64,000 nucleotides of DNA from NCBI GenBank assembly GCA_026626905.1, contig JAPNUX010000001.1:186001-250000 (forward strand), in the 5' to 3' direction. Below the pieces are notes generated by a model that was not told where the DNA came from, did no database searches, and was given only the letters and a program-made list of their open reading frames with translations. Positions 1 through 64,000 of the stretch are shown here, piece after piece (within the stretch, counting starts at the first letter, position 1; every line of letters begins with the position of its first letter). This DNA comes from Desulfurococcus sp. GTDB lineage: Archaea > Thermoproteota > Thermoprotei_A > Sulfolobales > Desulfurococcaceae. The position numbers were made by a program, and so were the translations under genes.

Positions 1-113
1 CTTTAACTGTGAAAGGAGAGCTAAGGATATTAACTATCCGCTACTAGTATTAAAAAGAGTGAGAGCCAACTTCAGCGGGCACGTAGCCTTAGGTGCAGCG
101 TGGTGCTTAAAGC

Positions 114-1616
114 TTGAATAAGAGTTTGATGGTTGCACTAGTGGTTTTAGTGCTTCTCCGCTTAACACCCTTCCTATGGACTTACACGGTTTTCTCGACT
201 GATACCTGGCCGCTAATTAAGGATAGTGTTATCCTCGCCTCCAATAGCAGTATAAAGGTATTTGATGATAGAGTTTTCGACGGCTACCATAATAGGTGGC
301 CGGGGGTGATGCTCTCTTCGAGCATGCTCTCCCTGGTTGCAGGTGTAGACTTGTGTAGTGTTTACGCTGTATTAATGGTTATGGTTTTGAATACCGCGCT
401 GATACTATGCTTCTATGCTGTATCGAAGAGGCTTGGCGGAGGTATTGCTTCAGCTATCCTGATGGCATCCTTCCCCTCCCTTGTAGTCTTTACTTCAGCT
501 ACACTGAAAGAAGTCTACTCCTACCCTATTATGGCTTCAACAATCCTGCTTGTAGTCTCCTCAAGTAGCCTTAAACCACTGCTAGTGCTGTTCCCGCTGG
601 CATCTCTAGCGCAGGTCCTCTCACACCCTCTCTCAGCAGTCATGGAGGCTTCAATCCTTGCTAATACAGTGTTAATAGGTCTACTGAAGTACCTGAGGGA
701 CCGGGCTTCCTCCCTGCAACTAGTGTTGAAGGCTCTACTCTACACGAGTATAGCTGCCCCTATATCACTAGCCTACATGAAGCTTCTAGCCTCGAAATCT
801 ATCTCAGTAGCTGTCAAGTATCCGAGCGTACTAGGGGTATTAGGGTTCTTTGCGATCCTTGATTCGCTGTACGTTTTCGCTAGGCTTGACTCACCGAGGC
901 TTAGAGGCGTAAAGCTAGGTGTTTTAACCCTTATTGCCTCGATTACAGTGCTGGTTGCAGCAAGCTTCCTCCACATGACTCCCTACAATTATGATACAGC
1001 GGGCATACTACCATACATTGCAGGCTCACTCATACTCCTCTCAACACCTAGAGAAGATAGTACTATAAGTGCGGCGACAGCTATCTCCGTGTCAGGAGCC
1101 CTCATCTACGCTTATACATCACCGGGGTTAGGGAGCCTCATCCACAGGGTTTTAAACTATCTTTCATTCTACCTAGGCTTCTCGATCATTAAGGGGAGGG
1201 CATCGAAAGCCTACAGCATACTCGGGCTTGCTGTAGCCTCAGTGATCATGCTACAATTGCTTGCAGGTTATGATACTGTTAGCTTCTACTGGCTTTACAC
1301 TCGTAGTGATCTAGAGTTAGCGGGCTTCCTCGAATCGTATGCTAATGGGAGTAGAATAGTAGCAGACGAGAAGTTGTACTATCTAAGCATGTACACGGGT
1401 TCAATACACGTGGATACCGAAGCAGTTAGAGGATTACTGAGCGGTAGCTACAAGTGTAGGAGCAGCGTGATAGCATTGTACAGGGATAACACTTTAAAGG
1501 GTTTCGCTTTAGGCTCAAGTGTGTACGGGATGACGAGTTCTGCAAGAAGGCTACTGGAAGCTAGCTCCCTGGTATACTCGTCGCCCACGCATAAGCTATA
1601 CTCGTGTACAGGATAG
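114..1616 (+). CDS. Polytopic membrane protein, unassigned (possibly GT-C-like)
   Basis: I do not recognise a named family. The 500-residue product is almost entirely hydrophobic, with about a dozen apparent membrane helices, short loops and a soluble tail of roughly 90 residues. Just after helix 1 the first loop holds Ser-Thr-Asp-Thr-Trp (about residues 28-32). Acidic residues in this loop are typical of GT-C glycosyltransferases that use lipid-linked sugars, and this is the only basis for the glycosyltransferase suggestion. The start is TTG, with a TATA-like TATTAAAAAG at 48-57 at a workable distance. The gene stands alone and converges on the next one, so context gives no help. Confidence 0.6.
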   Translation: MNKSLMVALVVLVLLRLTPFLWTYTVFSTDTWPLIKDSVILASNSSIKVFDDRVFDGYHNRWPGVMLSSSMLSLVAGVDLCSVYAVLMVMVLNTALILCFYAVSKRLGGGIASAILMASFPSLVVFTSATLKEVYSYPIMASTILLVVSSSSLKPLLVLFPLASLAQVLSHPLSAVMEASILANTVLIGLLKYLRDRASSLQLVLKALLYTSIAAPISLAYMKLLASKSISVAVKYPSVLGVLGFFAILDSLYVFARLDSPRLRGVKLGVLTLIASITVLVAASFLHMTPYNYDTAGILPYIAGSLILLSTPREDSTISAATAISVSGALIYAYTSPGLGSLIHRVLNYLSFYLGFSIIKGRASKAYSILGLAVASVIMLQLLAGYDTVSFYWLYTRSDLELAGFLESYANGSRIVADEKLYYLSMYTGSIHVDTEAVRGLLSGSYKCRSSVIALYRDNTLKGFALGSSVYGMTSSARRLLEASSLVYSSPTHKLYSCTG

Positions 1617-1668
1617 CTAGAGGTTTACTGTAAAAGAGCTGTAGGACTCGCTTCAGGCTGGATGCACG

Positions 1669-2439
1669 TTAACCCATCCGAGTACACGGCTCTCTAAACA
1701 CCTTTAACCCTAGTTTCCTCAGCATGGATTTATACGCGCTGTCCCCGGCTACTACTTCATATGCTTTATCGAAACTTGAAGACCTTACAAGAATATTAAG
1801 GTACCTTATAGACCAGTCAACAGCTTCTCTGAGTGCTGGGAGGAGATCCCTTCTAACATTAACTATTATGTCTACTACTTCAAGTGGTGTTGGAGTAAAA
1901 TCCTCTATGAAGCAAGCTTTAACTCCTGCTAGCTGCTGCTCAGCCTCTACTATATCCCTGTATCTATCCGTCAAGTATACAGCCCTCGATCCGCCTACTG
2001 CTCTCAGCGCTTCGAGATGGCTGGAAGGCTCTCTATCCGCGAACACGTCAATCCATTCATCCAAGCTCACTTTACCGTAAGCGTTAGCCTTGAATAGCAG
2101 GTATGCAAGCCTCCCACCCCTATCCTCAAGGGTTCTCTTGAATTCTTCATCATACAAGCATGAGAGCAGGGTGTGGTGAAAACCTGGGCTACCGAGGATT
2201 ACAGCCAGCTTCCCCAGTACAGGCCTCCACAGTCTCTCGAGGGATGCACCAATATAATTCGAGATTCCTCCTGGATCATACTCTTTCCTTCTGGATGCTA
2301 CTTCAACTACCTCTCTACAGACATCTATGGGTAGAGGCAGGTAGACTACTCTCACTTCTTTGAGAAGCTGTTCTAGCATGCTGGAGAGTCTTAGGAAACT
2401 ACTCTCCCTGCGCGGGAATCCCGCGAGCACAAGGTTCAT
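1669..2439 (-). CDS. Hypothetical protein, about 256 aa
   Basis: Not recognised. It is a soluble-looking protein with mixed helices and strands, no signal peptide and no obvious catalytic motif. A longer reading frame opens at 2508, but I prefer the ATG at 2439. On the minus strand an AT-rich TATA-like element (TTTAAACTATTTTTA, about 2486-2500) lies between the two candidate starts. Archaeal transcription begins about 25 nt downstream of TATA, so the message would begin near 2469 and leave a 30-nt leader before 2439. The protein then begins Met-Asn-Leu-Val-Leu-Ala-Gly-Phe-Pro, which reads like a strand at the start of an alpha/beta fold. Function unknown. Confidence 0.6.
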   Translation of the reverse strand: MNLVLAGFPRRESSFLRLSSMLEQLLKEVRVVYLPLPIDVCREVVEVASRRKEYDPGGISNYIGASLERLWRPVLGKLAVILGSPGFHHTLLSCLYDEEFKRTLEDRGGRLAYLLFKANAYGKVSLDEWIDVFADREPSSHLEALRAVGGSRAVYLTDRYRDIVEAEQQLAGVKACFIEDFTPTPLEVVDIIVNVRRDLLPALREAVDWSIRYLNILVRSSSFDKAYEVVAGDSAYKSMLRKLGLKVFREPCTRMG

Positions 2440-2615
2440 CTCTATTAACCCGGGCCCTGAAAACCAGAGTAATAATAGCGGAGTGTAAAAATAGTTTAAA
2501 GGCGTCATAGTATACTAGCTAGTACTAGATGATGTAGTGTGGCCGTAGCTGAATTGTGATGTATGGCGGGCTTGAATAACTGAGCATTAATCCTTGCAAT
2601 ACGTGTCCAAGGGTA

Positions 2616-3131
2616 TCACGGCTTGTAGACTCTACCCTCTATTGTTGTAAACTCATCTCTAGCTAGATGCAGGATGAAATGGTACTTCAGGGAGGGTTCT
2701 CCACCCGTGAACACCTCTGGTTTCCTGTGAGTGTATACTACTTCAGCTATGAAGAGCTCGTGGTCACCGTACAGCTTGGATTCTACGACCCTGCACTCTA
2801 AGTTTGCTACTGCATCCTCGATCACAGGGGCTTTCACTACGGCACCTCTCTTCAACTTCAACTTAACTCTACTCAGTTTACTAGGGCCGCTTTCACTTCC
2901 CAGCACCCATACATCACTTAAATGCTCTAATACTGGTACAGCCACCACGAGCTCCCTGTGAGTTTTAACCAGCCTGTAAGTATATCTTTCAGGGGATATT
3001 GAGACTGCTATTATGAATGGTTTTGCTGAAACCACTGTAACCCAGTCTGCAGCCATTATATCATAGTGTTCCGGGTAGACACCTGATGATATAAGATATG
3101 TTCTCAAAGGGTAGAGCAGTCTATAGGACAT
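2616..3131 (-). CDS. Flavin reductase-like FMN-binding protein
   Basis: The 171-residue protein has the size and pattern of the flavin-reductase-like domain (FMN-binding split barrel, as in flavoredoxins and HpaC-type reductases). The N-terminal half contains the 'Asp-Trp-Val-Thr-Val-Val-Ser-Ala-Lys-Pro-Phe' segment with following strands that normally hold FMN. The middle carries the 'Leu-Glu-Cys-Arg-Val-Val-Glu' strand followed by 'Gly-Asp-His-Glu-Leu-Phe-Ile-Ala-Glu-Val', characteristic of the family's second half. Expected role: binding FMN and moving electrons from NAD(P)H or an Fe-S donor in the cytoplasm. The physiological partner cannot be read from the neighbours. It is a single-gene unit divergent from the pilin gene. 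Confidence 0.8.
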   Translation of the reverse strand: MSYRLLYPLRTYLISSGVYPEHYDIMAADWVTVVSAKPFIIAVSISPERYTYRLVKTHRELVVAVPVLEHLSDVWVLGSESGPSKLSRVKLKLKRGAVVKAPVIEDAVANLECRVVESKLYGDHELFIAEVVYTHRKPEVFTGGEPSLKYHFILHLARDEFTTIEGRVYKP

Positions 3132-3260
3132 CGAGCCACCTCTAATTCTTCTCCTGCTGAATCCAGGTTAATATCTCTAAGGATTCCATTCTAGTCTAAG
3201 CTATCCATTAAGCTGCTCCTTATTTAACACCTAGATGCCACTACAGGATGGTGGTGCGTG

Positions 3261-3686
3261 ATGACTAGTAGACACCTTAAGGCTGTAAGCGAGGTGACAG
3301 CTGTTGTAGTAATGGTGATGATTGCTGTTGCAGCCGCCTTTGGTGTAAAGCTCTTCGTGGATTCACAGGTCTCTAGGCTTCCCTCCATGGATACAGCTAT
3401 AGCTAGGTATAGTGTCTCCTATACTGCTCCTAACAGAGCAGTAGTTGTCTTAATTGTAAGTAACCTCTTATCCACGAGTATTAATGTGACAGGTGTAACC
3501 GCTATTCTATCGGATGGTAGCCAGGTTTCGCCGGCTATAGAGCCACGTGTAGCTCAAGGTAGAAGCGATGTTGAGATAGTCTTCACTCTGCTACTACCAC
3601 AGGGGGCATCTATTACCAATGTACTTGTTAGCGTTACTGATGTATCCACTGGGAGAACCCAGGTTATCACAGCTACCGGCAGCTAG
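3261..3686 (+). CDS. Archaeal type IV pilin-like protein
   Basis: The N-terminus is a class III (prepilin) signal. A short basic stretch (Arg-His-Leu-Lys) is followed by Ala-Val-Ser-Glu-Val and a hydrophobic helix of about 20 residues, the layout of archaeal pilins cut by a PibD/FlaK-type peptidase. After the helix comes a Thr/Ser/Val-rich beta domain with possible N-glycosylation sequons (for example Asn-Val-Thr near residue 76), as in surface appendage subunits. The ATG at 3261 is preferred over GTG at 3258 because it sits behind GGTGGTG. The secretion ATPase and membrane platform genes follow directly, so this is probably the major or an initiating pilin of that machine. Confidence 0.8.
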   Translation: MTSRHLKAVSEVTAVVVMVMIAVAAAFGVKLFVDSQVSRLPSMDTAIARYSVSYTAPNRAVVVLIVSNLLSTSINVTGVTAILSDGSQVSPAIEPRVAQGRSDVEIVFTLLLPQGASITNVLVSVTDVSTGRTQVITATGS

Positions 3687-3738
3687 TTTTTTAACCTCCT
3701 TCTTCCTCTCCAGCCACCTCTTATTCAGGGTGCCTGGA

Positions 3739-5007
3739 GTGTCCTCCGAAGCTACCGGGGACAATAGTATTCTAGCAGAGTATACTGTAGGAGGCTATAG
3801 AGTAAGAGTACGCAGGAGTAGTGAGGGATACCTATACGAGGCAGTACTACTCATAAACCAGGATCTTGTGAAGCGGGTTGAGGAGAGACTAGAAGATTTA
3901 ATCCTAGTGATGCGTAAAGGTGTTGACCCAGGCGATGCAGTATCCACGGTTCTAGGGTTAGAGAGAAGCAGTGTCCCCCAGGTGTTATACCTGCTTAGAG
4001 TACTCTTAGGCTTCAAGGAGCTTCAAGTACTCCTTGAGGATCCGCTAATCGAGGATGTATCGATCTCAGGGGTTGGGCCTGTCTGGGTTAGACACAAGCT
4101 GGTATGCAGTGATCCGAGAGTAGACTTCATTAAGACTAACATAGTGGTGGACTCGATGGAGGAGCTAGTAGAGCTACAGCAGCAGATCGCTTTAAGATGT
4201 GGAACCTATATCTCCACCTCTCACCCAATCATTGACGCCCAGCTACCATTAGAGGATGGCGGGCACCGGGTACACATGGTTTCTCCTACTGTAGCGCAAA
4301 GCCGTCCTGAGATAGTTGTGAGGAAGAAGCCCTCGAAGCCTCCATCTATTAAAAAGCTTGTAGGTGAAGGAGTGCTACCAGAAAGTATTGCAGAGTACAT
4401 TAGGATTCTAATGGGAAGAGGCTTCAGCTTGATTATCGCTGGGCCCCCGGGATCCGGGAAGACAACGCTTCTCCGCTCGATACTCTACTCCTACATACCC
4501 AGGGACTGGAAGATCGTGGTAATCGAGGATACAGGTGAAATAGATCCTCCACCGGATAGTGCTTGGGCGAGGTATGTCAGCGTGGAGATAGGGGCTCTCC
4601 GAGTCAGCTTATTCGATTTAGCTAAAGCAGCATTAAGGTCGTCGGCGTCGAGGCTTATAGTTGTCGGGGAAACACGCGGCGAAGAAGCAAGAGTACTAGT
4701 TCAAGCAATGCTGGCGGGAATGGCTGGTTTGACCACATTCCATGGGAGTAGTCCAGAGGAGGTTATAGCGAGACTTACTTCTCCCCCTATAAGTCTAACA
4801 CCCCAGCAGGTAAGCATGTTCACAGCGATAGCATTCATGGGTTTCTCCAGTAAGCCTAGGAGAGTGTTGAAGAGAATTTCAGAGCTCCGCTTGAACCGTG
4901 ATGGTAGTGTAGGCTACGTTGACGTATGGGTTAGAGAGCGGGATGGTGTAAGCGTTAAGCTCGAGGAGCTGTTAGAGAGGAGCGTGAGGCTTCATGGAGT
5001 ATCTTAG
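3739..5007 (+). CDS. Type II/IV secretion (pilus assembly) ATPase, TadA/GspE family
   Basis: This is the cytoplasmic hexameric ATPase that powers type IV pilus or secretion assembly. An N-terminal domain (about residues 1-110) precedes a VirB11/GspE-like core. The Walker A Gly-Pro-Pro-Gly-Ser-Gly-Lys-Thr lies at about residues 235-242, followed by an Asp-box region (Val-Ile-Glu-Asp-Thr-Gly-Glu-Ile) and the Walker B/His-box part, including Val-Gly-Glu-Thr-Arg-Gly-Glu-Glu near 305 and Thr-Thr-Phe-His-Gly-Ser near 333. A longer frame opens at ATG 3619 inside the pilin gene. I prefer GTG 3739 because AGGGTG stands just before it. That start also leaves a 52-nt gap after the pilin stop. The 3' end overlaps the next gene by 14 nt, indicating translational coupling. 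Confidence 0.9.
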   Translation: MSSEATGDNSILAEYTVGGYRVRVRRSSEGYLYEAVLLINQDLVKRVEERLEDLILVMRKGVDPGDAVSTVLGLERSSVPQVLYLLRVLLGFKELQVLLEDPLIEDVSISGVGPVWVRHKLVCSDPRVDFIKTNIVVDSMEELVELQQQIALRCGTYISTSHPIIDAQLPLEDGGHRVHMVSPTVAQSRPEIVVRKKPSKPPSIKKLVGEGVLPESIAEYIRILMGRGFSLIIAGPPGSGKTTLLRSILYSYIPRDWKIVVIEDTGEIDPPPDSAWARYVSVEIGALRVSLFDLAKAALRSSASRLIVVGETRGEEARVLVQAMLAGMAGLTTFHGSSPEEVIARLTSPPISLTPQQVSMFTAIAFMGFSSKPRRVLKRISELRLNRDGSVGYVDVWVRERDGVSVKLEELLERSVRLHGVS

Positions 5008-6403
5008 AAGGCTTGCAACTACTCTCCTCTCGCGCTACAAGCAGGCTGCGCTAACCACGAATCCATCGCTGAAAACCTTTAAACGGTTGAAGCTAGAGCT
5101 CCTTGCATCACTAGCTTCCCCACCCGCCGCTATCCTACTGCTTTTGCTATCAGCGTACACGGGTCTAGAGGCCTATACAACACTACTTCTTCTACCAGTG
5201 GTTGTAGCACCAGCCTGGCTTGTCGTCGAGAAGCTAGCTTCAGCTAGAGAGCTGTGGAAGCGAGTAGACGACGAGCTAGATTTCTTCATAGTGGCTTCAG
5301 CCTCAGTCTGCCGGACTGGCCTGGAGCCCTTAGAGTTCTTAAGGAGACTGCAGGATTCAAGGGTTTTCAAGGGGTTTAGGATACTAGGTGAAAGATTCAC
5401 CGGGCTTGCAGGCCTAACTAGTGCTGGAGAAGCCCTCCACTACCTGCCTGCTCTATCTAGAGGTAGGACTAGAGTGTTCTTCACAGAGTATCTTTCAGCG
5501 CTTTCAGCCGGCGTTGTAGTAGAATACTTGCTGAGGAGTGCAAGTGAAGTCCTAAGAGACTCGTGGGTCAGGGTCTCGAGGATGATTGAGAAGAGAGGTG
5601 AGATCGGGGTGGTAATTGCTGTAGTATCAGCTTCAGTGCCAGCTTTAACTGCAGGGTTCTCGGTAATCCTGGATCCAGTGGTTGTAAGCCAGGCTCTCGC
5701 AGTCCTCGTGGCTACCGGTGTAGCTGGAGTAGTATTAATACCAGGCTACCCTCTCCCCTTGAGAATCGTAGTAGAGGAGAAGTACTCTAGGATTCTAGCT
5801 GTTCTAGAGGCTGCCGGGCTACTAGTACTGCTAGCACCACTAGTGCTTCAAGCACTTAATATTTCAGTGAGCAGGGAGGTAATCTTATCTACCAGCATAG
5901 CGTCAATTCTCCTCGGTGCTCCAGGCTTAATTGCAGTAATAAACGCCTTCATAGGAATCCACGCGCTTAAATCTATCCTCGAGGATCTCTTAAGGCATGC
6001 AAGAGTCTACAGGTCTATTCACCTCTATAGGAGCGAGAAGCTGAAGGCTGTGTCATCAAGAAGAGTTAGACTATGGCTTGTAGACTATACTCTCGAGGCT
6101 ATTAGATTCCAGAGAGGGCTCGGCGACGTCGACCCTGACATCTACGCTTTATTCGCGCTGTTTATTAGCGAGGTATCTAGGGTTCTATGGGCGTACCTTC
6201 ACAGTGTAACCGTAGTTCTTGCTGCCGCCCTCGCCACACCCCTCCTGCTTAAGGCTCTCGCCGTGCTCTCCCCTGCACCGATGACTACTATAGCCTACGT
6301 AAGCCTCCTGGTAGTAGGCTTTACGTCCTCTAAGCTAGTGCTGGGAGGGAATACTAGTACCCTAATACCCGGGGTGCTTACAGCCCTCTATGCTCTCCTG
6401 TAA
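4994..6403 (+). CDS. Type II secretion F / TadC-like pilus assembly membrane protein
   Basis: This is the inner platform protein that partners the preceding ATPase. The 469-residue protein starts with a basic cytoplasmic segment and then has two groups of membrane helices separated by soluble domains. One soluble block (about 85-195) contains the helical 'Asp-Asp-Glu-Leu-Asp-Phe-Phe' followed by a 'Cys-Arg-Thr-Gly-Leu-Glu-Pro-Leu' pattern typical of T2SF domains. A second T2SF-like block lies near 330-400. Duplicated T2SF domains are common in archaeal pilus and archaellum platforms. The ATG at 4994 lies within the end of the ATPase gene. With the pilin and ATPase this completes a minimal three-gene assembly system; no prepilin peptidase is in the window. 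Confidence 0.85.
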   Translation: MEYLRRLATTLLSRYKQAALTTNPSLKTFKRLKLELLASLASPPAAILLLLLSAYTGLEAYTTLLLLPVVVAPAWLVVEKLASARELWKRVDDELDFFIVASASVCRTGLEPLEFLRRLQDSRVFKGFRILGERFTGLAGLTSAGEALHYLPALSRGRTRVFFTEYLSALSAGVVVEYLLRSASEVLRDSWVRVSRMIEKRGEIGVVIAVVSASVPALTAGFSVILDPVVVSQALAVLVATGVAGVVLIPGYPLPLRIVVEEKYSRILAVLEAAGLLVLLAPLVLQALNISVSREVILSTSIASILLGAPGLIAVINAFIGIHALKSILEDLLRHARVYRSIHLYRSEKLKAVSSRRVRLWLVDYTLEAIRFQRGLGDVDPDIYALFALFISEVSRVLWAYLHSVTVVLAAALATPLLLKALAVLSPAPMTTIAYVSLLVVGFTSSKLVLGGNTSTLIPGVLTALYALL

Positions 6404-6443
6404 AACTGGATACTAGGCTTCAAGTACCACTGGAACCCTAGGA

Positions 6444-7259
6444 TTAAGCCCTGGGTAGGCAGCATCCTCTAACAAGCTCTACTAGCTCCTCTAGAGTTAC
6501 GGGAGGGCTACCCGTGTACCCGAGCATTCTAGCAACTCTAACTGGTGTTGGAGGTGCTAGCTCAATGCCTGCTAGAGTTTCCTCATCTCCTAGTAGCTCG
6601 CGGGCTGCTCCCCTACCTACAACTCGGCCTTTATCCAGCAGGTATACTCTATCAGCGATACGGGCTACGAAGTCGACGTCATGTGATGCTATTACAACCG
6701 CCCTGCACTCCCTCCTCCACTCTCTGATTAAGCGCTCTAAGAGCTCAACTACTCTAGGTGGGAGGCTTGCTGAAGGTTCATCTAACAGTAGCAGCCGGGG
6801 CTCGTAGACTAGTATTGATGCTAGTGCAACCCTCTTCTTCTCGCCTAAGCTAAGCTTGTAGGGGGGTTTATCGAGGATGCCCTCCACGCCTAGCTTAACA
6901 GCCACCTCATGTATCCTCCTAGAGGTCTCCTCGCAGCTGTAGCCTAGCTGCCGTAAAGCAAATGCTATCTCATCGCGTACAGTCGGGTTGAAGAGCTGGT
7001 CGTCAGGGTTCTGGAAGAGTACTCCTATATGTCTTCTAGCCCAGGGTAACTGCTCTCTCAAAGGCTTCCCGTCGAACAATACTTCTCCTCTAGTAGGCTC
7101 GAGGAGGCCGGCTGCAACCATGAGTAGAGTTGACTTACCGCTTCCATTAGCTCCAAGTAGTGCTACAACCTCGCAGGAGTCGACTTCAAACCCTGCTCCA
7201 CGGAGAGCTTCTGTTCCATCGGGATACTTGAAGTAGATGTTAGAGGCCTGGAGGAGCAT
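6444..7259 (-). CDS. cbiO: ECF transporter ATPase (CbiO/NikO)
   Basis: This is the ATP-binding subunit of an energy-coupling-factor importer for Ni2+ or Co2+. The 271-residue protein shows Walker A Gly-Ala-Asn-Gly-Ser-Gly-Lys-Ser-Thr (about 35-43), a Q-loop in 'Leu-Phe-Gln-Asn-Pro-Asp-Asp-Gln-Leu-Phe-Asn', which is very typical of CbiO proteins, the signature Leu-Ser-Leu-Gly-Glu-Lys-Lys-Arg, and Walker B Leu-Leu-Leu-Leu-Asp-Glu-Pro-Ser. It is the last gene of the cbiM-(PDGLE)-cbiQ-cbiO operon and abuts cbiQ with no spacer. Nickel rather than cobalt is favoured because nikR is divergent from the operon and a NikR-type operator covers the promoter. Confidence 0.93.
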   Translation of the reverse strand: MLLQASNIYFKYPDGTEALRGAGFEVDSCEVVALLGANGSGKSTLLMVAAGLLEPTRGEVLFDGKPLREQLPWARRHIGVLFQNPDDQLFNPTVRDEIAFALRQLGYSCEETSRRIHEVAVKLGVEGILDKPPYKLSLGEKKRVALASILVYEPRLLLLDEPSASLPPRVVELLERLIREWRRECRAVVIASHDVDFVARIADRVYLLDKGRVVGRGAARELLGDEETLAGIELAPPTPVRVARMLGYTGSPPVTLEELVELVRGCCLPRA

Positions 7260-8051
7260 CTACAACACCTCTAGGATCACGCATACAGTAGTTAATGCTA
7301 GCGTGAAGCCTAGTAGAGCGATGTCACTGAAGCCTACACGAAATCCTACACTATTATACGAGCCGTTGAAGCTTCTAGCTTTAACAGCCTTCTCCAGCCT
7401 CCACGCTACCTCATAGCCTCGGAGCAGTAGCTCACCTATAATCGATGATATTGATTTAAAAGCGAGTCTTCTATCAGGCTTTAAAATCCTCGCCTCCCTC
7501 GCCGCCATCATTGAGAGAGCATCACTGAGAAATAAGGGAATGTATCTAGCTAGTAGTCCAGTCATAAATACTAGTTCACGGGGAAGGTGGAGGCCTCGGA
7601 GTCCTTCAACAAGGCCACGCCACCCGAGATACAATAGAATAGCTGTAAGAGATGATGTAGCTGCTACTGCTCTAAGAGTTAAAGCGGTAGCCTCTCTTAA
7701 ACCGCTCCATGAAACCCTAAGAGCTAGCGAGCCTAGTGGAATCACAGCTACCGTTGAATCAGGGGTGGTGAAGAGTAGTGGTGTTGAAGCTAGTCCAACA
7801 AGAATAGCGATGAATACCACAGGTTTAACCCACGCCTTCAAGTCTATTTTAAGCAGGAAGGCGAGGAGTATGGATGCCAGTAGTATTAGGCTGGGTGCGA
7901 GAAGACCCCGAGTGAAAGATGCTGTTGAAGCGAGAATTACAGCCGAGGCAACAGCTACTGAAGGATTAAAGGAGAAAACAGGGGATCCAGTGCTTAAAGC
8001 CTCCATAACCTCTCTTAACTCCTCGATGAAGCGTGCTGTGAGCCCCTGCAA
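7260..8051 (-). CDS. cbiQ: ECF transporter transmembrane subunit (CbiQ/NikQ)
   Basis: This is the T component that couples the ATPase to the substrate-binding membrane subunit. The 263-residue protein has about five to six hydrophobic helices. The conserved cytoplasmic coupling motifs are present near the C-terminal third as Ala-Arg-Glu-Ala-Arg and Ala-Val-Lys-Ala-Arg-Ser, matching the Ala-Arg-Gly pairs of EcfT/CbiQ proteins that dock on the ATPases. The TTG start at 8051 overlaps the preceding small gene by 37 nt but has GGTGG about 8 nt upstream, which supports it; an ATG at 8006 is an alternative. Confidence 0.9.
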   Translation of the reverse strand: MQGLTARFIEELREVMEALSTGSPVFSFNPSVAVASAVILASTASFTRGLLAPSLILLASILLAFLLKIDLKAWVKPVVFIAILVGLASTPLLFTTPDSTVAVIPLGSLALRVSWSGLREATALTLRAVAATSSLTAILLYLGWRGLVEGLRGLHLPRELVFMTGLLARYIPLFLSDALSMMAAREARILKPDRRLAFKSISSIIGELLLRGYEVAWRLEKAVKARSFNGSYNSVGFRVGFSDIALLGFTLALTTVCVILEVL

Positions 8052-8341
8052 CCCTCTGCCACCATCCTCGATAGGATGTATCCCGCGGCTAGTATAATGC
8101 TTACACCAATAAACCCTGATACAATGTAGCCAATAGTGTCTGGGAGACCTGGAATCCTGTAGTCTACGAGAGGCGTCCAGTTAACTTCTTCTGTGATATC
8201 CTTGAGGCCTAATGCTTCAGCAGCGAGATCCAGTGGTTCATGGTAGCCTACTAGGTCTGCTAGTATCACGCCGAAGACTGGGCTAACAAGCACTAAGACT
8301 ACTATAGCCAGCAATACCTTTGATATCTTCACGTTCACCAC
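8015..8341 (-). CDS. PDGLE-domain Ni/Co ECF transporter accessory protein (NikN-like)
   Basis: This 108-residue protein has an N-terminal hydrophobic helix (about 7-28), an extracytoplasmic loop and a second helix (about 77-97), the topology of CbiN/NikN accessory subunits. The loop carries Glu-Pro-Leu-Asp-Leu-Ala-Ala-Glu-Ala-Leu-Gly-Leu, followed by Asn-Trp-Thr-Pro-Leu-Val-Asp-Tyr-Arg-Ile-Pro-Gly, the conserved layout of PDGLE-domain proteins that replace CbiN in many nickel systems. It probably forms the substrate-capture unit together with the CbiM-like protein. It starts within the last codons of cbiM (7-nt overlap), so the two are co-translated. Confidence 0.85.
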   Translation of the reverse strand: MVNVKISKVLLAIVVLVLVSPVFGVILADLVGYHEPLDLAAEALGLKDITEEVNWTPLVDYRIPGLPDTIGYIVSGFIGVSIILAAGYILSRMVAEGCRGSQHASSRS

Positions 8342-8979
8342 CTCTCAGCTGCAATCAACCCCGGGGATCTCGCTGCAATATACTCTACTACAGCTGCTGT
8401 AATAGCACCCTCAACAACCCCGAGGACAGCGTGCCAGCCCCCCATTACCGGGATAGTCACCGTATACCCGTAAGGGGTTGAAGGTGAGAGCCCTATCTCA
8501 ACACCACACGCTAAGCCAGCGATCAACGTGCTAGCCCATCCAGCGAGAAACGCAGCAGTAGCTCTAGTAGTACTTGAGGCTCCAAACCTCCTCACGATAA
8601 CCCTGTAGAGAGCATAGCCTACGAGAACACCTATAATCCCCATGTTAAGCACATTAGCTCCAAGCGCTGTTATACCTCCATCATGGAATACTAGGCACTG
8701 CACTAAGAGCACTAGGAAGAGAGCAAGGAATCCAAGCCAGGGGCCAAGCAGTATCCCAGCTAGAGCACTACCAACAAAGTGAAGCGATGTCCCGCCGGGT
8801 ATCGGCCAGTTAAGCATTTGAGCAGCAAAGATAGAAGCTGCTAGAACTGTGACTAGTGGAGCACTCTCAGGATTCAACGAGAGCTTTACACGCTTGAACG
8901 CGTAGACAGCAAATGCCACGAATATAGCATAGGTAGCTCCCGCTGATACTGGATCCAGGAATCCATCAGGTATATGCAT
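8335..8979 (-). CDS. cbiM: ECF transporter substrate-binding membrane protein (CbiM/NikM)
   Basis: This is the S component for Ni2+/Co2+. The 214-residue protein begins exactly with Met-His-Ile-Pro-Asp-Gly-Phe-Leu-Asp-Pro, the diagnostic N-terminus whose free amino group and His2 coordinate the metal in CbiM/NikM. A second metal-site region follows with His-Phe-Val-Gly (about residue 66) and His-Asp-Gly-Gly. About six membrane helices are apparent. It is the first gene of the operon. The start codon lies 18 nt downstream of the 28-bp NikR-type operator, so nickel-dependent repression is the likely control. NikM and CbiM cannot be separated from sequence alone; context favours nickel. Confidence 0.93.
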   Translation of the reverse strand: MHIPDGFLDPVSAGATYAIFVAFAVYAFKRVKLSLNPESAPLVTVLAASIFAAQMLNWPIPGGTSLHFVGSALAGILLGPWLGFLALFLVLLVQCLVFHDGGITALGANVLNMGIIGVLVGYALYRVIVRRFGASSTTRATAAFLAGWASTLIAGLACGVEIGLSPSTPYGYTVTIPVMGGWHAVLGVVEGAITAAVVEYIAARSPGLIAAERW

Positions 8980-8997
8980 ACCACTCCACCTAACTCA

Positions 8998-9025
8998 GTA
9001 TTACTTTCCAGTGTTTTAGTAGCAC
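8998..9025 (-). promoter_or_regulatory. NikR-type operator of the ECF nickel operon
   Basis: An imperfect 28-bp inverted repeat, GTATTAC-N14-GTAGCAC on the + strand, has the same spacing as the perfect site at 9773-9800 and the same overall geometry (6-N16-6) as the known E. coli nik operator. It sits where minus-strand transcription of cbiM should begin, about 25 nt from the TATA element at 9030-9044, so a bound NikR would block initiation. Confidence 0.7.
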
Positions 9026-9029
9026 TAAT

Positions 9030-9044
9030 CCATTTATATATTTC
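9030..9044. promoter_or_regulatory. Shared TATA element between cbiM operon and nikR
   Basis: The AT-rich CATTTATATATTTCC reads as a TATA box in both directions (TTTATATAT on +, TATATAAAT on -). On the minus strand it places initiation near 9011, inside the operator. On the plus strand it places initiation near 9063, about ten bases before the nikR ATG, where GGGAG provides a ribosome-binding site. Confidence 0.55.
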
Positions 9045-9073
9045 CTGTATTTGCATAATATTGGGAGAACACT

Positions 9074-9478
9074 ATGAAGAGGGAAAACGTGAAGAGATTT
9101 AGTGTCTCGGTACCACCTAAACTACTAAGAGACTTCGATGAATTTGTTAAGAGCATGGGCTACAAGCGTTCAAGAGCAATCCAGCTCGCCATGCAGAACT
9201 TTCTATCGGAGTACGCAGTGAAACGTGGAAAAGAAGTAGTAGCTGGCGCCATCCTCATGCTCTACGACCACAAGAGAGTGAAAGATACACTAACAGACAT
9301 ACAACACGAGTACACCAATGTAATTAAGTCAACAATACACATTCACATAGATGAACGAAACTGCTTTGAAGTAGTAGCTGTTATAGGTGAAGCAGAAGTC
9401 ATCCAGAACTTAGCTAGAAAACTAATGAAAGAAAAAGGAGTAAAACAACTAAAACTAACCGTATTCCCCCTCCCCTAG
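9074..9478 (+). CDS. nikR: Nickel-responsive transcriptional regulator NikR
   Basis: This 134-residue protein has an N-terminal ribbon-helix-helix DNA-binding domain (residues 7-45: strand Arg-Phe-Ser-Val-Ser-Val, then two helices) and a C-terminal ACT-like metal-binding domain. The high-affinity square-planar Ni site is complete: His78, His89, His91 and Cys97, offset by exactly +2 from the E. coli ligands His76, His87, His89 and Cys95. The protein should act as a tetramer that represses nickel uptake genes when Ni2+ is plentiful. Two matching operators flank it, one at the ECF operon and one before the FmdE/ABC operon. Its stop codon TAG is also the first three bases of a CRISPR-like repeat core. 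Confidence 0.96.
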   Translation: MKRENVKRFSVSVPPKLLRDFDEFVKSMGYKRSRAIQLAMQNFLSEYAVKRGKEVVAGAILMLYDHKRVKDTLTDIQHEYTNVIKSTIHIHIDERNCFEVVAVIGEAEVIQNLARKLMKEKGVKQLKLTVFPLP

Positions 9479-9687
9479 TTTTGCTTGTTTTAAACTTGAA
9501 GGAACAACCCGATGTACAGGTAGTGGAAGAGTAAACCTCTTAGTTTTGCTTGTTTTAACTTACCTTGCTGGTGTATTCGCCGAGTTCGAGGATACAATCC
9601 TCTTAGTTTTGCTTGTTTTTAACGAACGAATTGATCGTCGTGTCTTGCTACCGCGAGAGGCTCCTCTTAGTTTTGCTTGTTTTGAAC
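9476..9687 (-). CRISPR. Small CRISPR-like array, 4 repeats and 3 spacers
   Basis: A 16-nt core TAGTTTTGCTTGTTTT occurs exactly at 9476, 9541, 9604 and 9668, a period of 63-65 nt. The last three copies extend to about 24-25 nt, with CCTCT before the core and AAC, TAAC or GAAC after it. The unique spacers are 40, 39 and 39 nt (9496-9535, 9560-9598, 9624-9662). These are ordinary crenarchaeal CRISPR dimensions. The copy at 9476 lacks the CCTCT end. Terminal repeats usually decay at the leader-distal end, so transcription on the minus strand from a leader around 9690-9770 is inferred. No cas gene is in the window. Confidence 0.75.
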
Positions 9688-9699
9688 TGAGAGTGTTGT

Positions 9700-9742
9700 T
9701 AGCATTCCATGAGCCCGCGGAAAACCCCCTCGTTGAATGCTA
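9700..9742. repeat. Inverted repeat between the array and the fmdE-like promoter
   Basis: TAGCATTC (9700-9707) and GAATGCTA (9735-9742) are perfect 8-bp complements separated by 27 nt. The element lies in the putative CRISPR leader and directly upstream of the TATA box of the next operon. It may be a hairpin or a protein site; no role can be assigned. Confidence 0.4.
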
Positions 9743-9751
9743 GCCGAAAAA

Positions 9752-9760
9752 CTTATAAAC
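9752..9760 (+). promoter_or_regulatory. TATA box of the FmdE-like/ABC operon
   Basis: CTTATAAAC, preceded by purine-rich CGAAAA as a BRE candidate, lies about 25 nt upstream of the centre of the perfect NikR-type palindrome. Transcription should therefore start within the operator. Confidence 0.6.
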
Positions 9761-9772
9761 TCTTATCCTCTG

Positions 9773-9800
9773 GTATTACTTTTTCATGGAAAAGTAATAC
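9773..9800 (+). promoter_or_regulatory. NikR-type operator of the FmdE-like/ABC operon
   Basis: A perfect palindrome: GTATTACTTTT, six central bases TCATGG, then AAAAGTAATAC. Total length is 28 bp, and it reads as GTATTA-N16-TAATAC, matching the 6-16-6 layout of the E. coli NikR operator GTATGA-N16-TCATAC. It covers the predicted transcription start, which implies nickel-dependent repression of the downstream genes. Confidence 0.75.
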
Positions 9801-9812
9801 TAGGTGGGAGAA

Positions 9813-10475
9813 GTGAATAAGGAGGTCTTAATTGAGAAACTAAGAGATTTCCATGGTCATATATGTCCCTTTCTTGTTCTTGGCGCAAGGGCTTCAATAC
9901 TAGCTATGGAACATCTCGGTGTTAAAAAGCTGGGGGTTTATGAAAGTATTGAAGAGGACTTGCTGGCTATAGTGGAGTGTAACAATTGTTTTGCAGATGG
10001 TGTTCAGGTGGTGACAGGCTGTACTTTCGGTAATAATAGCCTGATATACTTCGATCTAGGTAAGAATGCAGTTACTCTAGTGAAGAGGGGTAGCTGGGAT
10101 GGAGTGAGAGTTTACATTGATGCAGAGAGACTTAAGGAACGTTATTTCCCTAAGAGCGCGCTTGAGCTCTTCGATAAAGTTGTTGTAAAAAGAAGTGGAT
10201 CGGAGGAGGAGAGAAAGCTCCTCTTAAAAATGTGGGAGGAAATCGGCTATAAAATGCTTGAGATACCTAAAAGCGAATTTAAAATTGAGCGGGTTAAGGT
10301 TCAGCCGATCGAGCGGGCGCCAATATTTGGAAATGTACGGTGCTGTAAGTGCGGTGAACTCGTGATGGCAAGTAGAGCTGTCCGTATTTCTGGAAGAGAC
10401 TATTGCCTGAGGTGTGCTGGAAAACCATACTATGCTGTTATTGGGAGAGGAATAGTGAAGCTGAATGGTGAATAA
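9813..10475 (+). CDS. FmdE-family protein with C-terminal zinc ribbon
   Basis: The N-terminal domain matches the FmdE family (formylmethanofuran dehydrogenase subunit E-like). It begins with Phe-His-Gly-His-Ile-Cys-Pro-Phe (His14, His16, Cys18), followed by a conserved Cys-Asn-Asn-Cys and Gly-Cys-Thr-Phe-Gly-Asn-Asn region near 60-80. The last 50 residues contain Cys-x2-Cys and Cys-x2-Cys, a treble-clef or zinc-ribbon unit. No formylmethanofuran dehydrogenase is nearby. Its place at the head of an ABC transporter operon behind a NikR operator suggests metal handling, perhaps a nickel-binding or insertion protein (inference). GTG 9813 is chosen over GTG 9804 because GGTGGGAG lies just upstream. 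Confidence 0.82.
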   Translation: MNKEVLIEKLRDFHGHICPFLVLGARASILAMEHLGVKKLGVYESIEEDLLAIVECNNCFADGVQVVTGCTFGNNSLIYFDLGKNAVTLVKRGSWDGVRVYIDAERLKERYFPKSALELFDKVVVKRSGSEEERKLLLKMWEEIGYKMLEIPKSEFKIERVKVQPIERAPIFGNVRCCKCGELVMASRAVRISGRDYCLRCAGKPYYAVIGRGIVKLNGE

Positions 10476-10476
10476 A

Positions 10477-11622
10477 ATGAAGAAGCTTGCCATAGCATTA
10501 ATCATAGTTGTAGTTCTTAGTGTAACTGTAGCCTACCTGCTATATCCGCAAGTACAGAGTGGTTTAGGAGAAAAGCCTCCTGCACAAACTGAATACGTGT
10601 CGATAACTGATTTTGCGAATAGAACTCTAACCCTGCCGAGAAATATATCGAGGATTGTAGCAATCGGGCCTGGGATGCTCCGCCTCATCGTATATCTTAA
10701 CGCAGTAGACCTGGTTGTCGGTGTTGAGAAAGCAGAGAAAACCTGGGGTGTTGTTGGAAGAGACTACGCTATGGCTATAAAGGAGAAAATCGAGGAGCTA
10801 CCTGAAATTGGTCCCGGGGGGCCTGGTAACCCACCGGATCCCGAGCTCATATTATCCGTGAAGCCGGAGCTAGTAATCATGCATACAGCCTACCTGTCCT
10901 TCTACAACCCCGACGAGCTGCAAATGAGAATAAATGCAACTGTAATAGTTTTAGATTACACTCCAGCTACATCACCTGATCTCGAGCTATTCTATAAAGC
11001 AATAGAGATTCTCGGTAAAGCTTTAAACCGAGAGGAGAGAGCGCAGCAACTAATAGCATACACCAGGTCGTTGCTCGCTGATTTAAGCCGCAGAGTTGAA
11101 GGTTTAAACACAACAGCAGTTAAAGTATATGTTGGAGGAGTTTCAGCTAGAGGTCTCCAGCCGTTTACAGCCACGCAATCACCATACCCACCGCTCGTAT
11201 GGTTGAAGACTCAGAGCATATCTGATGCTTACGCTAAAACACAAGGGCTTCTATCCCTACAATTTGAAACTCTACTTAAGGAGCAGCCTGATGTAATATT
11301 CATCGATGAGAATAGCCTCAAACCTGTAATACTACCAGACTTTAAGAAGGAGCCATCAAAGTATCTAAGCCTTAAAGCATTCAGAGAGGGAAGAGTGTAC
11401 GGGCTCCTACCCTACAACTACTATCACTGCAATATCGCAGTGGCTCTGGCGAATAGTTACTACATAGGTAAAGTGCTCTACCCAGAAAGGTTTGCAGATA
11501 TCGACCCAGCCGAGAAGGCAGATGAAATATTCAGGGTGTTCGTAGGCAAACCAATATATGATCTCTTCCTGAAGGGCGGGTATGAGGGGTACAGGAATAT
11601 ATCAGATCTCTTCTCGAGTTAG
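10477..11622 (+). CDS. ABC transporter substrate-binding protein, BtuF/FepB type
   Basis: An N-terminal membrane anchor or signal helix (about residues 2-22, no lipobox Cys) is followed by a class III periplasmic binding fold: 'Asp-Phe-Ala-Asn-Arg-Thr-Leu-Thr-Leu-Pro', then Arg-Ile-Val-Ala-Ile-Gly-Pro-Gly, then Pro-Glu-Leu-Val-Ile. This is the pattern of cobalamin, siderophore and metal-chelate receptors. It probably captures a metal complex outside the membrane and delivers it to the FecCD-type permease encoded next. ATG 10477 is preferred to ATG 10465 because GGTG lies 6 nt upstream. The nickel-regulated promoter makes nickel (free or chelated) the leading substrate, though iron or cobalt complexes remain possible. 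Confidence 0.88.
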   Translation: MKKLAIALIIVVVLSVTVAYLLYPQVQSGLGEKPPAQTEYVSITDFANRTLTLPRNISRIVAIGPGMLRLIVYLNAVDLVVGVEKAEKTWGVVGRDYAMAIKEKIEELPEIGPGGPGNPPDPELILSVKPELVIMHTAYLSFYNPDELQMRINATVIVLDYTPATSPDLELFYKAIEILGKALNREERAQQLIAYTRSLLADLSRRVEGLNTTAVKVYVGGVSARGLQPFTATQSPYPPLVWLKTQSISDAYAKTQGLLSLQFETLLKEQPDVIFIDENSLKPVILPDFKKEPSKYLSLKAFREGRVYGLLPYNYYHCNIAVALANSYYIGKVLYPERFADIDPAEKADEIFRVFVGKPIYDLFLKGGYEGYRNISDLFSS

Positions 11623-11631
11623 GGGGTCCAG

Positions 11632-12678
11632 GTGAACAGGGTCTTCATCACCTATGTTTCTTTATTTACAGTAATGTTCATGTTATTTTTGATATCGGTT
11701 TCAATTGGCTCGTATTCTCTAAAGCCACTAGACTCCCTGAAGACTATTGTTTTAGGGAGTAGCGATAAGATTGTGAAAATCGTTGTGGATTTAAGATTAA
11801 GGAGGGCTGCTACGTGCATAGTTGTAGGGGCTATTCTAGGTGCTTGCGGTACTATTCTACAATATCTTCTACGCAATCCATTAGCATCACCTTATACACT
11901 GGGAATTCAGAGCGCGGCAGCACTAGGTGCTGGTATAGCAATCATGTTATTGCAGGGCGGCTCGATGATTGGATCACGCACAGCAGCTACTGCCACATTA
12001 ATTATTGAGAACCCCTACACGGTATGCATTCTAGCATTCACTTTCTCAGCCATGCAAGCTCTATTAATTCTTCTACTAGCATATGCCGTAGGGCTCTCCG
12101 TATACTCCATACTGCTTGTTTCTGCCGTCATGTCCTTTGCTGTTCAAGCTGTACTTTCACTACTACAGTACTTATTCTTTAACGAGATAGCTGTAGCCGC
12201 CTTAGTTTTCTGGACCTTCGGTGATGTAGGTAGGACATCATGGGTAGAAATCTGGGGGTTAACAGCTGTAGCATTCATTTTGCTACTTGCTTTCACCGCT
12301 AAATCTATCGATCTAGACCTCATATCTCTTGGAGATGATATAGCATCTTCAAGTGGCGTAAATCCAAAGATATTCAGAGTTGTATCAATACTTGCAGTCG
12401 CCTTAGCAACCGCGGTAGCCGTCTCCTTTACTGGAGTTATAGGTTTCGTGGGGCTTCTAGCAGGACACATGGCCAGGCTCTGCACTGGCTGGTCTGCAAG
12501 AAAAAGCCTACCGGCATCAGCTATTTTAGGGTCTATAGTCTTACTGGCCGCTGATATCGTAGGGAGGAGTGTAATTCCCGGAGTAGTCCTGCCGGTTGGC
12601 ATAACAACAACAATTATCGGTGTTCCCCTTCTCATAGTGCTTCTTGTCGGCGGTAAGCATGGTGTACCTAAAGATTAA
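11632..12678 (+). CDS. FecCD/BtuC-type ABC transporter permease
   Basis: This 348-residue protein has about ten hydrophobic helices. It shows hallmark FecCD segments: 'Arg-Leu-Arg-Arg-Ala-Ala-Thr-Cys-Ile-Val-Val-Gly-Ala-Ile-Leu-Gly' near residue 50, 'Asn-Pro-Leu-Ala-Ser-Pro-Tyr-Thr-Leu-Gly' near 85, and the ATPase-contact loop 'Gly-Phe-Val-Gly-Leu-Leu-Ala-Gly-His' near 270. It starts with GTG 9 nt after the binding-protein stop. It should form a homodimeric channel for the metal or metal-chelate substrate of the same operon. Confidence 0.93.
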   Translation: MNRVFITYVSLFTVMFMLFLISVSIGSYSLKPLDSLKTIVLGSSDKIVKIVVDLRLRRAATCIVVGAILGACGTILQYLLRNPLASPYTLGIQSAAALGAGIAIMLLQGGSMIGSRTAATATLIIENPYTVCILAFTFSAMQALLILLLAYAVGLSVYSILLVSAVMSFAVQAVLSLLQYLFFNEIAVAALVFWTFGDVGRTSWVEIWGLTAVAFILLLAFTAKSIDLDLISLGDDIASSSGVNPKIFRVVSILAVALATAVAVSFTGVIGFVGLLAGHMARLCTGWSARKSLPASAILGSIVLLAADIVGRSVIPGVVLPVGITTTIIGVPLLIVLLVGGKHGVPKD

Positions 12679-13417
12679 TAACGTTGAATTCTGGTACAGG
12701 AGCTTCAAGGTTCTCAGCAATATAACCTTCGAGGTATGTAAAGGCGAGGTTCTATCTGTTGTCGGCCCTAACGCTTCAGGGAAGACTACTCTGCTTAAAG
12801 TTATAGATGGTATACTAAAACCCCAGCAGGGCTCGGTTTACGTTGACGGTAAAAACCTGCAGGATTTTAAACGACTTGAAGTTGCAAAACTTATCGGCTA
12901 TGTTCCACAAAGACTTAATGTAATACAGCCACTAACAGTATATGATTTCGTCATGACTGGCAGGAAGCCGTATATAGCTTTCACTCCAACCAAGATGGAT
13001 AGAGATGCTGTACTAGAGGCAATTAAAGTAGTTCAACTCTCTGATAAACTATCAAGGAGTATTACAGAGCTCAGTGGAGGGGAATTCCAGAGAGCATTAA
13101 TAGCAAGAGCTCTTGCAGCTAACCCGCAAATCCTACTGCTAGACGAGCCAACAGCTAACCTTGACCCATACTATCAAATCGAGATATTGAAGTTAATAGT
13201 GAAGCTAGCGAGATCCAAGAATATATTGGTTATCATGGCACTACACGACCTTACACACGCCTACAAATACTCTGATAAAATCCTAATTATGAAGAATGGA
13301 GCAATATATGCAGCTGGAAGCCCGGACGAGGTACTCACCCCTGAGAATATATATAGTGTCTACGGGGTCCGTGTCCACGTAATTCGAGATTTAAAGAGTA
13401 TAGTAGTCGTAGAGTAG
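12659..13417 (+). CDS. FepC/BtuD-type ABC transporter ATPase
   Basis: This is the ATPase partner of the preceding permease. Walker A is Gly-Pro-Asn-Ala-Ser-Gly-Lys-Thr-Thr (about residues 36-44), the Q-loop is Tyr-Val-Pro-Gln-Arg, the signature is Leu-Ser-Gly-Gly-Glu-Phe-Gln-Arg, Walker B is Leu-Leu-Leu-Asp-Glu-Pro-Thr, and the H-loop is Met-Ala-Leu-His-Asp-Leu. All are intact. ATG 12659 is preferred over TTG 12644, giving a 20-nt overlap with the permease and implying coupled translation. It is the last gene of the NikR-controlled operon; a 220-nt spacer follows, holding a TATA-like TTATATACTTTAAAACC near 13462-13478 and no further gene that I can see. Confidence 0.92.
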   Translation: MVYLKINNVEFWYRSFKVLSNITFEVCKGEVLSVVGPNASGKTTLLKVIDGILKPQQGSVYVDGKNLQDFKRLEVAKLIGYVPQRLNVIQPLTVYDFVMTGRKPYIAFTPTKMDRDAVLEAIKVVQLSDKLSRSITELSGGEFQRALIARALAANPQILLLDEPTANLDPYYQIEILKLIVKLARSKNILVIMALHDLTHAYKYSDKILIMKNGAIYAAGSPDEVLTPENIYSVYGVRVHVIRDLKSIVVVE

Positions 13418-13637
13418 AATGCTTACTGTATTAGCTTAACACCCTTGATAAGTCATCATACCTTATATACTTTAAAACCTGATTGAGTGGTGCTCTAAGC
13501 CCTGTAGCGGTGAGTGGAGTGTAGAGATAGTATGAGAGCCACGTGCTGTTAGGCTTGACAGCTGCTCACAGCCTAGAGCTAGTACCAGGCTCGCTATTAA
13601 ACTCCTCTTTAAGAGAGGGTTCCCAGGGGGTGCCTGG

Positions 13638-13997
13638 ATGAGGAGTGTAAGTAATATTGTTGCATCTATACTTATACTGCTGGCTGTAGCTCCTGCTATA
13701 GTCTACGTGGCTAGCGAGGCTGTATCTAGAGCTAGGATTACAGAGTATACTAGTACTCCATACAATCATGGTGTACTCTACCTCTTAAGGGATAACAATG
13801 GATTCAAGATTCTCATCTATGTTGAAAGACCACCGCAGCAATTGCTACTATATGATTCACAGGGCGTTGAATTTAATCTACTAGACTACTGTGATCTCAC
13901 TGTATCGAGAACCTGTATTCTCCGCCTTAACCTAGCACCCCCGGTCTACATGGTGGTTGACGGGGTTGTTGTGGAGGGAGAGGTGATTACTGGTTGA
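13638..13997 (+). CDS. Small pilin-like membrane-anchored protein
   Basis: This 119-residue protein begins Met-Arg-Ser-Val-Ser-Asn-Ile-Val and continues with a hydrophobic helix to about residue 25. The short basic start and Val-Ser at the helix entry resemble archaeal class III signal sequences, although the match is weaker than in the pilin at 3261. The rest is a beta-rich extracytoplasmic domain with a Cys pair (Asp-Tyr-Cys and Arg-Thr-Cys) that could form a disulfide. GGGGGTG precedes the ATG. Its stop overlaps the TTG start of the next gene, so the two are an operon. It may be a minor pilin; function unproven. Confidence 0.6.
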   Translation: MRSVSNIVASILILLAVAPAIVYVASEAVSRARITEYTSTPYNHGVLYLLRDNNGFKILIYVERPPQQLLLYDSQGVEFNLLDYCDLTVSRTCILRLNLAPPVYMVVDGVVVEGEVITG

Positions 13998-14752
13998 AGA
14001 GTTTAATTGAAGTCTACGGGGTTCTACTACTATCACTCCTAGTAGTAGCCGGGGTAGGAGTCTACGCGGCACTAGTAAACTATTCATTAAAGGCTACAGG
14101 CGAGTTAAGCAGTACGATTGCTTCTGATTCAGCTAGGAGAAGCGAGAAGGTATACTTGGAGATGGAAGGTGAGAGATTAAAGCTTACTTCTACTACAAGC
14201 CTGGTGGTGAGAGACATCCTAGTCTATGATGCCACCGGCATACTATTCGAGAATAACACTAGTATAAGACTCCAGCCTGGTGAAACCGTAGAATACTTTC
14301 TCCCAGGTCAGGTGGCTTCAGCAGTCTCGCAGGGAGCCGCCTTCATAGGAGTTTACACTGAGAGAGGAAGCTTCATCACGTGGAGTCCTCTAGAGCAGAC
14401 TCTAACTCGAGATTATAGTGGATTCACTAGCACTAGGGTTCACGTGGTATACCCAGAGTACACTCCCCGTGAATCCGTTTTATTCGAGTATAATGGGAGT
14501 GGAGTGATCCAGGGTGTTACAATCTACTCTTACTACACGGGGGTCAACATAACGCGGATACTAGTGGACGGCGTGCAGGTGAATACTGCTCCAGTAGTGG
14601 TCGGCAGGTTCGGGTTGTTTACGCCTGCCCAGATATCCTCACTCTACATTCCTTTGAACGCGAGGTTTACAAGCGGAGTTCAAATCTACGGGACGGTACT
14701 CCCGCAGGCTGGGGGATTCGCCGAGGTAGTAATCACTATATCTTCTCTCTAA
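13994..14752 (+). CDS. Membrane-anchored extracytoplasmic protein, pilin-like
   Basis: An N-terminal hydrophobic helix (about residues 8-28) is followed by about 220 residues of beta-rich, Ser/Thr/Tyr-rich sequence with several Asn-x-Ser/Thr sequons (Asn-Asn-Thr-Ser, Asn-Gly-Ser, Asn-Ile-Thr). This is typical of glycosylated archaeal surface proteins. The TTG start is fused to the TGA stop of the previous gene (TTGA), a tight coupling. I do not recognise a family. Together the two proteins look like a pair of surface subunits, perhaps minor pilins served by the assembly machine at 3.2-6.4 kb (inference). Confidence 0.55.
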   Translation: MKSLIEVYGVLLLSLLVVAGVGVYAALVNYSLKATGELSSTIASDSARRSEKVYLEMEGERLKLTSTTSLVVRDILVYDATGILFENNTSIRLQPGETVEYFLPGQVASAVSQGAAFIGVYTERGSFITWSPLEQTLTRDYSGFTSTRVHVVYPEYTPRESVLFEYNGSGVIQGVTIYSYYTGVNITRILVDGVQVNTAPVVVGRFGLFTPAQISSLYIPLNARFTSGVQIYGTVLPQAGGFAEVVITISSL

Positions 14753-14866
14753 CACGAGTTCACCTACCTACTACACGCTCTAATGCTACCTGTAGCCGAG
14801 TTTAATTAGCCTTGCTTTCCCAGGATACTAGAAGCATGTCTTCTACCCCTCGTCACTGTTACTCGG

Positions 14867-15982
14867 CTAGGAGTCTACGAGCAGGGTTTCTAAGTGGAGG
14901 TCCCCGAGGAGATGGCTTACCTTCAACCGGCAGGACTGTACTCTGCATTCACCTAGATGCATGATAGCACTATCCCCTCTTATGGGGGCTCCGTTAACCC
15001 ATACTGGGATTGCAGCCTTGACAACGATGTCTCTTGGCTCCCCTCTAATGTCTTCAAGCTTCAAGTAGCTTTCTCCAGGCTCTACTAGGCCGCAGAAGGC
15101 TCCCCTGCAGCAGAGGATCCCGCTTCTAGACGCCCAGCATCTAGTATCGCTACTCTTCTCTAGTACTGCCTCTTGCTCTCCATCCTGGTTGAGGACTTCT
15201 AGAACCCTGCCTTTATCAATAACTATTATGCTCCCGAAGCCTGTGGCTAATCCGCTTTCAACTCCTGCTATCTCAACTAGGCTTGAACCCTCAAGGGCAA
15301 CCAGCAGGTTGTTTTTAGTGAAGAGGGGCTGTTGTCCACTGAAGCCTGCGAACACGCCTTCAGCGAGGGTAATAGGCTTTATTTCACCGCGCCGTGTTTT
15401 CACCAGCCAGCCACTAGACTCTACTAGAGCTGAGTTATCCCAGAGGAGGGCTATAGCTCTAGCAGGTACTCCTAGATCCCAGAGCTCGCTCTCAGAGATA
15501 ACTAGGCTTCTTCCATCTCTAAACGTGCAGGCAAAGAGCTTAAAGCCCGCGGAGCACTCCACTGGAATACCTTTATAGGCATCCTCGACAACCCTAATAC
15601 TTCGAGTAGTAGAGTAGGCTATAGATGTATACCTGCCTGTGTAGAATGCTACTATGAGTGCTCCTATAGTACTCCCCACGGCAATCCTTGATGCATAGTA
15701 CTCTTCCCCCCTAGCTGTGATACTATAGTTTTTCCCGGCTGCGGCTACACGAAGCCCGTTAAACCAGGCTATGCAGCCTCCACTATTATTAATCCTCCTC
15801 CAGGTGCCGCTATCTGAGCCGTAGGGTGTCACCCTCGGGTGCTCTACTCCACTGTAGACTATTGACTCGAAGTCGTAGCGGGATAGCTCGGCACTGGTAC
15901 TCCAGGGGTTTAAACCCGCGTTCTCGAGCTGCTGTGAGACATCTACTAGTGACTTAACAGTATAGTTAAGCTTTAACTCCAC
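14867..15982 (-). CDS. Hypothetical protein, 371 aa, beta-rich
   Basis: Not recognised. The sequence is built of many short strands with repeated Gly/Ser turns and scattered Trp/Tyr residues, with recurring patterns such as 'Asp-Gly-Arg-Ser-Leu-Val-Ile-Ser' and 'Asp-Lys-Gly-Arg-Val-Leu-Glu-Val-Leu'. This is compatible with a beta-propeller or WD-like fold. Six or more Cys residues are present, some adjacent (Cys-Cys-Arg-Gly-Ala-Phe-Cys). There is no clear signal peptide. It lies 43 nt upstream of nnr on the same strand (nnr ends at its right), so the two are not an obvious operon. The call rests on an intact frame with protein-like composition. Confidence 0.6.
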   Translation of the reverse strand: MELKLNYTVKSLVDVSQQLENAGLNPWSTSAELSRYDFESIVYSGVEHPRVTPYGSDSGTWRRINNSGGCIAWFNGLRVAAAGKNYSITARGEEYYASRIAVGSTIGALIVAFYTGRYTSIAYSTTRSIRVVEDAYKGIPVECSAGFKLFACTFRDGRSLVISESELWDLGVPARAIALLWDNSALVESSGWLVKTRRGEIKPITLAEGVFAGFSGQQPLFTKNNLLVALEGSSLVEIAGVESGLATGFGSIIVIDKGRVLEVLNQDGEQEAVLEKSSDTRCWASRSGILCCRGAFCGLVEPGESYLKLEDIRGEPRDIVVKAAIPVWVNGAPIRGDSAIMHLGECRVQSCRLKVSHLLGDLHLETLLVDS

Positions 15983-16025
15983 TCACGCCACCACAGGCTT
16001 CAGGAGCAGGGGGTTTAAAATAGAG

Positions 16026-17606
16026 TTAGACTTGTATAGGCATGTATCTCCTAGTAATGTACTCCGGGTTCTCTCTTAGTATCCTCATGGCTTTAGGCAG
16101 GTACTCCATTATTAAGTCTGGTGTCACGCCGTCCTCCCCGACATCCTCTGCTGCTAGGTCTCCTGCAAGCCCGTGGATGAGGACTCCTATTCTCGTAGCT
16201 AACCCTGGATCTCTCAATCCAGCACCGTAGACTCCTGCTATAGTCCCTGAGAGCACGTCTCCACTACCAGCCTTAGCCATCCCCGGGTTCCCAGTCATAT
16301 TTATGAATGCTCTTCCATCAGGGTAGCATATAATGCTGTGAGCTCCCTTGAAGACTATGTAAGAGTTAAGCTCCATGCATGCTCTTCTAACGTTTCTAAC
16401 AGGATCCTCCTGTATCTCGTTTAAGGGTTTCCCTGTGAGCCTTGAGAACTCAGCTGGGTGGGGTGTGAGTATGGTTGGATGCCTCCTGGATTTAATAATA
16501 TCTAGATTCCTGGAGACAGCTGTTAAGCCGTCGCCGTCGACTATAATAGGCCTGTCTACAGCTTCAACAAGCCTTCTTACCAGCTCCTGTGTCTCCTCGT
16601 TTAATGATACCCCGGGTCCCACCACGAGTATATCGATATCATGTTTCTCCACGGCTTCTAGTATCTTCTCCATGCTGGAGAATGCAATGGAGCCTTCACT
16701 CGTCTCCTCTAATGGAATATATACTACTCCAGGGGCCCTTGAGGCTATAGAAGGTATAATACTCTTAGGGGCTGCTAGCCTAGAGTACCCACCTCCCGTC
16801 TTAAGGAAGGATTGCGCAACGTAGTATGGAGCTCCATAGTAGTATCTGGCTCCAGCAACCGCTAAAAGCTTCCCGAAGAAGCCTTTATGCCCCCATCTAA
16901 CCCTCTCGGGCGGCTTAACAGGAGTGTTAAGCTCCACTCTAACTGATTCAATAAGGCTCCTCGGGTAGGATAATATTGAAACGTAGAGCTTGCCAGCGTA
17001 GTAGTATCCTGGGTAGAGCACGTTACCATACTTGAGTAATCCTAAAGCAACTGTTACAGTAGACTTGACTGCAACACCTTTAACTAAGCCGTTATCCCCG
17101 TTCACTCCAGACGGGATATCAACGCTTACAACTGGCTTTCCAGCCGAGTTTACCAGCTCGACCACCATTCTATGAATCCCTGAAACCTCCCCCTTCAAGC
17201 CTACCCCTATTAATCCTACAAGAATTACGTCGGCTCTACGAGTAGACTCTGCGAGCTCGTTGAGGTCTCCTGGTGACGTGATGTGTTTAACCGGTACTCC
17301 CAGCTTGACGAGTAGCTCGTGGTTGAATCGAGATGCCTCAGTCATCCTCTCAGGATCCCCTACCACGAAGACTTCAACCACACCTCCAGCTGCATGTAGT
17401 CTTCTAGCAGTAGCTAGAGCATCCCCGCCGTTATTCCCTGTCCCGGCTACAACTGTAAACCTCCTCCCTTCTACACCATACTCTCTTAGGATAACAGTGT
17501 AGATAGCACTAGCAGCCTCCTCCATCAAGAGGATACTGCTTAAACCGTAGTGGGATGCCTCACTGTCAATCCATCTTACTTCTTCAACACTACACACCTT
17601 CAACAT
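16026..17606 (-). CDS. nnr: Bifunctional NAD(P)HX epimerase / ADP-dependent dehydratase
   Basis: This metabolite-repair enzyme restores damaged hydrated NADH/NADPH. The N-terminal half (about 1-215) is the YjeF_N epimerase domain with Gly-Thr-Gly-Asn-Asn-Gly-Gly-Asp-Ala near residue 50 and Val-Asp-Ile-Pro-Ser-Gly-Val. The C-terminal half (about 230-520) is the carbohydrate-kinase-like dehydratase with Gly-Pro-Gly, Asp-Gly-Asp-Gly-Leu, 'Leu-Thr-Pro-His-Pro-Ala-Glu-Phe' and 'Ala-Gly-Ser-Gly-Asp-Val-Leu-Ser-Gly', all intact. ATG 17606 is chosen over the upstream start at 17642 because the protein then begins near the first conserved helix and a TATA element (17646-17654) lies at the right distance. 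Confidence 0.95.
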   Translation of the reverse strand: MLKVCSVEEVRWIDSEASHYGLSSILLMEEAASAIYTVILREYGVEGRRFTVVAGTGNNGGDALATARRLHAAGGVVEVFVVGDPERMTEASRFNHELLVKLGVPVKHITSPGDLNELAESTRRADVILVGLIGVGLKGEVSGIHRMVVELVNSAGKPVVSVDIPSGVNGDNGLVKGVAVKSTVTVALGLLKYGNVLYPGYYYAGKLYVSILSYPRSLIESVRVELNTPVKPPERVRWGHKGFFGKLLAVAGARYYYGAPYYVAQSFLKTGGGYSRLAAPKSIIPSIASRAPGVVYIPLEETSEGSIAFSSMEKILEAVEKHDIDILVVGPGVSLNEETQELVRRLVEAVDRPIIVDGDGLTAVSRNLDIIKSRRHPTILTPHPAEFSRLTGKPLNEIQEDPVRNVRRACMELNSYIVFKGAHSIICYPDGRAFINMTGNPGMAKAGSGDVLSGTIAGVYGAGLRDPGLATRIGVLIHGLAGDLAAEDVGEDGVTPDLIMEYLPKAMRILRENPEYITRRYMPIQV

Positions 17607-17645
17607 ATACACCACGGTGACAACTACTCTACGCGGGCTCAAAAG

Positions 17646-17654
17646 CTTAAATTA
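17646..17654. promoter_or_regulatory. Shared TATA element for nnr and the AIM24 gene
   Basis: CTTAAATTA reads as a TATA box on both strands. It lies about 40 nt from the nnr ATG (17606) on the minus strand and about 35 nt from the TTG at 17686 on the plus strand. Both distances fit short-leader transcripts. Confidence 0.4.
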
Positions 17655-17685
17655 CAGCGTTTCATACCACGATACGGTGGAAGAC

Positions 17686-18378
17686 TTGGAGTACAGGGTT
17701 GAGTATTCACCCGCGTACAGCGTTCTGAAAGTACTCCTCCAGCCGGGTGAATCAATAGTCGCCGAGCCAGGCTCCTACATGATGTATCGAGGCGATATTG
17801 AAGTCAAGACGAGCACGCTGGGTTTAACATCAGCTATAGCAAGGCTCCTAGCAGGAGGTGAATCACTATTCTTCAATACTATAACAGCTAGATCCCAGGC
17901 TGAGGTGTGGATAGCGCCCGAGACACCTGGAGATATAAAAGCTGTAAGAGTTGAAGGCGAGCTAATAGTGCAGGATACAAGCTAACTAGCGCATGCAGGC
18001 AGCCTAGAAGTTAGTGTAGCATGGAGAGGACTTAAAGGAGTTCTAGCTGAAGGAGAACTCTTCTGGCTCAAGCTTACCGGGCATGGAGTAGTCTTCATAA
18101 ACTCCTACGGTGCTATAGAAGAAGTCACGCTTAAACCAGGAGAGAAGGCTACAGTCGACAACTTCCACTTCGTAGCCATGGATCCATCACTTAAATGGAG
18201 AATTAAGACTTTCGGAGGCTTGAAGTCAACGATCCTCGGCGGGGAAGGCCTCGTCGTAGAGGTTGAAGGACCTGGGAGGCTGTGGGTTCAAACAAGAACT
18301 CTACCAGCATTCGCTGAAGCGCTACTAAGATTCCTCCCGCGGAGAAGTGGAGCTAGCCTCTCTATAAGAACACGATGA
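17686..18378 (+). pseudogene. AIM24-family protein interrupted by an in-frame TAA
   Basis: The frame encodes an AIM24 (TIGR00266/DUF124-like) protein of normal length, about 230 residues, except for a TAA at 17983-17985 (codon 100). Before it: 'Leu-Gln-Pro-Gly-Glu-Ser-Ile-Val-Ala-Glu-Pro-Gly' and the trimer-core strands. After it, without any frame change: 'Gly-Glu-Leu-Phe-Trp-Leu-Lys-Leu', 'Tyr-Gly-Ala-Ile-Glu-Glu-Val', 'Val-Asp-Asn-Phe-His-Phe-Val-Ala' and 'Gly-Gly-Glu-Gly-Leu-Val', all typical of the family. A Tyr codon (TAC/TAT) to TAA is the simplest origin, because an aromatic residue is usual just before this Leu-Ala. TTG 17686 is preferred over GTG 17617 because GGTGGA stands 4 nt upstream. 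This may be a real nonsense mutation, readthrough or a base-call error. Confidence 0.8.
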
Positions 18379-18494
18379 GCTTAAAATAGCAGACTGCGTT
18401 GAGAGCTCCGATAAGACCTCTATCCCATCAATCTTATTAATGGATGCATACTTAAGCTTAGTCTAGCTGGACAGTATTTTAGGGTGCAAGCGAG

Positions 18495-19445
18495 TTGGAG
18501 AAGCTCAGCCTTGATCAAGCTGTAGACAGAATTAACAGTGTTATTAGAGCTGTATCCAAGGTCTATGTTGGTAAAAGCGAGCTCGTCAAGCTCGCTGTTG
18601 CAACCCTCTTCTCAGGCGGGCACCTGCTGATCGAGGGGTACCCTGGGACTGGTAAAACTCTTCTAGCTAAGGCTCTCGCCAGAGCTATTGGTGGAGTCTA
18701 TAGGAGGGTACAAGGGCACCCTGATATTCTACCAAGTGATATTCTAGGCTTCCACATATACAGGCCTGGAGGAGAGAGAGTGCTTGTCCAGGGCCCTGTT
18801 TTCACTAATATCCTGCTTTTCGATGAGATCAATAGAACGCCGACTAGATCTCAGGCTGCACTACTAGAAGCTATGCAGGAGTACCATGTTACAATAGATG
18901 GCGTCACATACCAGCTACCGCGCCCCCTGCTGGTTATAGCAACTCAGGTTCCCGTTAAGCACGCTACCGGTGCATACCAGCTCATGGAGACGCTTGCAGA
19001 CAGGTTTGCTGTTGCTGCTCAAAGCTACTATGGCTCGATGGAGGAGGAATTCGAGATAATTTCCAGGTCTGATGTCATACTTACCCTCCCGGTAGAGCAG
19101 GTCACAACACCCAGGGAGGTTGAGGAGACTGCGAGGGTTCTCCAAGAGCTAGTCCATGTGGAGAACCATGTTATGGACTACATGGTTAGACTTGTAAACT
19201 ATGTGAGAAGCCATCCTTCTGTTGCACTCGGCCCCTCGCATCGTGCTACTGTGAGCTTGCTGAGGATTAGTAGAGTGCTAGCCTTAATGAATGGTAGAGA
19301 CTATGTTATCCCAGATGATGTAAAATGGCTTCTACCCTACGTGATTGCACATAGAGTCTGGCTTAGAAGAGAGCATGAGATTGAAGGGGTTACAGTAGAC
19401 GCTATCATTAGGGAGGCCCTCGAGAATGTCCCGGTTCCAAAGTAG
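18495..19445 (+). CDS. MoxR-family AAA+ ATPase
   Basis: This cytoplasmic chaperone-like AAA+ ATPase is the lead gene of a nine-gene operon. Walker A is Gly-Tyr-Pro-Gly-Thr-Gly-Lys-Thr (about 48-55), Walker B is Leu-Leu-Phe-Asp-Glu-Ile-Asn-Arg (about 107-114), with 'Gln-Glu-Tyr-His-Val-Thr-Ile-Asp-Gly' and sensor 1 'Val-Ile-Ala-Thr-Gln-Val-Pro' following, the usual MoxR order. The lid domain (about 220-316) ends with 'Pro-Asp-Asp-Val-Lys' as in the family. MoxR proteins typically work with DUF58 and membrane proteins encoded beside them, as here. The start is TTG behind GGGTG; the end overlaps the next gene by 20 nt. Confidence 0.94.
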   Translation: MEKLSLDQAVDRINSVIRAVSKVYVGKSELVKLAVATLFSGGHLLIEGYPGTGKTLLAKALARAIGGVYRRVQGHPDILPSDILGFHIYRPGGERVLVQGPVFTNILLFDEINRTPTRSQAALLEAMQEYHVTIDGVTYQLPRPLLVIATQVPVKHATGAYQLMETLADRFAVAAQSYYGSMEEEFEIISRSDVILTLPVEQVTTPREVEETARVLQELVHVENHVMDYMVRLVNYVRSHPSVALGPSHRATVSLLRISRVLALMNGRDYVIPDDVKWLLPYVIAHRVWLRREHEIEGVTVDAIIREALENVPVPK

Positions 19446-20154
19446 CGTGGAGAGCGGGTTCCTGCTGCTCGGGCTCAGCGTTGTAGTTGTATCTGTAATA
19501 CTAGCACTCTATAGTACTAGCATTAGTGATACAGGGCTTCTAGGTATTGCTTTATCAACCGGTGTTGTCGGCGGGGTACTAGTAGTATTAGGGACGGCTC
19601 CTCGAGGAGAATCACTTGAAGCACTCTACTTCTACACTAGGATGATTGTATCAGGCTCTACAGTCGTGCTTGAAGACTTAGACCTACTCGACGCTAAGCT
19701 CTGCGCCATCGATAAAGGAAGCCATATTGCACTAGTATACAGTAAGATAGCGTGCACTGATACCGTTGACCCAGGTGTTGGCTTTGCATCTGGAGTCCCC
19801 TACTACGCTATACCAGTGAGTGTTCCCGTAGAGGTGCCGGCTGCCATAGGAGAGTCTAATGACGCCATTGAAGAGGCATTAAACGCAGTGCTAGTTGAAG
19901 AGCTAGGTTTATGCAGGAGTGTGAGAGTTGAAAGTGAAGGCGGCCTCCTCAGAATCCATGTTATTGGTGTTTCACCACTTCTTGCAGGCTACACAGGGTA
20001 CCCGGTTAATCCAGCTGTACTCATCCCGCTTGCAGTTCTAGCGAGGATCACAGGCTCTAGGATAGTAGAGCTCGTTGAGAAACAGGATTCACCGAGAAGT
20101 ACTGTTCTAACAGTGAGAGTCAGTGGTGGGTTAGAGCTTAAAGGGGAGGGTTAG
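19426..20154 (+). CDS. Membrane-anchored protein in MoxR operon, unknown
   Basis: Not recognised. Two N-terminal hydrophobic helices (about residues 10-30 and 37-57) are followed by a soluble domain of about 180 residues. The soluble part includes 'Ser-Thr-Val-Val-Leu-Glu-Asp-Leu-Asp-Leu' and the segment 'Ser-Pro-Leu-Leu-Ala-Gly-Tyr' near residue 187, followed by a helix. Many MoxR/DUF58 operons contain a two-helix protein of this size. It begins inside the moxR-like gene and ends 2 nt before the next start. Confidence 0.6.
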   Translation: MSRFQSSVESGFLLLGLSVVVVSVILALYSTSISDTGLLGIALSTGVVGGVLVVLGTAPRGESLEALYFYTRMIVSGSTVVLEDLDLLDAKLCAIDKGSHIALVYSKIACTDTVDPGVGFASGVPYYAIPVSVPVEVPAAIGESNDAIEEALNAVLVEELGLCRSVRVESEGGLLRIHVIGVSPLLAGYTGYPVNPAVLIPLAVLARITGSRIVELVEKQDSPRSTVLTVRVSGGLELKGEG

Positions 20155-20156
20155 GC

Positions 20157-20411
20157 GTGGCGGGCCGTCTCGACTTATTCCTCCTGCTTTACACAGGGCT
20201 AGTGGAGCTAGGCGGGCTCTGGCTATACCTTCTAGGTGAGAAGAGGGCTACAACATACCTAGCAGTCAACATCCTCGTCTACCTGCTTTTATACTCGATT
20301 CTCAAGCCTATCCCCTCCACGCTGGCACGGGGTCGATTACTCACGATTATACTCTTCACTGTTTTCATGGCTATTGTAGCCTACAGGGTCTACGAGGTGC
20401 TTTCACCTTGA
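20157..20411 (+). CDS. Small three-helix membrane protein
   Basis: 84 residues, with three apparent hydrophobic helices (about 7-25, 31-47 and 60-80) and short basic loops. No family recognised. It starts with GTG behind a strong GGGGAGGG site, and its TGA overlaps the TTG start of the next gene. This makes it a genuine member of the operon rather than a chance frame. Confidence 0.6.
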   Translation: MAGRLDLFLLLYTGLVELGGLWLYLLGEKRATTYLAVNILVYLLLYSILKPIPSTLARGRLLTIILFTVFMAIVAYRVYEVLSP

Positions 20412-22189
20412 GGCAGCGTAGAGCCCTGCTCCTCTTAGTTTCTCTAACTCTAGTTGCTGCCGTGTCGCCAGGCGCTCTGGCTGCTAACAGCGAGGTTGAC
20501 TGCCTCTACCATCTTGCAGTTCTCGAGAAGACGCTTAACTATGCTACGGGGCTGGATCCTCAGGGTTCAATTATAGCCTGGTATATGGCTAACGCTACTA
20601 TGCCTCAGCTTCAATTCTACAGGGATACATGGACTACAATACTAGGCTACTATGATGTCGTAGGTGAGGTTGCGAGTCCAGTTGGAGTACTCAATGCTTC
20701 AAGCCTCTACTATAAGATCGCTGGTGTCGTCCAGGGTTTAACATCTATAAGAGGGTATGCGGAGACCCTGGCTTCATGCTCACGCGACCGTAGCTCGGCT
20801 AGCAAGCTCATCGAGAGAATAAACTTGGAGCTGGAGAGCATGGAGAGCAAGCTCAGCGGGATCCTGGAGATTCTAACTGAGGTATACAGTGGTGTAATAG
20901 AAGTCGGTGTATCCCCTCCTAGAGACTACTACGAGCCTGGCGAGAAGGTATACGTGGAGCTGAGAGCCGCAGGTGGAAACTACACTCCAAGGTTTCTCAG
21001 CGTGTATACCTGGCCTTCACTAATACTCGTAGAGAGATCCATCTTCAGTAGCATAGAGAATAGAGTGCTACTAGAGATACCTTCAGCTAAAGAGCTCTAC
21101 GAGAAAGGGCTTACCAGGGATGTGAGGAGCGGGGTGCTTAAGCTCGTGTTAACAGTAGAATTGGATGCCGCCGGGAGAACAGTAAGAGTCTCCAGGATAC
21201 TCGAGGCTAGATACTACACGCCGGAGATTACATTAAACGCTTCAGTAATTGATGCTGCAAGAGGTCTACTCAGAGTTCAAGTAGCATCGGATCAAGAGTA
21301 TACTGGACTCCTCGAGATTAACGGGGAGCGAGTAGCTAACATAACACTTAAACCCGGATTAAACGAGCTAGAGGTGAGTATAGAGAGGCCTCTAAACCAG
21401 GTGGTTACATTAAGGCTCTGCGTGGAGGCTACTGCAAAAACTCTACCTGCATGCACTAGTGTCTCGCTCGGCTTTAACCAGGTACCTATACCTAGAATAA
21501 GCCTACAGGTAGATTCACCCGTATTCACACTACTCGGCTCTCTAGGGTTTACTCTCGTAAACGAGGAGGATAAGCCAGTTAACGTGACAGTTTATGCAGG
21601 AGACCTAGTACTGTTTAACGGCCTGTTAGCCGGCTCCACCACGCTGAGCATGCATGCAGGCTACCTGCCTTTCAACACAGTAGTGATTAGAGTTGTAGTC
21701 GAGGCTTACACAGCGAGAACACCAGTTCTGGAGAAGAACATCATTGTAGTTAATACAATGTCACTGGCAGCTGCAGCCTCCACAATACTGGTCTCAGGAA
21801 TCCTGCTTCGTAGACGCGTGGCGGACGTGATGCAGGGAGCTCTTACAGTTTTAACCCGGGTGAAGAGGAAGACGAGCAGGCTTAGGCCCACGGGACTCAA
21901 AGAGTATCAGGGTATACTGAAACCCTATGCTCTAGGATTAGGCTCGAGGATAGCTAGGCTCTACTATGATGTTGTTGCAAAACTAGGAGCCCGTCTACCC
22001 TACCCGCCTGAAACACTAAGAGAGCACTACTCAAGTGCTGTTTCCCCAGCTATCTCTAGAAGCCTGGTTAAAGAGATCGTTGAGAGACTCATGTACTTAG
22101 CTGAACGCGACATGTACTCAACGAGGAAGCCCAGCCTCCCTGAAGCCGAGAAGCTCTACCGAGGTGTAGTTAATGCGCGGAGGAAGTAG
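20408..22189 (+). CDS. Large secreted/anchored protein with DUF4129-like C-terminus
   Basis: 593 residues. A cleavable-looking signal helix (about 3-25) precedes a helical, probably coiled-coil segment (about 120-165) and a long beta-rich ectodomain with many Asn-x-Ser/Thr sequons. A membrane helix (about 448-468) then leads to a cytoplasmic tail of about 120 residues. The tail contains 'Leu-Pro-Tyr-Pro-Pro-Glu-Thr-Leu-Arg-Glu-His-Tyr' and 'Tyr-Leu-Ala-Glu-Arg-Asp-Met-Tyr'. These resemble the Thr-Pro-Arg-Glu and Tyr-Glu-Arg-x-x-Tyr elements of DUF4129, a domain common in MoxR/DUF58 operons. The likely role is the outward-facing component of this membrane system; the ligand is unknown. Confidence 0.6.
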   Translation: MRQRRALLLLVSLTLVAAVSPGALAANSEVDCLYHLAVLEKTLNYATGLDPQGSIIAWYMANATMPQLQFYRDTWTTILGYYDVVGEVASPVGVLNASSLYYKIAGVVQGLTSIRGYAETLASCSRDRSSASKLIERINLELESMESKLSGILEILTEVYSGVIEVGVSPPRDYYEPGEKVYVELRAAGGNYTPRFLSVYTWPSLILVERSIFSSIENRVLLEIPSAKELYEKGLTRDVRSGVLKLVLTVELDAAGRTVRVSRILEARYYTPEITLNASVIDAARGLLRVQVASDQEYTGLLEINGERVANITLKPGLNELEVSIERPLNQVVTLRLCVEATAKTLPACTSVSLGFNQVPIPRISLQVDSPVFTLLGSLGFTLVNEEDKPVNVTVYAGDLVLFNGLLAGSTTLSMHAGYLPFNTVVIRVVVEAYTARTPVLEKNIIVVNTMSLAAAASTILVSGILLRRRVADVMQGALTVLTRVKRKTSRLRPTGLKEYQGILKPYALGLGSRIARLYYDVVAKLGARLPYPPETLREHYSSAVSPAISRSLVKEIVERLMYLAERDMYSTRKPSLPEAEKLYRGVVNARRK

Positions 22190-23018
22190 TCCTGTAATCC
22201 TCGTAACACTACTGCTAGCATTGACTACAGGGATAGTATTGCTAACTGTAATCCCGTCGAGCAAACCCTACAGCATATACAATACAGGTGGAAACGGGTA
22301 CTCGAAGCTAGCTTCACTAGAGAACACTAGATGGGTCTCGAGTCTACTCCAGCTTAGTGGAGTAGATGCAGAAGGGTCAATTCTCATTGTGAGTCGAATG
22401 AGGGCTTTAACCGAAGGAGAGGTTAGCGAGCTACAAGCATACGCTGCGAGAGGTGGCATAGTTCTAGCCTATGGATCAAGAGAGATGCTTGCTAGTCTCA
22501 TCGAGCACCTAGGCTTGAATATCGTGTTGGGAGGCAGCGTGTACGACCCTATCTTCAATGCAGGCGACAAGAGCCTAGTACTAGCTAACTCAACTCTGTG
22601 TAAAGCTACCCTCGTTCTCCCCGAGCCTGCAGTATTCGAGGTGGCCCGTGAGAGTAGAGTAGAGGTGGCTGCGTGGAGTAGCCCTCTCTCATACGTGGAT
22701 TCCAATGGCAACAGCTTCTATGACCTAGATGAGCCTATTCAACCTTCTCCGCTGGGTGTTAGAATCCCGGTTGGCGAAGGCTCCATCATAGTGTTCTCGA
22801 CGCCGTGGCTTCTCGCCAACAGTGTACTGGAATATAACACTGGATTCCTTAATTGTATTTCAGCAGGGAGATACATCGTAATTGATGAGAGCGAGGTTTT
22901 CAGAGACCCTGTTGAATACTTGAGGAGCATGCTGCGGGGGAGTTCTTTCTCCCCCCTCTATGTAGTGGCTATGGTGGTTATTCTAGCATTGATACTGTAC
23001 TACTTGTACGAGAGGTGA
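22173..23018 (+). CDS. DUF4350-like membrane protein
   Basis: 281 residues with an N-terminal helix (about 7-27) and a C-terminal helix (about 258-277). The domain between them contains 'Ser-Ile-Leu-Ile-Val-Ser-Arg', 'Tyr-Ala-Ala-Arg-Gly-Gly-Ile-Val-Leu-Ala-Tyr-Gly', 'Gly-Glu-Gly-Ser-Ile-Ile-Val-Phe-Ser' and 'Asn-Ser-Val-Leu-Glu-Tyr-Asn'. This is the DUF4350 (GATase1-like) pattern seen in MoxR operons: a flavodoxin-like fold that has lost catalytic residues. The extracytoplasmic location of this domain is inferred from the two flanking helices. It overlaps its neighbours by 17 nt upstream and is 4 nt from the DUF58 gene. Confidence 0.75.
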   Translation: MRGGSSPVILVTLLLALTTGIVLLTVIPSSKPYSIYNTGGNGYSKLASLENTRWVSSLLQLSGVDAEGSILIVSRMRALTEGEVSELQAYAARGGIVLAYGSREMLASLIEHLGLNIVLGGSVYDPIFNAGDKSLVLANSTLCKATLVLPEPAVFEVARESRVEVAAWSSPLSYVDSNGNSFYDLDEPIQPSPLGVRIPVGEGSIIVFSTPWLLANSVLEYNTGFLNCISAGRYIVIDESEVFRDPVEYLRSMLRGSSFSPLYVVAMVVILALILYYLYER

Positions 23019-23022
23019 AGCC

Positions 23023-24567
23023 TTGAGGAGGCTGCTTGTACTAGCTGCTGAAGCTCTCGGAGTACTACTGGTGGTGTTTTCAAGCAGAGACTACACTCTA
23101 GCTGTATCTCTGCTAGCCGTAATGATGCTAGCGTTACCCGGTTCTACTCACCTAGTCTATATTTCAGCATACGCGTATACTCTACTAGCGATTATACTTG
23201 AAGGTAGCTTGACTATCCAAGTAGCATCTATTACTGTACTGCTACTAGGCTACTTGTACTACTTTAAGCTGTATACAAGAGAGGATTTTCCACGTAAGAT
23301 TCTAGTGTCGCTTCTAGCCTTCACGCCACTCTACTTGCTTAACCTGAGGTCGCTTATAGCACCAGTTGTAATCCTGCTGGCTACGCTGGCAGCCTCTGTG
23401 AGAGAGGGTTTAAGGCTGAGTCATTCAAGTGTAAAGGTGAGTACTTCTGAGAGCATTGTGCGTCTAGGTGGAGGGCTAGCACTGAATACCCGTGTAGAGT
23501 GTAAAGGCCGCTTCAAGTACAGTATTATCCTAGATGGCAGGACTGCCAGCTCAGGTATTAGAGACAGCAGCTTCGAGGAGACACGTATCATTAAAGCAGG
23601 TATTCTAGGCCACCATAAGCTTAGAGTAGAAGTCAGGCTCAGCGATCTCAGAGGGCTTGCATCAATCACTCACGGACCCTACACCATAGACTACACTGTG
23701 GTACCCGGGGTCGCTGAGATCCTGGAGAGAGCTGAAGCCGTGCTTAAACGCTACTCCACGTATCTTAAATCACCGAGTGTTTACAGAGTAGTATTAGCTG
23801 CAAGTAGTGCTAGAGGTATCTCTAGTGGAGCACAGAGTGGAGGAATTAGCGGGGGGATGACGACAAAGGATTCAGCTGGGAGGATCCTAGAGGCTGTTCT
23901 ACTAGTTCCTAGAAGGCTTGTTGAAAGCATTGAGAGCGCGGTTAAAGCCTACCGAGGCGAGTACATTGGCCTGCGAGACTATCAGCCGGGTGACCCTCCT
24001 CACCTCATATACTGGAAGAGGTCTATGGTGCGCGAGGATGTAGAGAAGCTCTACGTTAAACAGTACTCTAGGAGCAGTGAAGAAGAGGGGGCTGGGGGTG
24101 GAGGCGAGGTCACTGTTATCTCTGATCTAACATCTGTGAGCCCTATGGAACTAGACCTCCTACTCCAGGCAACATACAGTATACTCCTCTCTCATGCAGG
24201 TATCCGTGGAGACGCCTACCTCTACGTTAAAACCCCTAGGAGCGGCGCTTTCCTCTTTAAGGGTAAGGTGATAGATGTAATTCTAGGATTAAACACTCTA
24301 CTCGTCGAGGAGGATGTCACACCACTCTACTCGTATGATACGTGGGAGAGAGTGAGAGGAATACCACTCGGCGAGTCAAAGGGCTTCATCAGAGGGCTTG
24401 AAGAATACTATGAAGCCTACGCTAACGCTTTAATTAATGTCATCGAGCGAGCAGGCGTTAGGAAGAAGAGCGTATTCCACCTAGTGCACTCTAATGCTCT
24501 CAGCTTAAAGTACTCGATTCTATCCAGTATACTAGCTGAGAGAGGTTATATTGTTGCAAGAGTTTAA
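23023..24567 (+). CDS. DUF58-domain membrane protein
   Basis: 514 residues: four to five N-terminal membrane helices (about 1-125), an extended beta region, then a DUF58 domain with 'Gly-Leu-Arg-Asp-Tyr-Gln-Pro-Gly-Asp-Pro-Pro' near residue 313 and 'Ile-Tyr-Trp-Lys-Arg-Ser' just after it. This is the diagnostic motif of DUF58 proteins, which are MoxR partners with a VWA-like fold. 'Val-Ile-Ser-Asp-Leu-Thr-Ser' near 365 may be a degenerate MIDAS-type site. It is a probable client or effector of the MoxR ATPase at the head of the operon. TTG start. Confidence 0.88.
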   Translation: MRRLLVLAAEALGVLLVVFSSRDYTLAVSLLAVMMLALPGSTHLVYISAYAYTLLAIILEGSLTIQVASITVLLLGYLYYFKLYTREDFPRKILVSLLAFTPLYLLNLRSLIAPVVILLATLAASVREGLRLSHSSVKVSTSESIVRLGGGLALNTRVECKGRFKYSIILDGRTASSGIRDSSFEETRIIKAGILGHHKLRVEVRLSDLRGLASITHGPYTIDYTVVPGVAEILERAEAVLKRYSTYLKSPSVYRVVLAASSARGISSGAQSGGISGGMTTKDSAGRILEAVLLVPRRLVESIESAVKAYRGEYIGLRDYQPGDPPHLIYWKRSMVREDVEKLYVKQYSRSSEEEGAGGGGEVTVISDLTSVSPMELDLLLQATYSILLSHAGIRGDAYLYVKTPRSGAFLFKGKVIDVILGLNTLLVEEDVTPLYSYDTWERVRGIPLGESKGFIRGLEEYYEAYANALINVIERAGVRKKSVFHLVHSNALSLKYSILSSILAERGYIVARV

Positions 24568-24631
24568 AATGAGTAGTAAGGTAGAGTTTTATTCCAGCTG
24601 TGCTGAAATAGTGAGATGTGTGGTGGGATAG

Positions 24632-25054
24632 TTGAATTTAACACCCTACCTTCTAGTGATACTACTGCTCTCACCATTAATACAGGTATCCCCCGCTTAC
24701 CAAGACCTCAGCACAGAGGTATTAGAGGGGAGGCTCGCCGACCTCCTAGCTAGAGCCGGCAGTCTAGAGGATAAAGGAGTTAATGTTAGTGGAGTCATAG
24801 CGCTCCTCGATAGAGCTGCAAAATACATTGATGCAGGCAGATACGAGGATGCTGAGAGACTCCTCTCTGAAGCGGAAGGAGTGCTAGCGGGTCTCGAAGA
24901 AGAGTCTAACACAGTGTACCTGGGGAATTTAATTGTAAAGGGGGTTGAAGCTGCTATTATAGCCTCCATACCTCTCGCAGTATACTTTCTGCTTCCCCGC
25001 TTCTACATTTACACTTGGTTTAAGCTTAAGAGGAGGTGGCTTGTGAGGCGGTAG
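24632..25054 (+). CDS. Small signal-peptide/TM protein with helical repeat
   Basis: 140 residues. A signal helix (about 3-20), a charged helical region rich in Leu/Ala/Glu (about 28-92, probably coiled coil or helical hairpin), then a membrane helix (about 99-120) and a basic tail. Not assignable to a family. It follows the DUF58 gene by 64 nt and precedes the DUF1616-like pair by 4 nt, so it belongs to the same transcription unit. Confidence 0.6.
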   Translation: MNLTPYLLVILLLSPLIQVSPAYQDLSTEVLEGRLADLLARAGSLEDKGVNVSGVIALLDRAAKYIDAGRYEDAERLLSEAEGVLAGLEEESNTVYLGNLIVKGVEAAIIASIPLAVYFLLPRFYIYTWFKLKRRWLVRR

Positions 25055-25058
25055 CTCC

Positions 25059-25544
25059 ATGCTACTCGACGAAGAAGTCTTCGCGGTCATACTAGCAGTC
25101 TCCGTGATAGCCTCAGTGGTAGGCTTAGTATACCTTTTAAAGCCGGTTGAAACTGAGCCCTTCATAGCTCTTGGACTCCTGGGTAAAGACTGCCTTATAG
25201 GAGGCTACCCTAAAACCGTGATCAATAATACTAGAGTCGAGTTATGCTTATTCATCGGCAACTACTTGGGGAGCCCCGTCTACTATCAAGTGCGTTACAA
25301 GATAGCTAGCACACCGGATCAACTGCCATCAAATACCACGCCATCGCCTCTCCCTACACTCAGCTACTGGAGCGGTGTCCTGGAGAATAATGCCAATACT
25401 ACTTTTAGAGTGGAGGTACCAGTGTATACTACAAGCGACTCTAATACCACAGCACTAGTCTTCGAGCTATGGACGCGCAGCAAGGAGGGATGGGTTTACA
25501 CTGGTAGATGGGTTCACCTATACGTGAATGTAACATCGTGGTGA
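25059..25544 (+). CDS. DUF1616 C-terminal-type ectodomain protein
   Basis: 161 residues: one N-terminal membrane helix (about 8-28) and a beta-rich ectodomain. The domain starts 'Pro-Phe-Ile-Ala-Leu-Gly-Leu-Leu-Gly' and includes 'Leu-Phe-Ile-Gly-Asn-Tyr-Leu-Gly-Ser-Pro-Val-Tyr-Tyr', then 'Trp-Val-His-Leu-Tyr-Val'. This resembles the C-terminal half of DUF1616 proteins, in which the ectodomain follows a membrane block in one chain. Here the membrane block is encoded separately by the next gene, so the usual fusion appears split, and in reversed order. Confidence 0.6.
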   Translation: MLLDEEVFAVILAVSVIASVVGLVYLLKPVETEPFIALGLLGKDCLIGGYPKTVINNTRVELCLFIGNYLGSPVYYQVRYKIASTPDQLPSNTTPSPLPTLSYWSGVLENNANTTFRVEVPVYTTSDSNTTALVFELWTRSKEGWVYTGRWVHLYVNVTSW

Positions 25545-25549
25545 GATCC

Positions 25550-26104
25550 TTGAGTAACAGGAGATCCATGACTCTAGAGGAGTATATTGAAAACCGCGGG
25601 GGATTTAACTGGAGGGTTCTTAGAGAAGTGTACAGTGAAGTTGCGAGAGGCTCTATTAGACTAGTAGACCCGGAGCCTCCTGCAAGCCTCGTAGAATACT
25701 TCTTCAGACTAGACTACACGCTGTGGTACTGGGCTACGCTCACTATAACACTGCTCACAATCCTAGTAGTCCTCCTCTCCGAGAACCTTGGGTTCAGCCA
25801 GCTACTACCCTTAAGGTACATCCTAGGATCGCTCTACGTTCTCTTCACGCCAGGCTACACGCTGGTTGAAGTACTATACCCTGAGGAGAAAAGCCTTACA
25901 CCCCTCGAGAGGACAGCTCTCTCAATAGGATTATCTCTCTCCATAGTACCCCTGCTAGGACTACTATTAAACTATACACCAGTAGGCATAAGGCTTAACT
26001 CAGTGCTACTAGCCCTGGGATCCTTTACCCTGCTAGTAGCTACAGCAGCCGTTTACAGGAAGTATAGTATACTGAGGACTAGGAAGCTAGCGGAAGCTGT
26101 GTAA
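25550..26104 (+). CDS. DUF1616-family membrane protein
   Basis: 184 residues with a soluble N-terminus (about 60 aa, 'Ser-Ala/Val-Ala-Arg-Gly-Ser-Ile-Arg-Leu-Val-Asp' type) and four membrane helices. The strip 'Leu-Arg-Tyr-Ile-Leu-Gly-Ser-Leu-Tyr-Val-Leu-Phe-Thr-Pro-Gly-Tyr' with 'Leu-Glu-Arg-Thr-Ala-Leu-Ser' later matches the conserved core of DUF1616. TTG 25550 is preferred over the upstream frame start at 25508 because GGTGAGATCC stands directly before it. It is the last gene of the MoxR operon. A convergent gene lies about 250 nt further on, with a possible structured RNA between. Confidence 0.72.
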   Translation: MSNRRSMTLEEYIENRGGFNWRVLREVYSEVARGSIRLVDPEPPASLVEYFFRLDYTLWYWATLTITLLTILVVLLSENLGFSQLLPLRYILGSLYVLFTPGYTLVEVLYPEEKSLTPLERTALSIGLSLSIVPLLGLLLNYTPVGIRLNSVLLALGSFTLLVATAAVYRKYSILRTRKLAEAV

Positions 26105-26116
26105 AACTGTAGTACC

Positions 26117-26315
26117 CTAGAGATCAAGGGGTAGGGGGACAAGCAGGCTTCCCGCGTGAAGGCGACGTGGAAACCCGCCTAGGCTGTGGAAGCCGAGTTC
26201 TAGCCGAGCCAGGTTAATCCTGGATGAAAGCTTAGCTGTCAGCCTGGCGGTCGCTCTGAATTCATCCCGCAGAATTGTGAAGGTAAGGTGAATAAATTTC
26301 TATAGGCGGGATCTC
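26117..26315. ncRNA. Candidate structured RNA in a convergent intergenic region
   Basis: Several short perfect stems are packed into about 200 nt with no open frame: GGCTTCC/GGAAGCC (26146-26152 with 26188-26194), CCAGG/CCTGG (26209-26213 with 26219-26223), GGATGAA/TTCATCC (26222-26228 with 26261-26267) and ATCCCGC/GCGGGAT (26264-26270 with 26306-26312). A possible closing pair is GAGATC/GATCTC (26120-26125 with 26310-26315). Some stems are mutually exclusive. The region is visibly GC-richer than neighbouring spacers, which is a known sign of structured RNA in hyperthermophiles. I could not match it to RNase P, SRP or a box RNA. Strand is undetermined. Confidence 0.3.
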
Positions 26316-26354
26316 AGCGTAAAAAGCGGTAGGGGCATGTGGAGTTAATGGAGG

Positions 26355-27998
26355 TTAACTGGAGAGATCCTTTCTCTTAAACCTGTATAATCCTAGTATG
26401 AACGGTATGAGAGTCCATGCAGTGAACGCTAGTGCTATGTACTCTGGTTTAACTACTTCTCTAACTACGTTTACCATGCCTTCGTATACCACGCTCTTGT
26501 ATGTTATGGGTGCTGTAATTAAATCTAGGAGCTGCAAGGGGTTGAAGTAGCTGAACAACAACTGGATCCTCGTGAACTCCTCGAGTGTAGTAGCATGGAA
26601 CACTGTGATGGAGGTGATCACTCCTATAATCTTAATGACCACTAGGAAGAATACGTATAGTCCTATAGCAGTAGCCAGGTAGAGGCTGCCCTTTAACTCG
26701 ACTGCAGCATAGTAGACTAGCGTGTAGAATGCTACTAGGGATGCGGCGAGACCCGTGTATATTAACAGCAGGTCTGAGGATGAAAGGGTGATGTGGAGGA
26801 GAACACGGATACCGATATATAGTGATGCAACCAGTAGTGCTGGAGCTACTAAGGCTACTAGTACTCCAGCAGTATATCGGGTAATGTATACATCAGTCCT
26901 CGTGACAGGCCTTGCTAGAATAAACTCTAAGGCTCCCTGGCTCTTCGGCTTAGCTATTGATGTGTAAGCTAGGTATAGCATTATAACAGGAAAGAAGCTT
27001 GAGAACAAGCTTATACCGGCCTGCATAATACTCGCTGTGACAACCTCGGCAGCACCTCTCAAGTTCAAAATGTATTGATAAACGCCGGTGCTATTGCCGG
27101 CTGTATAAACCATGGTTAAACATACAAGCTTAGAGTCATCGAGAACCTCTGAGGGAACACTGATTGTGTACTGGTAGATCTTCATCCCTTCCTCTATGCT
27201 GCCGAGAAGCTTGAACTGGCAGAGGCTAACGTTTCTAGTGTCTACTCCACACATAGTTTCCTCATATCTCATATATATGGATGAATCAGTAGATTGATCT
27301 GTACTATTATAGAGTACCTTGCTCACATTGTAGTATAAGCTCACAGGCTCCTTTACAATCTTAGCGACCCCAGCTATAACGTATATTTTCCCACTCGTAG
27401 GTATTATACTGTAGCATGGGCGTGTATCTCTAGCTACTCCTGTATCATCTGAACCTGGTATGATGTACCCAGCATCCTCAATACCATATGAGCCTAGATT
27501 AAAACAACCTGAGAACACCATTGATATCGTATTATTTTGAGGTACCAAGGGCGCACTTTCCAGTAGTCTACCCCCCTCTCGGATTGTGAAACCTCCAATT
27601 TCCACTCCGTAGTTAATCCATAGAGCTGAGTCTAGTGGTGTAAAGTACTGTTTAACTGTATCATTAAATTCCAGTTTTAGAGGTGTGTCACCTTTAATTC
27701 TATAGTCACCTAGATTTATCACAGTGCTATTTTTAAGCGAATGAATTTGGACTGATATCTTAACGTCAACCGGCTTCAAATCATGATCGTATACACCGGG
27801 TATTAGCTCGAGTACCCCTCTCGATGGATCCAGCCTGTAGAGTACTATACCTCCATATAGCTCCTGCGGGTTCCGCGTTACAACTGTCTGCGTTGTAATG
27901 TATGCAAGCCCGACCCCTGCTACTGTGAATAATATAAGTGCTATTAGAGTGGATGCCCTGATGAAGAGCCGCTTGAAATCGTAGACTACAGGCTTCAC
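26355..27998 (-). CDS. ABC-2 type transporter permease
   Basis: 547 residues. One N-terminal membrane helix (about 15-35) is followed by a large extracytoplasmic domain of about 280 residues with Asn-x-Ser/Thr sequons. A C-terminal block of five to six helices (about 320-545) begins with 'Ser-Ile-Ala-Lys-Pro-Lys-Ser-Gln-Gly-Ala-Leu-Glu-Phe-Ile-Leu-Ala-Arg-Pro-Val', a clear ABC-2 permease motif. The stop and start codons of this gene and the upstream ATPase touch at 27998. The pair is a probable exporter for an unknown substrate. Confidence 0.85.
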   Translation of the reverse strand: MKPVVYDFKRLFIRASTLIALILFTVAGVGLAYITTQTVVTRNPQELYGGIVLYRLDPSRGVLELIPGVYDHDLKPVDVKISVQIHSLKNSTVINLGDYRIKGDTPLKLEFNDTVKQYFTPLDSALWINYGVEIGGFTIREGGRLLESAPLVPQNNTISMVFSGCFNLGSYGIEDAGYIIPGSDDTGVARDTRPCYSIIPTSGKIYVIAGVAKIVKEPVSLYYNVSKVLYNSTDQSTDSSIYMRYEETMCGVDTRNVSLCQFKLLGSIEEGMKIYQYTISVPSEVLDDSKLVCLTMVYTAGNSTGVYQYILNLRGAAEVVTASIMQAGISLFSSFFPVIMLYLAYTSIAKPKSQGALEFILARPVTRTDVYITRYTAGVLVALVAPALLVASLYIGIRVLLHITLSSSDLLLIYTGLAASLVAFYTLVYYAAVELKGSLYLATAIGLYVFFLVVIKIIGVITSITVFHATTLEEFTRIQLLFSYFNPLQLLDLITAPITYKSVVYEGMVNVVREVVKPEYIALAFTAWTLIPFILGLYRFKRKDLSS

Positions 27999-28903
27999 TA
28001 TCCTTCACCTCTTCTCACTAACTCGAAGAAGAATGATTCAAGGTCTCTTTCCTCGTATTTTACTTCCCTTACGTGTACACCTTTTCTAACGAGTTCTGCT
28101 ACTATTTCCTCCGAGCCTACTTTTCCCTCAGGTTTAACATGTATCACTGAGTTCTCTACGCTTACTTCCCCGAAGCTTCTAGCGATTTCAACGGCTTTCT
28201 CGAGTTCTTCTGCGACTCTTATCATTATAGAGGGTTTAGCCAGCCTTCTCACTTCATCCATGGTGTAAACTCCTATGATCCTACCTTTATGGATGAATAC
28301 TACTCTATCAGCTATCTGTTCAACCTCACTGAGTATGTGGGAGGAGAATAAGACTGCCTTACCCTGCTTCCTGAATTCACGAGTTAGCTCTCTAAAGAAC
28401 TGTATGCCTTGGGGGTCTAGTCCATTGAGGACCTCGTCGAAGACGTAGTTGGCTGGATCGCTTATCATGGAGACTGCTAGAGCAAACCTCTTCTTCATCC
28501 CCTGAGAGTACTCTGAGAGCTTCTTGTACAGTGCATCGCTTAAACCGACTCTATCGAGTAGCTCTCTTCCAAGTTTAATAGCATCACTACGGCTTACCCC
28601 GTAGTATCCTGCTAGATACGTGAAGTAGTCTAGTGCTTTATGCTCCTCCTCGAATACAGGTTTCTCGGGGACCCAGCCGATCCTCTCGGAGGCTTTCTTC
28701 TTCTCTCTGAAGACGTCGAATCCATCAACTACAACTCTACCGGTGTCAGGGTTAAGCACGCCTGCAATAATCCTTATAGTGGTTGTCTTACCAGCTCCAT
28801 TCAAGCCTACGTAGCCTACGATCTCACTATTGCTGACGGTGAATGATACATATGATAATGCTCTAGTTCTACCGAAGGTTTTCGAGATGTTTTCAATGAT
28901 CAT
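27998..28903 (-). CDS. ABC transporter ATPase, CcmA/DrrA type
   Basis: 301 residues. Walker A is Gly-Leu-Asn-Gly-Ala-Gly-Lys-Thr-Thr (about 34-42), the Q-loop is 'Gly-Trp-Val-Pro-Glu-Lys-Pro', the signature is 'Tyr-Ser-Gln-Gly-Met-Lys-Lys-Arg', the Walker B region is 'Asn-Tyr-Val-Phe-Asp-Glu-Val-Leu-Asn-Gly-Leu-Asp-Pro', and the H-loop is 'Phe-Ser-Ser-His-Ile-Leu-Ser'. These are the features of ABC-2 exporter ATPases. The usual 'Leu-Leu-Asp-Glu-Pro' of Walker B reads Val-Phe-Asp-Glu-Val here, so the conserved Pro is replaced, but the catalytic Glu is kept. ATG 28903 is preferred over 28936 (GGTGGA about 7 nt upstream). Works with the permease encoded next. Confidence 0.9.
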   Translation of the reverse strand: MIIENISKTFGRTRALSYVSFTVSNSEIVGYVGLNGAGKTTTIRIIAGVLNPDTGRVVVDGFDVFREKKKASERIGWVPEKPVFEEEHKALDYFTYLAGYYGVSRSDAIKLGRELLDRVGLSDALYKKLSEYSQGMKKRFALAVSMISDPANYVFDEVLNGLDPQGIQFFRELTREFRKQGKAVLFSSHILSEVEQIADRVVFIHKGRIIGVYTMDEVRRLAKPSIMIRVAEELEKAVEIARSFGEVSVENSVIHVKPEGKVGSEEIVAELVRKGVHVREVKYEERDLESFFFELVRRGEG

Positions 28904-29008
28904 CAACGGCTTCCACCGGTCTACTCTAGAGATCACTGAGTTATTCTCCTATTATTTAAACCTGGGGGTTAAAGAGAGGTGAAAACTGTTACCAGTATTG
29001 GTGCAGGC

Positions 29009-30151
29009 ATGGCTAGATGCCGTATCTGCGGTAGAAGTAAGGCTGTATCTAGTGTTATAGGGTACTGCAGGGACTGCTTAATTAAGCACTGGGAGAGAGT
29101 TAAAAGTAGTGTACTAGAGGCTCATAGAGAGGTTAGAAGACTCCTTCAGTTGACACCTGAGACACCAGTACACCCTGATGGATTAAAGTGCAGGTTCTGT
29201 GGAAGGGGCTGCGTGATCCCAGAGGATAGTAGAGGGTACTGTAGCTTCATAGTGAATCGTAGAGGGGCTCCAGGTAATATTCTAGGTAGCTTCGAGCTAG
29301 CCCTCGGCGACTGGTACTATGATCCACATCCAACAAACTGTGTTGCATTCCCAGTATGCCCTGCTATAACCGGGGAGGGCTATCCGAGGTATGCTTTAAG
29401 CCCTCTAGGTGAGCACGGCTATTATAATATAGCTGTATTCTACGGCTCATGTAACCTGAACTGCCTCTACTGCCAGAACCACGTGTTCAAGAAGTATGCT
29501 GCAGCGAAATACCCCTTTATGAGTGTTGAGGACCTGGCTGGAGCAGTCAACTCTAAGACTACATGCGCCTGCTTCTTCGGTGGTGACCCAGCCCCTAATG
29601 CTGTTCACGCCTTAATGGCTGCTAGAAGAATGATCTCCAGGGCCAGGGAGATAGGGCTCCAGGTATTCAGAGTCTGCTGGGAGACTAATGGATTATGGGA
29701 GAGAAGCCTCCTGAGGGAGGCCTTGAAGATAAGTCTTGAATCAGGAGGCATAGTTAAATTCGATGTTAAAGCATACACTCCTCAGGTATACACTGCTCTT
29801 ACAGGAGTAGACTAGAAGCACGTTAAAATAATATACGGGAACCTTGAGTACGCTCTAAGAGAATTCAGTAGGCTTAGAAGCAGTCCACCTCCGATAGTAG
29901 TCTCAGTGCTCCTTGTACCAGGGTACGTGACAGTTGAAGAAGTCGAAGGAATAGCAGGCTTCATAGCAGGCTTAAACCCTGAGACACCATTAGTTCTATT
30001 AGCATTCCACCCAGACTTCTACATGAGTGACCTTCCAGCTACTAGCAGGAAGCACATGGATCAGGCAGTTAAAGCTGCTAGAGGGAGGGGGCTGAGAAAC
30101 GTTTACATTGGCAACGAGTGGCTTCTAACAGACAGCGACTACCCGTTTTAA
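29009..30151 (+). pseudogene. Radical SAM (PflA/PflX-like) protein interrupted by in-frame TAG
   Basis: The whole frame encodes about 380 residues. An N-terminal zinc-ribbon-like Cys4 (Cys4, Cys7, Cys20, Cys23) is followed by a second Cys-rich block ('Cys-Arg-Phe-Cys-Gly-Arg-Gly-Cys'). The radical SAM motif Cys-Asn-Leu-Asn-Cys-Leu-Tyr-Cys comes at about 149-156, then 'Phe-Phe-Gly-Gly-Asp-Pro' and 'Phe-Arg-Val-Cys-Trp-Glu-Thr-Asn-Gly'. A TAG at 29813-29815 (codon 269) interrupts it after 'Thr-Gly-Val-Asp'. The same frame then continues with 'Val-Leu-Leu-Val-Pro-Gly-Tyr-Val' and 'Leu-Ala-Phe-His-Pro-Asp-Phe', proper family sequence, to a TAA at 30149. ATG 29009 (GGTG upstream) and GTG 28979 (leaderless) are both possible starts. 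AAG or TGG to TAG would be a one-base change. Confidence 0.8.
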
Positions 30152-30268
30152 GAGGTTGTTGATGAAGACTTGAGTGGAGAGGGGAGGACTGCATCACAGT
30201 ATTCGTAGAGGACTCCTCGCTAAGCACTACTAATTAGCTCTGGAGAGCATACTGTAGCTTAGGGGTTA

Positions 30269-31795
30269 GTGTTGAGCCGTACCACCTGCTATGTTAACGG
30301 CAGGGTGTACGTTAAATTCAAGCCTTTAATAGTAGAAGAGGCACTAGTTGTCTCCTACGATAGAATCCTGTACGTTGGCGAGGAGAGTAGAGCACTATCA
30401 ATATGCGGGATCCTCAATGGTAGAGTAGTAGACCTTAACGGGAAAACCGTGATGCCGGGCTTCATAGACTCACACATGCATCTCGATGGATTAGGCTTCA
30501 GCCTGTCAACCCTGGATCTCAGAGGCGCTAGAAGCATCGAGGAAGTGAAGGATATAGTTAAGAGATACGTGGAGAAGTACTCGCCGGGAACTGTTCTCGG
30601 GCGTGGATGGGATCAAGAGTTATTCGAAGAGAAGCGCTGGCCGACACGCTGGGATCTAGATGAAGTTGTAGGTGATAGGCCAGTAATGCTGGTCAGGATA
30701 TGCGGGCATGCCGCTGTACTGAATACTAAGGCTCTAGAGTTAACTGGTCTACTAGATAGCTCTTCTCCCTGGGTTTACAGGGATGAGAAGGGGACTCCGA
30801 CAGGTATTATAGTAGAAGAAGCTGTTACCACAGCTCTAGAGAGGCTGCAGGGCTCGGTGAGCTTAGAGGAGAGAGTCAGGCTATTGAAGAAAGCGCTAGA
30901 GTACACGGCATCCCACGGGGTGACTACTGTTGGATTCATGAGCTGTGGTAGAGAATCTCTTAGAGCACTCATATCTCTACTAGGTGAGTGGAGGTATCCA
31001 CGGGTTAGAGTCTACGTTGAACCAGGGCTACTAGATGAAGCTGTTAAACTAGGGCTTAGAGGAGGCTTTGGAAGCAGGCTGCTAAAGATAAAAGGTGTTA
31101 AAGTCTTCGCTGACGGAAGTCTCGGCGCTAGGACAGCATGGCTTACTAAACCTTACAGTGATGATCCTTCGAGCAGTGGCAGGCAGTTGATCACTAGGGA
31201 GAAGCTTTTAGAGGTTGCTAGAAGAGCCTCTGAGGCAGGCTTCCAAGTCGCTGTACACGGTATAGGTGATGCAGCCATAGACCTCATACTATCAGTATAC
31301 AGGGATATAGAGGAGACTAGGAGGCTCAGGCATAGAGTAGAGCATGCATCAGTTATAAGACCTGATCAAATAGATGAAATCGTGAAACTTGGTGTAGCAG
31401 TCTCAGTGCAACCACGCTTCGCTATATCAGACTGGTGGGCTAAGGATAGACTAGGCTTAGAGAGACTGAAATGGCTTTACCCATTCAAAACAATGGCTAC
31501 AATGGGAGTTCCACTAGGGTTCTCCACAGACTCCCCAGTAGAACCATTAAACCCGTGGGAAACAGTTTACGCAGCAGTCTCCAGGGAAGGAGGCGAAGCC
31601 TTGACGGTAGAAGAGGCACTACACTACTACACGCATGGATCAGCATTCATACTAGACGAGGAAGACGAGCTCGGGTCACTAGAAGCCGGGAAGCTAGCAG
31701 ACCTCATAATAGTTGACAGGGATCCATTGAAGGCCAGGCTAGATGAGCTAAGAGAAATAAACTCTCAGATCCCCGTGAACCACTATTCCATTTAA
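30269..31795 (+). CDS. Amidohydrolase family protein (YtcJ-like)
   Basis: This 508-residue metal-dependent hydrolase of the amidohydrolase-3 group has an N-terminal beta-sandwich, the first metal motif 'Gly-Phe-Ile-Asp-Ser-His-Met-His-Leu' near residue 65 and the typical 'Gly-Arg-Gly-Trp-Asp-Gln-Glu-Leu' near 113. It continues with 'Lys-Val-Phe-Ala-Asp-Gly-Ser-Leu-Gly-Ala-Arg-Thr-Ala', 'Val-His-Gly-Ile-Gly-Asp-Ala-Ala', 'His-Arg-Val-Glu-His-Ala' and the final 'Ser-Thr-Asp-Ser-Pro-Val'. All of these match YtcJ proteins. The substrate is unknown; members hydrolyse amide or related bonds. It is a single gene, with start GTG 30269 or TTG 30272. Confidence 0.88.
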   Translation: MLSRTTCYVNGRVYVKFKPLIVEEALVVSYDRILYVGEESRALSICGILNGRVVDLNGKTVMPGFIDSHMHLDGLGFSLSTLDLRGARSIEEVKDIVKRYVEKYSPGTVLGRGWDQELFEEKRWPTRWDLDEVVGDRPVMLVRICGHAAVLNTKALELTGLLDSSSPWVYRDEKGTPTGIIVEEAVTTALERLQGSVSLEERVRLLKKALEYTASHGVTTVGFMSCGRESLRALISLLGEWRYPRVRVYVEPGLLDEAVKLGLRGGFGSRLLKIKGVKVFADGSLGARTAWLTKPYSDDPSSSGRQLITREKLLEVARRASEAGFQVAVHGIGDAAIDLILSVYRDIEETRRLRHRVEHASVIRPDQIDEIVKLGVAVSVQPRFAISDWWAKDRLGLERLKWLYPFKTMATMGVPLGFSTDSPVEPLNPWETVYAAVSREGGEALTVEEALHYYTHGSAFILDEEDELGSLEAGKLADLIIVDRDPLKARLDELREINSQIPVNHYSI

Positions 31796-31879
31796 CGCAA
31801 TATATTACCTTATCAGCCATCTCTTTAGAACTATGTATGACTTAGTATACTCTATTCGCGTCAACCTCTACATTAAAAC

Positions 31880-31915
31880 AACATTGATAAGAATGTTTAA
31901 AACAAAATTTATTAG
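31880..31915 (+). promoter_or_regulatory. Promoter and possible operator of the sugar ABC operon
   Basis: An inverted repeat AACATT-gataag-AATGTT (31880-31897) lies just upstream of a TATA-like AAATTTATTAG (about 31905-31915). The predicted start near 31935 leaves a leader of about 35 nt before the TTG at 31969. The palindrome is placed where an activator or repressor of the operon could bind. Confidence 0.4.
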
Positions 31916-31968
31916 CCTGCAGTTTCAAAATAGATTACCTAGCAGAGTATATTTCAAGGTGGGCTTAA

Positions 31969-33261
31969 TTGCGGGCTCAAGCCTCTAAGACCATTCTAGT
32001 ATTAGCTATAGTCCTCCTAATTGGTATTGTAGCTGGCTATGGAATAGGGCTTGCAACCATAAAGCCTGAAACTGTGACAATCACGCAGACCCCGCCGGCC
32101 ACACCCACTACTACTCCAACCCCGCCAACAGGGCAGCAAGTAACACTAAGAGTGATAGGTCCATGGGCTGGAGCTGAAATGGATGCCTTCATGGAGGTTA
32201 TAAAGGCCTTTGAACAGGAACATCCCAACATAAAAGTAGAGTACTTGATCTATAGAGCCGAGGATATAGCTTCAGTAGCACCGGTTCAGTTTGCTGCAGG
32301 AATGACACCTGGAGACGTAATCTTTGGCTGGGGATGGTGGATTAAGAAGATGGGTGAAGAAGGCCATCTCTACGACCTAAGCGGGTTGGTTAACACTGAT
32401 GAATTCATTAAGGGTATCTTCGACCAGGTAAAATCCGGTAACAGCATATACGGGCTTCCGTTTACAGCTTGGGCTAAACCCGGCTTCTGGTACAGGAAGT
32501 CATTCTTCGAGAGTCACGGGCTAAAACCACCTGAAACATGGAGTGAATTTCTAAGCCTTCTCCAGAATCTCAAGGAAAAGCTGAATGGGCCACCTATAGT
32601 CTCCGGAGATGGCATGGGTTGGCCTCTAAGCGATATCACAGAACACTTTATAATAACATTCGGGGGGCCGGAGCTTCAGTTAAAGCTTATCAATGGTGAA
32701 GTGAAATTCACGGATCCACAGGTTAAAAGTATATTCGAGAACTACTTAGTACCCTTAATCCGCGATGGCTACTTTAGCGAGCCAATAGAGTGGACGAAAG
32801 CAATAGAGCTATGGTGGAATGGTAAGTACGCTCTCTACTTCATGGGAACCTGGTTAACCGGCATGGTTCCGGATCCAAGCGACCTAGGATTCTTCCCGCT
32901 ACCAGGATGCAAAGGGGTAGTTATGGGTACTGACTACCTCGCAGTCCCCAAGTATACTAAGCATCCCGAGGAAGCCCTCCTGCTCGCAAAGTGGCTGGCC
33001 ACTGAGGGTCAGAGAATACACGTCGGTACAAAGGCAGGTAAGTTTGCTACATGGCTTAAAGTAAAAGTCGAGGATCACTGGAAGCCCATGCAGGAGGTCT
33101 ACTCGAAGCTTAAAGACATGACTCCTCTACCCGACCTAGACGATACTGTTGGAGGAGACTGGCAGAAACTGTTCTGGGATCAATTAAAGCTACTATGGGT
33201 TAGCCCAGACTCCTTGAACCAAGTGCTTGAGACTCTTACAGCGAACTTCCCTAAGAAGTAG
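31969..33261 (+). CDS. Extracellular sugar-binding protein (family 1)
   Basis: 430 residues. An N-terminal membrane anchor (about 8-30) is followed by a Thr/Pro-rich linker (about 38-53), typical of crenarchaeal surface-bound binding proteins. A family 1 solute-binding fold then follows with 'Phe-Glu-Gln-Glu-His-Pro-Asn-Ile-Lys-Val-Glu-Tyr', 'Gly-Leu-Pro-Phe', 'Trp-Tyr-Arg-Lys-Ser-Phe-Phe-Glu' and 'Gly-Leu-Lys-Pro-Pro-Glu-Thr-Trp'. It is a probable oligosaccharide receptor delivering to the permeases encoded next. TTG start behind GGTGGG. The exact sugar cannot be read from sequence. Confidence 0.92.
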   Translation: MRAQASKTILVLAIVLLIGIVAGYGIGLATIKPETVTITQTPPATPTTTPTPPTGQQVTLRVIGPWAGAEMDAFMEVIKAFEQEHPNIKVEYLIYRAEDIASVAPVQFAAGMTPGDVIFGWGWWIKKMGEEGHLYDLSGLVNTDEFIKGIFDQVKSGNSIYGLPFTAWAKPGFWYRKSFFESHGLKPPETWSEFLSLLQNLKEKLNGPPIVSGDGMGWPLSDITEHFIITFGGPELQLKLINGEVKFTDPQVKSIFENYLVPLIRDGYFSEPIEWTKAIELWWNGKYALYFMGTWLTGMVPDPSDLGFFPLPGCKGVVMGTDYLAVPKYTKHPEEALLLAKWLATEGQRIHVGTKAGKFATWLKVKVEDHWKPMQEVYSKLKDMTPLPDLDDTVGGDWQKLFWDQLKLLWVSPDSLNQVLETLTANFPKK

Positions 33262-33271
33262 GTGGCTGGTC

Positions 33272-34186
33272 TTGAAGACCTCAACTCTAAGTGGTTTTTC
33301 CTTTATTATTCCTGCTTTAATACTAATTTCAATCTTTGTCGTATACCCGATTATTGCAACCATAGCTTTAAGCTTTAATGTAAGCCTTGGCTTAGGTGGA
33401 GGCGTGGTTCGTGACTCCCAGCCGGGCCTGGAGAACTACTACGTGGTGCTTGCAAGTCCTAGTTTCATTAATGTTCACGGTATTGAAACGCTATCCTTCC
33501 CCATGGGAGCCATAGTGCATAATATCTTGTGGATAGCTATTCATCTTCCTCTCACAATCATGCTGGGATTGCTCTTCGCGGTCCTCCTACAGAATGTGAA
33601 GGGTGGAGCGGTAATCAGGTCATTTATGTTTCTCGGGATGGTTATACCAATGATTGTGGGAGGACTTCTGATAATGTTCTCGTTAGACAGGGATCTCGGG
33701 GTTGTAAATCTCTTCTTAAAGGTTATCGGCTTAGGGAGTTATGCTAGAAGCTGGACTATATATCCTGATACAGCATTATTCTCCCTCATCCTTGGTTCCC
33801 TATGGCTGTGGAGTGGATTTAGTGTCACCCTCTACTCGGCTGGGCTCTCATCCCTCCCTAGAGAGCTTATTGAAGCAGCTGTGGTTGATGGTGCAAGCTT
33901 CAGAAGAATACTCTTTGACATCATAATACCTCAATTGAAGCCTGTTACAGTGACAGTTGTAGCTATGACTATACTATGGGATTTAAAGATATTCGATATA
34001 GTCTACGCTTCTACAATGGGGGGTCCCGGCGGTGCATCCATGGTTCTCGCGGTACTCATGTATGATTACTTCGCGAGAGCATTAAATTATCCTATGGCTT
34101 CTACGGTTGCAACAATACTTACCTTGGTGACAATACCTCCTGCAATACTATTATTTAAGTATTCGAAGACAGGTGAGGCCAAGTGA
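33272..34186 (+). CDS. Sugar ABC transporter permease (MalF-type)
   Basis: 304 residues with six apparent membrane helices. The EAA loop 'Leu-Ile-Glu-Ala-Ala-Val-Val-Asp-Gly-Ala-Ser' occurs near residue 205, followed by 'Ile-Ile-Ile-Pro-Gln-Leu-Lys-Pro'. Both are diagnostic for MalF/UgpA permeases. TTG 33272 is preferred over an upstream frame start at 33227 because GGTGG lies just before it. It pairs with the next gene to form the heterodimeric channel, overlapping it by 4 nt. Confidence 0.92.
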   Translation: MKTSTLSGFSFIIPALILISIFVVYPIIATIALSFNVSLGLGGGVVRDSQPGLENYYVVLASPSFINVHGIETLSFPMGAIVHNILWIAIHLPLTIMLGLLFAVLLQNVKGGAVIRSFMFLGMVIPMIVGGLLIMFSLDRDLGVVNLFLKVIGLGSYARSWTIYPDTALFSLILGSLWLWSGFSVTLYSAGLSSLPRELIEAAVVDGASFRRILFDIIIPQLKPVTVTVVAMTILWDLKIFDIVYASTMGGPGGASMVLAVLMYDYFARALNYPMASTVATILTLVTIPPAILLFKYSKTGEAK

Positions 34187-35052
34187 GAAGGAAGCTTGAA
34201 GCTTTTCACAGTGGGTTATTCCGCACACCATTTAAATGGCTAGTGGTTAACATCGTAATGTGGGCTGTAGGAATACTATGGATTACTCCTTTTATCGGGA
34301 TTTTCATGACGTCTATTAGGCCTTTCAGCGAGGTAGTTTACGGCTGGTGGAGGTTAAACCCCTTCACCTTCACTTTAAGCAACTACTATAATGCTCTTTT
34401 CAATCCATCATTCTCACTACTACGCGGTATAGTGAACTCTTTCATAGTATCCATACCTAGCACTGTAATCCCAGTTCTCATTGCGGCGCTTGCAGCATAC
34501 TCGTTTGCACGTTTCAGCCTCCCATTAAAGAACTATCTCTTCGTGTTCATGTTGTTCCTGATGGCTGTGCCTCAGCAGATGACGATAGTGCCTATATTCT
34601 TAATGCTAAAGGATATGCAGTTATTGAATACTTATCTTGGATTAATTCTGGTTCACTCTTCGTGGGGTATACCCTGGGTGACATTCTTCCTTAAAAACTA
34701 CTTCTCACTGCTACCGGTAGAGCTGGAGGAAGCTGCACGCGTCGATGGAGCCACAAGCAGACAGGTATTCTTCGATATTATCCTCCCTGAGGCTCTACCA
34801 GGACTCATCTCAGCATCTGTTCTACAGTTTGCGTGGGTCTGGAATGACTTCTTCTTCGCCTTAATGCTAATCTTCGACCCTGATAAAATGGTTGTCACGC
34901 AAATGCTACCTAGACTTAAAGGCCAATACCAAGTAGACTGGGGCTTACTGTCCAGTGGCTCCGTGCTTGCTATGATAGTTCCTCTTCTAGTGTATGCACT
35001 CCTAAACAAATACTTTGTGAGAGGGTTCACCGGGTGGGCTTTAAAGAAATAG
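34183..35052 (+). CDS. Sugar ABC transporter permease (MalG-type)
   Basis: 289 residues, six membrane helices. EAA loop 'Leu-Glu-Glu-Ala-Ala-Arg-Val-Asp-Gly-Ala-Thr' near residue 185 and the following 'Ile-Ile-Leu-Pro-Glu-Ala-Leu-Pro-Gly' match MalG/UgpE permeases. The GTG start overlaps the TGA stop of the previous gene. It forms the second half of the translocation pore. Confidence 0.92.
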   Translation: MRRKLEAFHSGLFRTPFKWLVVNIVMWAVGILWITPFIGIFMTSIRPFSEVVYGWWRLNPFTFTLSNYYNALFNPSFSLLRGIVNSFIVSIPSTVIPVLIAALAAYSFARFSLPLKNYLFVFMLFLMAVPQQMTIVPIFLMLKDMQLLNTYLGLILVHSSWGIPWVTFFLKNYFSLLPVELEEAARVDGATSRQVFFDIILPEALPGLISASVLQFAWVWNDFFFALMLIFDPDKMVVTQMLPRLKGQYQVDWGLLSSGSVLAMIVPLLVYALLNKYFVRGFTGWALKK

Positions 35053-35065
35053 GGGGTGAAGGCAT

Positions 35066-36136
35066 GTGGCTGTAGGCGTTAGAGTAGAAGACGTGTCAAA
35101 AATATTCCCGCCTAATACTATAGCATTAAAAGACGTGAGATTCGAGATCAAGCCTGGAGAATTCTTTGTAATCCTAGGCCCCTCAGGGTCCGGTAAGACC
35201 ACTCTACTAAGGATCATTGCTGGGCTAGAGGTACCAAGTAAGGGGAGAATAATCTTTGGTGATAGAGTTATCGTTGATGCTGAGAAAGGAGTGTACGTTG
35301 AACCTAGAGAAAGAAACATCGGGATGGTATTCCAGAATTGGGCGTTATACTCGCATATGACAGCCTACGATAATATAGCATACCCGCTTAAACTCAAAAA
35401 GCTACCTAGAGATGAAATCGATAAACGCGTCAAAGAAGTGGCTGAAGCTCTAGGGATAAAAGAGCTCCTTCACAGGAAACCTGCTCAGCTTTCAGGCGGC
35501 CAGCAGCAGAGAGTAGCTTTAGCTAGAGCACTAGTCAAGCAACCCGATATACTACTGTTAGATGAGCCATTCTCAAACCTGGATGCTAGAGTAAGAGTCA
35601 CTGCTAGAGAGTTCGTGAAAGAAGTGCAGAGAAAGCTTGGTATAACTTCAATACTTGTCACACATGACCAAGCGGATGCATTTGCTGTAGGAGATCGCAT
35701 TCTAGTCTTAAGGAACGGTGTAGTCCAGCAGGTGGGCTCAAGAGAAGAGCTCTACGATAACCCAGTAAACCTCTTTGTAGCAAACTTCATCGGCGACCCG
35801 CCAATGAATATCGTGGAATTAAGTATAAACCACCCATTACTTGAAACCTTAGGGCTCAAGAAATTTGTATCGGAAAGCAGTAGAGTCTACCTCGGTGTAA
35901 GACCTGATGAAGCACTAGCTGTAGTGGAGAAAGGAAAAGCACATGCAACAGGTATAGTCACACTAATAGAGTATCTGGGCTCGAGAAAATACTGTAGAAT
36001 AGAAACTCCAGATGGATTAGCTCTTAAGGTTTTAGCTGGAGATAATATATCAGAGGGCATGGAGGCCGGCATCTATATTAAGAAACTACACTTATTCCAA
36101 GCAAATGGTGAGAGAATTACAACCATTAATCTCTAA
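35066..36136 (+). CDS. Sugar ABC transporter ATPase (MalK/UgpC type)
   Basis: 356 residues. Walker A is Gly-Pro-Ser-Gly-Ser-Gly-Lys-Thr-Thr (about 38-46), the Q-loop is 'Met-Val-Phe-Gln-Asn-Trp-Ala-Leu-Tyr', the signature is Leu-Ser-Gly-Gly-Gln-Gln-Gln-Arg, Walker B is Leu-Leu-Leu-Asp-Glu-Pro-Phe-Ser, and the H-loop is 'Val-Thr-His-Asp-Gln'. After about residue 240 comes the regulatory OB/TOBE domain found in MalK-type sugar ATPases ('Gly-Val-Arg-Pro-Asp-Glu-Ala'). It completes the import operon. Such ATPases often serve several sugar systems in one cell. GTG start behind GGGGTGA. Confidence 0.94.
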   Translation: MAVGVRVEDVSKIFPPNTIALKDVRFEIKPGEFFVILGPSGSGKTTLLRIIAGLEVPSKGRIIFGDRVIVDAEKGVYVEPRERNIGMVFQNWALYSHMTAYDNIAYPLKLKKLPRDEIDKRVKEVAEALGIKELLHRKPAQLSGGQQQRVALARALVKQPDILLLDEPFSNLDARVRVTAREFVKEVQRKLGITSILVTHDQADAFAVGDRILVLRNGVVQQVGSREELYDNPVNLFVANFIGDPPMNIVELSINHPLLETLGLKKFVSESSRVYLGVRPDEALAVVEKGKAHATGIVTLIEYLGSRKYCRIETPDGLALKVLAGDNISEGMEAGIYIKKLHLFQANGERITTINL

Positions 36137-36236
36137 CAACACCTTTAATTTCTACATCTCCATCTCCGATTTCCGTTCAAGGGGCAGCCAGCCCTCAGAT
36201 TTCGCGAAGCCTCTACAGGAATATTACAGCTGGAAG

Positions 36237-36590
36237 CTAGGCTTCCTCTACTACTAATACCTTACCTCTTCTCATGAAGAATACGGCTTCACTTGGTGTT
36301 ACAATATGTATTTCAAAGGGATGGTAGTATGGTAGCTTTAATTCCTCTTCAATAATAGATTTTATCTTCGCTTTAGCTAAAATACCCTTGGGATATTCTG
36401 ATACAGGGACAACAACTAGTATATCTACATCACTTGCACCTATGTAATCGCCTCTAGCGATGCTCCCTATAAGGTATACTTGCGACCCAGGTAGATGCTT
36501 CTTAACTATTCTTGCAATTTCTTTAACCCACTTACGCCACGCATCAATCATTCTTCGTCTCTGAAGCAAAGTATCCGTGAAGAACCACAC
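36237..36590 (-). CDS. MNT-type nucleotidyltransferase domain protein
   Basis: 117 residues of the minimal nucleotidyltransferase fold. The motif Gly42-Ser43-x2-Ala-Arg-Gly-Asp and Ser53-Asp54-Val-Asp56 holds the two catalytic metal-binding Asp residues, and a later acidic strand 'Phe-Glu-Ile-His-Ile-Val' is near 92-97. It pairs with the HEPN gene upstream: the HEPN TAG and the GTG here share one base at 36590. HEPN/MNT pairs are widespread in archaea and some act as toxin-antitoxin systems, with the MNT partner adenylylating the HEPN partner. Whether this one does is unknown. Confidence 0.87.
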   Translation of the reverse strand: MWFFTDTLLQRRRMIDAWRKWVKEIARIVKKHLPGSQVYLIGSIARGDYIGASDVDILVVVPVSEYPKGILAKAKIKSIIEEELKLPYYHPFEIHIVTPSEAVFFMRRGKVLVVEEA

Positions 36591-36991
36591 TAAGACTCAC
36601 CTCTTAGGAGAGTGTTAATCACGTTAACAGCCTCCTCTACAAGCTTGATCATATCATCTGCATCCTCTGCAGTATAATCCTTTACGAAGTATCTTGCGAG
36701 AAGGTACGAGTCCTCTAAAGCAAGTATTCTCACCCTATTGCTCTTTATGAATTCCTCTAGCTTCATTGAACCGGATACTCTAGCTATCTCACCGAGAAGT
36801 CTTCTAACACTATGAGTTCTAGGGTAATCTCCTATGAAAACTAAAAGAGCGTACTTTAAGTATAATTGGAGAGCTTGCTCAGCTAGAAAGCAGGCTAGAT
36901 CATAGTATCCCTTACTACGGGCACTTCTAGCTTCATCAAGAAATCTCATATACCTATCCTTTAAAACTAGCGCTTCTTCACTACTAGACAT
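36590..36991 (-). CDS. HEPN-domain protein (MNT partner)
   Basis: 133 residues, mainly helical, with the PF05168-type core: 'Ala-Cys-Phe-Leu-Ala-Glu-Gln-Ala-Leu-Gln-Leu-Tyr-Leu-Lys-Tyr-Ala' followed by 'Arg-Thr-His-Ser-Val-Arg-Arg-Leu-Leu'. The single His in the protein has no Arg 5-7 residues before it, so the Arg-x4-6-His RNase motif of toxic HEPN proteins is absent. A binding or regulatory role with the MNT protein seems likelier than mRNA cleavage (inference). Confidence 0.82.
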   Translation of the reverse strand: MSSSEEALVLKDRYMRFLDEARSARSKGYYDLACFLAEQALQLYLKYALLVFIGDYPRTHSVRRLLGEIARVSGSMKLEEFIKSNRVRILALEDSYLLARYFVKDYTAEDADDMIKLVEEAVNVINTLLRGES

Positions 36992-37065
36992 GACTCCTCT
37001 ACCAATCTTGTTCTCATGGAATTCATTGGTAAAATATTAATGCTCTCCTAGTAGCTCTTTTGAGA

Positions 37066-37827
37066 TTACTTCTCGATTCTCAGAATTACTGGTTTCACCC
37101 CGGTTTTATCGATAGTGTAGAGTACCCAGCCGTACCTATGGGGTACACCCTTGATTCTTCTCACTATTATCTGGCGTACCTGTACTGGTAGCTGCATGGG
37201 TAGGCCTTCTGCTAAGCTCTGGGTTTCAATTACCCCGTCGACTAAGTGTTCTACTGCATGGAGGTATTCTCTGAAGCTCTCCGTGGATGTGTGGAGTGAT
37301 GCTATTATGGGTACTTCGAGAGACTTCGAGATGTTTGCTCTTAGCGTTTTCACAAACTCCATGAATCTAGTTGGGTCAAGAGATATCATTACGTCGTTCA
37401 GCGAGTCAATTATCACTAGCCCTCTTCCCTTCAACCCTCTTGACTCAACTACTCTTAGGATAGCGTTAACTATATTCTCCGGGTTCCTTGGATCCACCTC
37501 CTCGGCTACCAGTGGGTGCAGGATTCCCTTCCTGCTTTTTACCAGGTAGCTGAAGCCGTCTACTATTATTAGAAGCCTGCTTGTATTCTCATCTATTTTC
37601 AAGCCGAAGGATTCAAGCTGCCTTATGATAGTTAATGGATCGTCATCTATGCCGACGTATACTACTGGTTCACCGCTCTCCACGATGCTTCTAGCTATGT
37701 TGGCTAGTATAGCGCTCTTCCCGGATCCTCCCTCACCGCTTAGAATTACAAGCGTGTTCCTTGGTATACCCTCCGGGAGTATGTAGAGGAAGAGGTCTAG
37801 TTTAATGAGTATTCTTGAAGTCTCCAT
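37066..37827 (-). CDS. KaiC/RecA-like ATPase domain protein
   Basis: About 253 residues. Walker A is Gly-Glu-Gly-Gly-Ser-Gly-Lys-Ser (31-38). 'Val-Tyr-Val-Gly-Ile-Asp-Asp-Asp-Pro' follows, then Walker B 'Gly-Leu-Val-Ile-Ile-Asp-Ser-Leu-Asn-Asp' near 134 and a KaiC-like tail 'Ile-Ile-Val-Arg-Arg-Ile-Lys-Gly-Val-Pro-His'. Single-domain archaeal KaiC relatives have been proposed as signalling or regulatory ATPases; no clock role is implied. ATG 37827 is preferred over 37836 (GGTG 6 nt upstream). It is divergent from the dehydrogenase operon, with which it shares a short promoter region. Confidence 0.82.
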   Translation of the reverse strand: METSRILIKLDLFLYILPEGIPRNTLVILSGEGGSGKSAILANIARSIVESGEPVVYVGIDDDPLTIIRQLESFGLKIDENTSRLLIIVDGFSYLVKSRKGILHPLVAEEVDPRNPENIVNAILRVVESRGLKGRGLVIIDSLNDVMISLDPTRFMEFVKTLRANISKSLEVPIIASLHTSTESFREYLHAVEHLVDGVIETQSLAEGLPMQLPVQVRQIIVRRIKGVPHRYGWVLYTIDKTGVKPVILRIEK

Positions 37828-37923
37828 TAGATGCACCCTCTAGCTCATCTATACTAAACTATATGCTATATGTTTATTTATGCTTTGATTCAACCTTGTA
37901 TGTGGAGTACTGGTGAAGTCTTA

Positions 37924-39405
37924 ATGCCCGATTACAGGATATACGAGCACCCTGTGTTAAAGTTCAAGCGGGGGCGCCATGTAATCTTCAAGTATAATGG
38001 GAGTATTATTGAAGCCTATGAAGGAGAGAGTATCCTAGCTGCTCTCTACGCTCTCGGGTACAGGGTTTTCTCGAGGAGCCCTGATGGAAGCAGGCCTCGC
38101 GGAGCATTCTGCATGATTGGCAGGTGCTCAAGCTGTCTTTCAACAGTCAACGGGGTCCCGAATACTAGGATATGCATTGAGCCTGTGAGAGACAACTTAG
38201 AGGTTGTAGGAGGTACTGGGATTCCTGAAGCCCCGGTAAGCGTCACCGGGTTCAAGCCTGTGGATAAGGAGATTGTTGAAGCAGACGTACTAGTCATTGG
38301 TGGAGGACCGGCTGGACTTCAAGCAGCTCTCAGACTAGGCGAGAGAGGAGTCAAGACAGTTGTTGTGACAGACCACTTTAAGCTTGGAGGACAGCTCGTC
38401 AAGCAGACTCATAGATTCTTCGGTAGCGTGAGGTACTACGGGGGGTTACGGGGCTTCAGGATAGCTGAGAAGCTTGTTGAAACCTTATCGAGGATGCCCT
38501 CTGTGAAGACTTATACTAGAGCCTACGCATACGGTTTCTTCAGTGAAGGCTTCATCGGTGTAGCAGTTAGCGGCGAGAACCCTGTTAACCTCTTAGTGAA
38601 GCCTAAATACGTTATCATTGCTACTGGAGCCATGGAGAGAATGGCGTTATTCGAGAATAACGATCTACCGGGGGTTATGGGGGCTGGAGGCGCTCAAACC
38701 TTAATGAATGAATACGGAGTTAAACCAGGTGAGGATGCATTAATTGTCGGCGCCGGCAACGTAGGCTTGATCGTAGCCTACCAGCTTCTCCAGGCGGGGG
38801 TAAGAGTCCACGGCGTGATCGAGCTACGCGAGGAGATAGGCGGCTGGGTTGTACATGCAGCTAAAATACGCAGGTATGGCGTGCCAATTCTAACAGGACA
38901 CTCAATCCTCAGGGTAGAGGGGCAGGAGAGGGTTGAGAAGGCTGTTATAGCAGCCGTGGATGAAAAGCGTAAGCCTATACCCGGCACTGAGAGGGAGTAT
39001 AGTGTTGATTTAGTTCTACTGGCTGTAGGACTCCAGCCGGAGTACACGCTTCTAAGTCAGATGGGGGCTGCCATGAAGTACGTGCCGGAGGCTGGTGGAT
39101 TCATACCTCTTAGAACCAGGTTCATGGAGACAAGTATCCCCAATGTCTTTGTGGCTGGCGATACCTCAGGGGTAGAAGAGGCTACAACAGCCTTCATAGA
39201 GGGAGAGATAGCAGCATACACCATACTAGAGAGAATGGGCTTCAGGGATGCAGCTGAAGCAAGAGATAGATTACTAGACTTCCTCTGGAATGAGTATAGG
39301 CTGAGCCCGGTTGTAGCTAGAGCCCGTGAAGGAAAGCTAAAGGTGACAGTCAGCGAGGAGGAAATAGAGGAGTTGAGGAAGGGGAGTAATCATGTCCACT
39401 TCTAA
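37924..39405 (+). CDS. FAD/NAD-dependent dehydrogenase subunit with 2Fe-2S domain (PdhA/SoxA-like)
   Basis: 493 residues. The N-terminal domain has a 2Fe-2S ferredoxin-like set (Cys63, Cys68, Cys71, Cys84) as in sarcosine oxidase alpha and HcnA/B-type proteins. It is followed by a disulfide-reductase-like flavoprotein: FAD motif Gly-Gly-Gly-Pro-Ala-Gly (126-131), 'Ile-Ala-Thr-Gly-Ala' near 230, a second nucleotide motif 'Val-Gly-Ala-Gly-Asn-Val-Gly' near 276, and 'Asn-Val-Phe-Val-Ala-Gly-Asp-Thr' near 416. Gene order and sizes match archaeal dye-linked L-proline dehydrogenase clusters (pdhA-F-X-B). ATG 37924 (GGTG 9 nt before) is preferred over 37870. Confidence 0.85.
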   Translation: MPDYRIYEHPVLKFKRGRHVIFKYNGSIIEAYEGESILAALYALGYRVFSRSPDGSRPRGAFCMIGRCSSCLSTVNGVPNTRICIEPVRDNLEVVGGTGIPEAPVSVTGFKPVDKEIVEADVLVIGGGPAGLQAALRLGERGVKTVVVTDHFKLGGQLVKQTHRFFGSVRYYGGLRGFRIAEKLVETLSRMPSVKTYTRAYAYGFFSEGFIGVAVSGENPVNLLVKPKYVIIATGAMERMALFENNDLPGVMGAGGAQTLMNEYGVKPGEDALIVGAGNVGLIVAYQLLQAGVRVHGVIELREEIGGWVVHAAKIRRYGVPILTGHSILRVEGQERVEKAVIAAVDEKRKPIPGTEREYSVDLVLLAVGLQPEYTLLSQMGAAMKYVPEAGGFIPLRTRFMETSIPNVFVAGDTSGVEEATTAFIEGEIAAYTILERMGFRDAAEARDRLLDFLWNEYRLSPVVARAREGKLKVTVSEEEIEELRKGSNHVHF

Positions 39406-39877
39406 GCGGACAGGCGTGATCTCACCTAGAGAACTGGAGGAGAAGGGCCTCCTACCGCCTCTTGAGAGGCTTCTCAAGGGACCTGTCGCAGTACTCGAGT
39501 GCCCTGAGGAGATACCCTGCGATGTATGTACTGCTTCATGCCCATTCCACGCAATAACCAAGAGTAGAATATACGATACCCCGAAACTCGACCCCGATAA
39601 GTGTATTGGCTGCGGTGTCTGTGTAGCGAGATGTCCTGGACTAGCTATATTCGTCGTAGACCTCAGTAAGCCTGGTAAAGCTTATGTGACACTACCATAC
39701 GAGATGCTTCCGCAGCCCTCGAAGGGTGTTCAAGTAGAACTACTAGATAGAGAGGGAGTGAAGGTAGGTGAAAGCGTGGTCGTTAAGGCCTGGAGCTATG
39801 ATGGAACATGGGTTGTAACAGTCGAGGTCCCCAGAGACAAGTGGCTTGATGTCAGAGCTATAAGAGTGAAAAGGTGA
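39392..39877 (+). CDS. 4Fe-4S ferredoxin-type subunit of the dehydrogenase
   Basis: 161 residues. Cysteines form two cluster-binding groups: Cys37, Cys43, Cys46, Cys50-Pro and Cys71, Cys74, Cys77, Cys81-Pro, so two 4Fe-4S clusters are plausible. A beta-rich C-terminal extension (about 95-161) follows. Its position between the large flavoprotein and the small BFD-like subunit suggests an electron-transfer role inside one complex, comparable to pdhF of Thermococcus/Pyrococcus proline dehydrogenase. It overlaps the upstream gene by 14 nt. Confidence 0.85.
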   Translation: MSTSKRTGVISPRELEEKGLLPPLERLLKGPVAVLECPEEIPCDVCTASCPFHAITKSRIYDTPKLDPDKCIGCGVCVARCPGLAIFVVDLSKPGKAYVTLPYEMLPQPSKGVQVELLDREGVKVGESVVVKAWSYDGTWVVTVEVPRDKWLDVRAIRVKR

Positions 39878-39882
39878 GGGCC

Positions 39883-40164
39883 GTGAGCCTGGATGCGAGG
39901 AAAGTAGTGGTGTGCCGCTGCGAGAACGTTACTCTAGCCGATACACTAGAGGCAGTGGACAACGGTATCGATAACCTCGAGCTCCTGAAGAGGAAGCTGA
40001 GGATTGGAATGGGGCCCTGCCAGGGTAGAACATGTCTGATTCTTGCAGCTGAAATCATAGCGAGAAGGACGGGCAGGAGTGTAGAGGAGGTTCTCGTGCC
40101 GCCAAGCCGGCCGCCGATATCACCGGTTAAAATAAAGTACTTTATTGGAGGGAGAGTAGAGTGA
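39883..40164 (+). CDS. BFD-like [2Fe-2S] small subunit
   Basis: 93 residues. Cys11-x-Cys13 and Cys46-x4-Cys51 (within Gly-Pro-Cys-Gln-Gly-Arg-Thr-Cys) are the four ligands of the bacterioferritin-associated-ferredoxin (BFD) fold found in sarcosine oxidase and proline dehydrogenase complexes. GTG 39883 is preferred to GTG 39874, since GGTG stands 6 nt upstream. It overlaps the following gene by 4 nt. It probably bridges electron flow between the two flavoproteins. Confidence 0.85.
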   Translation: MSLDARKVVVCRCENVTLADTLEAVDNGIDNLELLKRKLRIGMGPCQGRTCLILAAEIIARRTGRSVEEVLVPPSRPPISPVKIKYFIGGRVE

Positions 40165-41291
40165 AAGCAGAGCTAGCTATCATAGGTGGAGGTATAACAG
40201 GTCTCTTCACTGCTGTCACGCTAGTAGAGCAAGGATATAAGAGCATAGTTATACTGGAGAAATCCTATGTGGGCTCAGGAGGCACTTTCAGGTGTGCTAC
40301 AGGAATAAGAGCCAGCTTCACTAGTAGAGAGCATGTTGAAGTCATGAAGAGAGCCATAGAACTATGGCCTCAGCTCGCTAAGAAGCTCGGCTTCCCCTAT
40401 AGAAGAGACGGCTACCTGTGGCTGCTGACAAGAGACGAGGATGTAGAACTATTCAGGCGTGTAGTAGAATTCCACCACTCTCTTAACGTGCCGACGAGAA
40501 TCGTGGATCCCAGCGAAGTCAAGGAGATCGTTCCCTCAATCAACAATAAAGGGATTCTAGCGGCAGTCCACGATCCTCTAGCAGGCAAGGCAAGCGTCTT
40601 CCAAGCCGTAGTAAACTCTCTCGTATACCTCAAGCAGAGGGGTATTAGCGTGCATGAAAGAGTAGAGGCTACAAGAATACTTAGAGAAAACGGTAAACTC
40701 GTAGTTGAAACCAGCAGGGGGAGGATTGAAGCAAATAAAATCCTAGTTGCAGCTGCACGCGGAACAGTCGACCTGCTTAAAAGCATTGGCGTAGAGCTCC
40801 CAATACGAAATCTAGCTAAGCATGCACTAGTCACAGAAGTCTTCAAGCCTGTTATAAAACCACTGATAATAGACTGGTCTTCCTCATCCTACATAGTTCA
40901 ATTAATCCACGGCAACATATACATTGGAGCAGACATCCCTGAAAAGTACGATGAGCCGGCTGCAAGCAGATACCTGTTCCTCGAGAAGGCTGCCAGCGTG
41001 TGGGTAAAATACTTCCCGTGGCTGAGTGAAGTATACGTGCTTAGATACTGGACGGGATACTACGATATGACCCCAGATCACCATCCGATAATAGGCCCAC
41101 TAGACGAAGACGAGAATATACTTGTAGCAGCAGGCTTCAGCGGGCACGGCTTCATGATGGCTCCAGCTGTAGCAGAAGCCCTCGCATTCTACATACTAGG
41201 AGATAAGCCACCTGTAAGTGAATTCCTGAATCTAAAGCCAGATAGATTCAAGAAGGGAAGACTGGTAAAGGAGGTTGCAGTCTTCGGCTAG
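40161..41291 (+). CDS. FAD-dependent oxidoreductase, DAO family (PdhB-like catalytic subunit)
   Basis: 376 residues of the D-amino-acid-oxidase/glycine-oxidase family. The FAD dinucleotide motif 'Ile-Ile-Gly-Gly-Gly-Ile-Thr-Gly' is at 7-14. 'Glu-Lys-Ser-Tyr-Val-Gly-Ser-Gly-Gly' near 32-40 and the C-terminal 'Ala-Ala-Gly-Phe-Ser-Gly-His-Gly-Phe-Met-Met-Ala-Pro' near 320-335 are family hallmarks. In the pdh-type cluster this subunit oxidises the amino acid. L-proline or another imino/N-methyl amino acid (sarcosine-like) is the likely substrate, which sequence alone cannot settle. Confidence 0.87.
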   Translation: MKAELAIIGGGITGLFTAVTLVEQGYKSIVILEKSYVGSGGTFRCATGIRASFTSREHVEVMKRAIELWPQLAKKLGFPYRRDGYLWLLTRDEDVELFRRVVEFHHSLNVPTRIVDPSEVKEIVPSINNKGILAAVHDPLAGKASVFQAVVNSLVYLKQRGISVHERVEATRILRENGKLVVETSRGRIEANKILVAAARGTVDLLKSIGVELPIRNLAKHALVTEVFKPVIKPLIIDWSSSSYIVQLIHGNIYIGADIPEKYDEPAASRYLFLEKAASVWVKYFPWLSEVYVLRYWTGYYDMTPDHHPIIGPLDEDENILVAAGFSGHGFMMAPAVAEALAFYILGDKPPVSEFLNLKPDRFKKGRLVKEVAVFG

Positions 41292-41397
41292 TGATACGTG
41301 AAAATACACGGTATCTCAGAACACTATCCATGGAGTGCAATAGACTGGTAGGCAGGGAGCTTAACATCTGAGTGTAATAAACCAGGGCTTTTCTTTT

Positions 41398-41871
41398 CTA
41401 ACTGCTAGTTCTCTTAAATCTTGCACCGTCACCTACAACCCAGTATTCTCCATCACTCCTCTTCTCCAGCTTGAATATCGGGGCTTCCCTCTTAACTCTC
41501 TCTAGTGCTTCAATCATTGCTGGATTACTATTATTTCTACTGACGCCTGCAGCAACAATATATATTGTAGACTCGCCTGGATTAAGACCGCCTAGCCTAT
41601 GGTATATCATGATAGCTTTGAGAGAGTACTTGGAGCAGACTTCTCTAGCAATCTCTTCAAGCTTCTTTAATACCAGCTCTTCTATAGCACTATACTCAAG
41701 TTTGTATACTCTAGTATCCCCTAGATCCCCCTTCACTAGGCCTATGAACATGGATACTGCTCCGATCGCGTGCTCCTCATCTATTAATCTCAGCTTATCG
41801 AGGAGCTTGTCGAGTGATATATCCTCGCTCTCGCTCAGTAATCTTACCTCTACGTAGCACAATTCAACCAC
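41398..41871 (-). CDS. moaE: Molybdopterin synthase large subunit MoaE
   Basis: 157 residues. 'Ile-Gly-Ala-Val-Ser-Met-Phe-Ile-Gly-Leu-Val', 'Leu-Glu-Tyr-Ser-Ala', 'Ile-Tyr-His-Arg-Leu-Gly-Gly-Leu-Asn-Pro-Gly-Glu' and 'Lys-Arg-Glu-Ala-Pro-Ile-Phe-Lys-Leu-Glu' match MoaE, the catalytic half of MPT synthase. It transfers sulfur from MoaD to cyclic pyranopterin monophosphate. It is the last gene of moaA-C-D-E and overlaps moaD by 8 nt. Confidence 0.93.
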   Translation of the reverse strand: MVELCYVEVRLLSESEDISLDKLLDKLRLIDEEHAIGAVSMFIGLVKGDLGDTRVYKLEYSAIEELVLKKLEEIAREVCSKYSLKAIMIYHRLGGLNPGESTIYIVAAGVSRNNSNPAMIEALERVKREAPIFKLEKRSDGEYWVVGDGARFKRTSS

Positions 41872-42100
41872 CTGAGAATGGAGGTGCTATGTAGATTACA
41901 TCCCCGTCTCTTAAAATCCTGCCGGGTTGAGCTGGCTCTCCGTTCACGAGTACTACGGGCTCAGGCTTCTCGGGTATATTGTACTTTAGCTTCAAGTTCT
42001 CTAGTAGCTTGCCGAGGGATACCTCCTCGTCTAGAGTTATATTGAATTCTCTTCCTAGTATATCAGAGTATATTGAGTAAGCTTTAATGGTTATCTTCAT
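41864..42100 (-). CDS. moaD: Molybdopterin synthase small subunit MoaD (ubiquitin-like)
   Basis: 78 residues with the beta-grasp pattern and the required C-terminal Gly-Gly ('Ala-Pro-Pro-Phe-Ser-Gly-Gly'), which is adenylylated and thiocarboxylated as the sulfur donor. It overlaps moaC by 17 nt and moaE by 8 nt, so the subunits are translationally coupled. Confidence 0.93.
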   Translation of the reverse strand: MKITIKAYSIYSDILGREFNITLDEEVSLGKLLENLKLKYNIPEKPEPVVLVNGEPAQPGRILRDGDVIYIAPPFSGG

Positions 42101-42542
42101 CTTCTCCGCCCTTCTTCTTCTCGAGAACTCTTATATCCGTTATACGTGTATGCGGGTACTGGCCGCTTTCATCCTTCTCGTACTTCTTAACCATATCCCA
42201 TATATTCAGTAGTGCTACTGCAACACCCATTAATGCCTCCATTTCAACTCCTGTTTTAGCTGTTGTCTTCACTGTCACGTAGACTCTTACCCCGTCCTCC
42301 TGGATCTCGTAGTCTACTTTAACACCTGTTATGGGAATATTGTGTGTTAGTGGAAGCATTCTAGGCGTTTCTTTAACCCCCAGTATAGCAGCTATTGTTG
42401 AAGCCGAGTAAACGTCGCCTTTCTCGACAAGTCCCTTCTTTATCAACTCGATTGTTGAAGGCTTAAGCTTTATGAAGCCTGTGGCTGTCGCCTCCCTGTA
42501 TACATCCTCCTTACCTGTTATATCCACCATTCTAATGCTCAT
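42084..42542 (-). CDS. moaC: Cyclic pyranopterin monophosphate synthase MoaC
   Basis: About 152 residues. 'Met-Val-Asp-Ile-Thr-Gly-Lys', 'Ala-Ile-Leu-Gly-Val-Lys-Glu-Thr', 'Leu-Pro-Leu-Thr-His-Asn-Ile-Pro', 'Thr-Gly-Val-Glu-Met-Glu-Ala-Leu' are all MoaC motifs, including the catalytic Lys/His region. ATG 42542 shares one base with the moaA stop (TGATG); GTG 42545 is possible. The C-terminus ends in an unusual Lys/Glu/Asp-rich tail. Confidence 0.95.
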   Translation of the reverse strand: MSIRMVDITGKEDVYREATATGFIKLKPSTIELIKKGLVEKGDVYSASTIAAILGVKETPRMLPLTHNIPITGVKVDYEIQEDGVRVYVTVKTTAKTGVEMEALMGVAVALLNIWDMVKKYEKDESGQYPHTRITDIRVLEKKKGGEDEDNH

Positions 42543-43510
42543 CACCTATCCCCTCTACTATCTAGGGATTCAGTACTGCTCTTAAGGATGGTTACACCAG
42601 GGGGCTTGAAGAAAGGTTCTCTCAGGTATACGGCTCTCCTAATACCTTCTTCAACACCTAGTTGATCTCTCACCTTGATCTCACGGGATATATCAACGTA
42701 AGGCTTCTCGACGAACAAGCAGGTTTTAATCCATCCTTCAGGCGTTAACCTGAGTCTTGTACACCCCATGCAGAGAGCTGGGTTTCCATAGCCTTTTACA
42801 ACACTAACTCTTATTCCACTAGGCATCACGTACTCCGGTCTATTCTGGAAGCTCCTTACGCTTCTACCTACAGCCTTATTCTCGAGATACTCAATTACAG
42901 GGTCTAATTGAACATGCTGCTCGGAGTATACACCTGGAGGAGTACCTAGAGGTATTAATTCAATGATATTTACATCTACTCCTTTTCCTGAAGCGTACTC
43001 TATGAGTTCCCCTAGCTCGTTTAAATTAGCTTTTAAAACCACTACATCTAACTTGACTTTCAACCCGTAGTTTAAGGCTTCATCAATTCCTTTAAGAACT
43101 TTTTCGAGGAGGAGAGATCCACCTGTAATGAACCTGTAGGTTGAAGGGTTTAATGAGTGCACGCTTACATTAAGCCTGGCTAATCCTGCTTCAGCTAACC
43201 CTCTCGCCTTCTCTAGAAGGAGGCTCCCATTAGTTGTCATTGATACTTCCTTAGCGTGGAGAGCTATCTCTCTTACTATCTCAACAATATCATCGCGTAT
43301 CAGGGGTTCACCGCCTGTAAGCTTGAAGTATGTAATACCTAGCTTCGCTGAGACCTCGGCGAGAAACCCGTAGTCACCAGGGTTTAAGGCTTCGTTTCTA
43401 GGGGATCCCGTTAACCCTTCTCTATGACAGAATATACATTGATAGTTGCATCTATCGGTCACTGAGACCCTAAAGCTATCTACTCTCCTACCAAACCTAT
43501 CGACTAACAT
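42542..43510 (-). CDS. moaA: GTP 3',8-cyclase MoaA (radical SAM)
   Basis: First enzyme of molybdenum/tungsten cofactor synthesis. The N-terminal radical SAM cluster is Cys21, Cys25, Cys28 ('Cys-Asn-Tyr-Gln-Cys-Ile-Phe-Cys'), followed by 'Lys-Leu-Thr-Gly-Gly-Glu-Pro-Leu-Ile-Arg'. The C-terminal second 4Fe-4S site is Cys-Met-Gly-Cys plus a third Cys 13 residues later. ATG 43510 is chosen over GTG 43522 because GGTG precedes it and homologues begin Met-Leu-x-Asp-Arg-Phe-Gly-Arg. It leads the moaACDE operon, which probably serves a tungsten or molybdenum oxidoreductase outside the window. The 280-nt region upstream (43511-43790) is a divergent promoter region in which I see no further gene. Confidence 0.95.
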   Translation of the reverse strand: MLVDRFGRRVDSFRVSVTDRCNYQCIFCHREGLTGSPRNEALNPGDYGFLAEVSAKLGITYFKLTGGEPLIRDDIVEIVREIALHAKEVSMTTNGSLLLEKARGLAEAGLARLNVSVHSLNPSTYRFITGGSLLLEKVLKGIDEALNYGLKVKLDVVVLKANLNELGELIEYASGKGVDVNIIELIPLGTPPGVYSEQHVQLDPVIEYLENKAVGRSVRSFQNRPEYVMPSGIRVSVVKGYGNPALCMGCTRLRLTPEGWIKTCLFVEKPYVDISREIKVRDQLGVEEGIRRAVYLREPFFKPPGVTILKSSTESLDSRGDR

Positions 43511-43790
43511 AGTAGTTGTCACCTAGCTCCCTTACCCGCTATTCTGATAGAGTAATAGTCTTCAGCAATCACGGCTTCCAGTAGATTATGGTTATAGTAG
43601 CTGCGCACAGAGGGCAGCCTCTCTCAGCATTTAATTTACACTCCAGCTATAACAATGTTATATTGAGTTAATAGTGGTTTATTAATTTAGCTATCAACTA
43701 CCGTGGAGCCTGTCTCCAGCTTCTACGTGTTCACCTTAATAATCTAAAAAGCTCATTATAGGGAGGGCTGGTTTAACAGGGGATTTAATC

Positions 43791-44690
43791 GTGAAGCCTA
43801 AGCCGGAGTGCTTGAGATGCCTGCTTAACGTGAGATTGAGGGATATAGAGTACTCTTCGCTGAAACCTGAAGGCAAGGTAGCTCTAGCTAAGAAGGTACT
43901 AGGTTCTATCATAGAGGAGTTCAACTTGGAGACCGCTGAGCTAACTACCCTCGCCTCAAGTCTCTTCGAGCTCGTAGTGAAGTCTGCACCGGATATCGTG
44001 GACTACTATAAGCTAATTAAGAAGCGTAGCATGAGGATAGCACTCGAGAGTATTGGAGTTCACAGAAGGTATCTAGAGGGTAAGGGAGACTTCGAGAGAC
44101 TCTACTACTTACTGAAGTTGGCTGCCTTAGGCAACATTATAGACTACGGGGTTGCCGAGCACTCCTTTAAAGAGGAGTTAGACCCTTTGCTCATTGAGAA
44201 AACTGAGCTGGCAATTGATGATAGCCGTATACTCTACGATATGATTAAGCGGGGAGGACTTAGAGTACTATACCTCCTTGATAATGCAGGAGAAGTAGTC
44301 TACGATGCACTACTAGCAGAGTACATTCGAGGTAAGGGTAACAGAGTTATAGGAGTAGCTAAGGATGAACCAGGCTTCCAGAACGATGTAACTCTAAACG
44401 ACCTCGTGGAGACAGGAGTTGATAAAGCCTTCGACCTCCTTGTAACACCCGGCTGCAGAGGCGTCTGCTCATCAATACATCTTGATAAAGTTGACAGCAG
44501 CTTCAAGGAGCTCCTAGGGAGCGTTGACCTCGTTATCGCGAAAGGGATGGCTAACTTCGAATACCTCTCAAGCACTAGTCTCGGGAAGCCAGTGCTCTTT
44601 ATCCTGGTGGCTAAGTGCAGGCCTGTTGCAGAAGCCTTAGGCTCCTTCTTCTATCTTGGAAAGCCAGTGGTACTCTTAAAGACTAGTTAA
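43791..44690 (+). CDS. DUF89 (ARMT1-like) damage-control phosphatase family protein
   Basis: 299 residues. The N-terminus 'Glu-Cys-Leu-Arg-Cys-Leu-Leu' and core 'Leu-Leu-Asp-Asn-Ala-Gly-Glu-Val-Val-Tyr-Asp' near 165 with 'Ala-Lys-Gly-Met-Ala-Asn-Phe-Glu' near 252 are the DUF89 signature; the Asp/Asn residues there bind a divalent metal. Family members dephosphorylate damaged or harmful sugar phosphates. The actual substrate is unknown. GTG start behind AGGGGA. Single gene, divergent from moaA. Confidence 0.9.
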   Translation: MKPKPECLRCLLNVRLRDIEYSSLKPEGKVALAKKVLGSIIEEFNLETAELTTLASSLFELVVKSAPDIVDYYKLIKKRSMRIALESIGVHRRYLEGKGDFERLYYLLKLAALGNIIDYGVAEHSFKEELDPLLIEKTELAIDDSRILYDMIKRGGLRVLYLLDNAGEVVYDALLAEYIRGKGNRVIGVAKDEPGFQNDVTLNDLVETGVDKAFDLLVTPGCRGVCSSIHLDKVDSSFKELLGSVDLVIAKGMANFEYLSSTSLGKPVLFILVAKCRPVAEALGSFFYLGKPVVLLKTS

Positions 44691-44782
44691 TCCTTATTGC
44701 GCCTGGATTACAGGATTACCCGGCAGTAGATAATAGTGGGATGTAAGCGTAGAACCAGCTGGCCAGCCCTTCAACCCGGCTC

Positions 44783-45748
44783 CTAGAGGAGAGCCCTATA
44801 GAATACCATTCCCTCCCAGGCTTTCTTCTCAACTAGCCCTCTTGCAATGAGATTATCAAGTGCTATCAAGCCGTTGTCACCGTAGATCGCGCGCACTTCT
44901 CCGGTTGATAAGGGGTGTCGGAGCACGTGATTGTAGATAACATTGAGTAGGCCGTGTACTCTAACACCCTCTAACGGCTGCAGCTGCCGATCGCATACTT
45001 CAACATGGAACCCGTTACTAGAGAAGTACTCGGCTATATCGCTTAAAACGCGTTTAGAGACAGGCTTGTATCTCTCATCAAGCGGCGGCCTCGTGAGAGT
45101 TTCAACCTGGATCCTCGAGATACTGTTCTTCGAGAGCATGGAAGAAAGCCTGCTGAGAAGTAGTGGATCCGGGTATACCTCAGAGCCTTTTCTAGCGACA
45201 ACCAGCTCTGCAACAATATTCCTCATACCAGATACTACGTGAAGCATGTTAGCGAAACCGTCTAGATGAGTGTAAGCGTAGCCCATGAAGTCCTCCACGC
45301 CGGGCCAGGGTAGCTGTACTCGTAGCTCGTCAATATAGTTGAGGACTCCTGTTTTTACTGCTTTAGGGATAACTGCTCCACTCGAATGCACGATCAATAT
45401 ACCGTCGCCACTAAACCTCCTGATGACTTTAATGACTTCAGGGAGATTTGCAACTAGCAGTGGATCCCCGTATCCCCATAGAATAACGTTTCTAATGCTT
45501 GCGAGCACGTCAGCATGCTTTTCAATAGCGGACTCGAAGTGATTTAAGTCGACTTTTACTTCAAGGCTTTTTTCAACCGGCGGGCTGGCTGGTAGCGGGC
45601 AGTAAGGGCAGTTGAAGGGGCATTTCCTAGGGGGTAGAAGGAGGTCTATTGCAGCCAAGTATCCATGGCATTTATCCGGGTGTACACCGTAGAAGAATGA
45701 TATGAAGGGTCTTATACTACTCGTTCTCCTAGAACGGGTACTCGACAA
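44783..45748 (-). CDS. Radical SAM protein with C-terminal winged-helix-like tail
   Basis: 321 residues. The radical SAM cysteines Cys43, Cys47 and Cys50 ('Cys-Pro-Phe-Asn-Cys-Pro-Tyr-Cys') lie after a basic, low-complexity start. 'Leu-Trp-Gly-Tyr-Gly-Asp-Pro-Leu' follows in the place of the Gly-Gly-Glu motif. The last 65 residues ('Val-Tyr-Asn...Leu-Ser-Thr-Gly-Glu-Val-Arg-Ala-Ile-Tyr-Gly-Asp-Asn-Gly-Leu-Ile', then 'Leu-Ile-Ala-Arg-Gly-Leu-Val-Glu') look like a winged helix. Its start lies inside the end of pheS (20-nt overlap), so it is co-translated with pheS. Function unknown. Confidence 0.8.
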   Translation of the reverse strand: MSSTRSRRTSSIRPFISFFYGVHPDKCHGYLAAIDLLLPPRKCPFNCPYCPLPASPPVEKSLEVKVDLNHFESAIEKHADVLASIRNVILWGYGDPLLVANLPEVIKVIRRFSGDGILIVHSSGAVIPKAVKTGVLNYIDELRVQLPWPGVEDFMGYAYTHLDGFANMLHVVSGMRNIVAELVVARKGSEVYPDPLLLSRLSSMLSKNSISRIQVETLTRPPLDERYKPVSKRVLSDIAEYFSSNGFHVEVCDRQLQPLEGVRVHGLLNVIYNHVLRHPLSTGEVRAIYGDNGLIALDNLIARGLVEKKAWEGMVFYRALL

Positions 45749-47276
45749 CCTTCACCTCCCTTCCAGTAGTCTTGGAGGTAAAGAACGGTAGCCCCGTGTA
45801 CTTGATTCCCTCTAGCTTCTCGAGGTCCCTTGTGAAGAGGAGGCGGATGTCATCTAAGCCTAGCACTGTCATAGCTAGTCTATCAACACCTATACCCCAT
45901 GCAATAGCCTTCACGCCAGGGGCTCCTAGTATCTCCATTACTTCCGGCCTGAACACGCCTCCAGGAAACACCTCAAGCCAGCCTAGCTTTGGATGCCTTA
46001 TGTATCCTTCAACACTAGGCTCAGTGAAGGGGAAGTAGCCGGGTTTAAACCACACCTCTTTTACTCCTAGTGCTGCTGCAAGCTCCTTGAAGAAGTAAAG
46101 GAGGTGCTTGAAGTTTACATCTCTGCCTACTATAGCCCCATCGAGCTGGTAGAACTCCATGCTGTGCTTAGCATCCAGGTTTTCCGGCCTGAAGTTCCTG
46201 TCTATCGTGAAGATTCTATACTCTCCTTCCCCCCTCTCGTAGATGGCTCTTACTGTTACAGCTGTAGTCTGGCTTCTCAATACTAATCTAAGAGCTCTCT
46301 CGGGACTCCACTTATACCTCCATCCAGCCTCGTGAACTCTACCAGCTTTCTCGAGTAGCCTTGGATCAATCTTACCCTTTAAACTGGTTTCAAGGAAAAA
46401 CGTATCGTGTATTTCCCTTGCAGGGTGATCCTGTGCTTGAAATAATGCATCGAAATTCCAGAACTCGGCTTCCACGTGAGGCCCTTTAACCTCCTCGAAT
46501 CCCATGGCTACCAGTATATCCCTTAAATCATCAATGAACTCCATGAAAGGGTGTTTTCTCGCCTGCCACGGCATCGGGGGTTCAATGTTTAAATCGAACT
46601 CCTTGATAACGTATTGTTCGAGCTGTAATGCGTGCATCGGCTTTACAACTGTTAATACTTCGGCTTCCCTGATTAATCCTCTCTTATAGAGCTCTATGAG
46701 TCTATCTTCAGGTTCAAGTACTACTATAGTTTTATCCCTTACCTCCACGAGGCGACGTCTCTTCAAGGTCTCCGGGTCTACCAGCGGCTCTTTTCCTTCT
46801 ACAACTGCCTTAATGCTCTCCTTGATCCTAGCGGCATCCTCTAGTAGCTTCCTGCAGTTCTCGGGGTTTAAGCCAGCTACTACCCCGCTCTCTATGATGA
46901 TGCACCTGGATTTAGCATGGTATTGAAAACCTATTTCAATAACGCTTCTCGCTGCTTTGATATGTCTTTCAAGACAGTTCATGAAATCCTTGGTTGAGCC
47001 GCCAATACACTTTTCTAGAGCATAGTATACTTGCTCCTCTGGCAGTCCTTTCTCCAGGTATCCTAGAGCCTCCTCTGTTGCAGCTAGAGTTTTAATAGAG
47101 TGCCTGAGGACTTTCACTAATCCCTTACCTTCTAGCTCGGCTACATCTCTCATTAAATCCTCGGGTTTAAGCCCCATGCTTGATGCAAGTGAGCCTAGAT
47201 CACTTGCTCCCTTCTCAACAATATACTTTGCAATCGCGTACTGCTTTGGTGGGAGAATCACAGGCTTACTCAACAA
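45729..47276 (-). CDS. pheS: Phenylalanyl-tRNA synthetase alpha subunit
   Basis: 515 residues, the long archaeal/eukaryotic type. An N-terminal winged-helix DNA-binding-fold region (about 10-75) is followed by the class II core: 'His-Pro-Ala-Arg-Glu-Ile-His-Asp-Thr-Phe-Phe', 'Leu-Arg-Ser-Gln-Thr-Thr-Ala-Val', 'Gly-Tyr-Phe-Pro-Phe-Thr-Glu-Pro-Ser', and motif 3 'Ala-Trp-Gly-Ile-Gly-Val-Asp-Arg-Leu-Ala'. It charges tRNA-Phe as an alpha2-beta2 enzyme. pheT is not next to it. TTG start behind GGTGGAG. Confidence 0.96.
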   Translation of the reverse strand: MLSKPVILPPKQYAIAKYIVEKGASDLGSLASSMGLKPEDLMRDVAELEGKGLVKVLRHSIKTLAATEEALGYLEKGLPEEQVYYALEKCIGGSTKDFMNCLERHIKAARSVIEIGFQYHAKSRCIIIESGVVAGLNPENCRKLLEDAARIKESIKAVVEGKEPLVDPETLKRRRLVEVRDKTIVVLEPEDRLIELYKRGLIREAEVLTVVKPMHALQLEQYVIKEFDLNIEPPMPWQARKHPFMEFIDDLRDILVAMGFEEVKGPHVEAEFWNFDALFQAQDHPAREIHDTFFLETSLKGKIDPRLLEKAGRVHEAGWRYKWSPERALRLVLRSQTTAVTVRAIYERGEGEYRIFTIDRNFRPENLDAKHSMEFYQLDGAIVGRDVNFKHLLYFFKELAAALGVKEVWFKPGYFPFTEPSVEGYIRHPKLGWLEVFPGGVFRPEVMEILGAPGVKAIAWGIGVDRLAMTVLGLDDIRLLFTRDLEKLEGIKYTGLPFFTSKTTGREVKVVEYPF

Positions 47277-47338
47277 ACTCCACCCAATGCAGCTGTACTA
47301 CTCAGTAGATATTGATGTTAGAGTTGAGTATAAAATTG

Positions 47339-48124
47339 TTAATAATAGTAGCTTGATACAAGCAGCTTTGTGTACTCGCTTCTAGGGCTCCTGACAACCT
47401 GCTCGAATAATCCCTCCTCGACTACCTCGCCATTGTAGAGTACAACTGCTCTATCTCCAAGGTATTGTGCAACACCTAGGTCGTGTGTAACTGTGAGTAC
47501 AGCTAGCTCGAGCCTCCTGTGGATCTCGTTTATCAAGTTGACTATCTGTGCTTGAATAGAGACGTCGAGAGCTGATGTCGGCTCGTCAAGCACAAGTATC
47601 TCAGGGTCGTGTATTAGAGCTCTAGCGATCAAGACTCTCTGCCTCATCCCCCCGCTGAGCTCTGAGGGGTACATTTCAAGAACCTCCAGGGGTAGCTGAA
47701 CTAACCTCAGGACGTCTCTGACTCTTTCACCCCGTCCTTTACGCACACCTAGAGCCTCCAAGGGTTCTTCTAGGATCACTTTCACCTTCACGCTTGGATC
47801 GAGAGCTCTATAGGGATCCTGTGGTACATACCCTATATGTCTTACGACGAGTTTTCTCTCAGAGGGGCTTAAAGCGTAGATATCTTTTCCCATTACGAGG
47901 ACACGGCCCTGGAAGGGTTTAAGCAAGCCTAGGATTACTTTGAGCAGGGTTGTCTTACCTGAGCCGCTCTCACCTATTATTACAAGCCTCTCGCCATCTC
48001 TAATACTTAAGTTAATGTTCTTAAGCACGATCATCTTCTCTTTGAAGAGACTTCTCAACCCTTTTCTGACAACTCGATATCCTGCTACAACTCCTTCAAG
48101 CCTAACTATCTCGTTGGAGTTCAT
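47339..48124 (-). CDS. Oligopeptide-type ABC transporter ATPase (OppF-like)
   Basis: 261 residues. Walker A is Gly-Glu-Ser-Gly-Ser-Gly-Lys-Thr-Thr (about 54-62), the Q-loop is 'Tyr-Val-Pro-Gln-Asp-Pro', the signature is Leu-Ser-Gly-Gly-Met-Arg-Gln-Arg, Walker B is Leu-Val-Leu-Asp-Glu-Pro-Thr-Ser-Ala-Leu, and the H-loop is 'Val-Thr-His-Asp-Leu'. It lacks the Cys-rich C-terminal extension, while its partner at 48121-49077 carries one. Last gene of the five-gene import operon; 4-nt overlap with its partner. Confidence 0.92.
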   Translation of the reverse strand: MNSNEIVRLEGVVAGYRVVRKGLRSLFKEKMIVLKNINLSIRDGERLVIIGESGSGKTTLLKVILGLLKPFQGRVLVMGKDIYALSPSERKLVVRHIGYVPQDPYRALDPSVKVKVILEEPLEALGVRKGRGERVRDVLRLVQLPLEVLEMYPSELSGGMRQRVLIARALIHDPEILVLDEPTSALDVSIQAQIVNLINEIHRRLELAVLTVTHDLGVAQYLGDRAVVLYNGEVVEEGLFEQVVRSPRSEYTKLLVSSYYY

Positions 48125-49077
48125 CGCTCATGGTACCTCCAGCATGAAACTTTCCTCCCTACAACATTGAAGAACGGGGGGTGCTTGCTACACTTCTCGA
48201 AGAAGAACGGGCATCTATCCCTGAATACACACCACTCTATTTCACCACCGCTTTTCGGAGGCTCGCCGGGTATAGATTTCAGTGGCTTTACTACGCCTAG
48301 AAGAGGGACAGCGTCGACAAGCATTTGAGTGTAAGGATGTAAGGGTTCAGTGAACAGTAATCGACCTTCTCCCTCCTCTACTATCTTACCAGCGTACATG
48401 ACGGCTATTCTATCACATATCCTTCCAGCCATCACTATATCGTGAGTTATTAGTATCGTGGTGAGCCTTCTAACTGCAGCCAGGTCTCTCAGCAGTTTAA
48501 CCAGCTGGAGTCTGAGGTGCGCGTCAAGAGATGATGTAGGCTCGTCAGCTACTAATATGCGTGCGCCTGTCGCGAGAGCTATTCCTATAGCTACCCTCTG
48601 CTGCATTCCCCCACTCAGCTCGTGAGGGTATTTATCTAGCACGAGATCAGGGTTTAATCCCACTAGGAGGAGGTGTTCTCGAGCCTCCTTCAGGGTTCTC
48701 GCCCTATTATACCCGTAGATACTGTTTAACACGTAGTGGAATTGATCCCCTACAGTCTCGTAAGGGTTGAGACTTGTTCCAGGATTCTGGGGTATGTATG
48801 AAACTACTCTTCCCCGTACTCCTTGGTAGTATGTTTCCTCTTCATCAATAACCTTCACACCGTAAACGTAGAGCTTACCTCTTGTTACAGCATGGGGTGG
48901 TAGAATGCCTGCTATCGCATTACCCGTGGTAGTCTTCCCGCATCCGCTTTCACCGACAAAACAATAGATCTCGCCCTCCTTGACCTGGAAGCTAACTCCT
49001 CTGACAGCCCAGCGTACCTCTCCATCTTCATCTAGGTATCCTATCTTTAAGTCCACTGCTTCTACTGCTAGAACCAC
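48121..49077 (-). CDS. Oligopeptide-type ABC transporter ATPase (OppD-like)
   Basis: About 318 residues. Walker A is Gly-Glu-Ser-Gly-Cys-Gly-Lys-Thr-Thr, the Q-loop is 'Tyr-Ile-Pro-Gln-Asn-Pro', the signature is Leu-Ser-Gly-Gly-Met-Gln-Gln-Arg, and Walker B is 'Leu-Val-Ala-Asp-Glu-Pro-Thr-Ser-Ser-Leu'. The C-terminal extension holds four Cys ('Trp-Cys-Val-Phe-Arg-Asp-Arg-Cys-Pro-Phe-Phe-Phe-Glu-Lys-Cys' and a later Cys-Trp), the 4Fe-4S-binding region of the OppD/DppD oligopeptide_HPY domain. GTG 49077 (GGAGGTG 6 nt before) is preferred over GTG 49086. Confidence 0.92.
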   Translation of the reverse strand: MVLAVEAVDLKIGYLDEDGEVRWAVRGVSFQVKEGEIYCFVGESGCGKTTTGNAIAGILPPHAVTRGKLYVYGVKVIDEEETYYQGVRGRVVSYIPQNPGTSLNPYETVGDQFHYVLNSIYGYNRARTLKEAREHLLLVGLNPDLVLDKYPHELSGGMQQRVAIGIALATGARILVADEPTSSLDAHLRLQLVKLLRDLAAVRRLTTILITHDIVMAGRICDRIAVMYAGKIVEEGEGRLLFTEPLHPYTQMLVDAVPLLGVVKPLKSIPGEPPKSGGEIEWCVFRDRCPFFFEKCSKHPPFFNVVGRKVSCWRYHER

Positions 49078-49958
49078 AGCCTCCACCTCCTTCTAACTCT
49101 AGGGTCAAGTTCCTCTCTGAGGCTATCTCCTATGAGGCTGAAGCCTAGGGCTGTTATCAGCAGGAAGAACCCTGGGAACAAGCTTATCCACGGGGCTCTC
49201 GTTATTACTGGAAGGCCTTCCAGCATTATTACGCCCCATTCAGGTGAGTTCAATGGCACGCCTAACCCAAGGAAGTTTATGGATGCAGCCTCTAGTAGCA
49301 CGCTACCCATGTCTGTGACAGCTTGGACTAGAACGGGAGGCAGTGTGTTCCTGATGACATGCCTGTATATTATCTTGAGATTACTTAGCCCGCTGAGCTT
49401 AGCGAGAACCACGTAGTCCATTTCAACAATGCTTCTAGAGTAGACCTGGGATACTCTAGCATACCACGGCCACCAGGTTACTATCAAGCTTGCTAGAACT
49501 ACGTGGAGTCCTGGCCCCGAGATCAATCTCACCATGAGTGCTATCACTACTGCGGGAATACTCATTAGTAGCTCAGTAGCATAGTTTAACACGTATTCGA
49601 GAAGACCTCTGTAATAGGATGCTAAAACCCCTACAATCACCCCTATAGATAAGCTTATTGAGACCACTACCACTATCTCAATTATAGCTGAGCGGGCACC
49701 AAGAATAATCCTCGAGAATAAGTCTCTCCCCCTAGTATCCGTCCCGAAGAAGTTGCTTGGATTAGGAGGAAGGAGAGTCCTAGATGATGCGCCTGGAGGC
49801 ACGTAGCCCAATCCCTCCTCAGGGTAGGGGAGTATGAAGGGGAATAACGATGCTAGAATTGCTATAAGAACCATTATTGAAGTTATCACTAATCCTACTG
49901 TGAAGCGTGTTCTCCTCAACTGCCTCCTGAATGCTTGTTTAAAGCCTCTAATACTCAT
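49068..49958 (-). CDS. Oligopeptide-type ABC transporter permease (OppC-like)
   Basis: 296 residues. One N-terminal helix is followed by a periplasmic loop with 'Phe-Gly-Thr-Asp-Thr-Arg-Gly-Arg-Asp-Leu-Phe-Ser-Arg', the classic DppC motif. The DppBC-type EAA region follows as 'Tyr-Val-Val-Leu-Ala-Lys-Leu-Ser-Gly' with 'Arg-His-Val-Ile-Arg-Asn-Thr-Leu-Pro-Pro'. It forms the channel with the OppB-like subunit encoded 9 nt upstream. Confidence 0.93.
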   Translation of the reverse strand: MSIRGFKQAFRRQLRRTRFTVGLVITSIMVLIAILASLFPFILPYPEEGLGYVPPGASSRTLLPPNPSNFFGTDTRGRDLFSRIILGARSAIIEIVVVVSISLSIGVIVGVLASYYRGLLEYVLNYATELLMSIPAVVIALMVRLISGPGLHVVLASLIVTWWPWYARVSQVYSRSIVEMDYVVLAKLSGLSNLKIIYRHVIRNTLPPVLVQAVTDMGSVLLEAASINFLGLGVPLNSPEWGVIMLEGLPVITRAPWISLFPGFFLLITALGFSLIGDSLREELDPRVRRRWRLWF

Positions 49959-49967
49959 CTCTCATCC

Positions 49968-50996
49968 TCACAGCTTAATTCTTGGATCCACGAGGGCTTG
50001 AATTACATCAGTTAAAGTATTAACTGTAAGGTAGAAGACTGTTACAACAATGATCAACCCTATGGCGAGCCTGAAGTCACTGTATCCTAGTGCATCGTAA
50101 AGCAGGCTGCCCAATCCCTCTCTGCCGAAGACAGAGTACTCGACTACCATGGCGTCTACAAGACTATAAGTAAAGGAGAGCCCTGTAACCTGGATTATCC
50201 CTGGTATCGAGGACTTCAAGGCGTATCTCCATACAACAATATTCCTCTTGATACCCCATGCTACTGATACTCTCACAAAATCCTCTAGGAGGGCTTCAGC
50301 CATTAGAGTCCTAGTTAACCTCATCAGCACGCCAAGAGGGTAAACCGAGATTGCGAGAGCAGGTGGTATAAGTCTTGTGAGGACATCGGTGAAGACCTCG
50401 AGTTTCCCTTCAATCAAGCTGTCAATTAAGTAGAAGCCTGTTATTGGGTGGAAGTCCGTGGATACTGCTAGCTTAACGTCGACTCTACCATAGAGTGATA
50501 TACCCGCGAGAGAGAACACGAGGAAGAAGCCTATGGCCAGCCAGAATGTCGGCGTGTTAGCTAGTATTGTCCCGGCAACCTGTATAGCTGAGTCAACACG
50601 GCTGCCTCTCACTAGAGCCGAGTAGGTGCCGAGGAAGACTCCTAAGGGTACTGCAATCAAGTACGCAACTAGGAGTAACTCGAGTGTAGCCTGCAGCCGC
50701 GAGTATACTAGCGGGAAAACAGGCTGCTTGTAAGCAATACTATCACCGATATTCCCTGTGAATACATTGTAGATAAACCTAGCGATCTGAACGTAGAGTG
50801 GATCATTTAACCCGAGCTCTGCTCTAGCCTTCTCGATAGCTAGCTGGGCTTGAGGGCCTCTCGGATTACCAGCCCACTTGACAGCTGGATCGCCTGGGGC
50901 AAGAATGAGAGCAAGATAGGAGACGGCTATTACGCCGATGACTATTAGGATACACCATAAAACTCTTTTAACTAGATAGTTAAGGCTCAGAGGCAA
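49968..50996 (-). CDS. Oligopeptide-type ABC transporter permease (OppB-like)
   Basis: 342 residues with six apparent helices. It starts with the family pattern 'Leu-Val-Lys-Arg-Val-Leu-Trp-Cys-Ile-Leu-Ile-Val' and has 'Leu-Gly-Leu-Asn-Asp-Pro-Leu-Tyr-Val-Gln' near 60. The loop 'Phe-Val-Arg-Val-Ser-Val-Ala-Trp-Gly-Ile' near 240 corresponds to the 'Tyr-Val-Arg-Thr-Ala-Arg-Ala-Lys-Gly' coupling loop, slightly diverged. It begins immediately after the binding-protein stop. Confidence 0.93.
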   Translation of the reverse strand: MPLSLNYLVKRVLWCILIVIGVIAVSYLALILAPGDPAVKWAGNPRGPQAQLAIEKARAELGLNDPLYVQIARFIYNVFTGNIGDSIAYKQPVFPLVYSRLQATLELLLVAYLIAVPLGVFLGTYSALVRGSRVDSAIQVAGTILANTPTFWLAIGFFLVFSLAGISLYGRVDVKLAVSTDFHPITGFYLIDSLIEGKLEVFTDVLTRLIPPALAISVYPLGVLMRLTRTLMAEALLEDFVRVSVAWGIKRNIVVWRYALKSSIPGIIQVTGLSFTYSLVDAMVVEYSVFGREGLGSLLYDALGYSDFRLAIGLIIVVTVFYLTVNTLTDVIQALVDPRIKL

Positions 50997-52634
50997 CTAG
51001 CCTTCCACCTTAACGTACTGGAATGCTATTACATACATGTAGAGTGGGTTGAGTGCTTCATCCTGGAGGAGTACTCTACTACCATATATGAAGGGCTTGA
51101 CTTCATCCCACAGGTTTACAGCAATAGCATCCCTGTAAAGCATCTCCTGGGCTTCACGGTATAGTTCCAGCGCCCCCGTATAGTTTACACCCTCCAGCTC
51201 GAATGCTCTTTCAACAATCTCATCGAAGACTGGGTTCTCGAAGCCAGCGTAATTCCACTCCTTCGACTCACTGTGGAACATGGAGTAAAGATAGTCGTAT
51301 GGGGAGAGAATAGTTGGCCACCAGTCAGCTATTATGATATGCGGGGTTGACTCGGGATGCTCCCATACCCCTGCCGCTATATCCTTCAGCTGGGACCACG
51401 GCTGTGGATTCAATACTAAGTCTACACCTATCTCCTTCAACCTGGACTGCAAGTACTCTGCGAAGATCTTCAGCTCCTCGTAGTCAACTTGGTAGAGTAT
51501 CTCAATGGTTACAGGTGTTGAAACACCGGACTTCTCAAGGTACATGCGTGCTTTACTTAGATTGTAATCATATACTAATCCCTCAACATGCCCGGGGAAC
51601 CCGTGTGGTATTATCCCGCTTCCCACGATACCGTAGCCTCTCATAGCTAGCTCTACTGCCTCCGTCAAGTTGAATGCGTGGAGAATAGCCTTCCTGAACT
51701 CCGTGATATTCGTCGGGTATCTCTTCACGTTAAAGAACATTACATAGTTGTGGTATGTTGTTAGATTGAAGGCTTTAAAGCCTTTCTTTAAGAGCTCGCC
51801 TATAGTGTCTCTGGGTACACTTGACGCTATATCGATCTCACCGGCTATGAGACCATTGTACTGTGAGCCTGGATCTGTCACTATTTTTACAACTACTTCG
51901 TCTGGTGCATTAGGATTATTAATGAGGCTCCAGCCCCACCACTCCTTGAATTTTTTCAGCCTTACCTCTCTATCAGGGTTATAGCTGACGATCATGTAGG
52001 GTCCTGAGCCAGCGTCATTACCGCTATTGAACCAGGTTTCAAGCTTCTCATCCATGTATGAGGTAGCACCACTCTTCTCGATAGCGCTAGGCGAGAATAT
52101 GTATGCTGCGTAGCTTGCAGCAGCAATCATATCCAGCCTCTGCGGGTATTTCAGCTTAAACTTTACTGTGTATTCATCTATGACTTCAATGCTTTCTAGG
52201 GCATCCCATATATAGCCTGCGCCACGACCGATTTCATTGTATATATCCCTAGCTCTCTCTATACTGATCTTTACTGCCGTGGCGTTAAAGGGCGTTCCAT
52301 CGTGGAACTTTACTCCCTGTCTTAAATAGAAGACCCACTCTGTACCATCACTGCTTTCAGTCCAGTTGACTGCTAGTGCTGGAACGAACTCTTCTCTCAA
52401 TGGATCGTAGTATACTAGAGGCTCATAGACTATTCCCAGGATTACTAAACCTGTATCATCCTCGATGCTTGGATCCACACCGGTGATTCTATCGTTGTAC
52501 GCGTAGACAACTATCTTACTGGACTGGGCTGGCTGACGAGGGATCACGAAGCTATATAAGATTAATCCTAAGATGACCACTGCAACAATTAAGAGAGTTA
52601 AGAGCCTCTTCTCCACTTCTAAACCCTCAACCAC
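50997..52634 (-). CDS. Peptide/nickel-type ABC substrate-binding protein (family 5)
   Basis: 545 residues. An N-terminal membrane anchor or signal helix (about 10-30) precedes a family 5 extracellular binding fold: 'Val-Tyr-Glu-Pro-Leu-Val', 'Glu-Trp-Val-Phe-Tyr-Leu-Arg-Gln-Gly-Val-Lys-Phe-His-Asp-Gly-Thr-Pro-Phe' and the 'Tyr-Met-Ile-Val-Ser-Tyr-Asn-Pro' region. It captures peptides or similar solutes for the OppBCDF-like transporter. No NikR-type operator is present upstream, so a nickel role is not favoured. A TATA element (minus strand, about 52656-52666) suggests a nearly leaderless message. GTG 52616 is an alternative start. Confidence 0.92.
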   Translation of the reverse strand: MVEGLEVEKRLLTLLIVAVVILGLILYSFVIPRQPAQSSKIVVYAYNDRITGVDPSIEDDTGLVILGIVYEPLVYYDPLREEFVPALAVNWTESSDGTEWVFYLRQGVKFHDGTPFNATAVKISIERARDIYNEIGRGAGYIWDALESIEVIDEYTVKFKLKYPQRLDMIAAASYAAYIFSPSAIEKSGATSYMDEKLETWFNSGNDAGSGPYMIVSYNPDREVRLKKFKEWWGWSLINNPNAPDEVVVKIVTDPGSQYNGLIAGEIDIASSVPRDTIGELLKKGFKAFNLTTYHNYVMFFNVKRYPTNITEFRKAILHAFNLTEAVELAMRGYGIVGSGIIPHGFPGHVEGLVYDYNLSKARMYLEKSGVSTPVTIEILYQVDYEELKIFAEYLQSRLKEIGVDLVLNPQPWSQLKDIAAGVWEHPESTPHIIIADWWPTILSPYDYLYSMFHSESKEWNYAGFENPVFDEIVERAFELEGVNYTGALELYREAQEMLYRDAIAVNLWDEVKPFIYGSRVLLQDEALNPLYMYVIAFQYVKVEG

Positions 52635-52790
52635 AAGTAGATAGACCCAGGTGTTTTTAAATAGAATCCCCGCGGTCTTCCAACGACTACACTAACGCTT
52701 AAAATGCTTTAAGCTAACTGAAGCTGCAGCCCAGCTTGAATAATCCACGTATTTCAGAATTAAGGGATACTAGAGTACTAGACGCTGGAT

Positions 52791-53159
52791 TTACTTCACA
52801 TATTCATCAAAGTCTACTTCCTTACCATGCTTCACAAATTTTATCTTAAGGTCAGGTTTAATGTCGAGGCCCAGGGTCTTGATGATACTGTAGACTGTTA
52901 ACCCGTCAATCTCTCTTAAAACCCCCTCCTTCAGCATCCTATAGAACTCTCCGATGAGAGCCTGGTATACGCTCGGGTAGAAGGCCTTCAGCTTCTCCAT
53001 GAGCTCTCTCGCTCTGTCATCAGCAAGGCTTCTTAGTACTGTCTCCTCTGGACTCTCGCTTCTAGAGTCATCCTTCTTCTTGCCTACTGATTCAAGATAC
53101 TTCTTGTAGAGCTTAAGCTTCAGTGACTCAGGTATTTCATCGCTCAAAGAGACCACCAT
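52791..53159 (-). CDS. Small hypothetical protein, 122 aa
   Basis: Not recognised. A charged, helical N-terminal half ('Leu-Lys-Leu-Lys-Leu-Tyr-Lys-Lys-Tyr-Leu') is followed by a Ser/Glu-rich linker, then a helical domain with 'Ile-Asp-Gly-Leu-Thr-Val-Tyr-Ser-Ile-Ile-Lys-Thr-Leu-Gly-Leu' and a basic/acidic C-terminus 'Phe-Val-Lys-His-Gly-Lys-Glu-Val'. The highly charged soluble composition fits a cytoplasmic nucleic-acid- or protein-binding role, but nothing more can be claimed. ATG start; stands alone between the opp-type operon and the CitG-like gene. Confidence 0.65.
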   Translation of the reverse strand: MVVSLSDEIPESLKLKLYKKYLESVGKKKDDSRSESPEETVLRSLADDRARELMEKLKAFYPSVYQALIGEFYRMLKEGVLREIDGLTVYSIIKTLGLDIKPDLKIKFVKHGKEVDFDEYVK

Positions 53160-53300
53160 GTAGAATTACTACAGCTATAATGCATCTTAATAATCTAATC
53201 ACTCACAGATACCCTAGGGCTTAGGTGACTGTTCACTGCAGTAGGGTTCATGCAGCTAGGCTTGGCAGCCACTCGGCAAGCATGCGGGATGAAGGCTAGG

Positions 53301-54260
53301 TTAAGCTTTCAGGAAAGGCTTTCCTTTAGCAGTATTCTCCAGCATGAATAAAGCTATTGCTGTAGCTGTTAAATCAGCTATTGAGCCAGGGTTTACTCCA
53401 CGCTCGTGTAGTTTTTCATCAAACTCTGCTACAGGGGTTACCCAGTCCTCTCCCCAGCTCCTCAATACTCCTCCCATGATTATTCTAGCAGTATTCTTCA
53501 CGAAGCCGGCTACTTCAACCCCATGCTTTAAAAGCACGACTGTATCGGTGTTCTCGGAGAGAAGATGAAGGTATGTTTCAACAACAGCTCTATTCCAGTC
53601 TCCATGGGAGTTGAAGCGTGAGCGGAGGAACTCGCTGGCTTTAAGGCTTCTCTTATATCCTTCAACTAGCTCCTTGGCAACTACATCGATTCTCGAGCTG
53701 TACTCTAATACATCTATAAGCCTATCTCCTCTCGCTTGAAGCTTCCTCGCGTACTCAGGGTCCCATACGTTAACGTAGCTGCCTGTATCATCTGTAGGCT
53801 TAAGGTAGCTGGGTGCAGCCTTTCGAACAGCCTTATAGTAGTATACTGAATCCCCTACGCTTGTAGCCTTAACGGCCTCCAGAGCCTCTCTGGTGAAGCA
53901 GGAGACATCCTCCTTACCGCTGGAGATACATCTACCGACACCAATGCTTAAAGGTATTAGAAGCATGCTGGAGCCAAGGCATGTGTTAGATGAAGGTATG
54001 CTCTCCATTACATCAGATACCAGCCTGTATACTAAGTCGCCGAAGACTACACTACGCCACCCCTTCAAGCCTCTTAGAATTCCTCTTCTAAAGTATCTGT
54101 ACGCTACAATGCCGGTAGCTAGGAAGTACTCGTATCTTAGATCAGGGTTGTCTCTAAACCTGTGGACGTTCCCGGGTTTAGGCCATGCCGAAGCCTCAAG
54201 TATCATGGAGAGAGCAAGCGCCCTTGAATAACTCTCGGGATGCGGGTTCACCTCTAACAC
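53301..54260 (-). CDS. CitG/MdcB-like triphosphoribosyl-dephospho-CoA synthase family protein
   Basis: 319 residues, helical. The N-terminal signature 'Leu-Glu-Ala-Ser-Ala-Trp-Pro-Lys-Pro-Gly-Asn-Val-His-Arg' is that of CitG/MdcB enzymes, which make the prosthetic-group precursor of citrate and malonate lyases from ATP and dephospho-CoA. Later 'Asn-Ser-His-Gly-Asp-Trp-Asn' and 'Thr-Asp-Asp-Thr-Gly-Ser-Tyr' are also family-like. No citrate or malonate lyase gene is in the window, so the archaeal version may do something else. Divergent from the M29 peptidase gene. Confidence 0.8.
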   Translation of the reverse strand: MLEVNPHPESYSRALALSMILEASAWPKPGNVHRFRDNPDLRYEYFLATGIVAYRYFRRGILRGLKGWRSVVFGDLVYRLVSDVMESIPSSNTCLGSSMLLIPLSIGVGRCISSGKEDVSCFTREALEAVKATSVGDSVYYYKAVRKAAPSYLKPTDDTGSYVNVWDPEYARKLQARGDRLIDVLEYSSRIDVVAKELVEGYKRSLKASEFLRSRFNSHGDWNRAVVETYLHLLSENTDTVVLLKHGVEVAGFVKNTARIIMGGVLRSWGEDWVTPVAEFDEKLHERGVNPGSIADLTATAIALFMLENTAKGKPFLKA

Positions 54261-54386
54261 CAGTTATTATAGTTAACCACTATGAAAGTAAATACCTTCC
54301 CGAGATTCCAGCTTAAGTGGAAGCCTTCCCCATAATACCTTGATGTATTTTAACTAGGCGGCTCATTAGGTAGCAGCGGTGGGCTC

Positions 54387-55496
54387 ATGGCTGATCCAAG
54401 GGTCTCTAATCTAGCACGCCTCATAGTAGACTACTGTGTTCACTTGAAGAAAGGGGAGGAGGTCGTTATTAATGCTACTGTTGAGTCAATCCCTCTAGTG
54501 AGAGAAATAGTCAAGTATACTGTGGAGGCTGGAGCATACCCTGTCTTCATAAATATAAGCGATGAATCCATTACAGAGGTATTCTACAAGCATGCATCAA
54601 GCGATATTCTATCCCATGTAAGCGTGCTTGAAGAAGAACTAGTATCCAGGGTAAACGCTCAGATAAGCATTCTAGCACCATCCCACACCAAGCCTCTTGT
54701 AAGCATAGACCCAGAGAAGCTTAAGCTGCGGAGTCAAGCTAGGAGAGGCTTAAACAAGATATTCTTGGAGAGAAGTGCTAGAGGCGAGCTTAAATGGGTT
54801 GTAGCTCCATTCCCCACGAGAGCTCTCGCACAGGAAGCCGGGATGAGTATCAGTGAGTACGAGGACTTCGTTTACCATGCAACATTCGCTGACACGCAGG
54901 ACCCTGTTTCAGAATGGGTTAGAATAGGGGAGAAAATGAGGAGGATAGCAGAGTTCCTTGGGAAAGCCCGGGAGATCAAGTATACTGGTCCAGGCGTAGA
55001 CTTATACCTCCGCGTCGACGGCAGGATATGGGTCGGTGATGACGGTCACTACAACATGCCTGGCGGCGAGGTGTTTACAGCCCCCATAGAGGACTCCGCT
55101 GAAGGATACATTGAATTCGACTACCCGGCTATATGGCGTGGAGTAGAGGTAGAAGGAGTTAGACTAGTATTCAGGAAAGGCGAGGTCGTTGAAGCCAGTG
55201 CTAGAAGAGGAGGAGAGTTCTTGAAGAAGATGCTGGAGACTGATGAAGGTGCTAGAAGGATTGGTGAGATAGCATTCGGGTTAAACTACAATATCTCAAG
55301 GTTCACTAAGGAGATACTATTCGATGAGAAGATAGGGGGAACAATACACTTAGCATTAGGGTCAGCATACCCTGAAACCGGGGGGAGGAATGTTTCAGCG
55401 ATACACTGGGATATGATTAAGGATATGAGGAATGCTAGAGTATACGTGGATGGAGAGCTAGTATACGAGAACGGCCGTTTCACTATAGACTTCTAG
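54387..55496 (+). CDS. M29-family aminopeptidase
   Basis: 369 residues. 'Glu-Val-Val-Ile-Asn-Ala', 'Glu-Ala-Gly-Ala-Tyr-Pro', 'Trp-Val-Val-Ala-Pro-Phe-Pro-Thr', 'Asn-Met-Pro-Gly-Gly-Glu-Val-Phe-Thr-Ala-Pro' near 230, and 'Ile-His-Trp-Asp-Met-Ile-Lys-Asp' near 345 match thermophilic M29 aminopeptidases (AmpS/AmpT), dimetal exopeptidases that release N-terminal residues from peptides. Its last 14 nt overlap the convergent ZPR1-like gene. Metal ligands Glu in the 'Pro-Gly-Gly-Glu' motif and His/Asp near the C-terminus are present. Confidence 0.93.
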   Translation: MADPRVSNLARLIVDYCVHLKKGEEVVINATVESIPLVREIVKYTVEAGAYPVFINISDESITEVFYKHASSDILSHVSVLEEELVSRVNAQISILAPSHTKPLVSIDPEKLKLRSQARRGLNKIFLERSARGELKWVVAPFPTRALAQEAGMSISEYEDFVYHATFADTQDPVSEWVRIGEKMRRIAEFLGKAREIKYTGPGVDLYLRVDGRIWVGDDGHYNMPGGEVFTAPIEDSAEGYIEFDYPAIWRGVEVEGVRLVFRKGEVVEASARRGGEFLKKMLETDEGARRIGEIAFGLNYNISRFTKEILFDEKIGGTIHLALGSAYPETGGRNVSAIHWDMIKDMRNARVYVDGELVYENGRFTIDF

Positions 55497-56028
55497 AAGT
55501 GTCCTCTAGCTTCTCATATACTGTTTTCTCGCTTACTATATTGCTTAAACCTCTCCAGTCCTCAATTATCACTGTATAGCTTATCATTCCATCCTTAGCT
55601 TTAGCCAGCTCATCTAGAATTCTCTTGCATTCCTCTCCACGCTCCTCGCTCTCGCAGAGGAATCTAATTTTCTCCATGAAGTCCATTATAATGCCTTCCA
55701 CGGTTGAGATGAACCCCTGTGAGAGCGGGCCGGGTTCTATTGAGAGATCTAGTTCAGGTATCACGAGGCGGCTTCCAGCAGCTCTAATTACGAGAGCCCG
55801 TTCATCGCCCGGCTTCTCAACCCTGTACACTATTCTCCTCGGCTCCTTCTGCTCGACTAACCCGACATCCCTGTACTTGTATCCGCAGGACCTGCATTCT
55901 CCCACTGTTATCAATATTGTTTCGTAGAATGGTATCCTGTAGATGTACTCCGAGTAGATCATCTCTCCTCCGCATACAGGGCACTTTCCAGTATACTCGT
56001 TAAGCTTCACTGGTTCATTTAACTCCAT
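55483..56028 (-). CDS. ZPR1-type zinc finger protein
   Basis: 181 residues. A Cys4 zinc finger Cys-Pro-Val-Cys...Cys-Arg-Ser-Cys (about residues 15-54) opens the protein. The archaeal ZPR1 core follows: 'Ser-Cys-Gly-Tyr-Lys-Tyr-Arg-Asp-Val', 'Leu-Asp-Leu-Ser-Ile-Glu-Pro-Gly-Pro', 'Gly-Phe-Ile-Ser-Thr-Val-Glu-Gly-Ile' and the 'Ile-Val-Glu-Asp/Ile-Ile-Glu-Asp-Trp-Arg-Gly-Leu-Ser-Asn-Ile' end. Eukaryotic ZPR1 binds translation elongation factor 1A; the archaeal role is unproven. Confidence 0.87.
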   Translation of the reverse strand: MELNEPVKLNEYTGKCPVCGGEMIYSEYIYRIPFYETILITVGECRSCGYKYRDVGLVEQKEPRRIVYRVEKPGDERALVIRAAGSRLVIPELDLSIEPGPLSQGFISTVEGIIMDFMEKIRFLCESEERGEECKRILDELAKAKDGMISYTVIIEDWRGLSNIVSEKTVYEKLEDTSRSL

Positions 56029-56061
56029 TTAATCCCACACCATGCAACCCTATAGTCTCAA

Positions 56062-56970
56062 CTACTTATAATGATGCTGTACTGCAGGGTGGAACATGAT
56101 GAGACCTGATCCATCACATGATGGTGCTTTTAGAATACCGATTCCCTCTCTGCATGTAGCTATGTAGAGCCCGCTTCTAATAGCCTCGCTTATAACAGGT
56201 TCTAGAAGGGTTCTCCTCAACTCCTCGGGGAGATACATGTATCCATGAATGCGCTCTCCTCTCTCAGTGTAGAGCCTCCTCAGCTTTAAGGCTGTATCCT
56301 CTGGCAGGGCGCTTGTAAGCCTGCTTAGACTATCCCATCTAGCCTTGAAGCTCGATGTAGTCACCTGTAATGCCCCGGCATCTCTAACCGTTTTTACAAG
56401 TCTACGCAGCTCCTCTGGATCGCTATTCACGTAGGGTATCACAGGGTCTACTCTAACACCCACCGGCACCCCTTTCTCCATGAGTATTCTAACGGCTTCA
56501 AGCCTAACGCTAGGGGGTGGTGCACCAGGCTCTATAAGCCTTGCTAGATCCTCGTCTAGAGTTGTAATTGTAATCATGACTGAAGAAGGGTATTCAGCCA
56601 GCAGGTCGGCGTCTCTTACAACCAGGTTGGATTTAGTGGTGACTAGTATTCTAGAACCATGTTCCCCGAGAAGCTCCACAGTCCTACGGGTAAGCATTAA
56701 CGATGCCTCGATGGGGGGATAGGGGTCGCTACTAGTACTCATCTCAATGATACTACCAGGTTTAACACGCTTTAAGTCTCTTCTAAGCCTCTCAATGAAC
56801 TCTTTTTTAGGGGTGCTCGGCTTCCTCCCAATATACGAGGCTGCATAACAGTACAGGCAGAAGTGGCTGCACCCGGTGTAAGGGTGAAGAGAGTACTTGA
56901 AGGGGCATGTGCACAGGGGTGAGCGCCATGGGTCGAATACTCTGAGAACACTCCCTTTAAACTCTACCAT
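56062..56970 (-). CDS. SplB-like radical SAM protein
   Basis: 302 residues. Radical SAM cysteines Cys34, Cys38 and Cys41 ('Tyr-Thr-Gly-Cys-Ser-His-Phe-Cys-Leu-Tyr-Cys-Tyr-Ala') are followed by 'Ile-Glu-Met-Ser-Thr-Ser-Ser-Asp-Pro-Tyr-Pro-Pro-Ile-Glu' and 'Leu-Val-Thr-Thr-Lys-Ser', the COG1533 pattern. Spore photoproduct lyase is the named relative, but archaeal members lacking spores have unknown substrates. Single gene, 33 nt downstream (in transcription sense) of nothing obvious; the ZPR1-like gene lies further along the same strand with a 33-nt gap. Confidence 0.87.
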   Translation of the reverse strand: MVEFKGSVLRVFDPWRSPLCTCPFKYSLHPYTGCSHFCLYCYAASYIGRKPSTPKKEFIERLRRDLKRVKPGSIIEMSTSSDPYPPIEASLMLTRRTVELLGEHGSRILVTTKSNLVVRDADLLAEYPSSVMITITTLDEDLARLIEPGAPPPSVRLEAVRILMEKGVPVGVRVDPVIPYVNSDPEELRRLVKTVRDAGALQVTTSSFKARWDSLSRLTSALPEDTALKLRRLYTERGERIHGYMYLPEELRRTLLEPVISEAIRSGLYIATCREGIGILKAPSCDGSGLIMFHPAVQHHYK

Positions 56971-56994
56971 TCCACTTTAAGCCTCCGTAGTGTA

Positions 56995-57065
56995 CCCCGC
57001 CCGACCGTCCTCCATCATCTTCACACCCCTCTATGGGGTCTCAGAGAGGTGTGAGGGAGGCGGGG
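56995..57065 (-). ncRNA. Candidate hairpin RNA with a box-ACA-like triplet
   Basis: TCACACCcCTCT (57021-57032) and AGAGaGGTGTGA (57043-57054) form 11 of 12 pairs around a 10-nt loop. Below it CCTCC/GGAGG (57009-57013 with 57056-57060) and CCCCGCC/GGCGGGG (56995-57001 with 57059-57065) can pair, in partly competing registers. On the minus strand the triplet ACA (56993-56991) follows the base of the stem, and 15 nt separate it from the GGAGG helix. That is the spacing of H/ACA guides, but the 5' guide strand is nearly absent. No frame crosses it. Confidence 0.3.
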
Positions 57066-57142
57066 CGATTAATGTTACCAGTGTATTCAGGCTAATAATT
57101 CTTCTCTACGTGTACCCTAGAGGCCTGTGAGAGCCTGGTAGA

Positions 57143-57872
57143 TTATATTACTTGAAGAGTGTATTCATCGCCGCCGAAGAACGTGAATGGCTCGGAGAAT
57201 CTAGCAAACACCCTGCCAGCCTCACTGTAAATGCTTACATAGGCTTCCAAGGGCTGCTCACGCCAGGGGGCGTTTACAACACAGATGTTCATAGCTGACA
57301 CGCACTTCTTCTCAGGCATGTTCTCTCTGAGAGGTATTATTTTCACGGTATAACCGTCGGGCAGCCCTGTTATAAAGAAGTGGTCGCCTAGTGAAAAGTA
57401 GAATCTATCGCTGGGGATAACCTCTAGGATCGAGCTGGGTTTCACCCATTTAAGTACAAGCTCACCAGGCATGGATCTCCTATAGTGTAGTATTCTAATC
57501 CTCCTGTAGCCTCTCCCCAGCGTAATCCTCCTGCTCTCATGGAGCCTCAGTGGCTGATCCATCCATGAATCAATTACTATACTGTCATCTAACTCGAGTA
57601 GAACACCGTCGAAAGCAGTAGCGTAGAAAACGTACTCCCCTGGCTCATCGATTTTAATGAAACCTTTATACTCGGCTATGAAACCCTCTACTATTCTTCA
57701 CAGGCGGCTTCTCAAGCCACTTGTAGTCTACGCTAGCTGCAACAACTTCAGCTGAAGGAGCCATGCCATCAAGGCTTCTCGGAGGGTTCTCGAAACTATT
57801 CAAGGGATAGAAGCGTAATCTAACCCCCTTAAAGAGGCCTGGTTTAGCGAGCTTTAAAGCTACCCGCGGCAT
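57143..57872 (-). pseudogene. PA14-domain protein gene split by a one-base frameshift
   Basis: Two minus-strand frames are pieces of one gene. The first (57872 to 57666, 68 codons) begins at Met-Pro-Arg-Val and ends 'Val-Asp-Tyr-Lys-Trp-Leu-Glu-Lys-Pro-Pro-Val-Lys-Asn', then drifts to a stop. The second frame opens near 57691 with 'Val-Glu-Gly-Phe-Ile-Ala-Glu-Tyr-Lys-Gly-Phe-Ile-Lys-Ile-Asp-Glu-Pro' and runs through 'Asp-Asp-Ser-Ile-Val-Ile-Asp-Ser-Trp' to 57143. Skipping one base near the AATAGTAG at 57690-57697 joins them into a PA14-type beta-sandwich of about 242 residues. PA14 domains bind carbohydrates or proteins, usually outside the cell; no signal peptide is seen here. A TATA element (TTTAAATAT on minus, about 57908-57916) precedes it. 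Confidence 0.7.
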
Positions 57873-58069
57873 CAGTACACCACCATCGTTTATCCTACGT
57901 CAAAGATATTTAAACCCGTGGATGTATGTAGCCCTTCAACAAGGCTACTCTAGCTGATAGCTGTATTCGAGGGGCTCTACCAGGTAACCCTTAAATACTC
58001 TACATCTTCATCAGCTAAGGTAATAACATGGTTTAAGCATGCTTTAAAACACTTTAGGAGGCTTAAGCT

Positions 58070-58867
58070 ATGGTAGCAGTTACACCCAAGCTTCTCGAAT
58101 CAATGCTCTCAGGGGAGCCGCTAGCCCGGAAAGCCTATTTAATGCTAGTTAACGACCCTGAGGTTCAAGCCTTATGGAGCATGGCTAATGTTATGGCCGT
58201 AAACCGCTTAAAGTACAATGATCACGGCCCGGTGCACGCTCATATAGCTGCTGGAGCAGCCCTCTACATATACCAGCTTCTACTCTCAAAGGGTATCCAG
58301 CCATCTCTAATCAAGGATGGAGTAGTAAGTGATGTGAAATACACGTGGCTTGTACCATTGATCGGCGCGCTACTCCACGATGTAGGGAACAGCGTCCACA
58401 GGGATATGCATGAGAGAGTTGGAGCCTTGATCTCCATGCCTATAGTGGATAGAGTCCTCGGGAAGATCATCGAGGACCCGGTGACTAGAGTTAAGCTTAG
58501 ACAGGAGATAATGCATGCGATATACTGTACAAGCTATGACGTAGAGTGTTTAACCTACGAGGCTGGAAGCGTTAAAGTAGGAGACGGCGTTGACATGGCT
58601 GAGGGGAGGGCAAGAGTCCCCTACAAGCTTGGCGGTGTATCTATTCACAGTATCTCAGCTCTCAGCATTAAGTCTGTTGAAATACTCCCATCAAGCGAAG
58701 TAGACGTAAGGATAAACGTCTACATGACTGAGAGAGCCGGTATATTCCAGGTGGATGAGATACTTGTGCCTAAGATAAAGTCGACTCCTCTGAGAAGCCA
58801 TATCGAGGTGTACGCTTTAATCGGGGATCAAGTGGTTAAATCCTACACGCCGCCTAGACAAGTATAG
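58070..58867 (+). CDS. HD-domain phosphohydrolase
   Basis: 265 residues. His52 ('Asn-Asp-His-Gly-Pro-Val-His'), His56 and the diad His103-Asp104 ('Leu-Leu-His-Asp-Val-Gly-Asn-Ser') define a metal-dependent HD fold. 'His-Arg-Asp-Met-His-Glu' and the downstream 'Glu-Ile-Met-His-Ala-Ile' give further metal ligands. Substrate unknown (nucleotides are common). A strong GGAGG lies 9 nt before the ATG, and a TATA-like CTTAAATAC near 57990-57998 provides a promoter. The following synthetase has its own TATA element. Confidence 0.88.
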   Translation: MVAVTPKLLESMLSGEPLARKAYLMLVNDPEVQALWSMANVMAVNRLKYNDHGPVHAHIAAGAALYIYQLLLSKGIQPSLIKDGVVSDVKYTWLVPLIGALLHDVGNSVHRDMHERVGALISMPIVDRVLGKIIEDPVTRVKLRQEIMHAIYCTSYDVECLTYEAGSVKVGDGVDMAEGRARVPYKLGGVSIHSISALSIKSVEILPSSEVDVRINVYMTERAGIFQVDEILVPKIKSTPLRSHIEVYALIGDQVVKSYTPPRQV

Positions 58868-58928
58868 AGGGTTAATACGTGTATGTAGAAGAGTTTATAA
58901 GCTGCACTCTACAGGTATAGGTGGATTG

Positions 58929-60227
58929 GTGGATGAGGGATGTTATTTAACACGTAAGCCTGGAACCCCTATACCTGTATCCAGCCTCCTAGTAGGCGAG
59001 AAGATAACTATAAGGGCTAGGATTAAACCATTAGGCTCCTCGAGAATCCTTCTGAGGGATCCCACAGGCGAGAGGATAGTAAAGCTGGCGGGAGGTAAAG
59101 CCCTCGAGATCCTCTCACTACCCTGCGAGACACTCGTGGAGATAACTGGAGTAGTAAACGGGGAGGAGCTTACTGTAGACGACTATAGTATTCTACACAA
59201 GCCTTTAAAACCCGAGGTACTCTGCGTTGACAGGATACCTGAGGATCCAGTCGAATATACTAGAAAATACCATGTATACGCTAGACACCCGGATATTCTG
59301 CGTGCAGTAAAAACCTACTCGGTTGTCTTGAAGTCATCTAGGAGCCTGCTGGATAAGCAGGGGTTCACGGAGCTCCCAGCTCCTATTATAGGGTATGCTA
59401 GCGATCCAGGCTTGCGGGGTGCTATAAAGGCTACTCTCCCCCTCTATGGAGGCGTCTACGAGATTCAAAGCAGCGTGATCATGTATAAGCAGCTGTATTC
59501 TTCGCTCCTCGGCAAAATATACTATGTGGCCAGAAACCTGAGGATCGAGCCTCCTGAGAACGCGGGTACAGGTAGACACCTCGTTGAGTTCACTCAGCTA
59601 GATGTTGAAGCCTCGCTCTCAACAGCTAGTGAAATGATGAAGCTAGCTGAGGAGGTAGTCTATAAGATAGTAAAACACATTCTCGACGACTACTACGAGC
59701 TACTCACCCCTAAGCAGGCAAGCTTCCTCGAGAAGGCTGTACCGAAACCCCCCTACCCGAGAGTAGACTATGATTCAGCAGTAGAACTCCTGGAGAGAAA
59801 GGGGTGTAGAGTCGAGCACGGTAGAGAGCTAAGCTTTAATGCTGAAGCACTACTCGGTGAAATCTACGGCACACCAGTATGGGTGCATGGATTCCCAGCC
59901 AGCAGTAGAGGATTCTACTACGTGGAGGATCCAGGGAAACCAGGATATAATGTAGACTACAACTTGATCATGCCTGGGCGGTCAGGCGAGATCCTCGATG
60001 GAGGATGCAGAGAGTACAGGTATGAGAAGCTAGTTGAAAAAATAAAACGCCATGGTGAACCCCTCGAGAAGTACAAGTGGTTCCTTGATCTAGCTGAAGC
60101 AGGCGGCATTCAGCCGTCGTGCGGGTGGGGGCTAGGCTTGGAGAGACTAGTTAAATTCATTCAGGGATTACAGCACGTAGCCTACGCTACACCACACCCG
60201 AGAATCCCGGGAGTCATAGGCCCCTAA
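58929..60227 (+). CDS. Class II tRNA synthetase of the Asn/Asp type
   Basis: About 432 residues. An N-terminal OB-fold (about 18-85: 'Ile-Arg-Ala-Arg-Ile-Lys-Pro...Leu-Arg-Asp-Pro-Thr-Gly') precedes a class IIb catalytic core: 'Glu-Leu-Pro-Ala-Pro-Ile', motif 2 with 'Arg-Asn-Leu-Arg-Ile-Glu-Pro...Arg-His-Leu-Val-Glu-Phe-Thr-Gln-Leu-Asp', and motif 3 'Gly-Trp-Gly-Leu-Gly-Leu-Glu-Arg-Leu'. Both catalytic Arg residues are present. It is best called an AsnRS or AsnRS-like protein. Archaeal AsnRS-related asparagine synthetases usually lack the OB-fold, which argues for a tRNA-charging role. GTG 58929 is preferred over TTG 58926; a TATA element near 58893-58899 implies a very short leader. Confidence 0.8.
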   Translation: MDEGCYLTRKPGTPIPVSSLLVGEKITIRARIKPLGSSRILLRDPTGERIVKLAGGKALEILSLPCETLVEITGVVNGEELTVDDYSILHKPLKPEVLCVDRIPEDPVEYTRKYHVYARHPDILRAVKTYSVVLKSSRSLLDKQGFTELPAPIIGYASDPGLRGAIKATLPLYGGVYEIQSSVIMYKQLYSSLLGKIYYVARNLRIEPPENAGTGRHLVEFTQLDVEASLSTASEMMKLAEEVVYKIVKHILDDYYELLTPKQASFLEKAVPKPPYPRVDYDSAVELLERKGCRVEHGRELSFNAEALLGEIYGTPVWVHGFPASSRGFYYVEDPGKPGYNVDYNLIMPGRSGEILDGGCREYRYEKLVEKIKRHGEPLEKYKWFLDLAEAGGIQPSCGWGLGLERLVKFIQGLQHVAYATPHPRIPGVIGP

Positions 60228-60460
60228 CCAGCAGCTATCTTCACTCTAAGCGCTACGAAGCCGCGTCCCATTATGAGACTACCAATGCTCTAGCGTTAAA
60301 CACCTAGGCTTTAAACGCATCTCCCTGGTTATCGATTACTTCCTGCAGGTTTTCACTATCAATGTATTCCTTGTTATATAAGCTCGAGAACTCTTCACCA
60401 TTCATTAGTGAGAAGTGTAGGCCATTAACTTACCCTCGAGCATCTCCTTAAGGCTTCATA

Positions 60461-60493
60461 AAGCTTTCTTCATTATGAAAGCTTTTTAATTAG
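60461..60493 (+). promoter_or_regulatory. Palindrome plus TATA-like run upstream of the beta-glycosidase
   Basis: The 309-nt spacer 60228-60536 holds no gene that I can see. Its main feature is AAGCTTTC-ttcattat-GAAAGCTT (60461-60484), an 8-bp perfect inverted repeat that runs directly into TTTTTAATTAG. The T-rich part can serve as a TATA box for the beta-glycosidase (start near 60513, leader of about 24 nt with GGTG at 60525-60528), making the palindrome a possible operator. A terminator for the upstream gene is the other reading but lies over 230 nt from its stop. Confidence 0.4.
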
Positions 60494-60536
60494 AAGCGCT
60501 TAATAGATCAGGAGAATTTATAGAGGTGTAATCTAG

Positions 60537-62015
60537 TTGTATGAATTCCCTAAGAACTTCATGCTAGGCTACTCCTGGGCAGGCTTCCAGTTCGAGATGG
60601 GCTTGAAGGGTAGCGAGGTACCAGGCAGTGACTGGTGGGTCTGGGTGCACGATAAGGAGAATATAGCAGCTGGGATTGTAAGCGGGGATCTACCGGAGAA
60701 CGGGCCTGCCTACTGGCATTTATACTCGAAGGATCACGATATAGCGGAGAAGCTCGGCATGAATGCTATGAGAGGCGGGATAGAGTGGGCTCGCATCTTC
60801 CCGGAGCCGACATTCGATGTAAAAGTGACTGTTGATAGAGATGAAGAAGGCAGAATAATTTCTATTGATATCCCTGAGAGCGCGTTAGAGGAGCTCGAGA
60901 AGAAGGCGGATATGGAGGCCCTCAAGCACTACAAGGAGATCTACTCGGATTGGAGGAGCCGGGGGAAGACTTTCATATTAAACCTCTACCACTGGCCTCT
61001 ACCTTTATGGCTACACGACCCTATAAAAGTACGCAAGCTTGGACCCGATAGAGCTCCAAGCGGGTGGCTTGATGATAGGAGTATAGTTGAGTTCGCGAAG
61101 TTCGCGGCTTTCATAGCCTACCATCTAGACGACTACGTGGATATGTGGAGCACTATGAACGAGCCGAACGTCGTCTACGAGCAGGGCTATAGCCGGCCTA
61201 AATCAGGCTTTCCACCCGGCTACTTAAGCCTTGAAGCTATGGAGAAGGCTAGACTCAACATTATATACGCTCACGCTAGAGCATACGATGCTATAAGAGA
61301 GCACTCGAAGAAGCCTGTGGGAGTAATCTACGCTTACGCTTGGCTTGACCCTCTAAGCGAGGGTATTGAGGAGGATGTTAGGAGGATAAGAGAAGGCAGC
61401 TACGGCTTCGTTGACTCTATATACTTCGGTGAGTCAAAGATTGTGGGTGAAGGGCGGAGAGAGCTGAAGGGGAGGCTCGACTGGCTTGGAGTAAACTACT
61501 ATTCAAGAATAGCTTTCGATAAAGTAGGCGGGCAGGTCACACCTGTACCCGGATACGGGTTTGCAGGGGTTAGAAAAGGCTACGCGAAGTCAGGGAGGCC
61601 TTGCAGCGACTTCGGATGGGAGATCTACCCGGAGGGCTTGGAGAAACTTCTCAGAGAACTCGGTGGGAGATACAAGCTCCCCATTATAGTGACAGAGAAT
61701 GGGATAGCTGATGAAGCTGATAGGTATAGACCCTACTATCTTGTAAGCCATCTTAAAGCCGTGCACGATGCAATCAAGGCAGGTGTTGATGTTAGAGGAT
61801 ACCTCCACTGGTCGCTAGTCGACAACTACGAGTGGGCTGAAGGCTTCAGAATGAGGTTCGGGCTGGTTAAAGTTGACTATGAGACCAAGAAACGGTACCT
61901 CAGGCCAAGCGCACTCGTATTCAGGGAGATAGCAACTCAGAAAGCAATACCAGAAGAACTAGAGCACTTAATAGACTTAAAGCCTATTCTAAGAGAAAAT
62001 CTAGTCCCGCTATAA
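60537..62015 (+). CDS. lacS: GH1 beta-glycosidase (LacS/Bgaly type)
   Basis: This 492-residue family 1 glycoside hydrolase hydrolyses beta-galactosides and beta-glucosides. Acid/base Glu209 in 'Thr-Met-Asn-Glu-Pro-Asn' and nucleophile Glu387 in 'Val-Thr-Glu-Asn-Gly' are intact, with the archaeal start 'Phe-Pro-Lys-Asn-Phe-Met-Leu-Gly-Tyr-Ser' and 'Ser-Asp-Trp-Trp-Val-Trp-Val-His-Asp'. Length and motifs match the Thermosphaera and Sulfolobus enzymes. There is no signal peptide, so it acts in the cytoplasm on imported oligosaccharides, perhaps those taken up by the sugar ABC importer at 32-36 kb. TTG start behind GGTG. Confidence 0.96.
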   Translation: MYEFPKNFMLGYSWAGFQFEMGLKGSEVPGSDWWVWVHDKENIAAGIVSGDLPENGPAYWHLYSKDHDIAEKLGMNAMRGGIEWARIFPEPTFDVKVTVDRDEEGRIISIDIPESALEELEKKADMEALKHYKEIYSDWRSRGKTFILNLYHWPLPLWLHDPIKVRKLGPDRAPSGWLDDRSIVEFAKFAAFIAYHLDDYVDMWSTMNEPNVVYEQGYSRPKSGFPPGYLSLEAMEKARLNIIYAHARAYDAIREHSKKPVGVIYAYAWLDPLSEGIEEDVRRIREGSYGFVDSIYFGESKIVGEGRRELKGRLDWLGVNYYSRIAFDKVGGQVTPVPGYGFAGVRKGYAKSGRPCSDFGWEIYPEGLEKLLRELGGRYKLPIIVTENGIADEADRYRPYYLVSHLKAVHDAIKAGVDVRGYLHWSLVDNYEWAEGFRMRFGLVKVDYETKKRYLRPSALVFREIATQKAIPEELEHLIDLKPILRENLVPL

Positions 62016-62039
62016 CCCCCGTAGAATAACCTTTTATTT

Positions 62040-62174
62040 TCACATACAGCCATAAAGGAAGGCGAGTCCCTCTCTCCTAAGAACTACCAGGCTTAGAGAA
62101 GCAAGCACGAGGAACCAGGTCACGAAGAATAATAGTGCATAGTAGGTTCTCAACCACGCAGACTCCTCGGGCAC
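62040..62174 (-). CDS. Putative 44-aa single-helix membrane microprotein
   Basis: This short minus-strand frame runs from GTG (62174) to TGA (62040). It encodes a polar start (Pro-Glu-Glu-Ser), one clean membrane helix (about residues 11-32) and a basic segment Arg-Arg-Glu followed by a short tail. A TATA-like TTTATTAAG lies about 26 nt upstream, so the message would begin at the GTG itself, the leaderless arrangement common in Crenarchaea. It could also be the decayed end of a larger membrane gene. Family unknown. Confidence 0.4.
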   Translation of the reverse strand: MPEESAWLRTYYALLFFVTWFLVLASLSLVVLRREGLAFLYGCM

Positions 62175-62241
62175 TATAATGCTAGGATTAGAGTAAACTT
62201 AATAAATGATATGTTTTACCAATAATATTAGGGTGGGAAAA

Positions 62242-62481
62242 TTGATTGAAAGTAAGGAATACATTGTACGTGTTAGTAGGAAAGGGCAGATTGTAATACC
62301 CGTCGAGGTACGCAGGGCCTTCGGTATCAAGGATAGAGTTGCCGTGAGAGTAGAGGATGGTGAAATCAAGATCATACCTGTAAAACCCATGGAAGAACTC
62401 TTTGGTGTTGATGGAGAAGCCATGAAGAGAGTTGCACTTGAAGTAAGTGAGGAGAGATTACGGGAGATAGAGAATGAGTAG
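62242..62481 (+). CDS. vapB: AbrB/SpoVT-type antitoxin VapB
   Basis: 79 residues. The swapped-hairpin AbrB motif 'Val-Ser-Arg-Lys-Gly-Gln-Ile-Val-Ile-Pro-Val-Glu-Val-Arg' lies near the N-terminus, and an acidic helical tail that would wrap the toxin lies at the C-terminus. TTG 62242 (behind GGGTGGG) is preferred over the frame start at 62206. It overlaps vapC by 8 nt, the standard antitoxin-toxin layout, and presumably binds its own promoter. Confidence 0.9.
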   Translation: MIESKEYIVRVSRKGQIVIPVEVRRAFGIKDRVAVRVEDGEIKIIPVKPMEELFGVDGEAMKRVALEVSEERLREIENE

Positions 62482-62875
62482 ATATGTTATTGATGCCGGC
62501 GTGCTTGCATTATACTTTGCGGGAGATGAACGAGTTAAGAATTACATGGATAGAGTTCTCAGAGGTATCGATGAAGGCTATATATGTGAAGTTAACCTAG
62601 CAGAATTCTACTATAAGACAGGGGAGATCCTTGGAGTAGAAGTCGCAGATATTAGGTATATATCGATAAGGAATTCTAGAATAAAACTGGTTCCAGTGCA
62701 AGGAGAACTCACTAGACAAGCTGCTAAGTATAAAATAATGTATGGGAGAAAGATATCGTTAGCTGACGCATTCCTCATAGCCTTAGCAAAAAAGATTAAC
62801 GGAATAGTATTAACAACTGATAAAAGAATAAAAGAGGTACTTGAAGACAAATGCATATACTTCAGTATAGATTAA
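62474..62875 (+). CDS. vapC: PIN-domain ribonuclease toxin VapC
   Basis: 133 residues with the four acidic PIN residues Asp7, Glu44, Asp98 and Asp116 in their normal contexts ('Val-Ile-Asp-Ala', 'Asn-Leu-Ala-Glu-Phe-Tyr', 'Leu-Ala-Asp-Ala-Phe', 'Thr-Thr-Asp-Lys'). It is a metal-dependent RNase that VapB should neutralise. The pair appears intact. A short hairpin with a T-run follows about 90 nt after the stop. Confidence 0.92.
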   Translation: MSRYVIDAGVLALYFAGDERVKNYMDRVLRGIDEGYICEVNLAEFYYKTGEILGVEVADIRYISIRNSRIKLVPVQGELTRQAAKYKIMYGRKISLADAFLIALAKKINGIVLTTDKRIKEVLEDKCIYFSID

Positions 62876-62962
62876 CACGTAGCTTAACTACCCTCAAGAC
62901 ACCAGTTCACCAGGCAACTTTCCACTCGTTGAGCTTGACTCAAGGTTTCTAACACTCCCTGA

Positions 62963-62987
62963 AATCCGCGAAGTCGGATTCTCTTTT
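62963..62987 (+). terminator. Hairpin with pyrimidine/T tract after vapBC
   Basis: AATCCG (62963-62968) and CGGATT (62975-62980) pair around a 6-nt loop and are followed by CTCTTTT. Archaeal termination relies mainly on the T-run, so this is a plausible end for the vapBC transcript; the hairpin may be incidental. Confidence 0.35.
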
Positions 62988-63053
62988 AATGAACCTACGT
63001 TATATCACCGCCCGAGAAGATAATACTTTGTTAAATCCTGGATCCTGCGGGAA

Positions 63054-63128
63054 CGGGCCCGCCGGGATTTGAACCCGGGTTCTCCGGCTCCGGAGGCCGG
63101 CGCCTTGTCCTGGCTGGGCTACGGGCCC
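63054..63128 (-). tRNA. tRNA-Arg (anticodon CCG)
   Basis: A complete 75-nt cloverleaf on the minus strand. Acceptor strands GGGCCCG/CGGGCCC (63128-63122 with 63061-63055) are perfect. There is a D-arm GCCC...AGGC, anticodon stem CCGGC/GCCGG around loop CTCCGGA (anticodon CCG, reading CGG), and a T-arm CCGGG-TTCAAAT-CCCGG. There is no intron and no encoded CCA; discriminator is G. A TATA-like TAAAATAAC on the minus strand (about 63155-63163) lies about 30 nt before the 5' end. Confidence 0.95.
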
Positions 63129-63255
63129 CGGTTGTCTCATTATTCTACTAAGGGTTATTTTAGCTAGCTGTTTGGCGTAGCGTATTACCATACCTGTTGT
63201 TTAAAAAGGGTTTTATGGGCGATGTGATGGCGGAATAACAGGGGGTTTAGGTTAG

Positions 63256-64000
63256 ATGTCTGCATCAATTAGTAGCTACAGAGGAGGCTTCTTCGGTAGG
63301 CTGCTAGGGGTGTTTAAGCCTAAGGATCCCTTTGTGAAGAGTATTGAGGAATCTATAGTCCTACTTGACAGGATGATTAGGAGTATTGAGTCCTCGAAGA
63401 AAGGCTTGGAGTTCACGCTTGAAGAGCATAAGAGGAAGATGAGGGTTACTGGGGGTCAGGATAAAGCTCTACAGGAGATTATAGACGAGGAGAATAAGAA
63501 TATAGCGGGGTACTTAAATCTCTTCACGAAAGTATACTATGATCTCATGAGGGTTAGACTCAGACTTGAAACTATAACCCAGGTTCAGGAGCCCATGAAG
63601 GTTCTCCCAGAGGTACTTGACGAATTGAAGAGGATTGAGCCGGATGTAGAGAAGATAAACCCGCAGCTACTCAGCTTGATGAGGATGATCGAGCAGAAGG
63701 TTGGAAGCATACAGCTGGCAACCGATAGCTCCACGCTACCGCAGGCTGTACTCAGCAAGTACATGGTGAGAGGAGAGCAGGTTCCTCAGCGAGTATCAAG
63801 CAGTATTGTAGAGGAGGTAGGTAGTAAGACTCCTGAGAAAATACCACTACCACCTGTAGAGTCAGGTAGACTTGAAAATAAGTCTCAGAGTACAGTTAGC
63901 GTTGAAGCCGGGTTAAAGCACGCCGAAGACTCCGGTACAGCTAGCCGTATTGAAGTACCAGTGCATGTTGTAGAACAGTGGATTCTCGCCGAGTTAAGAG
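63256..64000 (+). CDS. cdvB: ESCRT-III-like cell division protein CdvB, partial (right edge)
   Basis: The frame is open from ATG 63256 to the window end (248 codons, truncated by the window). A basic N-terminal stretch leads into helical, charged Snf7-like helices ('Glu-Glu-Ser-Ile-Val-Leu-Leu-Asp-Arg-Met-Ile-Arg'). A Pro-containing linker 'Glu-Lys-Ile-Pro-Leu-Pro-Pro-Val' near residue 197 resembles the MIM2 motif that binds the MIT domain of CdvC/Vps4. The final residues 'Val-Val-Glu-Gln-Trp-Ile-Leu-Ala-Glu-Leu' look like the start of the C-terminal winged helix that contacts CdvA in true CdvB. A TATA element (63200-63209) and GGGGG/AGG site precede it. cdvA is not upstream, where tRNA-Arg lies instead. 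Confidence 0.85.
   Translation, partial: MSASISSYRGGFFGRLLGVFKPKDPFVKSIEESIVLLDRMIRSIESSKKGLEFTLEEHKRKMRVTGGQDKALQEIIDEENKNIAGYLNLFTKVYYDLMRVRLRLETITQVQEPMKVLPEVLDELKRIEPDVEKINPQLLSLMRMIEQKVGSIQLATDSSTLPQAVLSKYMVRGEQVPQRVSSSIVEEVGSKTPEKIPLPPVESGRLENKSQSTVSVEAGLKHAEDSGTASRIEVPVHVVEQWILAELR

Follow-up and report, generated by a model that had tools for sequence, protein, structure and literature searches.

Two matching switches very probably control two importers, one a known nickel importer and the other unstudied, in the stretch of Desulfurococcus sp. DNA analyzed here (64,000 nucleotides, hereafter "the window"). Both sites are, in all likelihood, operators of NikR, and nickel-loaded NikR would use them to shut off nikMNQO and fmdE-btuFCD when nickel is sufficient. 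The features involved are the following:

6444..13417, no strand assigned: probable acquired nickel module, between two pilus genes (one ending at 6403, the other starting at 13638)
6444..7259, minus strand: nikO, ECF ATPase (ABC_tran, E=1.2e-31; CbiO/ECF_ATPase families)
7260..8051, minus strand: nikQ, ECF T component (CbiQ PF02361, E=1.7e-21)
8015..8341, minus strand: nikN, PDGLE-domain protein (PF13190, E=1.2e-7)
8335..8979, minus strand: nikM, substrate-specific component (CbiM PF01891, E=7.6e-66)
8998..9025, no strand assigned: predicted NikR operator 1, GTATTAC-N14-GTAGCAC, between the divergent genes nikM and nikR, over the putative nikM start site
9032..9040, minus strand: TATA-like box of nikM, sequence TATATAAAT
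9074..9478, plus strand: nikR, 134 aa (beta-strand KRFSVSVP; NikR_C PF08753, E=4.3e-26; ligands HHHC)
9752..9759, plus strand: TATA-like box of fmdE, sequence CTTATAAA, preceded by BRE-like CGAAAAA and located before operator 2
9773..9800, no strand assigned: predicted NikR operator 2, GTATTAC-N14-GTAATAC, 13/14 palindromic, over the putative fmdE start site
9804..10475, plus strand: fmdE (FmdE PF02663, E=2.3e-39)
10465..11622, plus strand: btuF/fecB-like substrate-binding protein (Peripla_BP_2, E=3.6e-15; closest solved structure 2etv, E=8.5e-78)
11632..12678, plus strand: btuC/fecCD-like permease (FecCD, E=1.1e-70)
12644..13417, plus strand: btuD/fecE-like ATPase (ABC_tran, E=1.6e-32), overlapping btuC

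Domain searches bore out the gene calls of an earlier note on this DNA (NikR_C, CbiM/NikM, PDGLE or NikN, CbiQ, CbiO, FmdE, Peripla_BP_2, FecCD and ABC). The regulator aligns over nearly its full length with Pyrococcus horikoshii NikR (2bj1, E=1.4e-28), and the four nickel ligands (His, His, His, Cys) are all present in the alignment. No separate Pfam ribbon-helix-helix match was found in this protein; the N-terminal ribbon-helix-helix is recognized in the 2bj1 alignment, which begins at residue 7 and includes the strand (RFSVS/RFSIS). A CbiM-type S component, NikN, CbiQ and CbiO are encoded in one operon, as in NikMNQO importers, and the PDGLE subunit and the adjacent nikR suggest that its specificity is for nickel. 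The other operon encodes a substrate-binding protein, a FecCD permease and an ABC ATPase, the components of a Fec/Btu-type (type II) ABC importer, together with FmdE, which carries an FHGHxC motif and Cys62; residues H17, H19, C21 and C62 are invariant among orthologues. The true start of fmdE may be a GTG at 9813, which aligns with the start in relatives, and that of the btuD/fecE-like ATPase may lie further downstream. Between nikR and fmdE (9470-9759) there are also four CRISPR-like repeats (CTCTTAGTTTTGCTTGTTTT, period 63-65) and, after them, a leader-like stem-loop element of 72 bp (9688-9759) whose last 8 bp are the fmdE TATA box. A second copy of this element, 88% identical and also accompanied by repeats, lies elsewhere on this contig, at around 30 kb (L009, 1027-1098).

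Site 2 (9773-9800, GTATTACTTTTTCATGGAAAAGTAATAC) matches the hexamers GTATTA-N16-TAATAC exactly, is palindromic in 13 of 14 base pairs and ranks first among the 28-mer palindromes of the window; the maximum in 40 simulated 64-kb sequences was 12. The earlier note had described a palindrome at this place and a diverged copy at 8998-9025, with nikR between the two, and both descriptions hold. Site 1 (GTATTACTTTCCAGTGTTTTAGTAGCAC) is the weaker copy: its first ten bases are common to site 2 and GTATTACTTT is identical in both, its right half (GTAGCAC) carries two mismatches, and only about half of its 14 pairs are palindromic. By hexamers alone site 1 is unremarkable, as six matches with two mismatches exist within the window. 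The hexamer pattern was indeed discarded as a search rule for being too permissive: with up to three mismatches it found 40 matches in the window when 32 were expected, and with up to two mismatches 126 in the genome compared with 64 in the control. In contrast, GTRYTAC-N14-GTARYAC, a pattern with 7-bp half-sites as in relatives that was picked after the sites were known, is matched exactly at only two places of the 1.27-Mb genome (99.9% complete), namely sites 1 and 2, and nowhere in 40 simulated 64-kb sequences. Site 1 acquires its significance from this result. No further exact site was found in the genome scan with this pattern, and sites with one or two mismatches were rejected as additional NikR targets because they are mostly noise (68 compared with 47 in the control). 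Both sites are 28 bp long and thus have the form of NikR-type operators (27-28-bp inverted repeats with half-sites around 16 bp apart), although the repeat in site 1 is imperfect.

The sites lie downstream of TATA boxes, as the earlier note had stated. Operator 2 starts 13 bp past the TATA-like box of fmdE and ends immediately before the fmdE start, while operator 1 starts 6 bp past the minus-strand nikM box, and 18 bp separate its end from nikM. In archaeal promoters transcription generally starts about 25 bp from the TATA box, a layout that would place a transcription start inside each operator. The order TATA box, operator and gene start is the same in several relatives, and the AT-rich stretch of the nikM box may serve nikR on the plus strand too. 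Nickel-loaded NikR, encoded between the sites, would bind both operators; at site 1 it would cover the start of the nikMNQO transcript and adjoin the nikR promoter, and at site 2 it would cover the start of the fmdE-btuFCD transcript. When nickel is sufficient, bound NikR would sterically block initiation, and both importers would be off.

The control of an ECF importer and a FecBCD-type importer by a single NikR, proposed in the earlier note, gains support from other genomes. NikR-type sites of 27-29 bp are found before fmdE and nikM across Thermoproteota and Archaeoglobi/Thermococci, far above chance: in 120 fmdE/nikM upstream regions, GTRTTAC-type sites matching at least 13 of 14 positions numbered 24 (0.03 expected), and GTRYAC-type sites (GTGCAC/GTGTAC) matching at least 11 of 12 also numbered 24 (about 0.8 expected). 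Expected counts were obtained from dinucleotide shuffles, and thresholds and consensus were chosen after part of the data had been looked at. In many relatives the fmdE operators lie at -20 to -33. The expectation that the palindrome would precede the orthologous operons of close relatives was borne out, with one difference: palindromes with the 6-16-6 geometry are present, but the literal GTATTA form is absent from the two same-genus genomes (G001, G002). Unbiased inspection of the equivalent fmdE position in these genomes yielded GTGCAC. GTGCAC-N16-GTGCAC precedes the fmdE operon at the equivalent position in G002, G028 and G035, a 27-bp variant does so in G001, and GTGCAC-type sites are found directly before nikM in G016, G017, G022 and G023. 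In 40 genomes of the host family, GTGCAC-N16-GTGCAC occurs 16 times, compared with once for the reversed control.

Sites of this kind were also seen at other loci. GTGCAC-N16-GTGCAC stands directly before a gene whose product, of roughly 120 aa, is an orphan membrane protein in four genomes (G001, G002, G003, G035; loci L074, L075, L076, L089). The protein has a conserved WHGE-VP-PPFLTAM stretch and no Pfam or NCBIfam match, and it is possibly a new nickel-regulated membrane protein. In L080 and L082 (G022, G025), a GTGCAC-type site is located before a radical SAM gene that has a GTPase-like gene as its divergent neighbor. An outward-facing GTAACAC-N14-GTGTTAC is found before nikM in L378, L379 and L381 (family f13) and in L360, and resembles the reversed signal reported for Desulfotalea.

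Across genomes, operator form goes with a residue in the DNA-contacting strand of NikR. This strand is KRFSVSV in the window NikR and typically KFGVYIP in relatives; the equivalent strand of Escherichia coli NikR is RVTITL and contacts DNA. When the third outward position of the strand is Tyr, the operator is of the GTGCAC type in 21 of 21 genomes and of the GTRTTAC type in none. Among non-Tyr NikRs, GTRTTAC sites make up 36 entries, including the window with its Ser/Thr-type NikR, and GTRYAC sites make up three (G452 and G456, where the strand reads KTGVA, plus G186, whose site is weak); 34 genomes, including most Archaeoglobales, have no site above threshold. The raw Fisher p value for the association is 2.5e-13. 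However, when the strand is left out of the tree, the Tyr NikRs still group in a single clade (99/94), so that the table does not represent many independent events: the link amounts to one change on the protein tree, and a causal role of the residue is unproven. An independent-pairs test was abandoned as independent changes were too few (three supported pairs, and one in the other tree), and therefore we claim no significance other than that of the raw table. The strongest cases are two swaps, in which the operator follows the regulator rather than the species. The window genome is a member of a Tyr family, but its NikR is of the Ser type and both of its promoters carry GTRTTAC-type sites; G243, a member of a distant family, combines a Tyr NikR with a GTGTAC/GTGCAC site. 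No report of the Tyr/GTGCAC operator form was met in the literature looked at, a check that left the 2006 NikR regulon survey outside.

Some observations count against the main reading: the half-palindromic site 1, the 34 non-Tyr genomes in which no site passed the threshold, and three genomes of family f3 (G051, G250, G233; loci L293, L288, L291) that have a GTGCAC/GTGTAC-type nikM site and in which only NikR-like paralogues without the full HHHC set were found. A second NikR-like family, with strand RFGVS/RFGIS and ligands D/EHHC, is widespread beside true NikR (e.g., L157, L158, L163, L165). In addition, a conserved element (GGTCCCCCGGTCCGTGAA...AGGAGGGCTCCGGTCATC) lies upstream of Tyr-type nikR in several genomes (L058, L059, L060, L066, L036, L039, L042). 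It is possibly an unannotated RNA; no Rfam match was obtained for the element in L058, L059 and L066.

One may argue that only site 2 is a true operator, that site 1 is a chance match and that nikM escapes NikR regulation. The weak palindrome of site 1 and the hexamer matches of equal quality in the window lend themselves to this explanation, which we nevertheless consider improbable: under the 7-bp consensus the site is exact and one of only two in the genome, it lies between the nikM TATA box and nikM, such a site precedes nikM in many relatives, and GTGCTAC half-sites are found before fmdE in Thermococci. Less credible still is an RNA role for the palindrome at 9773-9800, which would then be a hairpin of the fmdE leader instead of a protein site. 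The 28-mer can indeed fold as RNA into a hairpin along its entire length (z=-5.9), but the predicted transcription start is inside the palindrome, and the transcript would therefore hold only the right half. Furthermore, relatives with another NikR type have another form of the site, bases vary almost freely in the inner part of the GTGCAC form, so that no stem is kept, and there is no Rfam match. Regulation of both operons by NikR is the preferred reading; the history of the block and the cargo of the second importer admit further alternatives. The block of about 7 kb (6444-13417) was probably acquired horizontally. Conceivably, it could be ancestral, with loss and NikR replacement in the sister species rather than gain here; deep tree branches are weak, and one nested loss could look like a gain. 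We doubt this strongly, since the pilus operon is uninterrupted in both same-genus genomes, where the flanking pilus genes are adjacent (about 37-60 bp apart), the window NikR is 55% identical to NikRs of a distant lineage but at most 43% to those of its family (32% to those of the same-genus genomes), and FmdE falls outside the well-supported clade (100/99) of own-genus FmdEs. The simplest reading of the acquisition is a single insertion that carried nikOQNM, nikR, fmdE-btuFCD and their operators, the joint travel of both operons being suggested by their adjacency. The foreign type of both FmdE and NikR, together with the break that the block makes in a conserved operon, led us to reject in-place rewriting of a native fmdE operator.

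Concerning cargo, the FmdE-BtuFCD operon appears to be a recurrent NikR target in many lineages, which points to nickel as the substrate of this transporter family. The two same-genus genomes favor nickel too: they have no nikM match, yet keep NikR and the operator before fmdE, and the fmdE operon is therefore the visible transporter target there. Alternatively, NikR may act at site 2 for some other reason, with tungstate/molybdate or a corrinoid as the cargo of the transporter. The operon that gave FmdE its name belongs to a molybdenum enzyme, BtuC is among the proteins that the permease scores against, and the binding protein matches HI_1472, the molybdate/tungstate protein MolA. This match is weak (1.2e-9, compared with 8.5e-78 for 2etv, which is annotated as putative iron-binding only), and a close relation of the binding protein to HI_1472, of the MolBCA type, was not found. 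Against a different substrate stand the sites in many lineages, the genomes devoid of nikM and the mixed zinc and nickel present at the FHGHxC-equivalent site of a PF02663 structure (PMC2954224), a motif invariant here. On balance, a substrate other than nickel seems unlikely.

A broader proposal, for which we see about even chances, is that FmdE-BtuFCD is a distinct and widespread system for nickel uptake, present in archaea and some bacteria, in which FmdE handles incoming nickel, that NikR operators are split into GTRTTAC and GTGCAC codes set by one strand residue (Ser/Thr or Tyr), and that transferred modules carry the regulator with matching operators. The present results add a probable second nickel route to archaea, beyond the NikMNQO, NikABCDE and NiCoT systems that are the only ones in a 2009 survey (PMC2667541), and assign a probable metal to PF02663, a large family, and its Fec/Btu transporter. 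Two half-site forms, one spacing and one accompanying strand residue would also provide a natural test of how a ribbon-helix-helix code changes.

NikR itself, its 27-28-bp operators, the GTGTTAC form and nikMNQO as a target are already known. The 2006 survey of the NikR regulon by Rodionov et al. reportedly describes a signal that diverges among bacteria and archaea, and is said to present NikMNQO as a main target. In a literature search that did not cover that survey, FmdE-BtuFCD did not turn up among the targets of NikR. The E. coli nik operator, GTATGA-N16-TCATAC, has the same 6-16-6 geometry, as the earlier note pointed out, and E. coli NikR/nikABCDE also shares the regulator family, the nickel ligands and a nickel importer as target (PMC7055735); the differences here are the GTATTAC half-site, the ECF and Fec/Btu-type targets and the archaeal TATA promoter. 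The delta-proteobacterial signal, GTGTTAC-[N13/14]-GTAACAC before nikMNQO, is practically identical in half-site and spacing; that regulon, however, lists no Fec/Btu-type operon with FmdE (PMC545781), whereas the module described here links both importers and nikR. PF02663 proteins share the FHGHxC metal site and a zinc finger, and most of their genes adjoin those of metal-ion transporters, but their metal and function were left undefined (PMC2954224), while the NikR operators found here point to nickel. A precedent for a NikR-linked Fec-type nickel importer is Helicobacter NiuBDE, a FecBCD-type ABC importer that was horizontally acquired and for which, in the parts of the source consulted, the fecDE promoter is given as a possible NikR target and an FmdE component is not mentioned (PMC5140060); unlike the system described here, it is bacterial.
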